Shown here in pieces: positions 1 through 64,000 of a stretch of 64,000 nt of DNA (position 1 is the first letter of the stretch; the number at the start of each line of letters is the position of its first letter). The notes below the pieces were generated by a model. It was not told the origin of the DNA and did not search any database. It saw only the letters and a list, made by a program, of their open reading frames with translations. Source of the DNA: Pseudomonadota bacterium (lineage in GTDB: Bacteria; Pseudomonadota; Gammaproteobacteria; Burkholderiales; JABEVD01); NCBI GenBank assembly GCA_021848825.1, contig JAJZTQ010000001.1:186001-250000 (forward strand), written 5' to 3'. A program made the position numbers and the translations under genes.

Positions 1-269
1 CCTGCTCCCCTGAAAACGGCAAGCTGACAACCCAGTTTCATTTCAACATTCCCAGATCCCGGCGCGTAAAGGGCCTTATGGATTCCCATGGCGAAAATTC
101 GCTGTCAAAGTCTTTATGGATTTATCAGATAGATAAGGCCGGAAAATTAAGTAGAAGTTAAGCAAAATTTGAGTAAAATTCCGGAAGCGATTCGGGGCGT
201 GGACACAGGGATTCTCGAAATAGCGATACAGAGCCGCCCGATCTAGACGAGATAACATGGAGAAAACAA
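1..269. other. Leader/intergenic DNA upstream of the cytochrome gene
   Basis: No convincing gene is seen here. GGCCTTAT at 72-79 is matched by ATAAGGCC at 133-140, an inverted repeat with a long spacer, and TTATGGATT occurs directly at 76-84 and 114-122. These could be part of an mRNA leader or operator, but nothing here identifies a regulator. No clear -35/-10 pair was found. A Shine-Dalgarno GGAG lies at 259-262, just before the downstream start. Confidence 0.35.
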
Positions 270-2309
270 ATGAATTTGGGAACAGCCTCGCTGAAGTTGT
301 TGGGTGCCGCATTGGCGGCGATGGTCGCAGGCTCCGCACTGGCTGATGCGCCTTCGTCCGACCTCGCCCTGGTCAAGAAGGGCGAATATCTGGCTCACCT
401 GGGCGACTGTGTTGCCTGTCATACTGCGCCTGGCGGCAAGCCGCTCGCCGGCGGGCTGGAAATGAAAACGCCCTTCGGTGTCATTCATTCCACCAATATC
501 ACGCCGGACAAGGCGGACGGCATCGGCGCCTATACTTTCGAAGAGTTCGACCGCGCGATGCGGCGCGGCGTGGCGCGCGATGGCCACAATCTTTACCCGG
601 CCATGCCCTATCCTTCATTCGCGAGAATCGCGCAGGATGACATGAGGGCCCTCTATGCCTATCTCATGCATGGCGTGGCGCCCGTATCCGAGCCCAACAA
701 GCCCAATGACATGAAGTTCCCGTTCAATATCCGCCTGGGGCTCGCAGGCTGGAACATGGTCTTCCTGGATAAAGGCGCCTTCCGCTATGATCCTGCCCAC
801 AGCCCGCAGTGGAATCGGGGCGCCTATATCGTCCAGGGTCTGGGTCACTGCGGTTCCTGCCATACGCCGCGCGGACTGGGTTTCGAGGAGAAGGCCATGA
901 GCGATTCCGGCAGCGACGGCAGGTACTTCCTGGCAGGAGCGGATGTCGAGCACTGGCGCGCCGTCAATCTGCGCAATATCTGGACCGGCCCCGAGATCGC
1001 ACAGTTCCTGAAGACGGGTGAGAATAATCGCGGTACGGCCTACGGCGGCATGGCCGAAGTGGTCCACTTCAGCTCTCAGCACTTCACGCCTGGGGATCTG
1101 GCCGCGGTCGGCGAGTACATTCATTCGCTTTCACCCAATCCAGATGAAGCGCCGGGAGCTAACGCCGTGTCGGTGGACGTTGCACAAACCAGCAAGGAGA
1201 TCTATGCCACCCGCGGCGGCCTGGGCTATGTGCAGTTCTGCGCCACCTGCCACCAGAGCGACGGCAAGGGCGCGACCCGCTTCTTCCCCACGCTGGCAGG
1301 CAATACTTCCATCCAGGCAAACGATCCGGCTTCCCTCATCCACGTCATGCTGACGGGCTCCGCATCGCCTCAAACCCTCTCGTCCCCGCATGTTTTCTCG
1401 ATGCCTTCCTATTCCGTGCTGAATGACCAGGAACTCGCGGAAATCGCCACTTTCGTCCGGACGCACTGGGGCAACAAGGGAAGCCCTGTGACGGCGGAAG
1501 AGATTCACAAGATGCGAAAGGCTTTGGAACTGAAGCATGTTGAACCGCCGAAATTCAATCCGCCTCGTTATGCAGATATGCTGAAGAGCGCCAATGCAAG
1601 CCAGCTGATCTACGGCATGCAGCTGATGCGCGATACCAAGCGCCTGCTGCCGAACTATGTGGGAGGCGGACTGAACTGCGACAGCTGCCATATCAATGGC
1701 GGAACGATGGCGCTTGGCTCACCCTATGTCGGGGTCGCGGCCCAGTTTCCGAGCTACAATCCCCGCGCCGGCCGCATCATCGACTTCAAGGATCGCGTCA
1801 ATGGTTGCATGCTGCGTTCGATGGCAGGAAAACCGCTGGACAAGAACTCGAACGAGATGAACGCGATGATTGCCTACATGGACTGGATGCGAAATGGCTA
1901 TCAGATGAAGCAGAAGATCCCTGGCCGCGGCGTCGGGAAAATCAGCAAGAGCATCGTGCCCAACGCGGCGAACGGGAAGGAAGTCTACAATCATTCCTGC
2001 GCCGTCTGCCACGGTAAAAACGGCGAAGGCATCAAGCGCGCCGATGGCAGCTACCTGTTCCCGCCGCTTTGGGGCAACGACTCCTACAATATCGGCGCAG
2101 GGATTGCCAAGACCTATACCGCAGCTGCTTTCGCGAAGAACGTCATGCCGCTTTCCAACACCTTCTCATTCCCGATTGGCCAGGGCGGTCTGACGGATCA
2201 GCAGGCGGTGGATGTCGGCGAGTACTTCAGCCATATGCCCCGCAGGGATTTTCCAGCCAAGGTGAAAGACTGGCCGAATGGCGGCAAGCCGAGCGACTCC
2301 CGCTATTGA
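270..2309 (+). CDS. Secreted pentaheme cytochrome c: AdhB-type triheme unit fused to a TsdA-like diheme unit
   Basis: The 679-residue product starts with a Sec signal peptide (about residues 1-25, ending ALA). Five CxxCH haem sites follow: 47-51 (CVACH), 194-198 (CGSCH), 324-328 (CATCH), 470-474 (CDSCH) and 577-581 (CAVCH). Residues 30-410 resemble the triheme cytochrome subunit of membrane alcohol or gluconate dehydrogenases. Residues 430-670 resemble diheme thiosulfate dehydrogenase TsdA, including the DRVNGCM segment whose Cys513 matches the unusual haem-ligand Cys of TsdA. Each half is a known family; the fusion is what is visible here. The protein should act in the periplasm as an electron carrier or as a thiosulfate/tetrathionate enzyme feeding a triheme relay, which is inference. 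No dehydrogenase flavin or PQQ subunit lies beside it in the window. GGAG at 259-262 supports the start, and a strong terminator follows, so it is probably monocistronic. Arg codons are mostly CGC, unlike many neighbours. Confidence 0.85.
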   Translation: MNLGTASLKLLGAALAAMVAGSALADAPSSDLALVKKGEYLAHLGDCVACHTAPGGKPLAGGLEMKTPFGVIHSTNITPDKADGIGAYTFEEFDRAMRRGVARDGHNLYPAMPYPSFARIAQDDMRALYAYLMHGVAPVSEPNKPNDMKFPFNIRLGLAGWNMVFLDKGAFRYDPAHSPQWNRGAYIVQGLGHCGSCHTPRGLGFEEKAMSDSGSDGRYFLAGADVEHWRAVNLRNIWTGPEIAQFLKTGENNRGTAYGGMAEVVHFSSQHFTPGDLAAVGEYIHSLSPNPDEAPGANAVSVDVAQTSKEIYATRGGLGYVQFCATCHQSDGKGATRFFPTLAGNTSIQANDPASLIHVMLTGSASPQTLSSPHVFSMPSYSVLNDQELAEIATFVRTHWGNKGSPVTAEEIHKMRKALELKHVEPPKFNPPRYADMLKSANASQLIYGMQLMRDTKRLLPNYVGGGLNCDSCHINGGTMALGSPYVGVAAQFPSYNPRAGRIIDFKDRVNGCMLRSMAGKPLDKNSNEMNAMIAYMDWMRNGYQMKQKIPGRGVGKISKSIVPNAANGKEVYNHSCAVCHGKNGEGIKRADGSYLFPPLWGNDSYNIGAGIAKTYTAAAFAKNVMPLSNTFSFPIGQGGLTDQQAVDVGEYFSHMPRRDFPAKVKDWPNGGKPSDSRY

Positions 2310-2640
2310 TCGGGCTTCGATGAAAGGGCTGCCTGTCGGATCGAAGATGTGAAATTTTCATGGCGGTCAATGGGTATCGTTCTCTTGCGGGCACCTTCGG
2401 GTGCCCGTTTTTTTGTTGCCCTGAAGACGCCATCATTGGCTTGATCGCCTGGAAAAAGTTGCGCCATCCACATGGCGCTTCGATTCTCGTGAAGTCTGTT
2501 CTTGATCCGGAGCATTTCGGTTGCTGCGCCACGACTCGAACGGATCGATGGGTATCATTCCTGCTTGATACCCCGGAATGCTGGATTTTGTCGCAAGCGT
2601 GACAATTGCGGCGACGGGGCCCGGAAACCATGGAGGAATG
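2310..2640. other. 331-bp gene-free stretch between the cytochrome and the Cys-rich gene
   Basis: This stretch holds the terminator at 2388-2414 and a second perfect hairpin: GCGCCAT at 2461-2467, loop CCAC, ATGGCGC at 2472-2478. Read on the minus strand, that hairpin is followed by AAC and five T, so it could end leftward transcripts. No other feature is recognised until GGAGG at 2632-2636, the ribosome-binding site of the next gene. Confidence 0.5.
2388..2414 (+). terminator. Rho-independent terminator after the cytochrome gene
   Basis: A perfect 8-bp stem, CGGGCACC at 2388-2395 and GGTGCCCG at 2400-2407, encloses a stable TTCG tetraloop and is followed directly by seven T (2408-2414). It lies 79 bp past the cytochrome stop codon. 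This is the clearest intrinsic terminator in the window. Confidence 0.95.
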
Positions 2641-3132
2641 ATGACTGACATGTCGGAACTCATACGGCGTAAAAAGCCGCTTAACCTTGCCATCGTCCAT
2701 GTTGACCCGGACGCATTCCTGGAACACTACCGGGGCTGGCTGGAGATTACCGCTTTCATCAAGGCCCAGCTGCGCACCGGAGAACTGGACTGCGGGGTTG
2801 CGCTCCCTGGCACGGCGCGACTGAGTTCAGGCCTCATCTTCGATCTCGCCGAACCTGATCTCCTGCCTTCGGGTTACAAACCACAAGGAACAGCCATGGC
2901 AAGTTTCATTCCATGTAAAGGCAAAACCGCCTGCCACGATGACGGCACGAGCTGTCTTGCCTGCGGCCGCAGCCTGAATGAAATTGAAGAAACACGCCGC
3001 CTCATCGACGCCCTGGCGGAACTCGCCATCGCGCAGCAACATGAAAACGTCGAGGAATTTGTCTCCTATGTCGCCCGCAAGGTGGAAAGCAAGGTCAACT
3101 ACCGGAACGGGAAAGGAATTGCGCCGCGCTGA
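2641..3132 (+). CDS. Small Cys-rich protein with a DUF1289-like zinc motif in its C-terminal half
   Basis: The 163-residue product has an N-terminal half (1-85) that I do not recognise. In the C-terminal half Cys92, Cys98, Cys105 and Cys108 sit in a C-x5-C-x6-C-x2-CG pattern followed by RSLNEI, similar to the short DUF1289 zinc-binding family. A helical tail follows. GGAGG at 2632-2636 is 4 bp before ATG 2641; ATGs at 2638 and 2650 are in frame and also possible. A second in-frame ATG at 2896 has its own AAGGAA at 2885-2890 and would give a 78-residue protein made only of the zinc module, so an internal start is a real alternative. It converges on maf. Function unknown. Confidence 0.6.
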   Translation: MTDMSELIRRKKPLNLAIVHVDPDAFLEHYRGWLEITAFIKAQLRTGELDCGVALPGTARLSSGLIFDLAEPDLLPSGYKPQGTAMASFIPCKGKTACHDDGTSCLACGRSLNEIEETRRLIDALAELAIAQQHENVEEFVSYVARKVESKVNYRNGKGIAPR

Positions 3133-3171
3133 AGCAATCGGAGTCGGCCCTGTCGCTTGGCGGCGGCCTTT

Positions 3172-3750
3172 TCAGATGATTTCGACGCCTTCGTTCTTCA
3201 GCATGTCTATGAGCGCGATCAGAGGAAGGCCTATCAGCGCATTCGGGTCTTCGCCCTTCATCGACGAGACAAGGACGATGCCCAATCCTTCCGATTTCGC
3301 GCTGCCTGCGCAATTGTATGGTTCGTCTAGCTCGAGATAGCGCCTGATCTGGTCATCCGTATAGCGCCTGAATGTGACTTCGCAGGGGACGATACCGGAC
3401 TGCATGCGGTCATTGCTGCTGTTGTAGAGGCAGAGAGCGCTGTGGAAGATCACTGTTCTGCCCCGCATCGCTTTCAATTGTCCGAAGGCATTGTCGAAAT
3501 TGCGGGGCTTGCCGATCTGCAGCCCGTCCAGCACGGCGACCTGGTCGCAGCCTATGATCAGGGCATCCGGATAATCCCGTCCGACCTTCCTCGCTTTTTC
3601 CATGGCAAGCCGCAATGCCGTCTCTTCAGGGGCTTCGTGAGCGGCAGGTGTTTCGTCTATTTCAGGGGAAACGATGTCGAAAGGCATGCGCAGCCGCTCA
3701 AGCAGCATTCTTCGATAAGGGGAAGAGGAGGCGAGTATCAGGCAGTTCAT
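3172..3750 (-). CDS. yceF: Maf-family nucleotide pyrophosphatase (YceF type)
   Basis: The 192-residue product has the Maf N-terminus (LILASSSPYRR), the substrate segment DETP and the acidic metal-binding segment IIGCDQVAV. Maf proteins hydrolyse non-canonical or modified nucleoside triphosphates. The YceF subgroup acts on 7-methyl-GTP and, as in E. coli, is divergent from yceD-rpmF-plsX, which is the arrangement here. I start the protein at ATG 3750 because it gives the family N-terminus; the frame is open another 33 codons upstream, but that extension would run into yceD. No good Shine-Dalgarno is seen before 3750. The 39 bp to the upstream yceD start hold the yceD promoter. Confidence 0.9.
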   Translation of the reverse strand: MNCLILASSSPYRRMLLERLRMPFDIVSPEIDETPAAHEAPEETALRLAMEKARKVGRDYPDALIIGCDQVAVLDGLQIGKPRNFDNAFGQLKAMRGRTVIFHSALCLYNSSNDRMQSGIVPCEVTFRRYTDDQIRRYLELDEPYNCAGSAKSEGLGIVLVSSMKGEDPNALIGLPLIALIDMLKNEGVEII

Positions 3751-3751
3751 T

Positions 3752-3780
3752 TTGACAGAAAAAACAAAAAAATATACAAT
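3752..3780 (+). promoter_or_regulatory. Near-consensus sigma-70 promoter for the yceD-rpmF-fab operon
   Basis: TTGACA at 3752-3757, a 17-bp spacer, then TACAAT at 3775-3780, with only one base off consensus across both hexamers. The predicted start point is about 3787. The only sensible yceD start codons are 3784 and 3790, so the transcript would be leaderless or nearly so. The -35 begins 1 bp outside the divergent maf gene. Confidence 0.85.
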
Positions 3781-3789
3781 TAAATGCTT

Positions 3790-4257
3790 ATGTCCGAGCA
3801 GACTGCCATCGATGGATTCGAATTTGCCCGCATGGGCAAGTCGCTTCATGGGAAAATGGAAGTCTCTCGTTTTGAAAGGCTGGCCGACCTATTGTATTCG
3901 AATTCGGGTCAGGTTGACTACGCGATTTCCGGCGAAATGGACGAAGAAGGCGGTCATTTGCTGCATATCGCCATAGCCGGCACGCTGCATCTGCGCTGTC
4001 AACGCTGTCTCGGAGACATCGAATATGCTCTGGATCTGAATGCCAGCCTGATGCTTTTTAAGGATGAGTCCGACCTCGTCAGCATAGAGGAAGAGGATCC
4101 GGACGTGGACGGCATAGTCGTCAAGGACAAACTGGAAATTCTGTCCATGATCGAGGATGAAATCCTGCTCGACCTGCCATTTTCCCCAAGGCATGAAGCA
4201 TGCGAAGGGAAGGTCGAAAGGGAGTCGCCTTTCTCGGTCCTGAAGGGCAGAATTTGA
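3790..4257 (+). CDS. yceD: YceD/DUF177 protein, 23S rRNA accumulation factor
   Basis: The 155-residue product matches the DUF177 family: a basic N-terminal segment (IDGFEFARMGKSLHGK), the CQRC pair in LRCQRCLGD near the middle, an acidic stretch (EEEDPD) and the ILDLPFSPRH-like tail. YceD is needed for normal 23S rRNA levels in bacteria and chloroplasts and is encoded just before rpmF, as here. In-frame ATGs lie at 3784 and 3790. No Shine-Dalgarno precedes either, and the strong promoter at 3752-3780 predicts transcription from about 3787, so I use 3790 and infer leaderless translation. Confidence 0.88.
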   Translation: MSEQTAIDGFEFARMGKSLHGKMEVSRFERLADLLYSNSGQVDYAISGEMDEEGGHLLHIAIAGTLHLRCQRCLGDIEYALDLNASLMLFKDESDLVSIEEEDPDVDGIVVKDKLEILSMIEDEILLDLPFSPRHEACEGKVERESPFSVLKGRI

Positions 4258-4287
4258 GCTTGAAATTTATTATTTAGGAGTCGAAAT

Positions 4288-4467
4288 ATGGCTGTCCAAC
4301 AAAACAAGAAATCCCCCTCCAAGCGCGGCATGCACAGGGCGCATGATTTCCTGACCAACCCGCCTATTGCAGTCGAGGCATCGACCGGCGAAGTGCATCT
4401 GCGCCATCATGTCAGCCCGAACGGCTTCTATCGCGGCAAGAAAGTGACGAAAGGCAAGGGCGAGTAA
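4288..4467 (+). CDS. rpmF: Ribosomal protein bL32
   Basis: A 59-codon frame encodes a basic protein beginning [20 protein letters not shown], the typical bL32 N-terminus, and ending in a Lys/Gly-rich tail. It is a structural protein of the 50S subunit. The zinc Cys residues found in some bL32 proteins are absent. AGGAG at 4276-4280 is 7 bp before ATG. It sits 30 bp after yceD and 47 bp before plsX, and is presumably driven by the promoter at 3752. Too short for many automatic callers, but length, start and neighbours all agree. Confidence 0.97.
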
Positions 4468-4514
4468 AAGCCTGCTGATGGTTTTCGTCCTTCGTTTTCC
4501 GGGTTGAACCGGGC

Positions 4515-5528
4515 ATGGAAGCTACGGCTATCACGGTTGCCATCGATTGCATGGGCGGCGACCATGGTCCTGAAGTGACCGTTCCGGCGGCGCTGAGGTT
4601 TTTGCAGGAAAATGCTGAAGCCAGCGTGATCCTGGTTGGTTTTCTGGATGCAATCGAAGCGGAGCTGCAATCGAGGAAAGCGGGCGCAACTCCCCGTCTC
4701 GTCATCCAGCCCGCCAGCGAAGTGGTCGAAATGCACGACCCTCCCGCTGCCGCGCTCAAGAACAAGAAGGATTCCTCGATGAGGATCGCCGTCAACCTCG
4801 TCAAGGAAGGACGGGCTCAGGCCTGCGTCAGCGCCGGCAATACCGGTGCGCTGATGGCGATATCGAGATTCGTCCTGAAGATGGTTTCAGGAATAGAGCG
4901 GCCTGCCATCATCACGACCCTGCCGACGCTCAAGGGAAGAACCTACATGCTCGACATGGGAGCGAACGTCGATTGCAGTGCGGAACACCTCCTTCAATTC
5001 GCCATCATGGGTTCAGTGCTCGTTTCATCAGTCGAGAAGCTTGATAGGCCGAGTGTAGGGCTGCTCAATGTCGGGGAAGAGGAAATCAAGGGCAACGAGG
5101 TGGTGAAGCGCGCATCGGAACTCCTCAAGGGAAGCGGACTGAATTTCATAGGCAATGTCGAAGGCGACGATATTTTCAAGGGGACTGCGGATATTGTCGT
5201 GTGCGACGGATTCGTCGGAAATGTCGCGCTCAAGACTTCCGAGGGACTCGCGCACATGCTCGCGACTTTCCTCAGGCAGGAATACGGCAGGAGTCTCCTG
5301 ACCAGGCTGGCTGGTCTCATTTCCCTTCCCGTCATCAATGCCTTCAAGAACAGGGTCGATTCACGGCGATACAACGGGGCGAGCCTGCTCGGGCTGAAAG
5401 GCATCGTCATCAAGAGCCACGGATCAGCCGATGTCTATTCATTCAAGTTCGCACTCGATCGCGCGCTGGAAGAGGCCAGAAGCGGGATGCTGAACGAACT
5501 CGGCAAGCGCATGGCGGGAGCATTCTGA
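4515..5528 (+). CDS. plsX: Phosphate acyltransferase PlsX
   Basis: The 337-residue protein has the PlsX N-terminus [14 protein letters not shown], a central [10 protein letters not shown] motif and [11 protein letters not shown], all family markers. PlsX makes acyl-phosphate from acyl-ACP, the acyl donor for phospholipid synthesis at the inner face of the membrane. It is the third gene of the operon and its TGA overlaps the fabH ATG by one base. No clear Shine-Dalgarno precedes ATG 4515, but the family N-terminus starts within six residues of it. Length is normal for the family. Confidence 0.96.
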
Positions 5529-6487
5529 TGTATTCCAGAATTATCGGTACCGGAAGCCATCTTCCGGAAAAAGTGCTTTCCAACCAGGATCTGGAGAGGA
5601 TGGTCGATACCTCCCATGAATGGATCGTGACGAGGACAGGCATCGTCGAGCGGCATATTGCCGGAGAAAACGAACTGGCCAGCGACCTTGCGCTCCATGC
5701 GAGCCGAAAGGCGATCGAGGCGGCGGGAATAAGTCTGAACGAAATCGATCTCGTCATCGTCGCGACGACCACGTCGGACATGCTTTTTCCGAGCACTGCG
5801 GCGATTCTCCAGTCCAAGCTCGGGCTCGCCAATCATTGCGCCGCCTTCGATGTACAAGCTGTCTGCACGGGTTTCATTTATGCCTTGTCCACAGCGGACT
5901 GCTATCTCAAATCGGGCAGATACAGGCACGCGCTCGTGGTGGGGACTGAAGTGCTTTCCAGGATCATCGACTGGACAGACCGCTCGACCTGCGTGCTCTT
6001 CGGAGATGGCGCAGGTGCGGTCGTTTTGAAAGCGGACAGCGAGGCGGGCATCCTTTCTTCCCATCTTCATGCCGACGGCAGCCAGAACCCCATCCTGGCC
6101 GTGCCGGGGCGGGTCTGCAACGGGAAAATCGAAGGTTCGCCATTCGTTTACATGAGCGGGAACGCCGTATTCAAGATCGCAGTCAATGTGCTCGAACAGG
6201 TTGCGGAAGAGGCCATGCATGCAAACGGCATGACGCCTTCCGACATAGACTGGCTGGTTCCCCATCAGGCCAACATCAGGATCATCGAGGCGACTGCAAA
6301 GAAGCTTTCGCTCGACATGGCGAGGGTGGTCGTCACGGTGGATAGGCACGGCAACACTTCCGCCGCATCGATCCCGCTTGCGCTCGATGAGGCGGCAAGG
6401 GAAGGAAAGTTCAAGAAAGGCGATACACTCCTCCTGGAAGGGGTGGGAGGAGGCATCACATGGGGTGCGATACTGCTCAAATGGTAA
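5528..6487 (+). CDS. fabH: Beta-ketoacyl-ACP synthase III
   Basis: The 319-residue enzyme condenses acetyl-CoA with malonyl-ACP to start fatty acid synthesis. The catalytic triad is present: Cys113 in QAVCTG, His246 in VPHQAN and Asn276 in HGNTS. The Gly-rich C-terminal GVGGGITWG loop is also intact. ATG 5528 overlaps the plsX stop as TGATG, indicating translational coupling. An upstream extension of the frame lies inside plsX in another frame and is not real. Confidence 0.97.
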
Positions 6488-6491
6488 TGAA

Positions 6492-7430
6492 ATGAAATAC
6501 GCATTCGTTTTTCCGGGACAGGGCTCCCAATCCCTGGGCATGATGAATGGATACGAGGGCATCCAGGTCGTGCGCGATACTTTTTCCGAAGCGTCGCAGA
6601 CCCTCGGTGAGGATTTGTGGGAAATGGCGAGTACCGGTCCTGCGGAAATCCTCAATCAGACCATCAATACCCAGCCGCTGATGCTGACGGCAGGCATTGC
6701 AGCCTGGCGCGCCTGGACGAGCCATACCGGTTCGCGGCCTTCGTTTCTGGCAGGGCACAGCCTTGGGGAATATGCAGCACTCGTCGCATCGAATGCGCTT
6801 TCCTTCAAGGATGCCCTTCCGCTCGTCAGATTCAGGGCGAAATGCATGCAGGAAGCCGTTCCAGAAGGGCAGGGCGGTATCGCTGCGATACTGGGGCTCG
6901 ATGACGAGACGGTAAAGAGGGTATGCATCGAGGCGGCCCAGGGCGAAGTGGTGGAAGCGGTGAATTTCAATTCTCCCGGACAGGTCGTGATAGCAGGGCA
7001 AAAGGACGCCGTTCTGAGGGGAATGGAAAAAGCGAAGGAAGCGGGGGCGAAAAGGGCCATCATGCTGCCGATGAGCGTGCCTTCCCATTGCTCGCTGATG
7101 AAGCCTGCCGCCGAAAAGCTCAGAGAATATCTCGGGAGTGTTGCGATAAACAGGCCGGAGATCCCCGTTCTCCACAACATCGATATGGCGCCCCGCGAAG
7201 AACCGGATGAAATCAGGCAGGCTCTCGTGCGGCAGCTCTACAACCCGGTCAGATGGGTGGAAACCATACGCGTATTTTCGCAGGAAGGAGCCCAGGCCGT
7301 CGTGGAATGCGGACCTGGAAAGGTACTCGCCGGGCTCAACAAGCGGATCGAGCCCGAGATTGCTGTTTTTGCTTTGACGGACGCGAGCGCGCTGGAAGAA
7401 GCTGCTGCAAACATGGAGGAAACATGCTGA
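6492..7430 (+). CDS. fabD: Malonyl-CoA:ACP transacylase
   Basis: The 312-residue enzyme loads malonate onto acyl carrier protein. It starts KYAFVFPGQGSQ, has the nucleophile Ser90 in GHSLG and the catalytic His199 in VPSHC. It begins 4 bp after fabH and its last seven bases overlap fabG. The frame is open upstream into fabH, but the FPGQGSQ start fixes the N-terminus at ATG 6492. Confidence 0.97.
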   Translation: MKYAFVFPGQGSQSLGMMNGYEGIQVVRDTFSEASQTLGEDLWEMASTGPAEILNQTINTQPLMLTAGIAAWRAWTSHTGSRPSFLAGHSLGEYAALVASNALSFKDALPLVRFRAKCMQEAVPEGQGGIAAILGLDDETVKRVCIEAAQGEVVEAVNFNSPGQVVIAGQKDAVLRGMEKAKEAGAKRAIMLPMSVPSHCSLMKPAAEKLREYLGSVAINRPEIPVLHNIDMAPREEPDEIRQALVRQLYNPVRWVETIRVFSQEGAQAVVECGPGKVLAGLNKRIEPEIAVFALTDASALEEAAANMEETC

Positions 7431-8164
7431 AGGATCAGATCGCGCTGGTGACAGGGGCAAGCCGCGGGATAGGCAAGGCTGTTGCCCTGGACCTCGGGAA
7501 AAACGGTGCAACGGTGATCGGAACGGCGACAACCGATTCAGGTGCGCAAGCGATTTCAGAATATCTGAAGGAATCGAACATCAATGGCAGGGGATTTGCG
7601 CTCGATGTCAACGATGGCGAAAGAATCGATGCCCTGATCTCCGAGATCAGGAGCGGATTCGGCGAGATTTCCATTCTCGTCAACAATGCGGGGATCACGC
7701 GCGACAATCTGGTGATGCGCATGACCGACTCGGAATGGGACGACATCATGGCGACCAACCTGAAGTCAGTGTTCAGGATGAGCAGGGCGGTCTTGCGCGG
7801 CATGGTGAAGGCGAGATACGGCAGGATCATCAACATCTCATCCGTGGTAGGCGCGATGGGAAATGCCGGGCAGGCCAATTATGCAGCCGCGAAAGCGGGC
7901 ATTTTCGGCTTTTCCAAGTCGCTGGCAAGGGAAATCGGCAGCAGGAACGTGACCGTCAACAGCATCGCGCCCGGCTTCATCGATACAGACATGACCCGTG
8001 CCCTGTCTGAAGCGCAGAGGGAGGCGCTGATCCAGCATGTGCCGTTGAATCGTCTCGGGCAGCCTGAGGATGTCGCGGCAGCCGTGACATTCCTCGCATC
8101 CCCAGCAGCTGGCTACATCACCGGCAGCACGGTTCATGTCAACGGCGGGCTCCATATGGAATAA
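7424..8164 (+). CDS. fabG: 3-oxoacyl-ACP reductase
   Basis: The 246-residue short-chain dehydrogenase reduces 3-oxoacyl-ACP with NADPH. It has the nucleotide motif TGASRGIG (10-17), NNAG (87-90) and the catalytic Ser140, Tyr153 and Lys157. GGAGGA at 7415-7420 supports ATG 7424, which lies inside the end of fabD. Its TAA stop is the first part of an imperfect hairpin at 8163-8198. Confidence 0.97.
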   Translation: MLKDQIALVTGASRGIGKAVALDLGKNGATVIGTATTDSGAQAISEYLKESNINGRGFALDVNDGERIDALISEIRSGFGEISILVNNAGITRDNLVMRMTDSEWDDIMATNLKSVFRMSRAVLRGMVKARYGRIINISSVVGAMGNAGQANYAAAKAGIFGFSKSLAREIGSRNVTVNSIAPGFIDTDMTRALSEAQREALIQHVPLNRLGQPEDVAAAVTFLASPAAGYITGSTVHVNGGLHME

Positions 8165-8198
8165 ATTTGCCCATGCACTTTGCAATGGGGACAAATTT
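8163..8198 (+). other. Imperfect hairpin between fabG and acpP
   Basis: AAATTTG, CCCAT and GCA on the left pair with TGCA, ATGGG and CAAATTT on the right around a CTT loop, giving about 15 pairs with two small bulges. It begins inside the fabG stop codon. The next T-run (8213-8218) is too far away for a standard terminator. It could stabilise the acpP mRNA, mark a processing site, or be an operator overlapping a possible acpP promoter. Confidence 0.5.
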
Positions 8199-8206
8199 GG
8201 TAAAAT
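8180..8206 (+). promoter_or_regulatory. Possible internal promoter for acpP
   Basis: TTGCAA at 8180-8185 and TAAAAT at 8201-8206 are separated by only 15 bp. acpP is very highly expressed in bacteria and usually has its own promoter, and this is the best candidate in the 87-bp gap. The -35 lies inside the hairpin at 8163-8198. The short spacer makes it uncertain. Confidence 0.3.
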
Positions 8207-8251
8207 AATGCGTTTTTTCTGTAAATCAACATAAAAAGGTTAGAGGCAACA

Positions 8252-8488
8252 ATGGAAAACATCGAACAGCGCGTCAAAAAGATAGTCGCCGAACAGCTCG
8301 GGGTGAGCGAAGCCGAGGTCAAGAATGCCTCGTCATTTGTTGATGACCTTGGGGCCGATTCCCTCGATACGGTGGAACTCGTCATGGCGCTCGAGGAAGA
8401 ATTCGAGTGCGAAATTCCGGATGAGGAAGCCGAGAAGATCACCACTGTCCAGCAGGCTATCGATTACATCATTGCGCACCAGAACTGA
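8252..8488 (+). CDS. acpP: Acyl carrier protein
   Basis: The 78-residue acidic protein has the phosphopantetheine attachment Ser37 in the GADSLDT motif and the four-helix ACP pattern. It carries growing acyl chains between the Fab enzymes encoded around it. The start has a moderate AGAGG at about 8241-8246 upstream. It is followed 16 bp later by fabF. Confidence 0.98.
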
Positions 8489-8504
8489 CTTTGCTGGAGC
8501 GAAT

Positions 8505-9743
8505 TTGAGTAAACGCAGAGTAGTAATCACCGGCCTTGGCATCGTTTCGCCGGTCGGTATAGGCGTAGACGAATCCTGGGCGAATCTGAGCGCGGGGCGT
8601 TCAGGGATTACGCGCATCACCCGCTTCGATGCCTCCGCCTTTTCCTCCCAGGTCGCAGGCGAAGTCAAGGGCTTCGATGTGACCAATTATCTTCCGGCAA
8701 AGGATGCGCGCCGGATGGATGTTTTCATCCATTACGGCATTGCGGCCGCGATGGAAGCGTTCAAGGATTCGGGGATAACGGTGACCGAAGAAAACGCCGA
8801 AATGATCGGCGTCAACATCGGTTCGGGAATCGGGGGATTGCCTGCGATAGAGGAAACGCACAACACCTATCTTGCAGGGGGCCCTAGAAAGATTTCCCCC
8901 TTCTTCATCCCCGGAACCATCATCAACATGATTTCCGGCCATCTTTCCATCATGTACGGGCTCAAGGGGCCGAATCTCGCGATGGTGACGGCCTGCACGA
9001 CAGCCACGCATTGCATAGGCAGTTCTGCCAGGATGATTGAATACGGCGATGCGGATGTGATGATAGCAGGCGGATCGGAATCCACTGTCTGTCCTCTTGC
9101 CGTCGGAGGGTTCAGTGCGGCGAGAGCATTGAGCACGAGAAACGACGATCCTGCGACCTCTTCGAGACCATGGGAGATCGGGCGGGACGGTTTCGTTCTG
9201 GGAGAGGGGGCGGGCGTGCTCGTTCTGGAGGAACTGGAACACGCCAAGGCAAGGGGCGCGAAGATTTATGCCGAGCTATCCGGTTTCGGGATGAGCGCCG
9301 ACGCCTATCACATGACCGCGCCTTGCGAAGACGGGGAAGGCGCTGCGAGGTGCATGAAGCATGCGATCAGAAATGCCGGGCTCAATCCCGAAGACGTCGA
9401 TTATGTCAATGCGCACGGCACTTCCACCCCGCTGGGGGATATTGCCGAAACGGTTGCACTCAAGCGCTATTTCGGTGACCATGCCAAAAAAGTGGCGATC
9501 AGCTCGACAAAATCCATGACAGGCCATCTGCTCGGGGCGGCAGGAGGGATAGAGGCTGTCTTTTCAGCGCTCAGCATCCATCATCAGGTTGCGCCGCCAA
9601 CGATCAATCTATTCGAGCAGGACCCCCAGTGCGATCTGGATTTCGTTCCCAATACCGCGAGAGAGATGAAAATCGATGTGGCGATTTCCAATTCTTTCGG
9701 ATTCGGCGGCACCAACGGAACGATCGTCTTCAGGAAATACTAG
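8505..9743 (+). CDS. fabF: Beta-ketoacyl-ACP synthase II (TTG start)
   Basis: The 412-residue elongation enzyme has the Cys-His-His triad: Cys164 in VTACTT, His304 in NAHGTST and His341 in MTGHLLG. The family N-terminus ([11 protein letters not shown]) follows directly on TTG 8505, with GGAG at 8496-8499 five bases upstream. No ATG fits, since earlier in-frame ATGs lie inside acpP. This is a clear TTG start. It is followed at once by pabC. Confidence 0.96.
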
Positions 9744-9744
9744 C

Positions 9745-10527
9745 TTGCTGGTGAACGGTGTATTTGCCGATGCTGTGAAGGCGAATGACCGGGGATTGAT
9801 GTATGGGGACGGGGTATTCAGGACTCTGCTCGTGAGAAAAGGTGTTCCTCAGCATTGGGATAGGCACTACCGTAGGCTCTCCCTGGATTGCGAAAGGATA
9901 GGCATTTCCCCGCCCGCCATGGAAACCCTGACCGAAGAACTGCTGCGCCTCGCAAAGGGGGATTGCGTGGCGAAGATCGTCGTCACGAGAGGGGCGGGGG
10001 AAAGGGGTTATCTTCCCGACGCATCCGTTGAACCGACCAGAATCATCTCGAAAAATCCGATTCCGGACCATCGTATTCTCAATGAAGTCAATGCGAGATT
10101 CTGCGATCTCAGGCTTTCCCATCAGCCTCGTCTCGCAGGCATCAAGCACCTCAACAGGCTGGAAAATGTGCTGGCCAGAATGGAGTGGCGCGATCCTGCC
10201 ATTGCCGAAGGACTGCTTCTCGACATCAACGATCATGTCATAGAAGGCACCATGAGCAGCCTGTTTCTGTACCATGAAGGCTGCCTGATCGCCCCTGACC
10301 TCGCTTCCTGCGGCGTCGAAGGCGTGCAGCGGGAGCGGGTGATCGAGTATTCGATGGCGTCGAACACCCCTTTGCAAATTCGGCGTTTCGGACAGGATGA
10401 ATTGCTGAAGGCCGAAGAAGTCTTCCTCGTCAACAGCGTGATCGGCCTCTGGCAGATCGTTTCTATCGGCGAAAGGCGCTGGGAAAAAGGCGGATTCTGC
10501 GGAGAATTGAGGAAATGGCTGCAATGA
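9745..10527 (+). CDS. pabC: Aminodeoxychorismate lyase (TTG start)
   Basis: The 260-residue PLP fold-type IV enzyme splits 4-amino-4-deoxychorismate to 4-aminobenzoate for folate synthesis. It shows the DRGLMYGDGVFRT motif near residue 20 and the PLP Lys134 in IKHLNRLE. TTG 9745 follows the fabF stop by one base and is preceded by AGGAAA at 9732-9737, giving the expected MLVNGVF N-terminus; GTG 9751 is the alternative. The fabF-pabC-mltG-tmk-holB order is conserved in proteobacteria. Confidence 0.92.
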   Translation: MLVNGVFADAVKANDRGLMYGDGVFRTLLVRKGVPQHWDRHYRRLSLDCERIGISPPAMETLTEELLRLAKGDCVAKIVVTRGAGERGYLPDASVEPTRIISKNPIPDHRILNEVNARFCDLRLSHQPRLAGIKHLNRLENVLARMEWRDPAIAEGLLLDINDHVIEGTMSSLFLYHEGCLIAPDLASCGVEGVQRERVIEYSMASNTPLQIRRFGQDELLKAEEVFLVNSVIGLWQIVSIGERRWEKGGFCGELRKWLQ

Positions 10528-11483
10528 AGAAGCTCATCCTGCTCCTTTCGATTCCAGTTGCAGCCGCCGCATTCTATCTCCTTGCGCCCATTTCCTTGCC
10601 CCCCCTTCCGCTCTCCTTCACGCTGGAAGAAGGAAGCCTGACCCATGCCGCGGGGCAGATGCAGAAGGAAGGCATTCTCAAGCACCCCTTTCCTTTCGTG
10701 CTGCTTGCCAGGGCGATGGGCAAGGCATCGTCGGTCAAGGCCGGAAACTATGAAATCGATCATGTTCTGAACCCGATCCAGCTTCTTTACAAGATCACCG
10801 GAAGCGATTTCACGCAGAGCAGGATCACGCTTGTCGAGGGGGCGACCTTCGGCGAAATCAGGAGAGAGCTTGATCAGGATCCCGATCTCGGGCATGATGC
10901 CGGGAAGCTCTCCGACAAGGCCATTCTTTCGATGCTTGGCGCGCCCGAATCCTCGCCAGAAGGGCTTTTCTTCCCGGACACCTATTATTTCGCGAAAGGC
11001 CAGAGCGACTTATCCATCCTGAAACGATCCTATCTCATGATGCAAAAAAGGCTTGGGAAGGAATGGCAAAACAGGGCGGCCGGCCTTCCCCTTTCTGATC
11101 CGTATCAGGCCTTGACGCTTGCATCAATAGTGGAAAAGGAAACGGGAAAGGAAAGAGCGATGGTTGCGGCAGTCTTTTTGAACCGCCTGAAGATAGGCAT
11201 GAAGCTTCAGACCGATCCTACCGTGATTTACGGGCTGGGGGAGCGCTACGACGGCAATCTCAGGAAAAAGGATCTGCTGGAGGATCAGCCCTACAATACC
11301 TATACCCGGCCCGGGCTTCCGCCCACGCCCATTTCGATGCCGGGATTGAAATCTATCGATGCGGTGCTCCATCCCGCCGATTCGAAAGCGCTTTATTTCG
11401 TGGCGAAGGGGGACGGCACTTCCTATTTTTCCAATTCTCTCGCCGAGCACAACAAGGCGGTCAACCGTTACCAGAGAAAATGA
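10524..11483 (+). CDS. mltG: Endolytic murein transglycosylase MltG
   Basis: The 319-residue protein has one N-terminal membrane segment (about 3-22) and a periplasmic YceG domain. The catalytic Glu204 sits in ASIVEKETG, and the family motif TYTRPGLPPTPI follows. MltG cuts nascent peptidoglycan strands and is thought to end glycan synthesis. ATG 10524 overlaps the pabC stop as ATGA, with GAGG 11-15 bp upstream. ATG 10515, three codons earlier, is also in frame but too close to that site. Confidence 0.95.
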   Translation: MKKLILLLSIPVAAAAFYLLAPISLPPLPLSFTLEEGSLTHAAGQMQKEGILKHPFPFVLLARAMGKASSVKAGNYEIDHVLNPIQLLYKITGSDFTQSRITLVEGATFGEIRRELDQDPDLGHDAGKLSDKAILSMLGAPESSPEGLFFPDTYYFAKGQSDLSILKRSYLMMQKRLGKEWQNRAAGLPLSDPYQALTLASIVEKETGKERAMVAAVFLNRLKIGMKLQTDPTVIYGLGERYDGNLRKKDLLEDQPYNTYTRPGLPPTPISMPGLKSIDAVLHPADSKALYFVAKGDGTSYFSNSLAEHNKAVNRYQRK

Positions 11484-12094
11484 GGAAAGCGAGATTCATC
11501 ACGCTCGAAGGCATAGACGGCGCGGGAAAAAGCACCCAGATGCCGAAAATAGAAGCGGTGCTGAAAAGCCATGGCGTGGAATATGTCATGACCAGGGAGC
11601 CTGGAGGAACTCCTGTCGGCGAAAAGCTCAGGGAAATTCTGCTTCACCAGGCCATGGAGCCTGAAACGGAAGCGCTGATGATGTTCGCTTCCCGCGCCGA
11701 GCATATCGCGACCGTCATCAAACCGGCGCTCGAGAAAGGCAAATGGGTCATTTCAGACCGTTTCACGGATGCGAGCTTCGCCTATCAGGGCGGAGGAAGG
11801 GGAATCCCTTTTGACAGGCTCGAAAATCTCGAACAATGGGTTCAGAAAGGATTCCAGCCCGACCTCACATTGCTGTTCGATGTGCCTGTCGAGATCGCAA
11901 GGAAAAGGCTTTCGAAAAACGAAAGCCTTGACCGCTTCGAGCATGAAAGGGAGGCCTTCTTCGAGAGAGTGAGAAAGGCCTATCTGGACCGCGCTTCGCG
12001 CCATCCCGAAAGATTCCTGGTGATGGATTCCAGCCTTTCAATCGAAGCGATCCATGCCGGAATCGAGCAAGCGATCTCAAGCCTATGCCCCTGA
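11480..12094 (+). CDS. tmk: Thymidylate kinase
   Basis: The 204-residue kinase phosphorylates dTMP to dTDP. It has the P-loop EGIDGAGKST (about 10-19), the TREPGGTP motif, DRFTDAS and the GGRGIP lid segment. It starts with an ATGA overlap with mltG and overlaps holB by 10 bp. Length is typical. Confidence 0.97.
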   Translation: MRKARFITLEGIDGAGKSTQMPKIEAVLKSHGVEYVMTREPGGTPVGEKLREILLHQAMEPETEALMMFASRAEHIATVIKPALEKGKWVISDRFTDASFAYQGGGRGIPFDRLENLEQWVQKGFQPDLTLLFDVPVEIARKRLSKNESLDRFEHEREAFFERVRKAYLDRASRHPERFLVMDSSLSIEAIHAGIEQAISSLCP

Positions 12095-13053
12095 ATGTCT
12101 ATGCCTGGCAGCAGCCGCTCTTTCGGAGTCTCCTGGGAAATCGGGAGAAGCTGCCTCATGCGCTCCTTTTGAAGGGAAAGAGCGGCACAGGCAAGCTGCA
12201 TTTCGCGCAGAGTCTGGCAAGGGCATTGCTTTGCGAATCGCCTCGCATGGACGGCAGCGCTTGCCTTTCCTGTACCGCCTGCAACTGGTTCGATCATGGC
12301 ATTCATCCTGATTTCAGGCTGCTGGAGCCGGAAATTGACGAGAACGGAAAGAAAGCTGCCCAGATCACCATCGATCAGGTCCGCTCGCTCGTCTCGTTCA
12401 TGAACATGACGACGCACAGGAACGGCTACAGGATCGTGCTGATCCATCCGGCTGACGCGATGAACGTTCATTCCGCCAATGCGCTTCTGAAGACGCTCGA
12501 GGAGCCTCATGGAAAGACGCTTTTCGTGCTCGTCACCCACAAGCAGCAAGCGCTCCTTCCAACCATATCGAGCCGATGCAGGATCATTTCCATGCCTTTC
12601 CCGAGAAGGGAAGAGGCACTTGCCTGGCTGAAGGAGAAAGGCATTGCCGGATCGTTTCTCGCCGAATCGGGGAATGCGCCGCTCGCCGCCCTCGATCTTG
12701 CCGGCCGGGACCGCACGCTTCTCGATCATGTCCTCGAAAAATTAGGCAATCCGGCAAGCCTGGATGCAGTCGAACTGGCCGAGATCTGTCAGAAAACGCC
12801 CCTTCCCGAATTCATTTCATGGCTGCAGAAATGGTGCCATGACCTGGCGAGCCAAGCTTTTGCCGGAAAAATACGCTATTTCCCGGCTTTATCGGATAGA
12901 ATCAATGCAGTATCAGGAAGGGCGGATAAAATCGAATTGTTGAAACTCATCCGCAAATTGAGTCAGGCACAGAGGATATCGTCCCATCCTGTCAATGCCA
13001 GGCTTTTCATCGAGGAGCTCGTTTTGAACTATCGCAACATGGCGGGAAGATGA
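12085..13053 (+). CDS. holB: DNA polymerase III subunit delta prime
   Basis: The 322-residue AAA+ protein is part of the clamp loader. It has the degenerate P-loop GKSGTGK, a Cys cluster (CLSCTACNW) typical of the zinc module, and the ANALLKTLEEP and SSRC motifs of delta prime. It starts within tmk and ends with an ATGA overlap with the PilZ gene, an order conserved in many Beta- and Gammaproteobacteria. Confidence 0.95.
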   Translation: MPLNVYAWQQPLFRSLLGNREKLPHALLLKGKSGTGKLHFAQSLARALLCESPRMDGSACLSCTACNWFDHGIHPDFRLLEPEIDENGKKAAQITIDQVRSLVSFMNMTTHRNGYRIVLIHPADAMNVHSANALLKTLEEPHGKTLFVLVTHKQQALLPTISSRCRIISMPFPRREEALAWLKEKGIAGSFLAESGNAPLAALDLAGRDRTLLDHVLEKLGNPASLDAVELAEICQKTPLPEFISWLQKWCHDLASQAFAGKIRYFPALSDRINAVSGRADKIELLKLIRKLSQAQRISSHPVNARLFIEELVLNYRNMAGR

Positions 13054-13385
13054 AGCCGAGCAGCGTCCTTTCCTTCAACATCAAGGACAAGCATGCCCTT
13101 CATTCGGCCTACATGCCTCACGTGACAGGCGGGGGATTGTTCGTGCCCACCGACAGGCCTTACAGGCTGGGCGACGAGGTTTTCATCCTGCTCGTCCTGC
13201 CCGACAGCCAGGACAAGCTCCCTGTCGCAGGAAACGTCGTCTGGATCACCCCGCCAAACGCAATGGGAAGCAGAGTCCAGGGAATAGGCATCCGATTCAA
13301 GGATGACGAAAATGGCAGGCTTGCAGGTTCGAAAATCGAAGCCATGATCGCGGGCATGCCTGCCCGCCCGACCCATACGATGTGA
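13050..13385 (+). CDS. pilZ: PilZ-domain protein of the type IV pilus assembly subgroup
   Basis: The 111-residue protein is a single PilZ domain (VTGGGLFVPTDRPYRLGDEVFILLVLP-type core, VVWITP). The N-terminal RxxxR and DxSxxG residues that bind c-di-GMP are not seen, which fits the PilZ subgroup that works in type IV pilus assembly through protein contacts. Its place between holB and tatD is the conserved site of this gene. The window also encodes two GGDEF proteins, but this PilZ may not respond to their product. Confidence 0.9.
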   Translation: MKPSSVLSFNIKDKHALHSAYMPHVTGGGLFVPTDRPYRLGDEVFILLVLPDSQDKLPVAGNVVWITPPNAMGSRVQGIGIRFKDDENGRLAGSKIEAMIAGMPARPTHTM

Positions 13386-13387
13386 AC

Positions 13388-14155
13388 ATGCTGGTCGATT
13401 CGCACTGCCATCTCGATTTTCCAGAGCTCTCCGAGAACCTCGGGTCGCTTCTCGAAAACATGAAACAGAACGATGTGGTCGCTGCGCTCTGCGTCGGTGT
13501 CAATCTCGAGGATTTCCCGAGGGTGAGAAGGATAGCTGAGGATCATGCCAATATCTACGCATCGGTCGGCGTTCATCCCGATTACGAAGTGGAAGAGCCG
13601 ACTGTCGAGGAGATCACGGCGCTTGCGGAACACCCGAAGGTGATCGCGATAGGCGAGACGGGGCTCGACTATTTCAGGCTGAAGGGCGATCTTGAATGGC
13701 AGAGGACGCGTTTCAGGAACCACATTCGCGCCGCCAGAAGAACAGGAAAACCGCTCATCATCCATACCAGGGAAGCGTCCGATGACACCCTGCGCATCAT
13801 GGAAGAGGAGGGGGCGATCGAGGTCGGCGGCGTCATGCACTGCTTCACCGAGAGCTGGGAAGTCGCAAAGGCTGCGATGGAAATGAACTTCTACATTTCC
13901 TTTTCCGGGATCGTGACCTTCAAGAAGGCGCTGGAACTGAAGGAAGTGGCAAAGCAGGTGCCGCTCGAGAAGATGCTCGTCGAGACGGATTCGCCCTATC
14001 TCGCCCCTGTCCCTTACAGGGGAAAGACCAATCAGCCGGCCTACGTGAGAAACGTGGCGGAAGAAATCGCTTCCCTCAGGGGAATCACGCTCGAGGAAGT
14101 GGGAAGCGCGACGACCGAGAATTTTTTCAGGCTTTTCCGCCTGGAGAAATTCTAG
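13388..14155 (+). CDS. tatD: TatD-family metal-dependent DNase
   Basis: The 255-residue TIM-barrel hydrolase has the metal ligands DSHCHLD at the N-terminus, Glu in IGETGLDYF, His in IIHTREA, His in MHCFTES and Asp in TDSPYLAP. TatD proteins act as 3'-5' exonucleases. I start at ATG 13388; GTG 13382, overlapping the pilZ stop, is an alternative that adds two residues. It ends the rightward operon and converges on acnA with stop codons sharing the palindrome CTAG at 14152-14155. Confidence 0.94.
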
Positions 14156-16812
14156 TTCATCAGCTTCTCAAGGACATAGGGAAGGATGCCGCCCTTCCTG
14201 TAGTATTCGACCTCTATCGGCGTGTCTATCCTGAGCAGCAGAGGGACACTTTCTTCCCGTCCGTTTCGGCGCCTGATCACGAGCTTCACTTCCTGCTGCG
14301 GTGCGATGTCTTTGCCGATGATCAGGTCGAAGGCTTCCGTTCCGTCCAGATTCAGGCTTTTCGCAGTGGTGCCCGCCTTGAACTGGCAGGGCAGGACGCC
14401 CATCCCCACGAGATTGCTGCGATGGATGCGCTCGAAGCTCGCTGCGATCACGGCCTTCACGCCGAGCAGCCGGGTTCCCTTTGCAGCCCAGTCTCTCGAC
14501 GAACCCGTCCCGTATTCTTCGCCCGCGAAGATCAGGGTCGGCATGTTCACCGAGATGTAATTCATCGCCGCGTCATAGATGCTCATTTCCCGTCCGTCAT
14601 AAAGCGTGATGCCGCCTTCCGAGCCTGGAATCATCAGGTTCCTGATCCTGACGTTGGCGAAAGTGCCTCTCATCATCACTTCATGGTTGCCCCTTCTGGC
14701 GCCATAGCTGTTGAAGTCCGAAACCCCCACGCCATGCTCGGTCAGGTACTTGCCTGCAGGGGAGGAAGCCTTGATGCCGCCGGCAGGGCTGATATGGTCT
14801 GTCGTCACGGAATCGCCGAAAATGCCGAGCGCCCTGGCGTTCAGGATATCGCCGGTTTCCTGGGCTTTTTCCTTGAAGAAAGGCGGTTCCTGGATATAGG
14901 TCGACCGGGTTCCCCATTCATATACTGCGCTTTTTGAAGAGCCGATTCCCTCCCAGAGCGGATTGTCCTTCAGGAAGTCCGCATAGAGCGCCCGATAGAC
15001 CGCAGGATCGGTCGCATAAGGCATGACTGCCGAAATTTCCTCCTGGCTGGGCCAGATTTCCCTTAGATAAACAGGGCGCTTTTCCCTGTCGAATCCTACC
15101 GGGTCATTGGCAAGATCGACGTTCACCGTTCCAGCTATCGCGAAAGCCACGACAAGCGGCGGACTCATCAGGAAATTGGCCTTGATGTTCTGGTGTATCC
15201 TGGCTTCGAAATTCCTGTTGCCCGAAAGAACGGCGCAGGCGACGATATCGTTCCGGACGACGGCTTCCTCTATATGTGTTTCCAGCGGTCCCGAATTGCC
15301 TATGCAGGTCGTGCAGCCATAGCCGACAAGCCTGAAGCCGAGATCGTCCAGATAGTGCTGAAGGCCTGCGTTTTCGAGATAGCGGGTGACGACACGGGAG
15401 CCCGGGGCAAGCGAAGTCTTGATCCTGGGATCGACCTTGAGCCCTTTTTCGACTGCTTTCTTGGCGAGCAAGCCCGCAGCGAGCAATACCCCCGGATTCG
15501 ACGTATTCGTGCAGGAAGTGATCGCAGCGATCAGCACATCGCCATGCCTTATCGTCCCGTCTCCCTCGACCTCGTATCGATTATCGAGATCATGCTTGCC
15601 GTATCCGCCGTCGCCTGCAGGTTTCGTGACGAGGGAAGCGAAGGATTTCCCGAGATCGGAAAGATTTATCCTGTCCTGAGGGCGCCTCGGGCCGGCGACG
15701 CTGGGCGAAATGCTGGAGAGGTCGATCTCTATGACCCTGGTGTAATCGCATTGGCCTTCGAGGGGGATGCCGAAAAGGCCCTGCGCCTCGTAATAGGATC
15801 TCAGGAGATCGATTTCGTCCTGGCTTCTTCCGGTTGCTTCGAAATAGCTGCAGGTCGCCTCGTCCACGGGGAAAAAGCCCATCGTCGCGCCATACTCCGG
15901 CGCCATGTTCGCGATCGTCGCGCGATCCGGAACCGAAAGGGAGTGCGCGCCTTCTCCGAAAAACTCGACGAATTTCCCCACCACCTTTTCCTGTCTCAGT
16001 CTTTCTGTGACGAAAAGGACGAGATCGGTCGCCGTCACCCCGGCATTCAGTCTTCCCTTCAGGTTCACGCCTATCACGTCGGGCGTCAGGAAATAGACAG
16101 GCTGTCCGAGCATTCCGGCTTCCGCTTCGATGCCGCCCACGCCCCAGCCTACCACCCCGATGCCGTTGATCATGGTGGTATGGGAATCGGTCCCGACGAG
16201 CGTGTCCGGAAAATAAACGCCGTCCTTCGAGAGCACGCCTCTCGCTAGATATTCCAGATTGACCTGGTGCACGATGCCGATTCCAGGGGGCACGACCTTG
16301 AAGGTCTCGAAGGCCTGCATCCCCCATTTCAGAAACTCGTAGCGCTCCCTGTTCCTTTCGAATTCGAGAGACATGTTGCGCTCGAGCGCCGTGGGGGAAT
16401 TGTAATGGTCGACCTGAATGGAATGGTCGACGACGAGATCGACAGGAACGAGCGGCTCGACGATTTTAGGATTTCTTCCTATGGCCTTCGCGGCATTTCT
16501 CATCGCTGCAAGGTCGGCGAGCAGGGGCACGCCCGTGAAATCCTGCAGCACGATCCTGGCGACAAGGAAGGGAATTTCGTCGATTCTGGGCGCTTCAGGC
16601 TGCCATCCTGCAAGTTGCCTGACATGGGCTTCCGTGACCCGCTTGCCGTCGACATTTCTCAGGACGGATTCGAGCACCACCCTGATCGACACCGGAAGTC
16701 TTGAAATCTTGCCGAGCCCGGCCTCTTCGAGCGCCGAAAGGGAATAGTAATGACCCTTTTTCCCGGACCCGAGCGAGAATTCCCTGAACGAATTGTAAAG
16801 ATCGTGTCCCAT
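14152..16812 (-). CDS. acnA: Aconitate hydratase A
   Basis: The 886-residue enzyme interconverts citrate and isocitrate through a 4Fe-4S cluster. The cluster ligands are Cys434 (TSCTNT), Cys500 and Cys503 ([10 protein letters not shown]). Length matches AcnA/IRP-type aconitases, not AcnB. The frame is open 39 codons further upstream, but the family N-terminus begins at ATG 16812. The gene is divergent from rpoS across a 204-bp AT-rich region and overlaps tatD by 4 bp at its end. Confidence 0.96.
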
Positions 16813-16973
16813 CGAAGCCCCCGGAATCAAAAATCGATAATCATACCTTTTGAAGCTGCCTTGCGAAAGTCTAGGACAAACACCGATCGCTTTATTTCCG
16901 ATATTCCACATCGATATTAAGAGTGGCACTCATTCCTTCCCAATCGGGCGAAAATCATAATAAAATATATCAA

Positions 16974-16985
16974 TAATGATCATTA
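16974..16985. promoter_or_regulatory. Perfect 12-bp palindrome between acnA and rpoS
   Basis: TAATGATCATTA reads the same on both strands and lies in AT-rich DNA 31 bp before the rpoS start. The left part resembles half of a Fur box, matching about 11 of 19 consensus positions when extended. It may be an operator for rpoS, acnA or both. The 204-bp region holds several A/T runs that could be -10 elements, but I could not fix a promoter. Confidence 0.3.
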
Positions 16986-17016
16986 GATAGATTCTAAATA
17001 TATAGAGGAGAGTTCC

Positions 17017-17928
17017 ATGACTGCCTATATTGAAGACGAATTTGCGCAAGGCGCCAATCTTCCAGGAGAGGAAGAGCAGCAGGAGTCCTATGTCGAAGAA
17101 GGGGGATACGACGTCACTCAATTGTATTTCAATGAAATCGGGCAGAAGGCGCTTCTGACCGTCGACGAGGAAAGAATGCTGACCCGGCTGGTCAGGCAGG
17201 GTGATTTCCAGGCAAGACAGAAAATGATAGAGCACAATCTCCGACTCGTGGTCAACATCGCAAAACGCTATGTCAATCGCGGCGTGGCATTGCTCGACCT
17301 GATCGAGGAGGGCAATCTCGGCTTGATCCATGCCCTGGAAAAATTCGATCCTGAGCTAGGATTCAGGTTCTCCACCTATGCGACATGGTGGATCAGGCAG
17401 AATATCGAACGCGCGATCATGAATCAGTCGAGAACCATAAGACTTCCCGTCCATGTCGTCAAGGAACTCAATTCCATCCTGAAAACGATGCGGGACATGG
17501 AGAATACCCAGGACGAAAAGAACGCGGCCAATATCGCGAATCGCCTGGACATCCCGGTCGAGAATGTCAGATGGGCCCTTCGCCAGAACGAAAGAATGGT
17601 TTCACTGGATGCGCCGCTCGACATCGATCCCATGCTTTCCATAGGAGAATCGATACAGGACGAGCAGAATCTTCCGCCGGACATGATGCTCGAGCAATCG
17701 GAAATGCAGAAAATCGTGATCGAATGGATAGAGGATCTCGGTCCCAAGCAGCGAGAAGTGATCGAAAAACGATACGGTTTCAACGGCGAGGAATCGATGA
17801 CGCTCGAGCAGCTCGCGAAATGCCTCGGACTCACCAGGGAAAGAATAAGGCAGATCCAGATCGAAGCGCTTCAGCAGCTGAAGAAGCGCTTCATGGCAGA
17901 AGGCATCTACAAGGAAATGCTGCTATAG
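17017..17928 (+). CDS. rpoS: RNA polymerase sigma factor RpoS
   Basis: The 303-residue sigma factor shows region 2 ([30 protein letters not shown], split here as a long conserved block at about 76-105), the -10 binding [11 protein letters not shown] and region 4 ([18 protein letters not shown]). The [16 protein letters not shown]-terminal block and lack of a region 1.1 fit RpoS, the stationary-phase and general stress factor. GAGGAG at 17005-17010 is 6 bp before ATG. Unlike in E. coli, nlpD is not directly upstream; it is about 24 kb away at 41-42 kb. The stop overlaps that of mutS within CTATAG at 17923-17928. Confidence 0.93.
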
Positions 17929-20439
17929 CTTTTTCATGCTGTAGAGGAGTTCGAGCGCCTGTCTTGGCGTAAGCTCGTCAGGATCGGTCTCTTCCAGAAG
18001 GAGAAGCGCGGGATGGATTTCAGGCGGCTCGCTTCTCGAAAATAGATCACCCTGGGCCTGAACCGATTTTTCCTCGATCTTCTGCAAGAATTGCCTGGCG
18101 TTCCTGATCACCCCCTGCGGAATGCCCGCAAGCGCAGCAACCTGAAGGCCGTAGCTCTGGCTCGCAGGCCCTCTTTCTACGCTGTGCAGAAAAACGATGT
18201 GATGCTTGTGCTCGACAGCCGCAAGATGCACGTTGACGACCCTTTGAAATTCCTCTTCAAGCTGGGTCAGCTCGAAATAATGCGTGGCGAAAAGGGTCAG
18301 CGACTTGTTCTTCTCGATGAGGTGTTTCGCGATCGATCTCGCGAGCGCCAGTCCGTCGAAGGTCGATGTGCCTCGTCCTATTTCGTCCATCAGCACGAGA
18401 CTCGACTCGGTCGCATTGTTGAGGATATTCGCCGCTTCCGTCATTTCGACCATGAATGTGGATCGTCCTCCCGCAATGTCGTCCGATGCGCCTATCCTCG
18501 TGAATATCCTGTCCAGCACGCCGATCGTGGCGCGTCCGGCCGGGACGAAGGAACCCGCATGGGCGAGCAGGGCGATCAGCGCCACCTGCCTCATGTAGGT
18601 CGATTTCCCGCCCATGTTGGGTCCGGTGATGACGAGCATGCTGCGGCCGGCATCGAGCAACACATCGTTTTCCACGAAATTGTCGATCTGGCTCTCGACC
18701 ACGGGATGCCTTCCCCCTTCTATCCTGATCAGGGGTTCGTCCGTGATGACAGGCTCGGTGAAATTGAGGACGAGCGACTTTTCCGAAAAGGATGCGAGCA
18801 CATCCGTTTCAGCAACGGCCGAGGCGATTTTCTGCAATCTCGGGACATAGAAGACGAGCTTCTGAAGCAGCTCGTCGTAGAGCATCCTTTCCCTTGCCAG
18901 CGCCTTGTCATTGGCTGAGAGTGCGCGGTCCTCGAATGCCTTGAGTTCAGGGATGATGTAGCGCTCGGCATTCTTCAGCGTCTGGCGGCGCCTGTAATCC
19001 TCCGGAACGTTGCCTGACTGGGCGAGAGAAACTTCGATGTAGAAGCCGTGAACCTTGTTGTATTCGACTTTCAGCGTCTGTATGCCTGTACGCTCGCGCT
19101 CCCTCGTTTCCAGGTCGAGAAGATAGGTTCCGCAGTTTTCCTGTATTCCCCTCAGCTCGTCGAGTTCTTGATCGTATCCTGCCCTGATCACGCCGCCTTC
19201 CCTCAATACCGAAGAAGGCTCGTCCATGATGGATTCCTTCAGCAGGGAAAGAAGCGACTCGGGCGATTCGAGTTCTTCCGAGAGCTCGCCAAGGCGCACG
19301 GACTCCCTGTTCTCAAGCATGGCGATCAGTTCGGGAAGCAGCATGAGGCTTTCCCTGAGCCCTGAAAGGTCCCTGGGCCTTGCGCTCCTGAGCGCTATTC
19401 TCGATGCGATTCGCTCGATGTCGGCGCATCCTTTGAGCAGCTTCAGCAGGGCCCTGCAGTCTCGTCTCAAGTCGGACACTGCCGAAAGTCTTTTTTCTAT
19501 GCCCTTTTTGTCCGTCAGGGGATGATGAAGCCAGTGCCTCATGAGCCTGCTTCCCATGTTGGTGGAACAGGCATCCATCAGCGAATGCAGAGTGGGAGAG
19601 GGTTCCCCCCGCAATGTTTCGGTGATCTCGAGGTTTCTTCGGGTCGACGCATCCATCCCGAGATAGGTTTCATCACGCTCCACATCGAGGCTGACGATAT
19701 GCGCGAGATCGGATCCCTGCGCCTGTTTCGCATAATCGAGCAGGGCGCCTGCAGCCCTGATGGCAGGATCGTGATCTTCGCAGCCGAATCCCTTCAGATC
19801 CATCGTGCCGAACTGTCTGGAAAGCGCCTTCTTCGAATTTTCGAGGTCGAAATGCCATTCCGGGATGCGCCTCAAGCAGAACCTCGAATCATCGAAGTCC
19901 ATGCCTTCCGGGACGAGGATTTCGGAAGGCTTCAGCCTTTCGAGTTCGCTCTGCAGATTCGTCTGCTCGGTTTCCAGGATGCAGAATTTCCCGCCTGCAA
20001 GGTTAAGCCAGGCAAGACCGAGATTCTTGCCCGAGAGATGGCAGGAGAGCAGGATGCTTTCCCTGTTTTCGTCGAGAAGAGCGGAATCGGTGAGAGTTCC
20101 AGGCGTCACGATCCTGACGACCTTGCGCTCCACGGGCCCCTTGCTCGTTTGAGGGTCGCCGATCTGCTCGCATATCGCAACCGATTCCCCCATTTTGACG
20201 AGCCTGGCGAGGTACTGTTCGGCTGCGTGATACGGGACGCCCGCCATCTTGATGGGTTCATTGTTCGATGCGCCGCGCCGGGTGAGGGTGATGTCCAGCA
20301 GCTTCGCCGCCTTTTCCGCGTCGTCGAAAAACAGCTCGTAGAAATCTCCCATCCTGTAAAAGAGCAGCATATCCGGATGATCGGACTTGATCTTCAGGTA
20401 CTGCTGCATCACTGGGGTGTGCTTCGTTATGTCTTCCAA
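17923..20439 (-). CDS. mutS: DNA mismatch repair protein MutS (TTG start)
   Basis: The 838-residue protein has the mismatch-reading FYE motif at 33-35 in MGDFYELF and the Walker [10 protein letters not shown] at about 606-614, followed by [12 protein letters not shown]. MutS recognises mispairs and recruits MutL. The conserved N-terminal HTPVMQQYL places the start at TTG 20439, which gives the normal seven-residue lead-in; ATG 20508 would add 23 residues with no family match. The DNA over and upstream of this start (20401-20482) has a degenerate copy at 21105-21186. Confidence 0.95.
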
Positions 20440-20482
20440 TTCAGCGGTTCTTCGAGGGCTTGAGCGAATGGGGCTGATTTTA
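20401..20482. repeat. mutS 5'-end segment that recurs at 21105-21186
   Basis: This 82-bp segment covers the first codons of mutS and about 43 bp upstream. It aligns without gaps to 21105-21186 at 70 of 82 positions (85%). Eleven of the twelve differences are transitions. Here it contains the functional TTG start; the other copy has lost it. Confidence 0.9.
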
Positions 20483-20583
20483 CCGCAAATCGCGGATTCG
20501 GGGAGCAAGGCGGCGATGTAACCTTTCTTCAGTTTTCCGCGAATCAGCTTGCAGGATCAGCATTCAACCTGGAAGGAGAAGCG

Positions 20584-21069
20584 ATGGAAAAATTGCTGGC
20601 AGGTTTTCTTCTGCTCGCCATGTCCGCGGCGCAGGCAGGCGGCGTGACGAAGCAGGAAGCGCTCGGGAAACTCAATTCCGAGCAGTATTACGTCACGCAG
20701 CAAAACGGGACGGAGCCCCCGTTTCACAACGCATACTGGAACAATGAGACCGACGGGATTTACGTCGATGTCGTCTCGGGCGAAGCGCTCTTCAGCTCGC
20801 GGGACAAGTACGATTCCGGAACAGGCTGGCCGAGCTTCACGAAGCCGCTGGAGCCGGGCAACATCGTGCTGAAAAAGGACGGCAGTCTTTTCATGGAGCG
20901 CGTCGAAGTGAGAAGCAGGCACGCCGATTCGCATCTCGGACATGTATTCGACGACGGCCCGCAGCCGACAGGAAAGCGCTATTGCATGAACTCGGCTGCG
21001 CTGCGCTTCATCCCGGTGAAAGACCTGGAAAAAGACGGCTACGGCAAATACCTGAAACTTTTCAAGTAG
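20584..21069 (+). CDS. msrB: Exported peptide-methionine (R)-S-oxide reductase
   Basis: The 161-residue product has a signal peptide (about 1-18, ending AQA) and an MsrB domain. The catalytic Cys134 lies in [11 protein letters not shown]. It is the only Cys in the protein: the resolving Cys of the usual SGCGWPSF motif is Thr80 here, and the four zinc-binding Cys are missing. It should repair oxidised methionine in the periplasm using an outside reductant. AGGAG at 20574-20578 supports the start. It is divergent from mutS. Confidence 0.93.
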
Positions 21070-21104
21070 CCCGCCCCTTTGGCGTTCCCAATAGTGCTGG
21101 GGTC

Positions 21105-21186
21105 CTGCTGCGTCGCGGGGGTGTGCTTCGTTACGCCTTCCGATTCAGCGGTTCTTCGAGGGCCTGGGCGGATGGGATTGATTCTA
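21105..21186. repeat. Degenerate copy of the mutS 5' end
   Basis: In the 122-bp gap between msrB and the GGDEF gene lies an 82-bp sequence 85% identical to 20401-20482, in the same orientation. In the mutS frame it reads RRTAESEGVTKHTPATQQ, against [18 protein letters not shown] in mutS, so the start codon and internal Met are lost. Nine of the twelve differences are A or T in mutS and G or C here. Confidence 0.9.
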
Positions 21187-21191
21187 CTCCG

Positions 21192-24100
21192 TCAGCCTTC
21201 TTCGAGGTCAGCAGGCTCGAAAAATTGTACCCGCCCGCGCCCAGCCTGTTTCGCCTTATACATTGCCTGATCGGCAACCCGAAGAAGATCGTCTCCTGTT
21301 GAGCCGGCCTCGGGGAAAATAGCCACACCGATGCTTGTCGAGATCCCGACATCATGGCCGAGGATATGAAATGGCTGCCAGATTGCATTCATGATCCTGT
21401 CGATCATCTGACGGCATTCCGCTTCATCAATGATGCTCGTGAAAATAAGCACGAATTCATCGCCGCCAAGACGCGAAACTGTGTCAGTGATGCGGGATGT
21501 CGCAAGCAGTCTTTGCGCGACTTCAACCAGCAAAAGGTCTCCTGCTTCATGACCCAGATTGTCGTTGACCGGTTTGAATCCATCGAGATCCATGAAACAG
21601 ACAGCGAGCTTTTCTCCTTTGCGTTGCGCTTGAGCAATGGCCATGTCAAGCCGATCGCCGAGCAGATTGCGGTTGGGCAATCCAGTCAGGGCGTCATGAT
21701 GGGCCATGCGCTCGAGCTCTTGCTGCTGCCTCTTCAGATCCGAAATGTCGGAGAAGAGGCCGATATAGCGTATCGTTTCGCCTTCCTCGTTCTTGATGGC
21801 AGAGAGCGTCAATCTCTCGGGATAAATTTCTCCATTCCTGCGCTTATTCCATATTTCGCCAGACCAATGGCCCTCCTCAATGAGCTTGCGCCACATGGTT
21901 TCGTAGAAACCTCGATCATGGCGCCCTGAACGCAGGATGTTCGGGTTCTTGCCCAATGCCTCTTCTCGTTCGTGCCCCGTAATCCGGGTGAAGGCAGGGT
22001 TGACTTCCAGAATGGATGGCTCCCTGTCGGTGATGACGATGCCTTCGTCGGCATAATGAAATACGCTCGAAACGAGCCTCAGGTGTTCTTCAGCATTCCT
22101 GCGCTCGGTGATATCGTTGATGATCCCAAGGAAATGGGTCAACTTGCCGTTTTCGTCCAGGATCGGGGAAATGTGCAAATTGTTCCAGTAAAGCGAACCA
22201 TCCTTGCGGTAGTTTCGCAGCGTGGCTGTTCCGCTCCGTCCTTCCTTCAGCGCTGCACGAATCTGGTCGAGTTCTGGTTGATCCTGGTCATCAGATTGAA
22301 GAAAACGAACGTTTCTGCCGATCAGTTCCGTTTCGGCGTAGCCTGTGATTTTCTCAAATGCGGGATTTACGTAGATCAGAGACAAATCAGGAGTCGAAGC
22401 GTCGGCTATGGCGATGCCGTTCGTGCTGGCGTTCAATGCATTCGACTGGATACGGATGAGCGATTCGGCCTCCCTGCGATCCGTGACATCGATGCCTACT
22501 GTAAGCAGATAGGACGCTTTTCCTTCCTCGTCGAGGATCACCGTATTAGCCCAGTCCAGCACGCTGGCTTTCCCTCTTTTCGATACCCAGGTGCATTCAT
22601 ATCGCGTTTTTGAATTTCCAGAGAACGTGGCTTTAAAGATGCTTTCCGCCTCTGCCTGCTGCTCTCCCAAAATGAAATTTTTCCAGAAAAATGGCTTGCC
22701 TTCGACTTCGACGAAGGAATAGCCCGATATTTCTTCCGCTGCGCGATTGAATCTGACGATGCAGCCATTCCGGTCGATCGCAAGGATGGGGGAGCCTGCG
22801 GATTGAAAGAGCGCATCCATGAAGTCTCGCTCGTGGCGCAAGGCTTCCTGCAACTGCATGCGTTCTGTCACATCGTCAAAGATGGCGACTACCTCTCCGC
22901 TTTCTATTTTGTAAAGATAAATGTCGCGCCATCCGGAGATCCGCTCGTCGCGGTAAAAAGAAACGGGAAAATGTTCCGGATTCCCGCTTCTCCAGACTCT
23001 GCAGATTGCTTTGAGCAGCCCGATTTCCACTACACCGGGAAACACTGCCGTCAGCGTCTTGCCTGTCAGCTCTTCACGCCCTATTTTGTTGATGCGCTCG
23101 AATGCCCGATTGGTTCGGGTGAACTCGAAATCCGAGCCGTCCTGGATTGCCTGATACACCGCCACGCCGCTGCTCATGTTCTCGAGCAATTCTTCAAGCC
23201 GTTTCCTGCTCTGACGAAGCGCTTCGTCCTTGGCCTTGCGCTCGCTGATATTTCTCGAAGAACAGAAGAGTACGGGGTGGCCTTCCAGTTCGAGCGGATA
23301 AACGCTGATCTCGACGTCTATGATCTTGCCATCCTTGCGCCGATGCCGGGTTTCGAACTGGCTTCGCCCTTTTTGGGCCAGCCGAAGCTTCAAGTTTGTG
23401 CGAATTTCGGAAGGGGAATACGTGGCATCCCATCGCGACACATGCATCCCTATCAATTCGTCCCGCTCGTAACCCAGCATCTTGCAGAATGAATCGCTGC
23501 ATTCTATGAGATTGCCCTCCACTCCCAGGATATAGATGCCGTCGCTGGCATTGCGGAGGAGCGCATAATTCTTCTCGTTGACCCTTTGCAGTTCCTGGTT
23601 GCTTGAGAGAACAGCTTGTCTCGATTCGATCAGCTTTCGAACAAGCGGGGCGACCATCAGGTAAAGCAACAGTTCGCCCAGCAAAACCAGGGTGGTCAAT
23701 AGCACCGCGACCTGCTTCAGCTGCTGGGTGGCGGGACCAAACAATTCACGCCGGTTTATCTTCAAAACCATGCCGAGCCCGGTATCATCCACCGGCGAAT
23801 AGGCAGCGACGACTTCCCGCCCTCGATAATCCTTCGAAAAGGCGACACCGGCTTTTCCATCAAAAGCGTGATTGATAGGCAGCATGTTGCCATCGATGCT
23901 GCGATGAAGTCGCTCGAATCGGGCGCCTGTATCCCTTTTCAGGTAACAGTCCATGTCATCTCGCTCGACTGGGGCGCACAAGGCTACTTCACTGGTATGT
24001 CCTGCCATCTCCATCTCGCTGAGCATTTTGTTCAGCGAAGCGAGAGAAGATTCGGCTACTATGTGGCCAATTCGCTTTCCCTGATAATTTAGAACGTCGC

Positions 24101-24566
24101 TCTCGACATGCAAAACGAACTGCTTGTCCCAAGACAGGTATGCGCCATGAGAGGCATTCAGCGCAATGCGCTGATCGGAGATGGTCGAGAAAGTGCCGGC
24201 TGCCGCCACCTTTGCACCCTGTGCATCGTAGTAGGCCGCGCCTACGAATCTCTGCGAGGAAACGAAGGATTCCGCGATCCGGTTCAGATTGGCAACGGCT
24301 TTCGCGTTTTGGGAATTTGCATCAAGTTCCGTCAGGCTGTCGACGATGAAGGGCCGGGTTGACATCATTCTTGCATCTGCCAGGCCGTCACCTATACTGG
24401 ATCGGAGCAATGTCACGCCGCTCTTGAGGGAAAGCTGGAGGCTTGTCCTCAATATCCCCTCCGAAGCATTCAACATGATGAAATAAACAGAAACACCGGC
24501 TGCAAGAGTCAGCGTCATCAGGATCAGGAATCCGACTATGCTTATTCTTCGCTCATCCGACTTCAC
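21192..24566 (-). CDS. Membrane multi-PAS diguanylate cyclase with a LOV-like domain
   Basis: The 1124-residue protein has a membrane segment at about 10-31, a periplasmic sensor region (32-283), a second membrane segment (about 284-305), five PAS modules (about 335-445, 455-570, 580-700, 705-825 and 830-945) and a C-terminal GGDEF domain. GGDEF is intact at 1034-1038 and the inhibitory RxxD site is present (Arg1025, Asp1028). It should make c-di-GMP. The fourth PAS resembles a LOV domain (NYRKDG, FLGIINDIT), but its GRNVRFLQ motif has Val753 where LOV photoreceptors have the reactive Cys. The start is GTG 24566 with AGAGG just upstream. Confidence 0.88.
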   Translation of the reverse strand: MKSDERRISIVGFLILMTLTLAAGVSVYFIMLNASEGILRTSLQLSLKSGVTLLRSSIGDGLADARMMSTRPFIVDSLTELDANSQNAKAVANLNRIAESFVSSQRFVGAAYYDAQGAKVAAAGTFSTISDQRIALNASHGAYLSWDKQFVLHVESDVLNYQGKRIGHIVAESSLASLNKMLSEMEMAGHTSEVALCAPVERDDMDCYLKRDTGARFERLHRSIDGNMLPINHAFDGKAGVAFSKDYRGREVVAAYSPVDDTGLGMVLKINRRELFGPATQQLKQVAVLLTTLVLLGELLLYLMVAPLVRKLIESRQAVLSSNQELQRVNEKNYALLRNASDGIYILGVEGNLIECSDSFCKMLGYERDELIGMHVSRWDATYSPSEIRTNLKLRLAQKGRSQFETRHRRKDGKIIDVEISVYPLELEGHPVLFCSSRNISERKAKDEALRQSRKRLEELLENMSSGVAVYQAIQDGSDFEFTRTNRAFERINKIGREELTGKTLTAVFPGVVEIGLLKAICRVWRSGNPEHFPVSFYRDERISGWRDIYLYKIESGEVVAIFDDVTERMQLQEALRHERDFMDALFQSAGSPILAIDRNGCIVRFNRAAEEISGYSFVEVEGKPFFWKNFILGEQQAEAESIFKATFSGNSKTRYECTWVSKRGKASVLDWANTVILDEEGKASYLLTVGIDVTDRREAESLIRIQSNALNASTNGIAIADASTPDLSLIYVNPAFEKITGYAETELIGRNVRFLQSDDQDQPELDQIRAALKEGRSGTATLRNYRKDGSLYWNNLHISPILDENGKLTHFLGIINDITERRNAEEHLRLVSSVFHYADEGIVITDREPSILEVNPAFTRITGHEREEALGKNPNILRSGRHDRGFYETMWRKLIEEGHWSGEIWNKRRNGEIYPERLTLSAIKNEEGETIRYIGLFSDISDLKRQQQELERMAHHDALTGLPNRNLLGDRLDMAIAQAQRKGEKLAVCFMDLDGFKPVNDNLGHEAGDLLLVEVAQRLLATSRITDTVSRLGGDEFVLIFTSIIDEAECRQMIDRIMNAIWQPFHILGHDVGISTSIGVAIFPEAGSTGDDLLRVADQAMYKAKQAGRGRVQFFEPADLEEG

Positions 24567-24745
24567 TTGTGCCTCTTTCGCGTTTCAACATCTTATTCTA
24601 GCTCATCAGAGGTCCATATTATTTGGCGCAAGGCCATATGGTCGCCAAAGTGGGGCTACGTTTCAAGGGGGCTTTATTATCCTGGAATGCCCAATAAACC
24701 AACTGGCTTCCAATATCCGCCGCGCTCTTGAGGGTGGCCTCCAAT

Positions 24746-24764
24746 CGAAAAGCCGGGCTTTTCG
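24746..24764 (-). terminator. Possible terminator downstream of tpx
   Basis: CGAAAAGC at 24746-24753 and GCTTTTCG at 24757-24764 form an 8-bp stem with a 3-base loop, starting 15 bp past the tpx stop. The stem itself carries a T-run on the leftward strand, but no further T tract follows. It could also form in a readthrough transcript toward the GGDEF gene. Confidence 0.4.
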
Positions 24765-24778
24765 GCGGAATTCAAGGT

Positions 24779-25282
24779 TCAGCGAAGGGCTGAAAGCGCC
24801 TTTTCGTAATCTGGCTCCTCTTCGATCTTGCCGACCAGTTCGACATGTCGAACGATGTCATCTTTGTCGAGCACGACGACCGCGCGCGCGGCAACGCCTG
24901 AAATCGGCCCGGTCTTGATCGCGACGCCGTAGTTCTCCAGAAATTCCCTACCCCTCATCGTCGAGAGGGTGATGACATTTTCAAGCCCTTCTGCTGCGCA
25001 AAAGCGGCTCTGGGCAAAGGGAAGGTCGGCTGAAATGCATAAAACAAGGGTATCTGGATGGGCGCTTGCGGTTTCGTTGAATCGCCTGACTGAAGCCGCA
25101 CAGGTCGGCGTATCCAAGCTTGGAAAGATGTTGAGGATTTTTTTCCTTCCCTTGAAGCTGTCCAGCGTCATGTCCCTGAGATCCTTACCGACAAGGGAAA
25201 ACGGAGGGGCATGTTCTCCGATTTCGGGCAATTTTCCTGAAACCTCGATTGGATTTCCGCCAAGCGTTACAGTCGATCCCAT
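24779..25282 (-). CDS. tpx: Thiol peroxidase Tpx
   Basis: The 167-residue peroxiredoxin has the peroxidatic Cys61 in [12 protein letters not shown] and the resolving Cys95 in [11 protein letters not shown], the Tpx pattern. It reduces hydrogen and lipid peroxides with thioredoxin. I start at ATG 25282 because GGAG at 25289-25292 is well placed and the family N-terminus begins there; ATG 25306, eight codons upstream, lacks a binding site. It lies upstream of the GGDEF gene on the same strand, 212 bp apart, with a possible terminator between. Confidence 0.94.
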
Positions 25283-25435
25283 TTTCGCTCCTTTTTTGTC
25301 AGACATGCATAAATCATAGGAAATGGTTCGATGCGGGTAAAGAAATCACGTTTCACATTGCCAAAATTGATATTTCGAAGAACAGGATGCAGAATTATCT
25401 TATGATGAAGTTTTACGTTGCGCCATAAAACAGGC

Positions 25436-28400
25436 ATGGATGATTCCCGGGAAATCGACAGGAAGCGCCTCGAGTTCGCACTCGAAGCAGCGGGTGTCGA
25501 TCTTTGGGAAAACGATCTCGTCTCGGGCAAGGTCACGCGCAAGGCGAGCAAGATCTTCTCCGAACTCGGCTACAGCGAAGAGGAAGCCCATTCCCATTTG
25601 GACGATCTTTTCTCCATCATCCATCCGGACGATGTCGCATCTGTCAAGGCGGCGATAACAGACCATCTCAACGGAACGACGCCGCAATACCGGAGCGAAT
25701 TCAGGGTACGCTCCAAGTCTGGAAAATGGGTCTGGTACGCCAACTACGGCAAGATCATGGACCGCGAAGGGCGGCGCTTCATCGGCGTGACTTTCAGCAT
25801 AGACGAGAGCAGGCGTTCCGAACAAAGACTCCGCATCATCATCGAGGCCATCCCGGTTCCCCTTGCGCTGAACGACGATCATGGCAATATCGTCTACCTC
25901 AACAGGGCTTTCGTCGGGACGCTCGGCTACACCCTTTCCGATATACCCGATCTCGAGAGCTGGTGGCCGAAAGCCTACCCGGATCCGAAATACAGGAACG
26001 AGGTGTCGGAAAAATGGCAAAGGAACATGGAGGAATCCAGGCTTTCAGGAAAGCCGTTCCAGCCTATGGAAGTCGATGTGCGCTGCAAGAATGGTGAAAT
26101 TCGCACCCTGCTGACCAGCCCTTCTTCCCTCGGTAAAGGTTTCGAAGATGTCCACCTGATCGTGCTTTTCGACATCACCGAGCGCAAGATCTACGAAGCC
26201 AGGATAGAACGCCTGGGCAAGCTTTACAGGGCATTGAGCGAAGTCAATCAGGCGATCGTCAGGATGGAAACGGAGGAAACGCTTTTCCCCCTAGTCTGCA
26301 GAATGGCTGTCGATTTCGGCGGATTGAAGATGGCATGGGTGGGACAGTTCGAAGAAGAATCCGGCCTGATAAAGACGGTGGCGAATTACGGAAAAGGGGC
26401 TGAGTATCTCGAAAATGTCACCATTTCCGCCAGCGAATCGCTTCCTGAAGGAAGGGGACCGACAGGAAAGGCATTCCGGGATAACCGAAGCGTGATCGTG
26501 AACGATTACCTGGAAAACGATTTCACCAGGCCCTGGCACAGACAGGCCAGCCGTTTCGGATGGAAGAGCAGCGCGACTTTCCCGATCAGGCGAGGAGGAA
26601 AGCCTTTTGCTGTGATGACTGTATATCATGATGAGGAAGATGCTTTCGACCAGGAGACGATAGAGCTGCTCGAAGAGATGGTCACGGACGTATCTTTCGC
26701 CCTCGATGGCTTCGATCGGGAAAATTCGAGAAGGCAGGCTGAAGCCGATCTCGCCTCGAGCGAGCATCATTTCAGAGCCTATTTCGAGCGATCCATGGTC
26801 GGAATGGCTGCCACAAGCCCTGACAAGGGCTGGATCGAGGTCAACGACACCCTTTGCAGGATACTGGGCTATTCCAGGGAAGAATTGCTGAAGATGAACT
26901 GGGAGGATGTCACCCATCCTGAAGACATGAATGAAAGCAGGGAGGCATTCAGGCGGATTTCATGCGGGGAAATCGTGGAATTCGAGCTCGATGAGCGCTT
27001 TCTCAGGAAAAACGGCGATATCGTCCATGCGCATGTTGCTGTTCGGGCTGTCTACAAGGAAAAGGGGAGGGTCGATTATTACGTTGTCCTTGTCGAGGAC
27101 GTGACCGACAAATGGAACCAGCAGCGCCAGCTCGAAAGACTGGTTCATTACGATACGCTGACCGGCTTGCCCAACAGGGTTCTGCTCAACGATCGTCTCG
27201 ACATGGCGTTTGCACAGGTTTTGCGCTCAGGCGGCAATCTTGCCGTATGCTTCATGGATCTCGACAACTTCAAGCCCGTCAACGATACATTCGGCCATGC
27301 AGTCGGCGATCTTCTGCTCATCGAAGTGGCCAAACGTATGGTTTCCCTGTCCCGGGGCACCGATACCATAGCCCGCCTCGGCGGGGATGAATTCGTGTTG
27401 ATCTATGTCGACATAGAAGGCGAAACGGAGTGCCGCCAATTGCTCTCGAGGATCATGGAGGCGATATGCGTGCCGTTCGAGATCAGCGGCCACCAGATCC
27501 GGATTTCGGCCAGCATAGGGGTCGCCATCTATCCGCACGATATCACCGACGGGGGGGGGTTGCTTCGCCATGCAGACCAGGCGATGTACATCGCGAAGCA
27601 ATCCGGAAGAAACAGGATTCACTTCTTTGATACGGTCAACGATTATCTGGCGCAGGTACGCTCGGAAGGGCTGACGCGCGTGGAACAGGCGCTCGAAAAC
27701 GGGGAGTTGACGCTTTATTACCAGCCCAAGGTCAACATGAGAAGCGGGAAGGTGATGGGGATGGAGGCGCTCATACGCTGGCAGCATCCGGACAGAGGTC
27801 TCGTCACCCCGGGGGATTTTCTCACCTTGATCGAGAACAGCGAGTTCGAGATCAGGCTCTCGGAATGGGTCATCTCACGGGCGATGAAGCAGGTTGCCGA
27901 CTGGCGAAAAGAGGGGCTGATGTTGAGCGTGAGCGTCAATCTTCCCGCGCGCCACCTTCAGTCAAAGGGATTCACCGATTTCATCTCGTCCGTCGTTTCG
28001 GAATACCCTAATCTCGAAAAGAATGCGCTCGAGCTTGAAATACTGGAGACGGCGGCACTGGGGGACATGGGCTCGGTCATACACAAGATGGAAGCCTGCA
28101 TCGGCATGGGCGTTTGCTTTGCGATAGACGACTTCGGAACAGGTTATGCTTCTCTCGCCTATCTCAGACGCCTTCCTGCGGACATCGTCAAGATAGACCA
28201 GGTTTTTGTCAGGGACATGCTCGGTGACACCAACGATCTTTCCATCGTGAAAGGCGTGATCAGCCTTGCCGACGCCTTCCAGAAGGAAGTCATTGCAGAA
28301 GGCGTCGAGACCGTGGGGCATGGCGTGGAATTGCTGAAAATGGGATGCGAAGTTGCGCAGGGCTATGTCATTGCCCGCCCGATGGGCGCAAAACGGGTTC

Positions 28401-28456
28401 CAGAGTGGGTGGGCAATTTCAGGATCCCCGGTGAATGGGCAAATGCAGGTCTCTAG
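25436..28456 (+). CDS. PAS-PAS-GAF-PAS-GGDEF-EAL c-di-GMP turnover protein
   Basis: The 1006-residue soluble protein has PAS (about 15-125), PAS (130-250), GAF (265-425), PAS (440-560), GGDEF (570-735) and EAL (745-985) domains. GGDEF is intact at 649-653 with an RxxD site (Arg640, Asp643). The EAL catalytic residues look complete: Glu777, the NLPARHLQ Asn, the IDDFGTG Asp pair, VKID Lys and EGVET Glu. It could both make and degrade c-di-GMP. TTG 25418 would add six residues; neither start has a strong ribosome site. A run of nine G (27551-27559) lies in the GGDEF coding part. Confidence 0.88.
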   Translation: MDDSREIDRKRLEFALEAAGVDLWENDLVSGKVTRKASKIFSELGYSEEEAHSHLDDLFSIIHPDDVASVKAAITDHLNGTTPQYRSEFRVRSKSGKWVWYANYGKIMDREGRRFIGVTFSIDESRRSEQRLRIIIEAIPVPLALNDDHGNIVYLNRAFVGTLGYTLSDIPDLESWWPKAYPDPKYRNEVSEKWQRNMEESRLSGKPFQPMEVDVRCKNGEIRTLLTSPSSLGKGFEDVHLIVLFDITERKIYEARIERLGKLYRALSEVNQAIVRMETEETLFPLVCRMAVDFGGLKMAWVGQFEEESGLIKTVANYGKGAEYLENVTISASESLPEGRGPTGKAFRDNRSVIVNDYLENDFTRPWHRQASRFGWKSSATFPIRRGGKPFAVMTVYHDEEDAFDQETIELLEEMVTDVSFALDGFDRENSRRQAEADLASSEHHFRAYFERSMVGMAATSPDKGWIEVNDTLCRILGYSREELLKMNWEDVTHPEDMNESREAFRRISCGEIVEFELDERFLRKNGDIVHAHVAVRAVYKEKGRVDYYVVLVEDVTDKWNQQRQLERLVHYDTLTGLPNRVLLNDRLDMAFAQVLRSGGNLAVCFMDLDNFKPVNDTFGHAVGDLLLIEVAKRMVSLSRGTDTIARLGGDEFVLIYVDIEGETECRQLLSRIMEAICVPFEISGHQIRISASIGVAIYPHDITDGGGLLRHADQAMYIAKQSGRNRIHFFDTVNDYLAQVRSEGLTRVEQALENGELTLYYQPKVNMRSGKVMGMEALIRWQHPDRGLVTPGDFLTLIENSEFEIRLSEWVISRAMKQVADWRKEGLMLSVSVNLPARHLQSKGFTDFISSVVSEYPNLEKNALELEILETAALGDMGSVIHKMEACIGMGVCFAIDDFGTGYASLAYLRRLPADIVKIDQVFVRDMLGDTNDLSIVKGVISLADAFQKEVIAEGVETVGHGVELLKMGCEVAQGYVIARPMGAKRVPEWVGNFRIPGEWANAGL
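27551..27559 (+). repeat. Nine-G homopolymer inside the GGDEF-EAL gene
   Basis: Nine consecutive G encode part of the Asp-Gly-Gly-Gly stretch at residues 705-708. A one-base slip would truncate the protein before the EAL domain. Tracts of this length can vary by replication slippage or be mis-sequenced. Confidence 0.9.
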
Positions 28457-28472
28457 AATCGTGATCTAGTGA

Positions 28473-28547
28473 TGGTACCCTCGACAGGAATCGAACCTGT
28501 AACTGGCCCTTAGGAGGGGCCTGTTATATCCATTTAACTACGAAGGC
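28473..28547 (-). tRNA. tRNA-Arg (anticodon CCU)
   Basis: On the minus strand, 75 nt fold as a cloverleaf: acceptor stem GCCTTCG with CGAGGGT (two G-U pairs), anticodon stem GGCCC/GGGCC around loop CTCCTAA (anticodon CCT), T arm ACAGG-TTCGATT-CCTGT, and an encoded CCA end. It reads AGG, a codon used heavily in this window, so this tRNA should be important to the host. Confidence 0.95.
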
Positions 28548-28561
28548 ATCCAGGAAATGCA

Positions 28562-28590
28562 ATTTTACAGGAAAATTGTGCCTTTATGAA
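28562..28590 (-). promoter_or_regulatory. Candidate promoter for tRNA-Arg(CCU)
   Basis: On the minus strand TTCATA (28590-28585) and TAAAAT (28567-28562) are 17 bp apart. The predicted start lies a few bases before the tRNA 5' end. The -10 matches 5 of 6 consensus bases, the -35 matches 4 of 6. Confidence 0.5.
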
Positions 28591-28610
28591 CCGAGTTTGG
28601 AGAAATTGTC

Positions 28611-29240
28611 GTGATTCGGCGATCCGCATTGCTGATCTTTTTTGTTTTTTCAACGTTTTTGCAAATTGAAAATGCGCGGGCCGGAGGCGGCCCGCTCGGC
28701 ATCGATCAGAGATGGAGCTATGACGACAGCGGCATCTACAAGCGTTCCATCCAGAAGAATCTGCTGACGCTCCTGGTTGCTGGCGACTTCGCCGGCGCGC
28801 TCTGGGAAGGAGATCAATCCAGGCTGGGCAAAACGATGTGGCAGTCTGTCGACTCGACCATCCTCGCCTCCGGTTCCGCTGCAGTGATGAAGGCCGTCTT
28901 CACCCGATCGAGACCGATCCAGGGCAACGATCCGAACCAGTTCTTCCAGGGAAGCGGGCATTACAGCTTCCCCAGCGGCGAGGTGGCGGCGATGAGCGCG
29001 CTCGTCACGCCCTTCGTTCTCGAATACAGGCAGGACACGCCATGGGCCTATGCACTGGAAGCCCTTCCGGTGTACGACGGGGTGGCGAGGATGAAGGTTC
29101 AGGCGCACTGGCAGACGGACGTCCTCGCGGGATTCGCTCTCGGCACGCTTTCAGGCTATTACGCCCATTCGAGGAAAAAATCGTTCACCCTAGCACTCCT
29201 TCCGGGCGGTCTTGCGATAGGCATCAAGCGGCAATTCTGA
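28611..29240 (+). CDS. Exported PAP2-family phosphatase-like protein (PSGE variant)
   Basis: The 209-residue product has a signal peptide (about 1-24) and a PAP2 core. Motif 1 is Lys94-x6-Arg101-Pro102, motif 3 has His166 and Asp170 in AHWQTD. In motif 2 the usual PSGH is PSGE (121-124), so Glu124 replaces the conserved His. It may still be a phosphatase of a distinct subgroup, or have lost activity. GTG 28611 has GGAG at 28599-28602. It starts a rightward run with bcp, uup and rlmK. Confidence 0.8.
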   Translation: MIRRSALLIFFVFSTFLQIENARAGGGPLGIDQRWSYDDSGIYKRSIQKNLLTLLVAGDFAGALWEGDQSRLGKTMWQSVDSTILASGSAAVMKAVFTRSRPIQGNDPNQFFQGSGHYSFPSGEVAAMSALVTPFVLEYRQDTPWAYALEALPVYDGVARMKVQAHWQTDVLAGFALGTLSGYYAHSRKKSFTLALLPGGLAIGIKRQF

Positions 29241-29278
29241 GCTCATGCTATCATCTGCTGCTCAAATCGGAGCAATGC

Positions 29279-29812
29279 ATGAAATGGATTCTACTCTTCG
29301 TCGCCATGATGGCCATGGTGGCGCTTTTTTTCTGGTATCAGATCGAAAAGACGGGCGATCAGCCGAAAATCGGCCAGATGGCGCCCCCATTCGATCTTCC
29401 GGACCAGAACGGGAAGATGCGCAAGCTGGAGGATTTCAAGGGAAAATGGCTCGTGCTCTATTTCTATCCGAAGGACGACACCCCGATCTGCACCAAGGAA
29501 GCCTGCGCATTCAGGGACAATTACGCGAAGATCAGGGCGGCAGGCGCGGAAATTGCGGGGATCAGCGTCGACAACACGACCAGCCATGCGAAATTCGCAG
29601 CCAAGAACCATCTTCCCTTTTTCCTTCTTTCGGACCAGAGCGGACAGGTTGCGAAGGCATACGGCGTGCTCGAAAACCTCATCCTCTTCAAGCTCGCAAG
29701 GCGCTATACCTTCCTGATAGATCCGAAAGGGCATGTGGCTAAAGTCTATGACAAGATCCAGGTCTATGCCCATGTGGGAGATGTGCTGAACGACCTGAAA
29801 TCGATACGCTGA
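29279..29812 (+). CDS. Membrane-anchored Bcp-type peroxiredoxin
   Basis: The 177-residue protein has an N-terminal membrane anchor (about 2-20) followed by an AhpC/TSA peroxiredoxin domain. Cys71 and Cys76 in PICTKEACAFRD show the C-x4-C pattern of the BCP/PrxQ group. It likely removes peroxides at the outer face of the inner membrane, which is inference from the anchor. GGAG at 29269-29272 is 6 bp before ATG. The TGA overlaps the uup ATG by one base. Confidence 0.9.
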   Translation: MKWILLFVAMMAMVALFFWYQIEKTGDQPKIGQMAPPFDLPDQNGKMRKLEDFKGKWLVLYFYPKDDTPICTKEACAFRDNYAKIRAAGAEIAGISVDNTTSHAKFAAKNHLPFFLLSDQSGQVAKAYGVLENLILFKLARRYTFLIDPKGHVAKVYDKIQVYAHVGDVLNDLKSIR

Positions 29813-31692
29813 TGCCGCTCATCACGCTTGAGAAGGCAAGCCTGGCCTTCGGCCATCATGCGCTTCTCGACCAGGCCGAATTCCAGATCGATACGGGTGA
29901 AAGGGTGGGGCTCATCGGCAGGAACGGTGCCGGGAAATCGAGCCTCCTCAAGGTGCTCTTCGGAACGGCCACGCTGGACGACGGGAAGGTATGGCGCTCT
30001 CCATCCATCAGGATGGCGCTTGTCGAGCAGGAACCCGAATTCCTTCAGCAGAACACGGTCTTCGACGAGGTCTCCAGGGGACTCGGCGAGCTGAGCGGCA
30101 CGCTTGCCGCCTATCACGATGTTTCGGCAAGGCTTGCCGAAAGGCAGGATCAGGCGCTTCTCGAGCAACTCCATGAAGTGCAGGCCAAGCTCGATGTGCT
30201 GGACGGATGGCGTGCCGAATCGAGGATAGAAACCGTGATTTCCCGCCTCGACCTTCCCATGGATGCCAAAATCTCTTCGCTCTCCGGCGGGCAGAGAAAG
30301 CGCGTCGCCCTCGCAAGGGCGCTCGCAAGCGAGCCTGACATCCTTTTTCTCGATGAGCCGACCAATCATCTCGATTTCTCTTCCATAGAATGGCTGGAGG
30401 AATTCATTTCCTCCTTCCAGGGAAGCGTATTCTTCATCACCCACGACAGGCGATTTCTCGATAATGTCTCGACGAGGATAGTCGAACTCGATCGGGGAAA
30501 GCTTGCAAGCTTTCAGGGAAACTTCTCGAATTATCAGAAAAGGAAGGCGGAACTTCTCGAGGCTGAATCCGTTCAGGCCAGGAAATTCGACAAGCTGCTT
30601 GCCCAGGAAGAGGTCTGGATAAGGAAGGGGATAGAGGCGAGGAGGACCAGAAACGAGGGCAGGGTGAGGAGGCTGGAGCGGCTGAGGGTCGAACGCGCGG
30701 GGAGGAGGGAAGCGGCTGGGAGGGTGAGCTTCAATCTCGAGGAGAGCGTGAAATCGGGAAAGCTCGTCGCAGAACTCGAACATGTCGCGAAATCCTTCGG
30801 CGAGAGAAAAATCATAGACGACTTTTCCTGCAGGATCATGCGGGGGGACAGGATAGGGATTCTGGGGCCGAACGGGGCCGGAAAAAGCACGCTCCTGAAG
30901 CTGATCCTGGGGGAGATCAAGCCTGATTCGGGAACAATAAGGCTGGGGACGAAGCTAGAAATCGCCTATTTCGACCAGATGAGGGAAAAACTCGACCTGG
31001 ATGCCAGCCTTTCCGACGTCATCAGCCAGGGCAGCGATTTCATCGAGATAAACGGCGAAAGAAAGCATGTCATCAGCTATCTTGGCGATTTCCTCTTTTC
31101 CCCGGAAAGGGCTCGCTCTCCCGTGAAAAGCCTCTCGGGGGGGGAGAGGAACAGGCTGCTTCTCGCAAGACTCTTCACCAGGCCCGTCAATGTGCTCGTT
31201 CTCGACGAACCGACCAACGATCTGGACATAGAAACACTGGAACTGCTGGAAACCTTGCTTCTCGACTATTCGGGCACGCTCTTCCTCGTGAGCCACGATC
31301 GGGCTTTTCTCGACAATGTCGTGACCCAGGTCATCGCCTTCGAAGGACAGGGAAAATGGCTGGAATATGTTGGAGGATATGAGGACTGGACAAGACAGAG
31401 AAAGCCGGAAGAAGCAAGACAGAAGCCGGTTCCCGCCGGCAAGGCTGCCCCCAGGCCAGCCCGGAAGAAGCTGGGCTACAACGAATCGAGGGAGCTCGAT
31501 TCGCTTCCAGGAAAGATAGAGAAGCTGGAAATCGAGCAGAAATCCCTTGAAGAAAAGCTTTCTGACCCGGATTTCTACAGGGAAAATCCGGAAAAAATAA
31601 GGCAGATCCAGTCGAGGTTCGAGTCGATCGAGTCTGAACTTCTCGATCTGCTTTCGAGATGGGAAGAGCTGGAAGCAGGAAAAAATGCTTGA
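29812..31692 (+). CDS. uup: ABC-F ATPase Uup
   Basis: The 626-residue protein has two ATPase cassettes without membrane segments: Walker A at 36-43 (GRNGAGKS) and 352-360 (GPNGAGKST), signatures LSGGQ 157-161 and LSGGE 441-445, with DEPTN boxes. A charged linker and a C-terminal coiled coil (about 560-620) match Uup, an ABC-F factor that acts on ribosomes or branched DNA and affects transposon excision. It is coupled to bcp upstream and overlaps rlmK by 8 bp. Confidence 0.93.
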   Translation: MPLITLEKASLAFGHHALLDQAEFQIDTGERVGLIGRNGAGKSSLLKVLFGTATLDDGKVWRSPSIRMALVEQEPEFLQQNTVFDEVSRGLGELSGTLAAYHDVSARLAERQDQALLEQLHEVQAKLDVLDGWRAESRIETVISRLDLPMDAKISSLSGGQRKRVALARALASEPDILFLDEPTNHLDFSSIEWLEEFISSFQGSVFFITHDRRFLDNVSTRIVELDRGKLASFQGNFSNYQKRKAELLEAESVQARKFDKLLAQEEVWIRKGIEARRTRNEGRVRRLERLRVERAGRREAAGRVSFNLEESVKSGKLVAELEHVAKSFGERKIIDDFSCRIMRGDRIGILGPNGAGKSTLLKLILGEIKPDSGTIRLGTKLEIAYFDQMREKLDLDASLSDVISQGSDFIEINGERKHVISYLGDFLFSPERARSPVKSLSGGERNRLLLARLFTRPVNVLVLDEPTNDLDIETLELLETLLLDYSGTLFLVSHDRAFLDNVVTQVIAFEGQGKWLEYVGGYEDWTRQRKPEEARQKPVPAGKAAPRPARKKLGYNESRELDSLPGKIEKLEIEQKSLEEKLSDPDFYRENPEKIRQIQSRFESIESELLDLLSRWEELEAGKNA

Positions 31693-32584
31693 AATGCTTT
31701 CGAACAGGATAGCCAAGAATGCCAGGCACCTCTCCAAATGGGGAAAGAGAAGGGGCATATCCTGCTACAGGCTTTACGACCGTGACATCCCCGAATTTCC
31801 CTATGTCATCGATTATTACGAGGGGAAAGTGCATCTCCAGGTACTCTCCGGGGAAATGAAACGGGAAGTGGCCGAAGCCGTTGCAGATGCGCTGGAAATT
31901 CCCTTCGAATCGGTGAGAATGAAGAAAAGGGGAGGCCAGAAGGAAGAGCAATACGAGAAGACAGGCGAAATGGGGGAGGATTTCGTCGTCTTTGAAAACG
32001 GCTACAAGTTCCTGGTCAATCTTGACGCCTATCTCGATACCGGGCTATTCCTCGACCACAGGAATATGAGGAAAATGGTGGGGGAAAGGGCGAATGGTAA
32101 GCGATTCCTCAATCTTTTCGCCTATACCGGAAGCTTCACCGTCTATGCGGCAAAAGGAGGCGCCCTGTCCTCAAAAACAGTCGATCTGTCCAATACCTAT
32201 CTGGATTGGGCAAAAAGAAATTTCGATCTCAACGGAATAGATCTCAATAAAAACATATTGGTGAGAAGTGATGTTAAGGCGTTTCTTGAAGAGGAGAAGC
32301 GCATTTACGACCTCATCGTGCTTGATCCCCCCACTTTCTCGAATTCGAAGAAAATGACGGGGAATTTCGACGTGCAGCGCGATCATGCGCAGATGATCAC
32401 GCAGTGCATGTCTCTTCTCGCGCCAGGCGGAGAACTCTTCTTTTCATGCAACCTCAAGCCCTTCAGGCTGGACGAGGAATCGCTCTCCGGCTTCGATCGC
32501 AAGGAAATTTCTTCCATCACTGTTCCAGAGGATTTCAGGAACAAGAAAATCCACAGGTCCTGGCTTTTCAGAATTCCTGCTTGA
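31685..32584 (+). CDS. RlmK-type 23S rRNA methyltransferase, stand-alone
   Basis: The 299-residue protein has an RRM-like N-terminal part, the SAM motif NLFAYTGSF (142-150) and the catalytic DPPTFSN (214-220). It matches the C-terminal half of E. coli RlmKL, which makes m7G2069 in 23S rRNA. Here it is encoded alone, with no THUMP/RlmL half in the window. It overlaps uup by 8 bp. The assignment to RlmK rather than a related RlmI-like enzyme is by motif only. Confidence 0.82.
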   Translation: MLEMLSNRIAKNARHLSKWGKRRGISCYRLYDRDIPEFPYVIDYYEGKVHLQVLSGEMKREVAEAVADALEIPFESVRMKKRGGQKEEQYEKTGEMGEDFVVFENGYKFLVNLDAYLDTGLFLDHRNMRKMVGERANGKRFLNLFAYTGSFTVYAAKGGALSSKTVDLSNTYLDWAKRNFDLNGIDLNKNILVRSDVKAFLEEEKRIYDLIVLDPPTFSNSKKMTGNFDVQRDHAQMITQCMSLLAPGGELFFSCNLKPFRLDEESLSGFDRKEISSITVPEDFRNKKIHRSWLFRIPA

Positions 32585-32627
32585 ATTTCCTATACTTGGA
32601 TCTATAAAAAAGTAAGGAGGCAAGCTC

Positions 32628-33926
32628 ATGGACATGAAAATCGATATGGCCATGCTTGAGCGGAATGGCGCGGCTGCGATCGTCAACAGGATTTTCAGGG
32701 ATTACCGCGATGCGCTTTCGGTCAAGCTTTGGAATGGCGAAAAGATGGATTTTGGAAAGGGAAAGCCCGAATCCACCCTGGTATTCAAGAGGGCGAAGCC
32801 TTTCAGGGATCTGATTCTCCACGCCGATCCCATGCGCCTTGCGGAAAGCTATTTCAAAGGATCGGTCGACATCGAGGGAAGCATCTATCCGGTGATCGAA
32901 TTGAAGGATTATCTGAAGTCGGTCAATCTTTCTCTCGAGGAAAAGCTTTCCTTTCTCTTTACTGCGTTGAGGCTCAAGGACGAGGAGGACGAAAGCGAAA
33001 AATGGGCCTCCTGGAGGTGGACGAGATCCCTGCCCAGATACAGCAGGGAAATGAACAGGGAGGCGATAGGATTTCATTACGATGTTTCGAACGAATTCTA
33101 CAGCCTCTGGCTCGACGAGAAGATGGTCTATTCCTGCGCCTATTTCAAGGACGAAGCCGAATCCCTGGAAAAGGCTCAGGAAAACAAGCTCGACCTGATA
33201 TGCAGGAAGCTCAGGCTCGCCCCGGGCGAGAAGCTTCTCGACATCGGATGCGGCTGGGGCGCCCTCATCCTGTGGGCGGCGGAGCATTACGGCGTGACGG
33301 CGCACGGCATCACGTTGAGCCGCAACCAGTTCGACCATGCCAGAAAAAAAATTCATGACAACGGGCTCGAAGATCAGGTCACCGTGGAACTGAAGGACTA
33401 CAGGGACATCGAGGGGGAGGCTGTCTACGACAAGGTTTCGAGCGTCGGCATGTTCGAGCATGTCGGGCTGAAGAATCTCCCTGTCTATTTTTCGACGGTA
33501 TACCGTCTCCTGAAACCAGGCGGACTGTTCCTGAACCACGGCATAACGCATGACGAGGACGGCTGGCACAGGAGCATAGAGAAGGATTTCATCTCGAAAT
33601 ATGTCTTCCCCGACGGGGAGCTCGACTGGGTCAGCAACATCCAGAGAGAGATGGAAAAATGCCTTTTCGAGATCCACGACGTCGAGTCGATGAGGCCCCA
33701 TTATGCGCTCACCCTGAGGGAATGGGTGAATCGCCTCGAAGCAAGGCACGCCGAAGCGCTTCAGCATGTCACCGAAGGCATATACAGGGTATGGCGCCTT
33801 TACATGGCGGGATGCGCGCTGCAGTTCGAGCAGGGGTACATGGGCCTCTACCAGATCCTTGCGGCGAAAAGGGTAAAGGGGCCGCTATCGCTGCCCCTCA
33901 CGAGAGCCGAGCTCCTCTCTACTTGA
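32628..33926 (+). CDS. cfa: Cyclopropane-fatty-acyl-phospholipid synthase family protein
   Basis: The 432-residue protein has an N-terminal lipid-binding region, then a SAM methyltransferase core with LDIGCGWG (204-211), Cys170 in YSCAYF and FEHVG (276-280), all Cfa markers. Cfa methylates unsaturated phospholipid acyl chains, often under RpoS control. AAGGAGG at 32614-32620 is a very strong ribosome site. Its stop overlaps the convergent gene by 8 bp. A related mycolic-type methyltransferase of other substrate cannot be excluded. Confidence 0.9.
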   Translation: MDMKIDMAMLERNGAAAIVNRIFRDYRDALSVKLWNGEKMDFGKGKPESTLVFKRAKPFRDLILHADPMRLAESYFKGSVDIEGSIYPVIELKDYLKSVNLSLEEKLSFLFTALRLKDEEDESEKWASWRWTRSLPRYSREMNREAIGFHYDVSNEFYSLWLDEKMVYSCAYFKDEAESLEKAQENKLDLICRKLRLAPGEKLLDIGCGWGALILWAAEHYGVTAHGITLSRNQFDHARKKIHDNGLEDQVTVELKDYRDIEGEAVYDKVSSVGMFEHVGLKNLPVYFSTVYRLLKPGGLFLNHGITHDEDGWHRSIEKDFISKYVFPDGELDWVSNIQREMEKCLFEIHDVESMRPHYALTLREWVNRLEARHAEALQHVTEGIYRVWRLYMAGCALQFEQGYMGLYQILAAKRVKGPLSLPLTRAELLST

Positions 33927-34251
33927 CCGTGAAGTCGACCTTGCTCTGCAGGCCTGTCAGCACATGCGAGGCTGTCGCTTCCTTGACGAAAATCACATGT
34001 TTTCCCGGAGAGAGATCGGGAAGGTCTATGCTGCACGGGCATCCGCTGACGTTCCTGTCGACGATCGGATCCTGGTTGTCCACATAGACATGGAGATGGT
34101 TGCCGTTCGGCCCGAGCGTCACGTTGTATTCGAGCTTGTCGCCGCTTCCGCTTGAAAGAGCAGCCCCTTCCTTGGGGGAGAGGATGGTGATCGAGCCCGC
34201 TGCGAAAGCAAGCTGGGGAACGAGCAGGGAAAGAATGATCGCTTTTCTCAT
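33919..34251 (-). CDS. Small periplasmic Ig-like protein
   Basis: The 110-residue product has a signal peptide (about 1-17, ending AFA) and a single beta-rich domain starting SITILSPKEGA, with GNHLHVYVDNQ and a GCPC Cys pair. It resembles short periplasmic domains of the DUF4399 or Ig-like kind, without a known function. AAGGAG just upstream supports ATG 34251. It is convergent with cfa and downstream of the slipin gene's strand by 53 bp. Confidence 0.7.
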   Translation of the reverse strand: MRKAIILSLLVPQLAFAAGSITILSPKEGAALSSGSGDKLEYNVTLGPNGNHLHVYVDNQDPIVDRNVSGCPCSIDLPDLSPGKHVIFVKEATASHVLTGLQSKVDFTVK

Positions 34252-34304
34252 GATTTCTCCTTGATGGGACTGATTCTCATTGATAGGCCTCGGCAGCCGT
34301 ATTG

Positions 34305-35081
34305 TCAAGGCGTTTGTGCATGCTTCTCCAGCATCTGCAGGAAAGGCTTCACCAGGTCGATGGGAAGCGGAAAGATGATGGTCGAATTCTTTTCCACAGC
34401 CACCTCGCTCAATGTCTGCAGGTATCGCAGCTGCATGCCGCCGGGCGTCTTTGCAAGGATTTCCGCGGCATTGACGAGCGCCTGCGCCGCCTGGAATTCG
34501 GCATCTGCATGGATCACCTTCGATCGCCTGTCGCGCTCGGCTTCGGCCTGCTTCGCGATCGCCCTGATCATGTTTTCAGTCAGTTCTATGTCCCTGATCT
34601 CGATATTGCTGACCTTGATTCCCCAGGCTTCCGTCTGGGCATCCAGTATGCTCTGTATGTCCGAATTGATCTTGTCGCGCTCGGAAAGCATTTCGTCGAG
34701 TTCGTGCTTTCCGAGAACGGATCGAAGCGTGGTCTGGGCGAGCTTGCTCGTTGCTGCGAAGAAATCCGCAACCTGGATGAAGGCCTTTTCCGGATCGACG
34801 ATCCTGAAATAGAGCACTGCATTGACCTTGACCGAGATATTGTCCCGCGAAATCACGTCCTGGGGCGGAACCTCATGGACCACCGTCCTGAGGTCCATCC
34901 TTGCCATTTTCTGGATAACCGGGATGACGATGATCATGCCCGGCCCCTTCACTTTCCAGAACCTTCCGAGCTGGAATACCACCGCTCTCTGGTACTCGAA
35001 TATGATCTTGATCGAGGAGGCAAGAAACAGGATGGCGACGACGAAAACAAGGAGGAGGGGGGAGATCAGCTCAATATTCAT
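34305..35081 (-). CDS. Slipin (SPFH/stomatin-like protein)
   Basis: The 258-residue protein has an N-terminal membrane segment (about 5-25), an SPFH domain (RAVVFQLGRF, GPGMIIVIP, MDLRTVV) and a helical C-terminus rich in Ala and Glu. Slipins form membrane rings and are paired with NfeD proteins, as here: one base separates the nfeD stop from this ATG. The partner protease is thought to cleave the slipin tail. Confidence 0.92.
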   Translation of the reverse strand: MNIELISPLLLVFVVAILFLASSIKIIFEYQRAVVFQLGRFWKVKGPGMIIVIPVIQKMARMDLRTVVHEVPPQDVISRDNISVKVNAVLYFRIVDPEKAFIQVADFFAATSKLAQTTLRSVLGKHELDEMLSERDKINSDIQSILDAQTEAWGIKVSNIEIRDIELTENMIRAIAKQAEAERDRRSKVIHADAEFQAAQALVNAAEILAKTPGGMQLRYLQTLSEVAVEKNSTIIFPLPIDLVKPFLQMLEKHAQTP

Positions 35082-35082
35082 T

Positions 35083-36351
35083 TCATTTCCTTTCGTTCCG
35101 AATCGGCTCCACAGTCAGGGTCAGGCCTTCCATCCCTGTGACGACAAGACTTTCTCCGCGATGAATCGGGGTTTCGGAGCGCGCCTTCCAGATTTCTCCC
35201 CGCACCCTGACATTCCCCGTTTCGGCAAAATCGTCGATCGCCTCGGCGCGGCTTCCCATCATGCCTTCGATTCCGCTGACAATCCTCTTTCTTCTCGCCT
35301 TCAATGCCATCCTGACCATGCCGTAGACGAGCAGGGCGCTGATCAGCGATGCGGCGAGTATCAGCGGCCAGGATATGGATAGCCCGGTTCCCGCCTTCAT
35401 CAGGAATATCGATCCCAGCATGAATGAAATGATGCCGCCGAATCCAAGCGAACCGTAGCTCGGAACGACTGCTTCGGCCGAAAAGAGCAGGATGGCGAGC
35501 AGGATCAGGGCGAGTCCCGCATAATTCACGGAAAGCGCCTGGAAGGCGAAAAGGGCAAGCAGGAGGCTGATTGCGCCGGCAACGCCAGGAAGACCGAAAC
35601 CCGGATTGGCGAGCTCGAATCCGATGCCGTAGAAGCCCACCACCATCAGGAGATAGGCGATGTCGGGATCGGTGATGACGGCGAGGAACCTGTCACGCCA
35701 CCCCTCGTTGAATTCGACTGTCCGGGCATTGTCGGTATGAAGGGTCTTCTCCCCTGCAGAAGTCATGATCTTTTTGCCTTCGAGATCATGCAGCAGGTCT
35801 TGCAGGCCAGGATCGACATAATCGATGACATGGAGCGTAAGCGCCTTTTGCGCCGGGATCGATTCGGCGTTCCTGACAGCGCTCTCCGCCCAGTCCGCAT
35901 TTCTCCCCCTGATCTCCGCAAGCGACCTGATATAGGCCGCCGCATCGTTCGTCATCTTGTGCTTCATTGTTTTTCCCACCGTGAAGCCGATTTCGACAGG
36001 CGTCGCCGCGCCGACATTGGTTCCCGGGGCCATCGCGGCGACATGGGCGGAATAAAGGATATAGGTTCCCGCGCTTGCCGCGCGTGCACCCGAAGGGCTG
36101 ACATAGACTGCGACGGGAACATCGGATTTCATGATCTTCCTGATGATCTGCCTCATCGCGCTGTCGAGCCCGCCTGGCGTGTCGAGCTCGATGACGACGA
36201 GCTGGTATCCTTCGTTCTCCGCCTTTTCTATCCCCCTCGAGACATAATCGCTCGCAGCAGGGCCGATTGCCCCGTCCACGGGCATGACGAGCACCGGTGC
36301 TGCGCCCAATGCGCAGGATGAAAAAAGCATCAATATCAGGAATAATTTCAT
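35083..36351 (-). CDS. NfeD-type membrane serine protease
   Basis: The 422-residue protein has a signal peptide, a ClpP-like protease domain with Ser93 (ARAASAGT) and Lys132 in the positions of the Ser-Lys dyad, several membrane segments (about 235-365) and a C-terminal NfeD OB-fold. Related archaeal proteases cut stomatin-like proteins. It is coupled to the downstream slipin. I use ATG 36351, which begins the signal peptide; ATG 36360 is also possible. Confidence 0.9.
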   Translation of the reverse strand: MKLFLILMLFSSCALGAAPVLVMPVDGAIGPAASDYVSRGIEKAENEGYQLVVIELDTPGGLDSAMRQIIRKIMKSDVPVAVYVSPSGARAASAGTYILYSAHVAAMAPGTNVGAATPVEIGFTVGKTMKHKMTNDAAAYIRSLAEIRGRNADWAESAVRNAESIPAQKALTLHVIDYVDPGLQDLLHDLEGKKIMTSAGEKTLHTDNARTVEFNEGWRDRFLAVITDPDIAYLLMVVGFYGIGFELANPGFGLPGVAGAISLLLALFAFQALSVNYAGLALILLAILLFSAEAVVPSYGSLGFGGIISFMLGSIFLMKAGTGLSISWPLILAASLISALLVYGMVRMALKARRKRIVSGIEGMMGSRAEAIDDFAETGNVRVRGEIWKARSETPIHRGESLVVTGMEGLTLTVEPIRNERK

Positions 36352-36395
36352 GTCACTTCTCATATAGCAGAGATAAACGAAACTGGAGCGAATGA

Positions 36396-36971
36396 ATGAA
36401 ATCGAACAGGCTGGAGGCATTCAGCGACGGCGTGCTCGCCATCATCATCACCATCATGGTGCTGGAACTCAAGGCGCCGAAAGGGGAGAGCCTGCTCGCC
36501 TTGCAGCCCATGATTCCCGGCTTCCTGAGCTACGTGCTGAGCTTCGTCTACATAGGCATATACTGGAACAACCATCACCACATGCTCCATACGGTGGAAA
36601 AGGTGAGCGGGGCCATGCTCTGGGCGAACCTCCATCTTCTTTTCTGGCTTTCCCTTTTTCCCCTCGCAACGGCATGGATGGGGGAGAATCATTTCGCCAC
36701 CATTCCCGTCGCGCTTTACGGGCTGGTTCTGCTCATGGCCGCGATCTCCTACTGGGTGCTCCAGCGGACGATCATTTCGAGTCAGGGCGAAGATTCGATA
36801 CTGAGGCGGGCGATAGGAAAGGATTACAAGGGCATCTCATCCCCGCTTCTCTACCTCGCCGCCATTCCCCTGTCTTTCCTTTCGCCGTGGATTTCGGAGG
36901 GGATCTATGTCCTCGTCGCATTGCTCTGGCTCGTTCCCGACAAGAGAATAGAAACGATGCTCCGAGACTGA
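36396..36971 (+). CDS. TMEM175/DUF1211-type potassium channel
   Basis: The 191-residue, multi-membrane-segment protein carries the N-terminal RLEAFSDGVLAI motif of bacterial TMEM175 channels, including the FSD core. These channels conduct K+. GGAG at 36385-36388 is 7 bp before ATG 36396. It is divergent from nfeD over 44 bp and ends 3 bp before the convergent hypothetical gene. Confidence 0.88.
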   Translation: MKSNRLEAFSDGVLAIIITIMVLELKAPKGESLLALQPMIPGFLSYVLSFVYIGIYWNNHHHMLHTVEKVSGAMLWANLHLLFWLSLFPLATAWMGENHFATIPVALYGLVLLMAAISYWVLQRTIISSQGEDSILRRAIGKDYKGISSPLLYLAAIPLSFLSPWISEGIYVLVALLWLVPDKRIETMLRD

Positions 36972-36974
36972 AGC

Positions 36975-38120
36975 TCAGCGATGAAGCTGCTCCCTGACGG
37001 AAACGGGCGGTTCTATCGGCATGTATTCCCCGTAGGGATCGCCCGAGTGACCATAGGGACGCCCTTTCCCGGTGTCGAAAATGCCGTCGACCATGTGATA
37101 GGCGGCGATTGCCTGGGCCGTGAAGGGAGATGTGGCAACCAGGAGAGGATCGATGCTGTTCGGGATGGCCTGGGCCGCTGCAGGCGTGGCTGCAGCGCCT
37201 GCCGAAAGCCCTGCAGCCGCTGCCTGCAAATTCTGCGGAGTCGTCGCCGAAGTCCCTGTTGACGTCGTTGCAGGAGTCATTTCTGCCGTTGCAGCCTGGG
37301 GGGCTGATGGCGCAGCGGCAATCGCGACTGAAGCAGCGGCTGTCGCCTGGAATGCGTTGCTCGTAGATGCCTGGGCGGCTGCTGCAAACTGTTCCGCAAC
37401 ACTCAGCTGTTCGCTCGCTGCAAGCGTTGCGAGCTGCTGAGAAGTGGAAAGGGGCGTGATTCCTGCAAACAGGGAGTTTGCCTGACCGGCTGCATTCAAG
37501 GCGATCGACGTGAGCGTTTGTACGGCATTGCCGACGACGGACTGGGCAACCGAAGCGGATTCGCTCGAAGGGATCGTCCCTTGCTGCGCAGGCACAAGGG
37601 CGAGATTCCCGGCGATTCCACCGGCAATCTGGCCGATTGTCTTGTCGGCTTCGGAGAGCAGGGAAAGGGTTCCCGCCCGGTCGCTATTGTACGCGGATTG
37701 GAGCTTGTTGATGTCCACGGTCACGGTGCCTGCCGGATCTTCGGCCACCGGCTCTTGATACTGGATGCCGATCGATTGGAGACTCGCCATCAGAGTCTGG
37801 CCTGAATTCGTCTGCTGGGCATTGAAAGCCTCGGTCAGCATGCTTCCCGGCGACAAGCCGGATGGGTAATAGCCGTTCAGGCCGTAGCCGTACTGCAGCA
37901 GTCCGTTGAACGCATCGGCGAAAGTTTTCGCCTCCGACACGGCAATGGAAAAATTGCCTGTCCCGGAGTTGACGCTCGAAGCCGCATAGAGCGCCTTGGC
38001 TGCCACCGAAAGCGCAACGATGCTCGAAGGGTCATTGGCTGACTGGATCCGTTTGCCATTCGGAAAGACCAATGGAACGGTCGATCCGATTGGAGGCGAC
38101 ATGATGGGAGAGATGTTCAT
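36975..38120 (-). CDS. Ala/Ser/Thr-rich protein of unknown function
   Basis: The 381-residue product has no signal peptide and no membrane segment that I can see. Residues 30-130 contain alternating helical segments that recall flagellar or hook-associated proteins only in composition. Residues 220-310 are low-complexity Ala, Ser and Thr. A short Pro/Gly-rich tail ends the protein. AAGGAC about 10 bp upstream supports ATG 38120. I do not recognise it; the long open frame with normal codon use argues it is real. Confidence 0.6.
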   Translation of the reverse strand: MNISPIMSPPIGSTVPLVFPNGKRIQSANDPSSIVALSVAAKALYAASSVNSGTGNFSIAVSEAKTFADAFNGLLQYGYGLNGYYPSGLSPGSMLTEAFNAQQTNSGQTLMASLQSIGIQYQEPVAEDPAGTVTVDINKLQSAYNSDRAGTLSLLSEADKTIGQIAGGIAGNLALVPAQQGTIPSSESASVAQSVVGNAVQTLTSIALNAAGQANSLFAGITPLSTSQQLATLAASEQLSVAEQFAAAAQASTSNAFQATAAASVAIAAAPSAPQAATAEMTPATTSTGTSATTPQNLQAAAAGLSAGAAATPAAAQAIPNSIDPLLVATSPFTAQAIAAYHMVDGIFDTGKGRPYGHSGDPYGEYMPIEPPVSVREQLHR

Positions 38121-38234
38121 CGCCGGTCGTCCTTGCTGCTCGGGGGAGTCCCCTTGATTCCATTATAGTAGCGCCCCCAGCATTTTCCCGTTATTCGCCA
38201 TGATTCGTATAATGTATATTATGTTAAATAGTAA

Positions 38235-38509
38235 ATGGACAGGCACAAGACAGGCAAACAGGAACAAAAACAACGGGATCAGGAAAGCAGCCCCACCCAG
38301 CAGACCTGTGCGGCGAGATACCCCTCACCTGGGCGGAGGTTTTCGAATGGATCAGAGAGAACGTTGCCAAGATGATCAGGAACAAGGCGCAACCTCTGCT
38401 ACATCCACAAGGTGATCGAGAGAGTGATTATTTCGATGAATACCTCGGGAAATTTGTGGTGACGCGGGCCAGGAAAAGCTCTAAGATAGTTCCAGGTGAG
38501 CTTTGCTGA
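38235..38509 (+). pseudogene. Possible frameshifted small gene
   Basis: From ATG 38235 a frame reads MDRHKTGKQEQKQRDQE and continues to about 38305. A second frame, open from 38228 to the TGA at 38507-38509, reads protein-like sequence after that point (IPLTWAEVFEWIRENV, then SDYFDEYLGKFVV) but has no usable start. Joining them needs a -1 shift near 38305. TATAAT at 38208-38213 could start a transcript. I do not know the family. It could be a decayed gene, a sequencing error or chance. Confidence 0.35.
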
Positions 38510-38581
38510 ACGCTTTGAAAATTAGAACTTTCGGAGATGAATCGCGAGTTTGTTGTAAGGGTGTGCTAAGCATGTCTGGGC

Positions 38582-38587
38582 TATAAT
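38582..38587 (+). promoter_or_regulatory. -10-like element before the TPM gene
   Basis: A perfect TATAAT lies 31 bp before the TPM start codon. No good -35 at 16-18 bp is seen (TTGTAA is 23 bp upstream), so strength is uncertain. The 498-bp gap from 38121 to 38618 otherwise holds only the possible pseudogene. Confidence 0.4.
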
Positions 38588-38618
38588 CGGATTGAACGGA
38601 TCCGTTTCGGAGCATGAG

Positions 38619-39308
38619 ATGAAAAAATACATTGGGGCGATGCTTGTGTCGATGTCCCTTGCGGTGGGCAATGCGTTCGCGCAACTCGCGGTCCCGCCCG
38701 AAGAAGATCGCATCATGGACCTTGCTTCAACCTTGAGCCAGATCCAGATGCAGTCGCTTTACGACAAGATCGACAATCTCGACGAGGTCACAGGCGCCCA
38801 GATCGACATCGTGGTCGTTCCGAGCCTGCAGGGGGAGCGCATTGCCGATTACGCATCCCGTGTGGAGTCCGTCTGGTTCCCGGAGGAAAATGCGATTGAC
38901 AAGCATGTCCTCTTCATCGTCTCTCCGGCCGACAAGAAGGCTTATGTCATCGCAGGCGAAGGGCTTGCCAACGTCATTTCAGCTTCCGACTTCAAGTCCA
39001 TCATTTCGCTCAAGGTGATCCCCCAGCTGAAAACCGGGAAACCGGTAGCCGGGATATCGGATGGCGTGGATGCCATTTCGGCCAAGATAGAGGAAGCGAA
39101 AGTAGACGACATCACCCCGCCCCTGCGCAATGTGCTGATCAAGCCTGCAACGATCGATCAGGCCACCTACTACATCGCGATCATCGCGGGCATCGCCCTG
39201 GTGCTCGCCATTCTGGTCCATCTCGGCAAGAAGATGGATTTCACCGAATATCTGAAGAGCAAGAAGAAGCGCGTCAGGCGGGGAGATCGCCGCCACCCTT
39301 CTTCATGA
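38619..39308 (+). CDS. Exported TPM-domain protein with C-terminal membrane anchor
   Basis: The 229-residue product has a signal peptide (about 1-22, ending AFA), a TPM domain (VVPSLQGERIADYASRV, VLFIVSPADKKAYV) and a C-terminal membrane segment (about 183-203) with a very basic tail. TPM proteins include a chloroplast photosystem repair factor and bacterial membrane proteins of unclear role. GGAG at 38608-38611 supports ATG 38619 over an earlier in-frame ATG at 38592. Its 3' end overlaps rnfH by 35 bp. Confidence 0.85.
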   Translation: MKKYIGAMLVSMSLAVGNAFAQLAVPPEEDRIMDLASTLSQIQMQSLYDKIDNLDEVTGAQIDIVVVPSLQGERIADYASRVESVWFPEENAIDKHVLFIVSPADKKAYVIAGEGLANVISASDFKSIISLKVIPQLKTGKPVAGISDGVDAISAKIEEAKVDDITPPLRNVLIKPATIDQATYYIAIIAGIALVLAILVHLGKKMDFTEYLKSKKKRVRRGDRRHPSS

Positions 39309-39591
39309 CCTTGCCCTCTTCCGCCCGCTTCTTCCTGACTTCCTTGGGATCGGCGATCAGCGGCCTGTAGATTTCTATCCTGTCATTTTCGCGAACGATC
39401 TGGTCGTTCTTGACCAGTCTGCCGAAAATCCCGATCTTGTTTTTCCCGATGTCGATTTCGGGATGCTTTTCCCTGATGCCGGAGCGTTCCACTGCATCGA
39501 TCACGCTTGTTCCAGCGGGTACCTTCACCTGCACGAGCGTCTGCACATCGGGAAGCGCGTAGACGACTTCGACACTGATTTCTTCGGTCAT
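39274..39591 (-). CDS. rnfH: RnfH/RatB-family ubiquitin-like protein
   Basis: The 105-residue protein has the UPF0125 pattern: SVEVVYALPDVQ, PAGTSVIDAVERSG and VGIFG-like KIGIFGRLV, with YRPL near the end. It is encoded next to ratA and smpB in most Beta- and Gammaproteobacteria, as here. It overlaps ratA as ATGA. The charged tail overlaps the convergent TPM gene by 35 bp. Confidence 0.92.
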   Translation of the reverse strand: MTEEISVEVVYALPDVQTLVQVKVPAGTSVIDAVERSGIREKHPEIDIGKNKIGIFGRLVKNDQIVRENDRIEIYRPLIADPKEVRKKRAEEGKVMKKGGGDLPA

Positions 39592-40025
39592 TTCTTGTAT
39601 ACCTTTTCCGCACGCTTCGTGAATGCATCGACGAAGCTGTTTGCGATCATGTTGAATATCGGCCCGACAAGGGTTTCCAGCAACTTGCTGGAAAACTCGT
39701 AATGGAGCCTGAAATCGATCTTGCATGCCGATTCCGCGAGCTCGATGAATCGCCAGCTTCCTTCCAGGATCTCGAAAGGGCCGTCCACGAGCTTCATCTC
39801 GATGAGATTCGGCGCCTGCCTTCGATTTTCTGTGGTGAATGATTTCTTCACGTGATGAAAATCGATCATGACAGTAGCATGGATTACCCCGTCCTCATCC
39901 CTGGACGCAACCGTAGTGCCGCCGCACCAGGGAAGAAAGGATGGGTAGGATTCGATATCGTCAACCAGGGAAAACATCTGGCTGGCTGAATGGTGGACAA
40001 GTACTGTTTTTTCGACTAAAGCCAT
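39588..40025 (-). CDS. ratA: RatA-type ribosome association toxin / START-domain protein
   Basis: The 145-residue protein has the coenzyme-Q-binding START fold signature: [20 protein letters not shown] (N-terminus), [10 protein letters not shown] and the amphipathic end. In E. coli RatA was reported to block 50S/30S joining; related proteins bind ubiquinone (Coq10). The start at ATG 40025 matches the family; longer versions run into smpB. It is divergent from smpB over 48 bp. Confidence 0.9.
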
Positions 40026-40073
40026 GGCTTGATTGCTGTTAAAATGGCATTTTATCCCATTTTTGCACGATTC

Positions 40074-40517
40074 ATGAGCATCGCCCAGAACAAAAAGGCA
40101 TTCCACGATTATTTCATCGAGGAGAGATTCGAGGCGGGGATCGCCCTCGAGGGTTGGGAAGTCAAGTCGATCCGGGAGGGAAGGGTCAACCTGAAGGAGT
40201 CCTATGTCGTCATCCGGGGGCAGGAGATATTCCTGATCGGATCGCACATCAGCCCTCTCCCCACCGCTTCCACGCATATCCAGCCTGATCCCTTGAGGAC
40301 CAGAAAGCTCCTGCTTCATGCGGAGGAAATCAGGAAGCTGATAGGCAAGGTCGAACGCGCCGGATACACGCTTGTTCCGCTCGACATGCATTACAGCAAG
40401 GGCAGGATAAAGCTCGAAATAGGCCTTGCCAAGGGCAAGAAGCAGTACGACAAGCGGGAAGCCGAAAAGGAGCGGGACTGGGAAAGGGAGAGGCAGCGCC
40501 TGATGCGCTCCAAGTGA
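40074..40517 (+). CDS. smpB: SsrA-binding protein SmpB
   Basis: The 147-residue protein is full-length Smp[33 protein letters not shown] and a basic C-terminal tail. SmpB delivers tmRNA to stalled ribosomes. ATG 40074 matches the family start but has no Shine-Dalgarno; ATGs at 40029 and 40044 are in frame upstream. The short 48-bp gap to ratA must hold both promoters. Confidence 0.96.
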
Positions 40518-40519
40518 AT

Positions 40520-40537
40520 AGGGCGTGTTAACGCCTT
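40520..40537. terminator. Short hairpin between convergent smpB and the response regulator gene
   Basis: AGGGCGT at 40520-40526 pairs with ACGCCTT at 40531-40537 (one G-T wobble) around a GTTA loop. It sits in the 18-bp gap and overlaps the response regulator stop codon. It lacks a T tract. It may work as a weak bidirectional terminator. Confidence 0.45.
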
Positions 40538-41168
40538 AGTCGTTCAGCCCGTTCTGGATTGCGTAAAGGGTCAGCTCCGCGTTGTTCTTGAGCTTCATCT
40601 TGTCCAGGATATGAGTTCGGTGGGTGCTGATGGTCTTCACGCTGAGCGACATCGCATCCGCCACTTCTGAAACCGTCCGGCCCGAACCCAGCATCCTGAA
40701 CACCTGATATTCCCTGTCAGTCAGCCTCTCGTGAGGCTGCTTTTCAAAGTCTATGTCCAGTTCGTTCAGGAGCAGTTCGGCGAGCGTCGGGCTGATGTAT
40801 TTCTTTCCCAGCGCGATGTTCCTGATGGCCTCGACAAGCTCCTCAGGCGCGGATTCCTTGGTCATGTATCCTGATGCGCCCGCTTTCAGCAATCGGACTG
40901 CATACTGATCCTCTGGATACATGCTGAGTATCAGCACCTTGACCGCGCGCTTCTCGCTCATGATCTGCTTCAGGGTGTCCACGCCGTTCCTTCCGGGCAT
41001 GGAAACGTCGAGCAGGACGACATCCCACTCCCCTTCCCTGATCTTCTTGAGGGCCTCCACGCCGTTTTCGGCTTCGCCCGCGACGGTCATGTCCGTCGTT
41101 TCGGCCAGAATCCTCTTGAGGCCCTGCCTGACCAGCGTGTGGTCGTCAGCTATGAGCACCCTGATCAT
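40536..41168 (-). CDS. NarL/UvrY-type response regulator
   Basis: The 210-residue protein has a receiver domain with the phospho-acceptor Asp54 (LLDVSMPG), Asp8/Asp9 and Lys104, and a C-terminal LuxR helix-turn-helix (LTDREYQVFRMLGSGRTVSEVA). Its layout resembles GacA/UvrY. No histidine kinase is adjacent. It overlaps nlpD by 23 bp on the same strand, where rpoS usually sits in other proteobacteria, so it is probably co-transcribed with surE-pcm-nlpD. Confidence 0.92.
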   Translation of the reverse strand: MIRVLIADDHTLVRQGLKRILAETTDMTVAGEAENGVEALKKIREGEWDVVLLDVSMPGRNGVDTLKQIMSEKRAVKVLILSMYPEDQYAVRLLKAGASGYMTKESAPEELVEAIRNIALGKKYISPTLAELLLNELDIDFEKQPHERLTDREYQVFRMLGSGRTVSEVADAMSLSVKTISTHRTHILDKMKLKNNAELTLYAIQNGLND

Positions 41169-42072
41169 GCTGATCTGGTTTCAAGTAATTCATTGGATCG
41201 ACGGGTTTCCCAAAACGCCTGATTTCAAAATGAAGCATGACCTGGTTCGCATCGCTGTTCCCCATTTCGCCGATCTCCTCACCCTTGTTGACTTCCTGCC
41301 CTTCCTTCACGAGAATCTTACTGTTGTGGGCATAGGCACTGAGAAAGGTCTTGTCGTGCTTGATGATGATCAGCTTGCCGTAGCCTCGCAATCCGCTTCC
41401 AGTATAGACGACTTTTCCTGGCGCGCTAGCGACGACGGGTTCACCCATCTTTCCGGCAATGTCTATTCCCTTGAGGTTGGCGGTTTCGCTGAAAGTCGAG
41501 ATGACCTTTCCTTCGGCAGGCCATCCCCAGTCAACCTCGCCCGCCTGCTTCGGAGGCTGCTGAACAGGCGGTACAGGAGCGGCTGCAGGGGCCTGGGCGG
41601 AAGGCTGCAGCGCTTCGAGCGCCTTTTCGGAATAGGGGATTTCGATCGCCAGAGGTTCGCTTTTCAGCATGCCTGATGATGACGAAGGCGTCGGGGAAGC
41701 GAGGCTCTGGCCTGAAACGGGCGTAGCCGATTGCAGCGGAGAAGTGACTTCTCCGGGGGCTGCCATCTGAAGCGGGGCCGTCACCGCAGTTTCAGATGGC
41801 GGCGTGAGCCTCAGCTGACGCCCTGAAACGATCCTGTTGATGTTGGTGATGTTGTTCCATTGGGCAAGCTCACGATAATCGAGGCCGAATTCGAGCGCGA
41901 TGCCGAAAAGGGTATCGCCGTTCTTCACCGTATAGACCTGGGGGCGCCAGTCCTTCCCTATCTGCACATTCCTGGAAACCGGAGGAACTGCGTTTTGCTC
42001 GACTACAGGCGCCCTGTTCGGCTCTGTCGCACAGGCTGCCAGAAAGAGCGAAAAAAGAATTAGCCATTTCAT
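41146..42072 (-). CDS. nlpD: NlpD-type LysM/M23 lipoprotein
   Basis: The 308-residue product has a lipobox with Cys14 (LAAC), a LysM domain (YTVKNGDTLFGIALEFGL), a Pro/Ala-rich linker and a LytM/M23 domain. In the LytM domain the first zinc His is missing (LKGIDIAG instead of HxGxD), as in NlpD, which activates amidase AmiC rather than cutting peptidoglycan itself. It lies 12 bp after pcm. Confidence 0.93.
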   Translation of the reverse strand: MKWLILFSLFLAACATEPNRAPVVEQNAVPPVSRNVQIGKDWRPQVYTVKNGDTLFGIALEFGLDYRELAQWNNITNINRIVSGRQLRLTPPSETAVTAPLQMAAPGEVTSPLQSATPVSGQSLASPTPSSSSGMLKSEPLAIEIPYSEKALEALQPSAQAPAAAPVPPVQQPPKQAGEVDWGWPAEGKVISTFSETANLKGIDIAGKMGEPVVASAPGKVVYTGSGLRGYGKLIIIKHDKTFLSAYAHNSKILVKEGQEVNKGEEIGEMGNSDANQVMLHFEIRRFGKPVDPMNYLKPDQHDQGAHS

Positions 42073-42084
42073 CAGCTTGGATCC

Positions 42085-42750
42085 TCAGTTGATGCCATGA
42101 AGAAGGGGCACGAACTTGACCTCGTCCATGATCGTTTCGACAAAACCTCTTTCGTTGCGCTCGACGACGCAGAGACGCTGCTCCTGTCCGCCCAGCGGCA
42201 AAACCATTCTACCACCCACGGCGAGTTGTTCCAGGAGCGGCTTCGGTATCTGGGCAGCGGCAGCAGCCATGACGATGCCGTCGTAGGGCGATCCATCCCT
42301 GCACCCGAGATTCCCGTCGGCATGCCTCAGCCTGACATTGTGGATCTTGAGCTCCCTGAGCGAATTCCTCGCCTTCGAAAGAAGCGGCGAAATCCGTTCG
42401 ACAGAGTAGACCTCCTTCGCCATTTTGGAAAGGACTGCCGCCTGGTATCCGCAACCTGTTCCGACTTCCAGGACTTTTCCAAGGTCCCCGGATGAATTGA
42501 GCAGTTCGAGCATGCGAGCCACTATCCTGGGGTTGGAAATGGTCTGGCCGAATCCGATGGGCAGCGATACTTCGTCGTAGGCGCGGCTCGCCAGTGCCTC
42601 GTCCACGAATATATGCCTGGGCACCGAATTCATCGCGGCGAGAACGGCTTCGTCCCTTATCCCCTGTTCGCGAAGGCGCTCGACCATCCTGGCGCGAGTG
42701 CGCTGGGAAGTCATGCCTATGCCGTTGTGCCTTTTGATCAGGTCAGCCAT
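42085..42750 (-). CDS. pcm: Protein-L-isoaspartate O-methyltransferase
   Basis: The 221-residue enzyme repairs damaged Asp/Asn residues. It has [16 protein letters not shown] (SAM site), [10 protein letters not shown] and [12 protein letters not shown]. It overlaps surE by 13 bp. GAGGAA lies just before ATG 42750; ATG 42714 would remove 12 residues. The surE-pcm pair is conserved and serves stationary-phase survival. Confidence 0.95.
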
Positions 42751-43478
42751 TTCCTCACGGCATCCATCTGTCCGAAATGGGTGAGATCGATCTGAAGCGG
42801 CGTGATCGAGACATGCTGATGCGCAACGGCATAAAAATCAGTATCTTCGGCGACGTCCTGGGCCGCACCCGCAGCGCCGACCCAGTAGACCGTCTCCCCT
42901 CTCGGGTTCCTCGTCTTCACGACAGGCTCGGCCTTGTGCCTTTTCCCCAGGCGGGTCACCCTGATTCCCTTGAGGTCATCATAGGGAAGATCGGGCACGT
43001 TGACATTGAGGAGCATGGGCCCTGAAGGGCGGTCCTTCGAGCAGCGCTCGACGAGCTGCAACGCGATTTTCGCTGCAGTGTCGAAATGCCCGCCTTCGTG
43101 GCCGACAAGGGAAATTGCAATGGACGGGATGCCGAGCAGGAATCCTTCCGTTGCCGCAGCGACCGTACCCGAATAGATGGTGTCGTCTCCCATGTTGGCG
43201 CCGTGATTGATGCCCGACACCACGATGTCCGGCAGTTCTTCGAGCATGCCTGTCACGGCGAGATGGACGCAATCGGTGGGCGTGCCATTGACGTAATGGA
43301 ATCCGTTGTGCGCGCGCGACAATTTGAGCGGGCGGTCCAATGTGAGCGAATTGCTCGCCCCGCTTCTGTCGCGCTCGGGCGCAACGACAGTGACCTTCCC
43401 GGCCTTCGAAAGCGTTTCGGCAAGGGCTGCGATACCCGGGGAAAAATAACCGTCGTCGTTGCTGATCAGAATGCGCAT
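42738..43478 (-). CDS. surE: 5'/3'-nucleotidase SurE
   Basis: The 246-residue phosphatase has the metal site [22 protein letters not shown] and [18 protein letters not shown], all SurE markers. It dephosphorylates nucleoside monophosphates and short polyphosphates. AGGA before ATG 43478 is suitable. It follows gspF by 51 bp on the same strand, so it may be read from the secretion operon. Confidence 0.96.
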
Positions 43479-43529
43479 GGGGGATCCTGGAATTCCGAGA
43501 TTGTGATGAAAATGGGAGGATAAATCAAG

Positions 43530-44741
43530 CTATCTCACAAGCTGATTCATGTCTATGATGGGCAGCATGATCGCCAGCACGATGAGCAGGACGATTCCCC
43601 CCATCACCACGATCAGGATCGGCTCCATGAGGCCGGTGAGCCATGCCGTCCTGCCCTCCATCTCGGCTTCCTGCTGGCGGCTTGCCCGATCAAGCATGAC
43701 GGCTAGCCTCCCGCTCGCCTCCCCGCTCGATATGAGATGGATCAGGATGGGCGGGAATTTCCTGCTTTTGGCGAGCGCCCGGCTGAGCGCCGCGCCTTCG
43801 CTCACCATCTTCAGCGCATCCTCTATCGATTCCCTGAGAACGAGGTTCTGCACGACCATTGCCCCAGCCTGGAGCGACTTCAGCAAGGGCACGCCGCTTG
43901 CCGAGAGGATCGCCAGCGTGTTGGCGAACCTGGCCGTATCGAGCCCCTTCGTCAGCTTGCCGAAAATCGGCAGATCGAGCAGGAAGCCGTGCCATTTCTT
44001 CTTCAATGAAGGCCTGGAGAGCGCAGCATAGCCTGCCCATATTCCTGCAACAAGCGGCAAAAGGAGGTATGGCCCTGTCTTCCTGAGGAAATCGCTGGAT
44101 GCGATGAGCGCGCGGGTGAGGAACGGAAGCGCCTGATGGCTCTGCCTGAAAACCCCGACGACCTGCGGCACCACGTAAACCAGCAGCCCCGTTATGACGG
44201 CCGTTGCGACCAGGCTGACCGCTGCAGGATAAAGGAAGGCGAGCATCACCTTCTGCCTCAAGGCATGGCGATTCTCGACATAGTCTGCAAGCCTCAGCAT
44301 GACCTCGGCTAGTTCCCCGGATTCCTCGCCCGCATGGACGAGCGCGCGGTATATTTCAGGGAAAACCCTACCGTATTGCGAGAGCGCGTTCGAAAGCGTC
44401 TGCCCGGAAAGCACTTCCGCCCTGACGCCTGCGATGATCTGTCTCGAGTAATCGTCTTCGGATTGCTCGACAAGGGCGTCCAGCGCATTTTCCACGGTCA
44501 GCCCTGCGGACAGAAGGGTGGAGAACTGCCGGGTGAAAAGGCTCAACTGGTTCGAACTGAACCTTCTTCGCCAGGAAAAACCGTTGTCCGAAAGCGCTTC
44601 CTGTGAAACGGGTTCGACAGAGACAGGGAAAAGCGCCCTCTCCCTGAGATGTGACCTCACCTGCCTGGCCGTATCGACTTCGACGACCCCTTTCACGACC
44701 CGCCCTTCCCTGTCCACTGCCTCGTAGCGGAAAGCGGTCAT
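43530..44741 (-). CDS. gspF: Type II secretion inner-membrane platform protein GspF
   Basis: The 403-residue protein starts with FRYEAVDREGRVVKGVVE, typical of GspF, and has two GspF cytoplasmic domains (about 70-190 and 270-390) and three membrane segments (about 170, 220 and 375-398). It anchors the ATPase in the secretion platform. It begins 1 bp after gspE. Confidence 0.95.
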   Translation of the reverse strand: MTAFRYEAVDREGRVVKGVVEVDTARQVRSHLRERALFPVSVEPVSQEALSDNGFSWRRRFSSNQLSLFTRQFSTLLSAGLTVENALDALVEQSEDDYSRQIIAGVRAEVLSGQTLSNALSQYGRVFPEIYRALVHAGEESGELAEVMLRLADYVENRHALRQKVMLAFLYPAAVSLVATAVITGLLVYVVPQVVGVFRQSHQALPFLTRALIASSDFLRKTGPYLLLPLVAGIWAGYAALSRPSLKKKWHGFLLDLPIFGKLTKGLDTARFANTLAILSASGVPLLKSLQAGAMVVQNLVLRESIEDALKMVSEGAALSRALAKSRKFPPILIHLISSGEASGRLAVMLDRASRQQEAEMEGRTAWLTGLMEPILIVVMGGIVLLIVLAIMLPIIDMNQLVR

Positions 44742-44742
44742 G

Positions 44743-46131
44743 TCAGTCCTTCGTCACCCGAAGCAGTTCCTCGAGCGAAGTCTCCTTGTTTTCGACCCAC
44801 CTCATGCCGTCCTGCCTCAGATTCATCATGCCTTGAGATTGCGCGTGTGTCCGGATTTCCTGTTCCGATCTGCCGTCGTGGATGAATTTTCGCAGGACTT
44901 CGTCTATCGAGAGAAGCTCGTAGATGCCTGTCCTTCCCTTGTATCCGCTCATGTCGCAGGAAGGGCATCCCGCGCCCATGCATTGCCTGCAGAATCTTCT
45001 CACCAGCCTTTGCGCGAGCACGCCTATCAGGCTGGAAGAAAGAAGAAAGGGTTCTATCCCCATGTCTATCAGCCTTGTCACGGCGCTTGCCGAATCGTTG
45101 GTGTGCAGGGTGGCGAGCACCAGGTGCCCTGTCAGGCTCGCCTGTACCGCGATCTGCGCAGTTTCGAGATCCCTTATTTCGCCTATCATGATGACGTCGG
45201 GATCCTGGCGCAATATGGCTCTCAGCGCCTTGGCGAAGCTCATGTCTATCCTCGAGTTCACCTGGGTCTGGCCGATGCCGTCCAGATCGTATTCGATCGG
45301 GTCCTCCACCGTCATGATGTTCATGACGGCGGAATCGAGCCTCGAAAGGGCGGCATAAAGGGTTGTCGTCTTTCCCGAACCCGTCGGACCGGTGACGAGA
45401 AAGATGCCGTGAGGCTGGGATATCAGTTCGTTCACGCCTGAGAGCGTCTCCGCGCTCATGCCCAGCCTGGAAAGATCGAGCCTTCCCGCCTCCTTGTCGA
45501 GAAGACGCATCACCACGCGCTCGCCGTGGCCTGTCGGGAGCGTGGAAACCCGGACGTCTACAGGTCTCCCCGCCACTCTCAGGGCGATCCGCCCGTCCTG
45601 CGGAAGGCGCTTCTCGGCGATGTCGAGCTGCGCCATGATCTTGATCCTCGATACGAGCGCAGCATGGAGGGTGCGGTGCGGCTCGACGATGTCTTTCAGC
45701 GCGCCATCCAGCCTGAAGCGCACCACGGACCTATTTTCGAAGATTTCGAAGTGGATGTCCGATGCATTTTCCCTCAGCGCCTGGGTGAGCAAGGCATTGA
45801 TCATCCTGATGATGGGCGCATCCCCTTCGGCTTCGAGCAGATCCTCTATCCTTGGCATCTCCCCTATCATCTTGGAGAGATCCAGATCGAAATCGTCTGC
45901 AAGCACGGACGAATCCCCCCTTGAATAGCATTCCGAAAGGGATTTCTCGAACTGCCCGGCTTCCATCGTCGTCACCTTCAGCGGCACGCCGAGCACTCTT
46001 CTCGCTTCGGAAATGACTTCGATTCCTGCCCCTTCCCTCAGGCAAATTTCGGCATGCTCGTTGGAGAAGCCGGAGACGAAGACCCCTTTTGCCTGGGCAT
46101 AGGAATAGGGGATCAGCTTTTTCGGCTGCAT
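44743..46131 (-). CDS. gspE: Type II secretion ATPase GspE with compact Cys module
   Basis: The 462-residue ATPase has Walker A GPTGSGKT (248-255), the Asp box and ATLHTNDSASAVTRL. Cys381, Cys384, Cys389 and Cys392 form the zinc module, but the pairs are only four residues apart; many GspE proteins have a loop of some 30 residues there. The N-terminal domain that binds GspL is short (about 1-95). It powers pseudopilus growth. Its ATG lies 4 bp after gspD. Confidence 0.95.
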   Translation of the reverse strand: MQPKKLIPYSYAQAKGVFVSGFSNEHAEICLREGAGIEVISEARRVLGVPLKVTTMEAGQFEKSLSECYSRGDSSVLADDFDLDLSKMIGEMPRIEDLLEAEGDAPIIRMINALLTQALRENASDIHFEIFENRSVVRFRLDGALKDIVEPHRTLHAALVSRIKIMAQLDIAEKRLPQDGRIALRVAGRPVDVRVSTLPTGHGERVVMRLLDKEAGRLDLSRLGMSAETLSGVNELISQPHGIFLVTGPTGSGKTTTLYAALSRLDSAVMNIMTVEDPIEYDLDGIGQTQVNSRIDMSFAKALRAILRQDPDVIMIGEIRDLETAQIAVQASLTGHLVLATLHTNDSASAVTRLIDMGIEPFLLSSSLIGVLAQRLVRRFCRQCMGAGCPSCDMSGYKGRTGIYELLSIDEVLRKFIHDGRSEQEIRTHAQSQGMMNLRQDGMRWVENKETSLEELLRVTKD

Positions 46132-46135
46132 GGCT

Positions 46136-48070
46136 TCAATGCTTGAGCGGAGGAAGAACGGGCGTCTTGGTGTCGGGAAGCATGAAACTCTGCGCCGGCT
46201 GGGAAGCTTTCTGCACTCCCCTGACGTAATCGTAACGCGCCCTGGTCAATTCGTCATAGGACTTTGCATTTCTCAGGATATGGGGACAAAGGAAAACCAT
46301 CAGATTGGTCTTGTTGTGGGTTCTCGATTTGTAGCTGAAGAAATTCCCGACGAAAGGAAGATCGCCCAGAACCGGAACCTTGCTGACGTTGTCCGATACG
46401 GAATCCTGTATCAGCCCGCCCAATACGATGATCTGGCCATCGTCCACCTCGACCGTCGAATCGATGGAGCGCTTGTTCGTGGTGGGACCGGCGAGATTGT
46501 TGAGCGTCGTCGGATCTACGCTCGACACTTCCTGATAGATCTTGAGCCTAACCAGATCCCCTGCGGAAATCTGCGGCTTGATCTTCAGCTTCAGACCGAC
46601 ATCCTGGCGCTCGTATGTCTGGAAAGGCGCAGTGGTGGTCGTCGTGCCCGTCTGCGCATAGGAGCCCGTGATGAAGGGGACATTTTGGCCGACGACGATC
46701 TTGGCTTCCTCGTTGTCGAGGGTCAGGAGATTGGGGGTGGAGAGGATGTTCGCATTTGCATCGGTCTGCAACGCGCGCGCCAGGACCCCGAGGTTCAGCA
46801 CCTGTCCTATGCCTGGAATGTCGACCTGCCCCCTGATGATGCCGATGTTGAGCCCTTCTCCTGCGGAGCCGATGTTCGTCGCCGTGCCGATGATGTTTGC
46901 CCCGCCCGTCTGCGTGCCGAAATTGGTCCCGCCTATGACGTTGACGGAATTGCTGTTGATGCCGTTGAGATTCTGCCACTGTATGCCGAATTCAGCAGCC
47001 CTGTTCGCGCTGACTTCGGCAACCAGCGCTTCGACATAGATTTCAGCCTGCCTCACGTCCAGCTTCTCGACGACGGCGCGGAGGTTGTTGTAAATCGCCT
47101 CGGGCGCAGTGATGATGAGCGCATTCGATGCTTCGTCCGCCTGGATCATGCCGCCCGAAGGCGAGCTTGCCTGGGCGGAGGCGCCATGCGGCGTGGCCGA
47201 CGAAGGCGTCGAAGGAGCGGCAGGCTGGCCCGTGACCACTGATTCGAGCATTTTCGCAAGGCTCTTCGCCGAGGCATTCCTGAGATAGATGACATGAATG
47301 TTCCCGGTATCCCCTGTTCCGATGTCGAGCTTCGCGATCAGGTTCCTGGCCGTAGCCTGCATCGCCGCATTCCCGGATCTAAGGATCAGGCTGTTCGTTC
47401 TTGCATCCGCCACGACCAGCAGGCGCTGCCCGGGGTCGGTCACCCCTTCGTTCATCAGCTTGTTGATGCTCTGCGCGACATCCAGCGCAGAAGCGTGATG
47501 GAGTGCCACAATGTCGGGGCTTCCAGCCTGATCTATGGCATCGATGATGCTGACGATGCGCTTCAGATTGTCAGCGTAATCCGTGATCACCAGGGCGTTT
47601 CCGTCCGGATAGGCGCTGATCGCGTTGTTCGGCGCAATCAGCGGACGAAGAACCGGAACAAGCTTGGAAGCCGACTGGTTCTTCAGCGAATAGACTTGCG
47701 TGACGACTTCCCCGCCCTGTTCCGGCTTGACGCCTATCAGCAGATTTCCGCCGTTTTGCTTGGCATCGGCCTCCGGAAGGATGCGGACGACGCCGTTCGA
47801 TTCGACCGCTGCGAAGCCCTGCAGGCGGAGCGCGGAAAGCAGGATGGGATAGATCAGGGATCTCGATACCGGTTTGGACGAAATGATGTTGACCGATCCC
47901 CTGACACGCGGGTCGATCAGGAAATTCCTGCCGGTGATCTTGCCTACCGCCTTGATCACCGAATCGACATCGGCATTGACGAAATTGAGCATCACCTTGT
48001 CGTCTTCGGCCATCGCACTGGCTGAAATCAAACAAAGAACGAAGAGGATGTTCCTCAAATACCTGATCAC
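46136..48070 (-). CDS. gspD: Type II secretion outer-membrane secretin GspD
   Basis: The 644-residue protein has a signal peptide (about 1-21), N0 and several N domains (VMLNFVNADVDSVIKAVGKIT start; repeated RIVSIIDAID-like segments) and a C-terminal secretin domain with VGQNVPFITG. A low-complexity Ser/Pro/Ala patch (about 285-305) lies in the N3 region, as in other secretins. No lipobox is present. It follows gspC by 34 bp. Confidence 0.96.
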   Translation of the reverse strand: MIRYLRNILFVLCLISASAMAEDDKVMLNFVNADVDSVIKAVGKITGRNFLIDPRVRGSVNIISSKPVSRSLIYPILLSALRLQGFAAVESNGVVRILPEADAKQNGGNLLIGVKPEQGGEVVTQVYSLKNQSASKLVPVLRPLIAPNNAISAYPDGNALVITDYADNLKRIVSIIDAIDQAGSPDIVALHHASALDVAQSINKLMNEGVTDPGQRLLVVADARTNSLILRSGNAAMQATARNLIAKLDIGTGDTGNIHVIYLRNASAKSLAKMLESVVTGQPAAPSTPSSATPHGASAQASSPSGGMIQADEASNALIITAPEAIYNNLRAVVEKLDVRQAEIYVEALVAEVSANRAAEFGIQWQNLNGINSNSVNVIGGTNFGTQTGGANIIGTATNIGSAGEGLNIGIIRGQVDIPGIGQVLNLGVLARALQTDANANILSTPNLLTLDNEEAKIVVGQNVPFITGSYAQTGTTTTTAPFQTYERQDVGLKLKIKPQISAGDLVRLKIYQEVSSVDPTTLNNLAGPTTNKRSIDSTVEVDDGQIIVLGGLIQDSVSDNVSKVPVLGDLPFVGNFFSYKSRTHNKTNLMVFLCPHILRNAKSYDELTRARYDYVRGVQKASQPAQSFMLPDTKTPVLPPLKH

Positions 48071-48104
48071 TGATGTTTCCAGAATGAAAACCGCAATCCT
48101 ATCA

Positions 48105-48563
48105 TCACTTTGCCCGCAGATCGAGTTCAGGGGCTATCTGTCTCAGGTTCACCGTCGTTCTGCCGCCTTCGTGACTCAATACGACATGGTCTGCTGCGAC
48201 TTCATCGAGATAGACCCCGGGAGAAACGGCTTCCTTCAGCAGGACCACCCTGCTTTTCTTCCCCGCTTCGGAAAATATGGCCGCGGGTTCTCCCTGTTTC
48301 GATGCGAAAACCCCTTCCAGCGAGAGACCGGGTGGAAGCGCCGCATTTTCGGTTGTCTCCCCGCCGCCGAAAACATGATATGAAGCGATGGTTTGCGTGA
48401 CGCGCTGCTCAACCATCTTCGAAGATTGCGGAACAAGCTTCAACTGCTCCGGACTGAAGAGCGACCATGTCCAGTAGGCGGCCTGCGCGCAGAAAGCGGC
48501 CAGAAAGGCGAAATTCACCGCCCATATCGTCTTCCGTTGCAGGGACCCAAACATATGCCTCAT
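48105..48563 (-). CDS. gspC: Short GspC-like inner-membrane protein
   Basis: The 152-residue protein has one membrane segment (about 13-35) and a periplasmic HR-type domain (YHVFGG, then GLSLEGVFASKQGEPAAIF). The C-terminal PDZ domain of many GspC proteins is absent. It links the secretin to the inner-membrane platform. Start 48563 or the ATG three codons later (48554, with GAGG upstream) are both possible. It heads the leftward half of the secretion locus. Confidence 0.85.
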   Translation of the reverse strand: MRHMFGSLQRKTIWAVNFAFLAAFCAQAAYWTWSLFSPEQLKLVPQSSKMVEQRVTQTIASYHVFGGGETTENAALPPGLSLEGVFASKQGEPAAIFSEAGKKSRVVLLKEAVSPGVYLDEVAADHVVLSHEGGRTTVNLRQIAPELDLRAK

Positions 48564-48623
48564 AATGAAGGCGATTCTAACCCATCGTGGAAATCACCGC
48601 GATAGATTTACAGGATTGATGAA

Positions 48624-49049
48624 ATGAAACTTGCTCAGCGCGGATTCACCCTGATCGAAATCATGGTGGTCATCGTGATCATAGGCATTCTGGCCGCATT
48701 GATCGTCCCCAAAATAATGAGCAGACCGGACGATGCGCGGATCGTCGCCGCAAAGCAGGACATCGGTTCCATCATGCAGGCGTTGAAGCTCTACAAGCTC
48801 GACAATCACGCCTATCCGACGACCGAGCAGGGTCTCGATGCGCTCGTGAAAAAACCGGCGACGCCGCCCATTCCACAGAACTGGAAGTCCGGAGGATATC
48901 TCGAGAAGCTTCCTGTTGACCCATGGGGAAAGCCCTATCAGTATCTCAATCCGGGACTGCATGGCGAAATAGACGTATTCAGCTTCGGCGCTGACGGTAT
49001 GCCGGGCGGGGAAGGAAATGACGCCGATATCGGTTCCTGGGAACTCTAA
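48624..49049 (+). CDS. gspG: Major pseudopilin GspG
   Basis: The 141-residue prepilin has a short leader cut at [11 protein letters not shown] with Glu5, a helical spine, and the GspG features [11 protein letters not shown] and the calcium-site tail [21 protein letters not shown]. It forms the pseudopilus. AGGA at 48612-48615 precedes ATG. It opens the rightward operon, 60 bp from gspC. Confidence 0.97.
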
Positions 49050-49515
49050 TAGCCAGCAAGGCGGATTCACGCTCCTGGAAATACTGGTTGTTCTGCTCGT
49101 CATCGGCATCATCTCTGCGGCCGTCGCGCTCGGCGTCTCGATGGACGACAGGAGAACAACCGCAATCGAGGCTTCCCGTCTTGCAGACCTCCTCGAAGAA
49201 GCCGAAGAGGAAGCGATGAGCCGTGGGGAGAAGCTCGCCTGGTCGGGGGCCGGGGATTCCTACCTGTTCTGGAAAATGGATGAGGCCGGAAAATGGCAGC
49301 AAATCGCTGACGACGATCTCTTCAAGGGCCATGTTTTTCAGGATGGCATCAGCATCGATGCAGTCAACCTGAACGGCCTGCCGTCCGACAAAAAAATCGT
49401 TTTCAACCCTTCAGGCGTCAATACCCCTTTCAGGATTGTCCTCTCCGGAACCGAATCGAAGATCGGCATTTCAGGCGACGCCATGAATCGGGTAACGGTC
49501 GAGTCGAATGAATGA
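49018..49515 (+). CDS. gspH: Minor pseudopilin GspH
   Basis: The 165-residue prepilin has a longish leader and a processing site at [14 protein letters not shown]. It overlaps gspG by 32 bp, and GAAGGA just before ATG 49018 supports this start. GspH is part of or near the pseudopilus tip complex. Identity rests on position and the N-terminal motif; the rest is variable. Confidence 0.88.
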
Positions 49516-49873
49516 GGAAAAGGGCTTCACGCTCTTCGAAACGTTGATTGCGCTTGCCATCATCGCGATCGCGCTGACCGCCGTATTGCGCGCGTCCGCC
49601 CAGGCTGGCGAAAATGCCTATGATTTGAGACAGAGAATGCTCGCGGACTGGGTTGCTCAGAACAGGATGGCCGAGATCACCGCCCTGCAGATCTGGCCGG
49701 ATTTCGGGAACCTGTCAGGAACTGAAACCGAAGCGAACGAGGATTTTTCATGGGAAGAAGAAATCACCTCGACGCCCAACCCTCTTTTCAGGAAAATCGT
49801 GATTAGCGTATATGACGGGCAACAGCACATGCTGCGCCAATTGACAGGCTATCTGATTCGCCCCATGCCATGA
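49508..49873 (+). CDS. gspI: Minor pseudopilin GspI
   Basis: The 121-residue prepilin has leader MNEEKG cut before FTLFETLIALAI. The ADWVAQNRMAE segment and small size fit GspI, a tip subunit. It overlaps gspH by 8 bp and gspJ by 4 bp (ATGA). Confidence 0.92.
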   Translation: MNEEKGFTLFETLIALAIIAIALTAVLRASAQAGENAYDLRQRMLADWVAQNRMAEITALQIWPDFGNLSGTETEANEDFSWEEEITSTPNPLFRKIVISVYDGQQHMLRQLTGYLIRPMP

Positions 49874-50445
49874 GGAAAGAAAAAGGCTTCACGCTCGTCG
49901 AAATCCTGATCGCCGTCTCGATACTAGCCCTGATCTCCGTCATGGCTTTTAGGGGGCTTTCCTCCGTGATCGAAACGAGGATGCATGTTTCCGAGGAAAC
50001 CAGGAAATGGCATGATATTTCCCTTTTCTTTTCCAGGTTCGGCGAAGATCTGTCCGGCCTGATACACCGTCCCGCCACGGATCAATCCGGGCTGGTTCTG
50101 CCCGAATTCGAAGGCAAGACAGACTATTCGGGTCCACTCGACGCCAACATCCTTTTCACGAGAATGGGAGATGAAGACCGGAACGACGAAAGGGTGGGCT
50201 ATCGACTCAATCAGGGAAAGATAGAGGCCCTGCTCTGGGCGCATGTCGACCAGGCGCCGGGAACGAAGCCTGATATCTATCCCCTGCTCTCCCATGTCAG
50301 GTCTTTCGAATTGCGCTATCTCGCAATCAACAATACCTGGGTTCCCTTCTGGCCGCTTCCGGGGCAGATTCGGCCGAAGGCAGTTCAGGCCAGCGTGACG
50401 CTTGAATCGGGAGAGAAAATCGTGCGAACCTTTTCGCTGTTATGA
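49870..50445 (+). CDS. gspJ: Minor pseudopilin GspJ
   Basis: The 191-residue prepilin has leader MRKEKG cut before FTLVEILIAV, followed by the ISVMAFRGLSSV segment and the LFFSRFGEDLSGL region typical of GspJ. It joins GspI and GspK at the pseudopilus tip. Both ends overlap neighbours as ATGA. Confidence 0.93.
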   Translation: MRKEKGFTLVEILIAVSILALISVMAFRGLSSVIETRMHVSEETRKWHDISLFFSRFGEDLSGLIHRPATDQSGLVLPEFEGKTDYSGPLDANILFTRMGDEDRNDERVGYRLNQGKIEALLWAHVDQAPGTKPDIYPLLSHVRSFELRYLAINNTWVPFWPLPGQIRPKAVQASVTLESGEKIVRTFSLL

Positions 50446-51350
50446 AAGAGAAAGGGGCTGCCATCATCATGGCGATTCTGATCGTCGCGGTTTCGGCCAC
50501 GCTCGCTGCCTCCCTTGCGTGGCGCGAGGGCATCTTCGCCAGAAGGCTCGAAAACGACGAAGAAAGGACAGATGCGAAATGGCTCGCCCAGGCTGGGACG
50601 AATTTCGCCGCAGCGGTGCTGAACGACGATGCAAGGCACAACATCGTGGATTATCAGGGCGAGGCATGGGCCACCCAGTTGCCGGCCATGCCCGTCGAAA
50701 ACGGGGAAGTCTCAGGCTTCATAACCGATCAGCAGGGCCTTTTCAATCTCAACAATCTCGCCCTCAATGGCAAAACCGACGTCGCACACCTGATGCAGTT
50801 TCGAGCGCTTCTCTCCCTGCTTGGAATCCAGCCCGATCTCGCGGAAGCGGTTGCAGACTGGATCGACTCGGACAGCGCGGTCCAGAGTCCGGGTGGCGCT
50901 GAAAATTCCTATTATCTCGGATTGCCTGATCCTTACCGTGCGGCTAATATGCCGTTTGCGGAAATCGATGATCTCTCCCTGGTCAAAGGTTTCGACGAGG
51001 CAACCATGGAAAGATTGAAGCCCTACGTGACCGTTCTGCCGAACACGACTCAAGTAAACGTCAACACGGCGCCTCCGGAAGTGCTGGCCGCGATTCTGCC
51101 CGGCCTTTCGCTGTCACGCGCCAACGAACTGGTGAACAGGCGCAATCAGCATTATTTCAACGACGTGGCCGATTTCAGATCGGCGATTCCTGATCCCAAC
51201 GTCATCATCCAGGACAATCAAGTCGAAGTGGCCAGCCAGTATTTCCTGGTGACGGTCAATGCCAGGCAGGGAAAATCCAGGGTCACCATGGAGACGCTGC
51301 TCGATCGTGAAGGCACGGCTTGGCCGAGAGCGGTATGGCACAGATCATGA
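50442..51350 (+). CDS. gspK: Minor pseudopilin GspK
   Basis: The 302-residue protein begins MKEKGAAIIMAILIVAV; as expected for GspK, the Glu5 of other pseudopilins is missing. The large globular domain with QGLFNLNNL, VNVNTAPPEVLAAI and a helix-hairpin-helix-like part matches GspK, the tip cap. It overlaps gspJ and gspL by 4 bp each. Confidence 0.94.
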   Translation: MKEKGAAIIMAILIVAVSATLAASLAWREGIFARRLENDEERTDAKWLAQAGTNFAAAVLNDDARHNIVDYQGEAWATQLPAMPVENGEVSGFITDQQGLFNLNNLALNGKTDVAHLMQFRALLSLLGIQPDLAEAVADWIDSDSAVQSPGGAENSYYLGLPDPYRAANMPFAEIDDLSLVKGFDEATMERLKPYVTVLPNTTQVNVNTAPPEVLAAILPGLSLSRANELVNRRNQHYFNDVADFRSAIPDPNVIIQDNQVEVASQYFLVTVNARQGKSRVTMETLLDREGTAWPRAVWHRS

Positions 51351-52513
51351 ATCGTCTCAGGATCTATCCGGTTTCCGCAATGGAATGGGCATTGATCGAA
51401 AACGATCAGGTCATCGAATCTGGCAGCGGGCATTCCTTCCCGAATGCCGACGAATGCGAAGTCGTCGTGCCGTTTTCGCTCATTTCCCTGGCGACGGCGA
51501 AGCTGCCCAAGGTCAACTCGAAACGGCTCCTGGAGATCGCGCCTTACGCAATCGAGGATGCGGTCATCTCCGAGCCTGAAAAAAACCTCGCCCTGCCTTT
51601 GAAGAAACTTCAGGACGACACCACATTGCTCGCCGTCATAGACAGGGGCTGGATGGACGGGCTTCTCGCCGAACTCGGAAAATCTGGGCTGGAGCCAAAA
51701 AGAGCTGTTCCCGAGCTCCTTCTTCCGTCATTGAAGGCGGGCGAATGGGCTCTCGTCCTCCTGGGTCCCGAAGGATTTCTGAAGACTTCCGAAGAAGCTG
51801 CATTTTCCCTGGATTGCCATGGACAAGAACCGCCGGTCGGCCTCAAGCTTGCCCTCGAGAGGGAGCGGCCCGAGAAAATACTGGTCTATTCGAAGGATTA
51901 TCCGGATCTCGAGCAGTGGGAGAAAATGCTCGGCATTCCCTTTAGACAAGCGGGAGCATGGGACTGGAAAAAGGCGGAATTCCGACGTGAAATCAACCTG
52001 ATCGGGCGATCTGCCTCAAGATCCTTCGAAATCGACTGGCGGCCTTTCAAGCCTGCGTTATTCATCCTGTTCATGATGATTGCGCTGCAGTTTTCAGGAA
52101 CGGTTTACGAGTGGATCCACCTTTCCCGGGAAAAAAAGGCGATCTTCACCGAGATGGACAGGCTATTCAGACAGAGCTTTCCCGAGGCCAGGGTGGTCGT
52201 GGATGCGCCTCTCCAGATGAAAAGGAAGCTCGAGGAGCTTAGGCGTTCAGGCGGAAACAGGCAGCCGGGGGATTTCATTCCGCTGATGGCATCGCTCTCG
52301 GGCGAAATCGCATCCCTTCCGTCGGGAAGCCTTTCGAGCATCGATTATTCAGCAGAAGGCCTCGATCTTTCAGCCGGATTTCCAGGCAAGGATGCGCTCG
52401 ACATGTTCAGGAAAAAACTGGAATCGGGAGGATTGAAAGTCGAGCTGAAGAAGGTCGAAGAGAAGGATAACGGCGTGCTTGCAACCCTTCATGTCGGTTC
52501 GGGAGGAAGTTGA
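51347..52513 (+). CDS. gspL: Type II secretion protein GspL
   Basis: The 388-residue protein has a cytoplasmic actin-like domain (about 1-225), one membrane segment (about 235-255) and a periplasmic ferredoxin-like domain. It binds GspE and GspM. I chose ATG 51347, which overlaps the gspK stop as ATGA; ATG 51335 is also in frame. It continues into gspM with a TGATG junction. Confidence 0.9.
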   Translation: MNRLRIYPVSAMEWALIENDQVIESGSGHSFPNADECEVVVPFSLISLATAKLPKVNSKRLLEIAPYAIEDAVISEPEKNLALPLKKLQDDTTLLAVIDRGWMDGLLAELGKSGLEPKRAVPELLLPSLKAGEWALVLLGPEGFLKTSEEAAFSLDCHGQEPPVGLKLALERERPEKILVYSKDYPDLEQWEKMLGIPFRQAGAWDWKKAEFRREINLIGRSASRSFEIDWRPFKPALFILFMMIALQFSGTVYEWIHLSREKKAIFTEMDRLFRQSFPEARVVVDAPLQMKRKLEELRRSGGNRQPGDFIPLMASLSGEIASLPSGSLSSIDYSAEGLDLSAGFPGKDALDMFRKKLESGGLKVELKKVEEKDNGVLATLHVGSGGS

Positions 52514-52998
52514 TGGAAGCGCTCAAGCGATTCTGGATCGAGCGAAACGAGCGTGAAAGGAAGGTGCTCCTGTTCGCCTTCTTCTTCGTTTTCTCGGCGC
52601 TCGCCTATGCTTTCGTCCTGCAGCCCGGAGAAAAGGAAAGGATCAAGCTCAGGAGGGAGATCCCGCAGCTTAAGGAAAAGCTTGCAGAAATGCGCATGGA
52701 AGCATCCGAAATCGAGAGATCGACCAAAGCCCCTGGGAGGGACGCAGCCCGGGACATCAAGGGTGAAATCGAGGCATCTGCGAATTCGGCCGGAATGGGA
52801 CTGAAGAGCATCGAGAAGGACGGTGACGGTCAAGTACACGCCGAATTTCCTTCGGTTTCATTCGACAGATGGGTAACCTGGGTGGAGAAGGTCGAGAAGG
52901 ATGCCCATGTCAGGCTGGTGTCTGGGCACATCCAACGGCTCGACCAGATCGGCAATGTCAGGATCAATGCGGCATTCGCGCCATGGGGAAAATCTTGA
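52513..52998 (+). CDS. gspM: Type II secretion protein GspM
   Basis: The 161-residue protein has a short cytoplasmic end, one membrane segment (about 18-37), a coiled-coil stretch and a small periplasmic domain ending in the SVSFDRWVTWVE motif of GspM. It partners GspL. GGGAGGA at 52501-52507 supports ATG 52513; TTG 52510 is one codon earlier. Confidence 0.9.
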   Translation: MEALKRFWIERNERERKVLLFAFFFVFSALAYAFVLQPGEKERIKLRREIPQLKEKLAEMRMEASEIERSTKAPGRDAARDIKGEIEASANSAGMGLKSIEKDGDGQVHAEFPSVSFDRWVTWVEKVEKDAHVRLVSGHIQRLDQIGNVRINAAFAPWGKS

Positions 52999-53705
52999 GA
53001 AGCCATGTCTTTTCGGGGATATTGCTCTATCTCGCCTTCCTCGTTGCGACCATCCCCGCGAGCATGATGGATGTCATTTCGAATCGCCTTTCCAGCGGAA
53101 AAATCAGGTTCAGCGACGCGGAAGGTTCATTCTGGAAAGGTTCAGCCACGCTGGGCGTGCTCGGGCGCGAAGGCGAAAGGTTTTCGTGGAAGATCTTCCC
53201 TGGAGAAATGCTGAGAGGTAAAGTGCATGCTTCCGTAATGGAAGGCGGAAGAAGGATGGACGTCATTGCTTCGCCCGACATGCTTCAATTGAAGGATGTT
53301 TCTCTCACGCTTCCCGCATCCATTCTCGCCCTTACAGGCAAAGGGATCGAATCGATCGATCCAGGCGGGGAATTCCAGATTGAAGCTCGCGACTTCGTCG
53401 TCTCCAAATCGATGAAGGGATCGATAACCGGGAAATGGATGAACGCAAGCTCGTCGGTGAGCTCGATCAATCCTCTCGGAAGCTATGTCTTTTCAGGCAA
53501 GGGAAAAGATCGAAGCATCGAGCTTTCGCTCGACACGCTGAACGGCCCTTTGATTCTGAAAGGAACGGGGTCATGGTCGGAAAAGGAGGGATTACGGTTC
53601 TCCGCAATGGGGGAATCGAAAAGCGAGGGCGTTTCCGATCTGCTCAGGGTGTTGGGGACGCCGGTCGGCGATGGCCTCTATTCACTGAAGCCGGTGAAGT
53701 TTTGA
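52983..53705 (+). CDS. gspN: Type II secretion protein GspN
   Basis: The 240-residue protein has an N-terminal membrane segment (about 8-28), GKIRFSDAEGSFWKGSATL and a beta-rich domain, matching GspN, an accessory protein of unclear role. ATG 52983 lies inside gspM. TTG 52995, which overlaps the gspM stop and has GGGGA five bases upstream, may be the true start and would remove four residues. It closes the rightward secretion operon. Confidence 0.87.
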   Translation: MGKILRSHVFSGILLYLAFLVATIPASMMDVISNRLSSGKIRFSDAEGSFWKGSATLGVLGREGERFSWKIFPGEMLRGKVHASVMEGGRRMDVIASPDMLQLKDVSLTLPASILALTGKGIESIDPGGEFQIEARDFVVSKSMKGSITGKWMNASSSVSSINPLGSYVFSGKGKDRSIELSLDTLNGPLILKGTGSWSEKEGLRFSAMGESKSEGVSDLLRVLGTPVGDGLYSLKPVKF

Positions 53706-54400
53706 AGAGAATCGCCCTCGTCGATGCCGCGAGAGGCATGGCCGTCATGCTGATGATCGCCTATCATTTCTCGTTCGACCTCAACTATTTCGGCGTCATC
53801 CATCATGATTTCAATCACGAGGCTTTCTGGCTGACATCCCGAGCGATCATCGTAAGCCTTTTCCTGACCCTGGTCGGCATCAGCCTCGTTCTCGCGTCGA
53901 GTCAGGATGCCATGCAATTCTGGAGGAGGCAGGGAAAGCTTTTTCTGGCAGCCTTGATCGTGACTTTCGGAAGCTGGATGATGTTCCCCGAAAGCTACAT
54001 CTATTTCGGCATACTCCATTTCATTTTCTTGGCGAGCCTGATCGGCAGATTCCTTGTCGATCGGCCCAACGCGAGCCTGATTTCAGGAATCCTCGTGATC
54101 GCGACAGGATTGAGCTATTCCAATCCTTTTTTCGACAGACCTTACATGCAGTGGATAGGCCTCATGACCCACAAGCCCTATACGGAGGATTACGTCCCGC
54201 TCTTTCCCTGGCTGGGCGTCGTGCTGATAGGCATTTTCGTCGGCAACTTCCTTTTCGCCAAACACAAGCCTTCCCGGATTTACCGGAATAACCCTCAACT
54301 GAAATTCTCATCCTTTCTCGGCAGACACAGCCTGCTCATCTATCTCGTCCACCAGCCTTTGCTGATCGGCATGCTCTATCTTGTTCTGAAGCTCGCCTGA
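53702..54400 (+). CDS. DUF1624 / acyltransferase-like membrane protein (TTG start)
   Basis: The 232-residue protein has about six membrane segments and begins KRIALVDAARGMAVMLMIAYH, the DUF1624 start related to heparan-alpha-glucosaminide N-acetyltransferase-type proteins, with HPLL-like HQPLLIG near the end. Substrate unknown. TTG 53702 overlaps the gspN stop as TTGA and is the only start that fits the family. It ends 1 bp from the convergent lipoprotein gene. Confidence 0.82.
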   Translation: MKRIALVDAARGMAVMLMIAYHFSFDLNYFGVIHHDFNHEAFWLTSRAIIVSLFLTLVGISLVLASSQDAMQFWRRQGKLFLAALIVTFGSWMMFPESYIYFGILHFIFLASLIGRFLVDRPNASLISGILVIATGLSYSNPFFDRPYMQWIGLMTHKPYTEDYVPLFPWLGVVLIGIFVGNFLFAKHKPSRIYRNNPQLKFSSFLGRHSLLIYLVHQPLLIGMLYLVLKLA

Positions 54401-54401
54401 A

Positions 54402-55589
54402 TCAGAACGCGACATAGGGGCCGGTGCCGTAAGGGGTGACAGAACCGTTGATCGCGAAATAAACGCTTCTGCCGAAGAAGAAAGGAAGTCCCCAGTCGAA
54501 GGATGTCGGACCCACAGCGCTTCCCGCCATATTGCTGAAAAGCAGATTTCCGGTAGATATGAGCTGGTCTGCGTTGGCGACAGAAAAATTCACCGTGATG
54601 GCAGAGCCCAATGTCGCAGAAAGGGACTGGGTCGAGGAAGGGCAATATCCGCCGACGACATAAGTGCATGCCGGGGTTGTCCCGTCCTGGAAGAAGAACA
54701 TGTTGGATCCGCTGTCGATGAAGCTGGTGGACAGGGACTGCCCATTGAAGGTCGTCGTGAAGTTCCCGTAACCATCGAGCGGCAATACTTTTGCCTGACC
54801 CAACGCATTGTTCGACCGGGTGCCTATGCCGAAGATCAATGAGCCTGAAATGCCGGCTGCGCCTGAAGAAGGAATCTGGGGAAGGACGACGACAACGCCG
54901 TTGTTGTCGCCCGAAAAGTTCGGAACAGGGTTCTGGATCTGCACATTCAGGGGTTCAGCATGGGAAGCGCAGCCTGATGTTGGGCATTCGAAATAGATAT
55001 TGTTGCCGGGGGTATTGACGCAGTATTGCCCGCAATCATGCAGGAAAACGCCTATGCCTATCACCCCGTTTGCATTAAGCCCCTGAACGTTTCCTATGAA
55101 CGGGCCGGGGCATGCTGCAGGTATGGCGGGATTCTGAGTCGTGCTGACATCGTCTATCACCTGCACGGGAAGGCCGTATGCAGTTTCGCCGCTCATCTTC
55201 ACATCCGCAGTTTGCACGCTTCCCCAGGTATAGCCCGAAGCGAACTGGGAGCAATCGTAAAGCGGGTTCCCGCCGCTTCCGGTGACGGGGCTGAGCTGAA
55301 GGGCGGAAGGCATGGCCGACTTCAAGAGGCGTATGCCGTAAGAGCCCGTATCGACGAGGAGATTCGGGATCGTCTGGCAGTTCGAAGTGTTGGGCGTGCA
55401 GAAAGTGACGCTCGCGAGCAGGATATTGACATTGACGGATGCAGGCGCGGCATAAAGCGTCATGACATTGCTGCCGGGCGCGACATTCGTGCTCACCGAA
55501 ACAGGCGCCGAGGGGGCAGCGCCCCCTCCCCCCCCTCCCCCCCCGCAGCCTGAGAGGAAGAGGATAAAAAGGAAAAACAGATATTTCAT
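54402..55589 (-). CDS. DUF3443 lipoprotein with two aspartic-protease-like motifs
   Basis: The 395-residue product has a lipobox with Cys15 (LSGC), then eight Gly (16-23) encoded by a C-rich tract, then a beta-rich domain. Asp80-Thr-Gly-Ser83 in LLVDTGSYG and Asp292-Ser-Gly-Ser295 in FIDSGSN look like the two catalytic loops of pepsin-type proteases. The DUF3443 family is known only by sequence; protease activity is inference. It overlaps the DUF2844 gene as ATGA. Confidence 0.83.
   Translation of the reverse strand: MKYLFFLFILFLSGCGGGGGGGGAAPSAPVSVSTNVAPGSNVMTLYAAPASVNVNILLASVTFCTPNTSNCQTIPNLLVDTGSYGIRLLKSAMPSALQLSPVTGSGGNPLYDCSQFASGYTWGSVQTADVKMSGETAYGLPVQVIDDVSTTQNPAIPAACPGPFIGNVQGLNANGVIGIGVFLHDCGQYCVNTPGNNIYFECPTSGCASHAEPLNVQIQNPVPNFSGDNNGVVVVLPQIPSSGAAGISGSLIFGIGTRSNNALGQAKVLPLDGYGNFTTTFNGQSLSTSFIDSGSNMFFFQDGTTPACTYVVGGYCPSSTQSLSATLGSAITVNFSVANADQLISTGNLLFSNMAGSAVGPTSFDWGLPFFFGRSVYFAINGSVTPYGTGPYVAF
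55528..55544 (-). repeat. C8-T-C8 tract (G8-A-G8 on the coding strand) after the lipobox codons
   Basis: Two runs of eight C split by one T, preceded by CCCCCT, lie within the first 25 codons of the DUF3443 gene. A one-base slip would end translation right after the lipid-anchor Cys. Such tracts can be slippage hot spots and are prone to sequencing error. Confidence 0.9.
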
Positions 55590-56008
55590 TTGATGTCGGA
55601 CGGCAGGAAACCGGAAGGAAGCTGATCAGGAAGATAGGCCTGCCCTGAAAATGCGCGCATGTGCCCATCGGACCTGACGACAAGGCCGGGAATGTCGACA
55701 TGGGCAGGTCCTGTCCCGGCATGCGCCGCGGTGACGTAGGCATTGTAATGGCTGCCGAGAAGCTGCCTCAGGTCAGGCATGAACGGCCCCTGCCATGAAA
55801 TACCGAAAATGATGGCGCCGTGCGAGAATTCCTTCACCACGGTCCCTGAAGGAAGCGTCAATGTGCTCACGGTATAGGAAGCGTGAGTCGAGGACTGCAT
55901 GGAAGCTTGAAAGGCGCCCGCATCTGCTGACACGGAGGCCGGATTTCCGCCCAGATCGGCCCACGATCGAAGGGGAATAAGCAGGAGCAGCATGAAAAAA
56001 ATCCTCAT
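55586..56008 (-). CDS. DUF2844 periplasmic protein
   Basis: The 140-residue product has a signal peptide (about 1-17, ending SWA) and a DUF2844 domain (YTVSTLTLPSGTVVKEFSHG, HVDIPGLVVRSDGHMRAFSG). DUF2844 and DUF3443 genes are commonly adjacent, and overlap here by 4 bp, so they probably work together. GAGG 8 bp upstream supports ATG 56008. It follows the acyl-CoA synthetase by one base, suggesting one operon. Confidence 0.85.
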   Translation of the reverse strand: MRIFFMLLLLIPLRSWADLGGNPASVSADAGAFQASMQSSTHASYTVSTLTLPSGTVVKEFSHGAIIFGISWQGPFMPDLRQLLGSHYNAYVTAAHAGTGPAHVDIPGLVVRSDGHMRAFSGQAYLPDQLPSGFLPSDIK

Positions 56009-56009
56009 T

Positions 56010-57794
56010 TCAATACCTCGAATAGAATTCATCGATTTCCTTCGCATATCTTTCGATCACCTTGTCCCTTTTAAGTTTCAAGGTAGGGGTCAGCAGCCCG
56101 TTTTCTATGCTCCATGGCTCGAGCAGAAGCAGCACCCTCGATATTTTCGCATAGCCCGGAAACTCCCTGATCTGGCGCGAAATCCGCTCCAGCACCTTCC
56201 TCTCGGCAGCCCTGTCCCTTAGCGCATCGGGGGCGAATCCGTTTTCGTCGGCGAATTTCATCCAGCATTCCGGATTGAGGACTGCAAGCGCGACGAGGCA
56301 TGGCCGGCCTTCCCCGCAAACCATGACCTGGTCGAAAAGCCTGTCCCGGAGGATAGCATGCTGCATGTCGGCAGGGGGCACTTTTTCGCCATTCGACATG
56401 ACGATGATCTCCTTGAGGCGCCCGGTGATGTAGATGTGCCCCGTTTTTGAAATCCTTGCGGTATCCCCGGTATTGAGCCATCCTTCAGAAGAAATCATCG
56501 CTGCCGTCGCTTCCCTGTTCTTCCAGTAGCCCATCATGTTGCAGGGCCCTTTCACGAGCAGTGCATCGTTTTCTCCTATCTTGACTTCAATATCGTGAAG
56601 GGGAAGCCCTGCGCTCGCAGGAAAGTTGCTGTTTATCTTGTTGGCGCTGACGATGGGGCTTGTTTCGGTGAGCCCGTATCCCTGAAGGAGCGGCAGACCG
56701 AGGGACACGAAAAGCTTAGATATGTCGGGCTGCAGGGGGGCGCCGCCGCTGATCGAAAGCCTGAGCCTGCCCCCGAACCTGCCCAATACCTTGTCTGCAA
56801 CGAGACGCTTCAGGATGGGCCACAAAATCAATGCAGGATGCCATGCCGCCCTTTTCTGCAGGTATTCGAATCTTCTCCAGCCGGTTTTTTCCGTCAGTGA
56901 AAAGAGCATCCGGGAAAAAGCGGAGCCCTTTTCGAGATTCACCCGGATCGAATTGTAGATGCGCTCGTATATCCTCGGGACGGAAACGAGGACGGTCGGG
57001 CGGACGATCTGCATGTCTTCAAGAAGCAGCTGGATGGATCTCGAAAAGGCAATGGTCGAACCCGCCATGATGCTGATGTAGTAGCCTACGGTACGCTCGA
57101 AGGAATGAGAAAGGGGAAGGAAGGAAAGCATGACGTCCCCCGGTCCTATCGGGAAATGAAGCAGGCCAGCATAGGCATTGGACACGATGTTGCGATGCGA
57201 AAGCATGACCCCCTTGGGATGTCCTGTCGTGCCGGATGTGTAAATGATGGTCGCCAGCGCTTCCCCGTCCCTGGGCAGGGCTTCGGCCAGCTCTGCATTT
57301 TTTGGCAACCATTTCGAGGCGGGCGCGAGTCTTTTTTCTTCCTGATCCTCGACATCAGAGAGGCTCACGAAGCGCCTGACGCAATCCAGTTCGTCCTTCA
57401 CGCCCTTGAGCGACTTCCACTGATTCTCGAAAAGAAGCAGCCTGATTTCAGCATTTTTCGAGATATAGGCGACATTCTCGGCCCGATCAACGGTATAGAG
57501 GGGGACGACGACAAGCCCGAGAGACATGGCTGCCTGGTCGAAGAAAACCCATTCAGGGCAATTCCTGAGCATGATCCCGACCCGATCCCCGGGCGACAAT
57601 CCTTCCGAAACAAGCGCTGCCTGCCAGCGCGCGACTTCGTTCCTGGCTTCGTTCCAGGTGATGTCGCGCCATGCATTGTCGTCGAAATGACGGTAGGCAA
57701 CGGATTGAGGAGAGCGCTTCGCACGCTCGAGAAAAAGGCCGTGAAGGGTCACGGCCTCTTCGGGTCTGACAAGATGGTCGGTATTGTGGCTCAT
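56010..57794 (-). CDS. Long-chain acyl-CoA synthetase
   Basis: The 594-residue AMP-forming ligase has the ATP loop YTSGTTGHPKG (185-195), the GYGLTETSP motif, LNTGD and the RLKEIIVMSNGEKVPP hinge. It matches FadD15-type (FAA1-like) long-chain synthetases, which activate fatty acids for membrane lipid use or breakdown. No other beta-oxidation gene is adjacent. Downstream lie DUF2844 and DUF3443. Confidence 0.92.
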   Translation of the reverse strand: MSHNTDHLVRPEEAVTLHGLFLERAKRSPQSVAYRHFDDNAWRDITWNEARNEVARWQAALVSEGLSPGDRVGIMLRNCPEWVFFDQAAMSLGLVVVPLYTVDRAENVAYISKNAEIRLLLFENQWKSLKGVKDELDCVRRFVSLSDVEDQEEKRLAPASKWLPKNAELAEALPRDGEALATIIYTSGTTGHPKGVMLSHRNIVSNAYAGLLHFPIGPGDVMLSFLPLSHSFERTVGYYISIMAGSTIAFSRSIQLLLEDMQIVRPTVLVSVPRIYERIYNSIRVNLEKGSAFSRMLFSLTEKTGWRRFEYLQKRAAWHPALILWPILKRLVADKVLGRFGGRLRLSISGGAPLQPDISKLFVSLGLPLLQGYGLTETSPIVSANKINSNFPASAGLPLHDIEVKIGENDALLVKGPCNMMGYWKNREATAAMISSEGWLNTGDTARISKTGHIYITGRLKEIIVMSNGEKVPPADMQHAILRDRLFDQVMVCGEGRPCLVALAVLNPECWMKFADENGFAPDALRDRAAERKVLERISRQIREFPGYAKISRVLLLLEPWSIENGLLTPTLKLKRDKVIERYAKEIDEFYSRY

Positions 57795-57821
57795 TGGCCC
57801 ATTATAAGGCCAAAAGCGCTG

Positions 57822-59057
57822 CTACCTACTTCTTTCCCTCGCGAAACGCTCCCCTCCCCCCCTTCGCGGCTGATAATCCCGCTTCGGAGGACGCCTCGTC
57901 ACCACCGGCTTGTTCCTCAATTTCGGCTCCAGCCCCTCGATCACATGGGTTGCGATGGTCTGCCCGGTGAATCGCTCTATCTTTTTGACATGCAGGGTAT
58001 CCCGGCCCGAAGCGAAGGAAATCGCTATTCCTGAAGCGCCTGCTCGTCCCGTCCTGCCTATCCTGTGAACATAATCTTCCGCGAATTTGGGAAGATCGAA
58101 ATTGAAGACATGGGTGATGCCTGCTATATCGATGCCGCGGGCTGCGACATCGGTTGCGACGAGCACCTTGATTCCGCCCTGCCTGAGTCGGGCAATCGTC
58201 CTGTTCCGCTCGCGCTGGCTCATGTCTCCATGCAGTGCCGCAGCGTCATATCCCTTCGCGGCCAGATCGTCGGCCAGCATGTCCGCGTCGCGCTTCGTGG
58301 CGGTGAAAACGATGGCCTGATTGAGTTTGATGTCGCGGAGCATGTGGTCGAGAAGCCTGTTCTTGTGATGCATGTCGTCGACGTAATGCAGGCGCTGCTC
58401 GATGTTTTCGTGCCTGGCTGTCTGGGCGGCGATCCTGATGAGCTTCGGCTCCTTCATCATGGATGAACCCAGCTTGCCTATTCCGCCTTCCAGCGTTGCG
58501 GAAAAAAGAACAGTCTGGCGAGTCTTGGGCGTTGCATCGGCGATCCGCTCGACGTCGTCGATGAATCCCATGTCGAGCATCCTGTCGGCTTCGTCCAGGA
58601 TCAGCATTTCAAGCCTCGAGAAATCGATCCTGCCGCGCTCGATATGGTCTATCAGCCGCCCTGGCGTTGCAACCAGGATGTCCACATGGCGGGAAAGCAG
58701 CTTGTTCTGGACGGGATAGGGCATGCCGCCGAGTATCGTGACGACGCGGGCATTGCGAAGATATTTCCCGTATTTCTCGGCAGCAGTACTGACCTGCTGG
58801 GCGAGTTCCCTGGTCGGCGTCAAGACGAGGATCCTTGGCCCCTTGGACTGTACTTTGGGCGGTTCCGCCAGCCTGTTGAGCGCGGGCAGCATGAAAGCAG
58901 CGGTTTTACCGGTGCCTGTCTGGGCGGAAGCCATCACGTCCTGCCCTGCGACGAGTTCCGGAATGGCTTTTTCCTGTACTGGAGTCGCCTCGGTGTAACC
59001 CGCGTCATCGAGCGCCTTGAGGATGAGCGGATGGAGATTCAGATTTTGAAATGACAA
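57822..59057 (-). CDS. rhlE: RhlE-type DEAD-box RNA helicase (TTG start)
   Basis: The 411-residue helicase has the Q motif, Walker A AQTGTGKT (45-52), PTRELAQQ, DEAD in LDEADRMLDMGF, SAT and HRIGRTGR, plus a short basic Arg/Gly tail (RRGGGERFARERSR). RhlE proteins remodel RNA in ribosome assembly and decay. TTG 59057 gives the family N-terminus (SFQNLNLHPLIL) and has AGGA 7 bp upstream. A TATAAT on the minus strand at 59225-59230 suggests a leader of roughly 160 nt. Confidence 0.93.
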   Translation of the reverse strand: MSFQNLNLHPLILKALDDAGYTEATPVQEKAIPELVAGQDVMASAQTGTGKTAAFMLPALNRLAEPPKVQSKGPRILVLTPTRELAQQVSTAAEKYGKYLRNARVVTILGGMPYPVQNKLLSRHVDILVATPGRLIDHIERGRIDFSRLEMLILDEADRMLDMGFIDDVERIADATPKTRQTVLFSATLEGGIGKLGSSMMKEPKLIRIAAQTARHENIEQRLHYVDDMHHKNRLLDHMLRDIKLNQAIVFTATKRDADMLADDLAAKGYDAAALHGDMSQRERNRTIARLRQGGIKVLVATDVAARGIDIAGITHVFNFDLPKFAEDYVHRIGRTGRAGASGIAISFASGRDTLHVKKIERFTGQTIATHVIEGLEPKLRNKPVVTRRPPKRDYQPRRGGGERFARERSR

Positions 59058-59224
59058 GTTTATTCCTAGATGAGGTGAAAACAAAAGCGCAGGCAGAAAG
59101 CCTGAAAGGGCCGAACAAAGCCGCCAGCGCACAGCATCGTCGCTAACCGGCAATATTCGTTTTCCGTCGGGAAAGGAGGGTCAGGGAACGATGAAAAAGC
59201 GGCCCATGCCGCCAAATCCAGGAG

Positions 59225-59230
59225 ATTATA
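59225..59230 (-). promoter_or_regulatory. -10 element possibly serving rhlE
   Basis: TATAAT on the minus strand, with no good -35. If used, the rhlE mRNA would have a long leader, as is common for cold-responsive helicase genes. Confidence 0.35.
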
Positions 59231-59263
59231 ACGTCATTCTGAAAAATTTCATAGTATCCTCTG

Positions 59264-59272
59264 TGATATAAT
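59264..59272 (+). promoter_or_regulatory. Extended -10 promoter for typA
   Basis: TGATATAAT is a perfect extended -10 (TGnTATAAT). The predicted start is about 59279, leaving a leader of about 24 nt before ATG 59303. No -35 is evident, which extended -10 promoters tolerate. Confidence 0.7.
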
Positions 59273-59302
59273 CCGTGCTTTTATCTTCCGAGTATCCCTG
59301 AC

Positions 59303-61132
59303 ATGTCCCGCGCATTGAGAAACATCGCCATCATCGCCCACGTCGATCATGGCAAAACCACCCTCGTCGACAAGCTTCTGCACCAGGCAGGCACCTTTTC
59401 CGCACACCAGGTCGTATCCGAGCGTGTCATGGACAGCAACGATCTGGAAAAGGAGCGCGGCATCACCATCCTCGCCAAGAATACCGCCATCGATTACCAT
59501 GGCACCCGGATCAACATCGTCGACACCCCCGGGCATGCCGACTTCGGCGGCGAGGTGGAGCGGGTGCTGGGCATGGTTGATGGCGTGGTGCTGCTGGTCG
59601 ATGCGGTCGAAGGTCCGATGCCGCAGACCCGCTTCGTGACCAAGAAGGCCCTCGCCCTGGGCCTGCGGCCCATCGTCGTGATCAACAAGGTCGACCGGCC
59701 GGGCGGGCGCCCCGACTGGGTGGTCGATCAGACCTTCGACCTTTTCGACAAGCTGGGCGCAACCGACGAGCAGCTCGACTTCCCGATCATCTACGCCTCC
59801 GGCCTAAACGGCTGGGCCTGTCTCGAACTGAAGGATGCGCCGTCCTCGGGTGGCGCGGCGAGCGACATGAAGCCGCTGTTCGATGCGATCCTTGCGCATG
59901 TGCCGGCCCCTGCCGGGAACCCCGACGCGCCGCTGCAGCTACAGATCGCCGCCCTTGACTACTCGACCTACACCGGCCGCATGGGCGTAGGCCGCGTGCT
60001 CAATGGCCGAATCAAGCCAGGCCAACAGGTTGCGGTGATGAACCACGAGGAACAGGTCGCCACCGGCAAGATCAATCAGGTGCTCGGCTTCAAGGGCCTG
60101 GAGCGCGTCCCTGTGGACGAGGCCGAGGCCGGCGACATCATCATCATCTCGGGTCTTGAGGACATCGGCATCGGCGTCACCATCTGCGACAGGGACAATC
60201 CCGAGGGCCTGCCCATGCTTTCCGTCGACGAACCGACACTGACCATGGATTTCATGGTCAATTCTTCGCCGCTGGCAGGTACGGAGGGCAAATTTGTCAC
60301 CAGCAGGCAGATCCGCGATCGCCTGCAAAAGGAGCTGCTGACCAATGTCGCCCTGAAGGTCGAGGACACAGGCGACGCCGATATCTTCCGGGTCTCAGGC
60401 CGCGGTGAGCTGCATCTCACCATCCTCCTGGAAAACATGCGGCGCGAGGGCTTCGAGCTCGCCGTGGGCAAGCCCAGGGTGGTGTACAAGGAGATCAACG
60501 GCGAGAAGTGCGAGCCGTACGAGAACCTCACCATAGACCTCGAGAATGAGCACCAGGGTGCCGTGATGGAAGAGATCGGCCGCCGCCGCGGCGAGCTGAC
60601 CAACATGGAGGCCGACCCGAATGGCCGTACCCGCCTGGAATACCATATTCCCGCCCGCGGCCTGATCGGTTTCCAGTCCGATTTCATGACCATGACCCGC
60701 GGCACCGGCCTGATGAGCCATGTGTTCGACGACTACGGCCCGATCAAGGCCGATCTCCCTGGCCGCCACAATGGCGTCTTGATCTCGCAGGAAAATGGCG
60801 AGGCGGTGGCCTATGCGCTTTGGAACCTGGAGGAGCGCGGCCGCATGTTCGTCAGCCCCGGAGACAAGCTTTACGAAGGCATGATCATCGGCATCCACAG
60901 CCGCGACAATGATCTTGTTGTCAATCCGATCAAGGGCAAGAAGCTGACCAACGTCCGTGCATCAGGCACGGACGAGGCGGTTCGATTGACGCCTCCGATC
61001 AAGCTGACACTGGAATCCGCCGTCGAATTCATAGACGACGACGAACTTGTCGAAATCACGCCCAAGACCATCAGACTGAGGAAGCGGTATCTCACCGAAA
61101 ACGAAAGAAAGCGCCAGGCGAGGGGAATTTAG
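59303..61132 (+). CDS. typA: Ribosome-associated GTPase TypA/BipA
   Basis: The 609-residue GTPase has G1 AHVDHGKTT (12-20), the G2 ERGITI, G3 [16 protein letters not shown] in G4, EF-G-like domains and the BipA C-terminal domain. It helps 50S assembly under stress or cold. From 59303 to about 60950 Arg is almost always CGN and Gly mostly GGC; the last 60 codons return to AGA/AGG and mixed use like the neighbours. The stop overlaps convergent rluE by 4 bp. Confidence 0.96.
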
Positions 61133-61659
61133 AGAACCGAATATTCTCCCGGATCGAGCCCTTTGACATTCCATTTGCCGACCGCATAGCGAACCAGCCT
61201 CAACGTGGGATGACCGACTTTTGCGGTCATCCTTCTCACCTGCCTGTTCTTTCCTTCGGAGATCCTGATTTCAAGCCATGAAGTCGGGATGGCTTTGCGG
61301 TATCGGATGGGCGGGTTTCTTTTCCAGAGCCACTCGGGCTCTTCTATCGATCTCGCCTTGGCAGGCCTGGTCAGAAAATCGCCGAGGTCGACCCCTTTTT
61401 CCAGCATGTTCAGCGCCGCTTCATCCGGTATCCCCTCGACCTGGGCAAGATAAATCTTTTCCGTTTTGGCTTTCGGATGGGCGAGATCATGCTGCAGCCG
61501 TCCCTCGTCGGTCAAAACGAGCAGCCCCTCGCTGTCAGCATCCAGACGTCCTGCAGGATAGACTCCCTGAATCGGGATGAATTCCTTCAGCGTCCGGTGG
61601 GAACCCTCGAGGCTGAACTGGGAAAGCACGCCGTAAGGCTTGTTGAAAAGAACAATCAC
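61129..61659 (-). CDS. rluE: RluE-type 23S rRNA pseudouridine synthase (GTG start)
   Basis: The 176-residue enzyme has the catalytic [15 protein letters not shown] motif, the [11 protein letters not shown] start and [10 protein letters not shown] near the end. Lack of an S4 domain and small size fit RluE (pseudouridine 2457). GTG 61659 overlaps the upstream stop as GTGA. Exact target by similarity only. Confidence 0.9.
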
Positions 61660-62420
61660 GATTTCTGCCTGACCCGCTCGAATAGGCAGATCGATGCAGC
61701 CTGCGCGGCATTCAAGGATTCCATCATGCCGGGCATCGGGATCTTCGCCCTCGTCTTGCACAGTGAAAGGATTGCTTCCGAAATGCCTGCTCCTTCGTTT
61801 CCGATCACGAAACCCACGCTGCCCGCAAGATCGAGGTCGAAAAGCGATTTCTCGGCGTCAAGCGTCATGGCAACCGAATTCCCCGGGAAATCTTCCAGGA
61901 TGGCCGCGATGTCCGCATCTTCATGGATGCGCAGGGCGAAATGCGCGCCCATTCCAGCCCTGAGCGTTTTCGGCGACCATGCGTCCGCACAGCCCTCTGA
62001 AAGGAAAGCATCCCTCAACCCGGAAGCGGCGGCGGCGCGAAGGATGGAACCGATGTTCCCTGGATCCTGAATGGCTTCCAGAAAGATGCAGAAATCCGCG
62101 TGAGCGGTTTTTTCAGGTCCGGGTATGTCGAAGAGCGCAAGGATTCCGGTCGGACTTTTCACAGGGGAAATCCTGTCGAAAAGCGCATCGCTCATCGAAA
62201 CAGCATGCCGATGCGCCGTGAAGGGAATCATCTGCGGATTCTCGAGGCTGGACTCCCTGATCACGATGAGCTCGGGATCCGATCCGCTTTTCATGCAGGC
62301 GTCCACAAGATGGATGCCATCCAGCAATGCCTTCCCTGTATTTCTTCTTTCCCTCGACGAGCTTTCGAGTCTCAAAAGCTGCCTGAAAACAGGGTTGTCT
62401 TTCGACGCGATCCGCTTCAT
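61656..62420 (-). CDS. SpoU/TrmH-family RNA 2'-O-methyltransferase
   Basis: The 254-residue protein has an L30e-like N-terminal part and the SPOUT knot: [27 protein letters not shown] and [18 protein letters not shown]. It methylates rRNA or tRNA ribose; the target is unknown. It lies after rnhB and the GYF_2 gene, overlapping both neighbours by 4 bp. Confidence 0.92.
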
Positions 62421-62896
62421 GAATGCCCGGGAAGGACGATCCTGATCGGATTGACCGGCTGATAGAAATAGACAGCCATCAATACCATGCCTATGAGCAA
62501 TGCGATGAACAGATAGACCATCCAGGTGCTTGCCTTTTGCGGCTCGAAGATGGCCGCCCGCTGATGTCTCGATTCCCTGATGTCTTCCGATTCGTTCATG
62601 CGCCGCTCCTGTTTTCTCGTGTCGTTTTCCTTCTCGACCGATTCGGAACGGCGCTCCTGGCTTCGCTCCTCGGAAAAACGCCTGATCGCGGCAAGCTTCT
62701 CTTCATCGCCGAAGAGCATCAGCTTTTTTGTCGATTCGAGTTCCTGACATTCCCTTATCTTCATCCAGGGGGAAGCGTCTTTCCTGACTTCGTCGTTGAG
62801 AGACAGGCGGCCCAGGATGACATAGCGCGCTATTGCCTGAAGCGGGACGGGGCCGACGATTTTGCGCGATCTGCGGTAATACCAGAGATGATTCAT
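62417..62896 (-). CDS. GYF_2-domain protein with C-terminal membrane anchor
   Basis: The 159-residue protein begins with a GYF_2-like domain ([27 protein letters not shown]), then a very charged Arg/Glu-rich linker (about 70-120) and a C-terminal membrane segment (about 127-146). The domain may bind Pro-rich peptides; function unknown. It overlaps rnhB and the methyltransferase gene as ATGA. Confidence 0.8.
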
Positions 62897-63450
62897 CTAG
62901 AATTCGCCTTGACCGGGGAAAAGCTTCTCCTGTGCACGCCGGAAGGACCGTATTTTTTCAGCGCCTCGACATGGTCCTTCGTCGGATAACCCTTGTGCCT
63001 GTCGAAACCGTAAACAGGGTAAAGTCTGTGCAATTCTAGCATGAATGCATCCCTGGCAGTCTTTGCAAGGATGGACGCAGCAGAGATTTCCCGGACCAGG
63101 CTGTCTCCCTTCACGATCGCGCGGGAAGGAATGGAAAGACGGTGAACGCCGTCGACGAGGATTTCTCCTGGAACAAGGCAAAGCCCTGCAATCGCGCGCT
63201 CCATCGCCAGCAGGCTCGCCTTCAGGATATTGATCGAATCGATCTCTTCGACGGAAGCAGTGCCTATCGCCCAGGAAAGCGCATCCCTTTTGATGGCGAT
63301 CGCAAGTTCTTCCCTTCTTCTTTCCGAAAGCTTCTTGGAGTCTGCAAGGCCGGAAATGGGCCTGGAAGGATCGAGTATGACCGCTGCGGCATAAACAGGC
63401 CCTGCGAGCGGCCCCCTCCCCGCTTCATCCACGCCGCAAACCAGCATCAT
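62893..63450 (-). CDS. rnhB: Ribonuclease HII
   Basis: The 185-residue nuclease has the metal site [23 protein letters not shown], and SILAKTARD near the middle. It removes ribonucleotides from DNA. ATG 63450 overlaps the lpxB stop; a second ATG follows at once (63447). The lpxB-rnhB order is conserved. Confidence 0.95.
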
Positions 63451-64000
63451 CTCAGCATCGGCAGGATGGCCATCGTAGCCTTTTCGGCGGTTTTCTGCCT
63501 GAGGTTTCGATGGATTTCGGAAAAATGACGCTCCAGCTTGCCGATCACGTATTCGTCTGAAACCTGGTTCATCAGCGCATTGGCGATATTCTCCGGCGTC
63601 GCCTCCTCCTGGAGCAGTTCGGGAACCACGAATTTTCCTGAAAGGATGTTCGGCAGGCCGACATAAGGTTGGTATTTCTTTTTCTTTTTCAGCCTGTAGG
63701 TGAAAGGCGCCATCTTGTAGGCGATCACCATGGGCCGATTGAGCAAGGCTGCTTCCAGCGTGGCCGTGCCGGATGCGACGAGCACGGCGTCGCAGGCGAT
63801 CATGGCGTCGACGGCATGGCCGAAAAGCAGCGTGAAATCGACTTCCTCCGCCTGGTTCCTGTATATCGCTTCCTCGAACAGGGTCCTCGTTTCCCGGCTC
63901 GTCAATGGCACGAGGAACCTCGATTGCGGCCATTCTCCCTTGATCAGCATCGCCGTCCTGATGAAGGTGTCCGCCATGTATTGCAGTTCGCTCTGCCTGC
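63447..64000 (-). CDS. lpxB: Lipid-A-disaccharide synthase, C-terminal part (cut by window end)
   Basis: The frame is open to the last base of the window; the visible part is about 184 residues ending at 63447. [42 protein letters not shown] and [27 protein letters not shown] are LpxB signatures. LpxB joins UDP-diacylglucosamine and lipid X in lipid A synthesis. The start lies beyond position 64000. Confidence 0.95.

Follow-up and report, generated by a model that had tools for sequence, protein, structure and literature searches.

A lineage-specific partial duplication of the mutS 5′ end beside an extra msrB gene in a Burkholderiales bacterium

In the 64,000-nucleotide stretch of Burkholderiales DNA analyzed here (the window), the start region of the mismatch-repair gene mutS is present twice, once at the gene itself and once, in degenerate form, on the far side of the neighboring gene msrB. 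This arrangement raises the question of what the second copy is: one member of a dispersed repeat, the trace of a recombination event, or an element that has come to act in its own right.

The repeat pair and its surroundings

The mutS gene (17923..20439, minus strand) runs for 838 codons from a TTG start at 20437-20439 and carries Pfam MutS domains I-V; the place of its start is common to five of seven sister genomes, its reading frame is open, and the genome also contains a MutL C-terminal domain. Its 5′ end, which we call copy A (20397..20483, minus strand), comprises about 14 codons, the start codon and the leader. A −10-like TAAAAT can be read by eye at 20477-20482, and a consensus promoter scan of 20300-21400 found no promoter. 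Next comes an inter-repeat segment of 617 bp (20484..21100, plus strand) composed of msrB and its upstream region, with msrB itself at 20584..21069 on the plus strand (161 aa, SelR domain PF01641, and an N-terminus that by eye resembles a signal peptide). Copy B, the degenerate duplicate of the mutS 5′ end (21101..21187, minus strand), occupies the gap between the stops of msrB and a convergent gene for a PAS/GGDEF diguanylate cyclase (21192..24566, minus strand), whose stop codon lies 4 bp beyond copy B.

The sequence-only reading that drew attention to this locus had described an ungapped match of 70/82 between 20401-20482 and 21105-21186, with eleven of twelve differences being transitions, and two copies in the same orientation flanking msrB. 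We reproduced this alignment exactly, the remaining difference being a single transversion, and local BLAST together with a repeat finder lengthened the pair to 87 nt (20397-20483 and 21101-21187; 74/87, 85%). The two copies are direct repeats at a spacing of 704 that enclose exactly one gene, and they are identical over at most 21 consecutive bp. A search of the whole genome (2.74 Mb, 55 contigs) with copy A recovered copy B at E = 5.3e-21. Homology longer than 87 nt is unsupported: to the left, shuffled sequences scored as well in 805/1000 trials over 31 nt and in 692/1000 over 100 nt, and to the right in 309/1000 over 60 nt, with a weak hint, in an alignment with many gaps, from one of the four extension tests (100 nt to the right, 25/1000). 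An assembly artefact is an unlikely source of the repeat, because the copies differ in sequence and both lie inside a contig of 346,762 bases.

The sole other direct-repeat family listed in the window (at least 40 nt, no more than 6 kb apart) is weaker and lies at 49.0-49.9 kb. It consists of three weak 44-nt direct repeats (49048-49913, spacings 460 and 362), which resemble prepilin-type gene starts (GFTL-E motif).

Copy number, direction of change and the extra msrB

A dispersed repeat that includes the mutS 5′ end and a partial duplication had both been proposed for this pair, and copy number favors the latter. At E 0.001, the repeat unit occurs at two places in its own genome, and among 59 other genomes it was matched in three, each time within mutS, so that a search for further copies of the 82-bp unit in the genome and its relatives returned nothing beyond copies A and B and mutS. 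A dispersed family, with more than two copies at unrelated loci, is not supported at this threshold. Copy B has instead the properties of a partial-duplication relic: it is similar to a functional gene of the same genome (the match at E 5.3e-21 given above), it is truncated to 87 nt and has lost its start codon, as had been claimed (TTG has become TCG), and the changes are derived in the copy at five of the six differences in the coding part. The repeat pair is a real, lineage-specific partial duplication.

The direction of change was read from eight sisters of the same genus, whose mutS proteins are 71-80% identical and seven of which have the mutS 5′ end (G004 does not); the G001 sequence holds about 340 bp ahead of the mutS start codon. 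At the aligned start-codon place, the seven sisters have TTG in four cases and ATG in one, while two differ, and copy B reads TCG. The copy A base is present in all seven sisters (7/7) at each of 20408, 20411 and 20432. It is present in six of seven at 20438, the start-codon site, where G008 has the C of copy B at a poorly aligned place, and in five of seven at 20430, where the other two have the copy B base. The only transversion is at 20413. Here the sisters carry either a third base (five) or the copy B base (two) and never that of copy A, so copy A itself may have changed there. This comparison, which had been suggested as a way to tell which copy is ancestral, supports copy A as the original and copy B as the derived form at five of the six coding-part differences. 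Since sister matches to the unit stop at 20444 or earlier, the six leader differences cannot be polarized. Because the leader is common to copies A and B and the sister matches end at 20444, the duplication would be younger than the split from the compared sisters.

The enclosed msrB is an extra copy. An rpoS-type sigma gene adjoins mutS in all nine genus genomes, our own included, and all nine also have an msrB no more than 0.8 kb from a second sigma-factor paralog, at a distance of 55 bp in our genome and 697-767 bp in the eight sisters. Each of these sisters has one msrB match, never on the mutS contig. Since the single msrB of the sisters sits by the sigma-factor paralog, and our genome has that one (G000:C40:196233-196649) plus the copy beside mutS, the window msrB is the additional one; msrB adjoins mutS in 1/9 genus genomes, namely ours. 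At the DNA level, the window msrB is 79% identical to the G008 copy and 75% identical to the second copy of its own genome, and a tree of 24 of the 37 MsrB matches gave no resolved placement for its source. In a scan of named genomes, mutS relatives reached no more than 65% identity among the best 80 of at least 593 loci.

Our genome also has seven rpoS-like sigma-factor matches (E 1e-60 or better), at 17017-17928 in the window and on contigs C54, C40, C32, C44, C12 and C26 of G000, whereas each of the eight sisters has between two and four.

A probable insertion at the mutS 5′ end

We consider copy B to be probably a non-functional relic of the event that placed the extra msrB beside mutS. 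We infer that duplication and msrB insertion were one event, and that the route was recombination. DNA carrying msrB, corresponding to the 617-bp segment, would have entered the chromosome where mutS begins, doubling 87 bp of the target as it did so. A circular or concatemeric molecule with the same 87 bp could have integrated by a single crossover, or a staggered or illegitimate join could have had an equal outcome. An insertion that duplicates its target leaves an arrangement of this kind, in which direct repeats flank a one-gene insert at the end of a conserved gene. Copy A, attached to the body of mutS, would then have kept its role as leader and start, while copy B, beyond msrB and severed from mutS, would have drifted. 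The demonstrated parts of this account are the repeat, its presence at two places only, the direction of change and the extra msrB. Recombination between the copies could possibly delete msrB, as the sequence-only reading had pointed out.

A comparable outcome has been described in Escherichia coli, where 14 clones sequenced after single crossover with an incoming circle carried duplicated target of 109-950 bp (PMC3240628). Those lacZ duplications and our case share an insert between direct copies of a common stretch, one of which stays with the gene while the other is severed. They differ in that the event here is old (15% divergence between the copies), the stretch in common measures 87 bp, and nothing of a vector is left.

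Judging from the coordinates, removal of the insert would leave about 48 bp between the end of the GGDEF gene and the start of mutS, both read in one direction, and GGDEF and mutS would then make a natural tandem pair. Counting against the insertion model, the right-hand side of the locus is also rearranged, in that neither the GGDEF gene nor its neighbor tpx adjoins mutS in the sisters. The best sister match of the GGDEF gene comes from G003, where it and mutS are on separate contigs. The tpx-like peroxiredoxin gene beyond the GGDEF gene (24779-25306) finds no counterpart among the eight sisters at E 1e-30, which suggests that tpx was gained in our genome's own lineage. With tpx unmatched and the G003 relative of the GGDEF gene off the mutS contig, the right-hand side is variable as a whole. 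Two further points weigh against the model, namely that the MsrB tree does not place the source of the extra gene and that no mobile-element gene lies between the copies.

Other readings of copy B

Could copy B act in RNA instead? Because mutS and msrB are divergent and the direct repeat lies beyond msrB, a transcript reading through from msrB would be antisense to the mutS leader, and on this excludon-like reading it would silence mutS translation and so tie the repair of oxidized methionine to the level of mismatch repair. The predicted duplex between the mutS leader and 21070-21191 is −139.6 kcal/mol, whereas none of 1952 random 122-nt stretches taken from the window did better than −74.7. 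A 27-nt core that can pair without interruption if G-U is allowed (20433-20459) spans the start codon and the 20 nt preceding it, and no terminator turned up in a scan of the interval from the msrB stop to copy B. However, complementarity of this kind arises from any such direct repeat, and there is no sign of selection on it: six of the twelve changes keep pairing as G-U, which is the expectation for random transitions, a core of 27 nt is what would be expected (P = 0.54), and neither full pairing of the start region (P = 0.11) nor the 21-bp identical run (P = 0.26) stands out. We regard a silencing role for copy B as very unlikely.

The idea is nevertheless testable, because RNA pairing near the ribosome-binding site is known to lower MutS in E. 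coli, where mutS is repressed by ArcZ in this manner and by SdsR as well (PMC11331407). Unlike with ArcZ and SdsR, the predicted complementarity here comes from a duplicated stretch beyond a neighbor's stop codon. We hold it very unlikely that the insertion made an accidental regulator, in which an 82-nt stretch of the msrB read-through would sequester the mutS start, so that induction of msrB would lower MutS and raise the mutation rate. If true, it would mean a regulatory RNA born in one step from a duplicated start region and acting on mismatch repair. Our literature search found no paper that joins partial mutS duplication with antisense or small RNA, and, among the 10 of 89 papers listed, nothing on point by title for duplicated gene fragments as an origin of bacterial antisense RNAs; neither outcome proves absence.

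An insert that is bordered by direct repeats and sits where a mismatch-repair gene begins also recalls an integrative element, with copies A and B as its left and right attachment sites and the element since reduced to msrB. The SpyCI islands, which are reported to sit in the mutL 5′ end of Streptococcus pyogenes (PMC3430984, PMC4689407), are a precedent for insertion at such a place, and a term search of PMC4689407 for repeat or att words gave no hit. Unlike with SpyCI, no integrase or phage genes are seen here, the segment is 617 bp rather than an island, and mutS retains its leader and start. Moreover, only one gene lies between the copies, msrB, and it is not that of a mobile element; the nearest tyrosine-recombinase match (PF00589) on the contig is about 103 kb away, leaving about 100 kb free of any; and 87 nt at 85% identity is long and diverged for a core site. 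We find an origin as attachment sites hard to credit.

It is very unlikely, in our view, that copy B, lying where msrB and the GGDEF gene converge, was remodeled to serve as a terminator or 3′ hairpin. The intergenic region on the plus strand folds at −51.5 kcal/mol, with 12/200 shuffles as good, and on that strand copy B folds better than copy A, a gain equaled, in context, by 68/2000 random placements of the changes. Yet the other randomizations give 240/2000 (unit, plus strand), 1313/2000 (unit, minus strand) and 624/2000 (context, minus strand), the minus strand has a z of 0.08, there is no T-run, and the terminator scan lists none in the stretch. The gain is largely a matter of higher G+C, as random changes alone shift the mean from −35.5 to −45.4. 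Selection for a hairpin in copy B, marginal in one of four randomizations (68/2000), was rejected on the other three.

Searches for structured RNA gave no Rfam match at gathering score in 19500-22000, and for copies A and B alone (E up to 10) two matches, both far below that score. A Hammerhead_II match inside the GGDEF gene (21720-21783, minus strand; 22.8 bits against 37 needed, E 0.14) is most likely due to chance. The stretch 20439-20467 (minus strand) and its copy B equivalent resemble, in the same sense, how the tandem glycine riboswitch (RF00504) of sister genomes ends at its 3′ side. A genome-wide search with longer DNA had listed weak matches to 20439-20467 in four sisters (E 0.12 to 0.58), and these turned out to be glycine riboswitches. 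Over 29 nt, the mutS leader differs from the riboswitch of G007 by a single mismatch and a gap of 3 nt, and our own genome's riboswitch is similar too. Against single riboswitch sequences, the leader scored above most or all of 300 shuffles (G001 left out), and several unrelated matches in the genome-wide search had E values similar to or better than those of the riboswitch matches. Given E values of 0.12 to 0.58, the fact that our genome's riboswitch is unlisted at E 1 in that search, and the lack of any Rfam glycine riboswitch at copy A or B, the likeness is probably chance.

The substitution pattern had been called striking beside a mismatch-repair gene, a judgment that depends on the baseline. 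Transitions make up 33/49 of the sisters' noncoding differences, a baseline of 49 differences in which G007 takes part in all four informative comparisons and to which three of seven gave none. At mutS fourfold sites they make up 46-53% in the three closest sister pairs and 22-33% in the other 33 pairs, which are saturated. For transition shares of 0.5, 0.6 and 0.67, at least 11 transitions among 12 differences have probabilities of 0.003, 0.02 and 0.057, respectively, so that the claim holds better on fourfold sites (about 0.003) than on the noncoding baseline (about 0.06), and transition bias is weak evidence of unusual decay. Nine differences had been counted as A/T in copy A and G/C in copy B; there are in fact 10/12, nine transitions and the T-to-G transversion (P = 0.019 at equal odds). 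This gain of G+C is a mild oddity that fits mutS fourfold sites, with 75% G+C in our genome and 74-83% across nine genomes, and not the intergenic 50% (1136 bases, 9.7 to 33.9 kb of the window). Drift toward G+C is made plausible by the fourfold sites, though not by the intergenic bases.

An A:T to G:C transition spectrum marks the loss of mismatch repair in bacteria. That a past repair-deficient phase left this signature in an unconstrained copy B agrees with the nine such transitions among 12 differences (P between 0.0004 and 0.06 when the share is assumed to lie between 0.25 and 0.48), but the idea is post hoc and draws on 12 sites, the transition share alone has P of about 0.06 on the sister noncoding baseline, and both mutS and mutL are present, which leaves it barely credible.

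Read as the relic of an insertion, the locus would be a clear small example of gene gain at a conserved locus by one recombination, in which the gain duplicates the 5′ end of the neighboring gene and may be dated after the split from the compared sisters.
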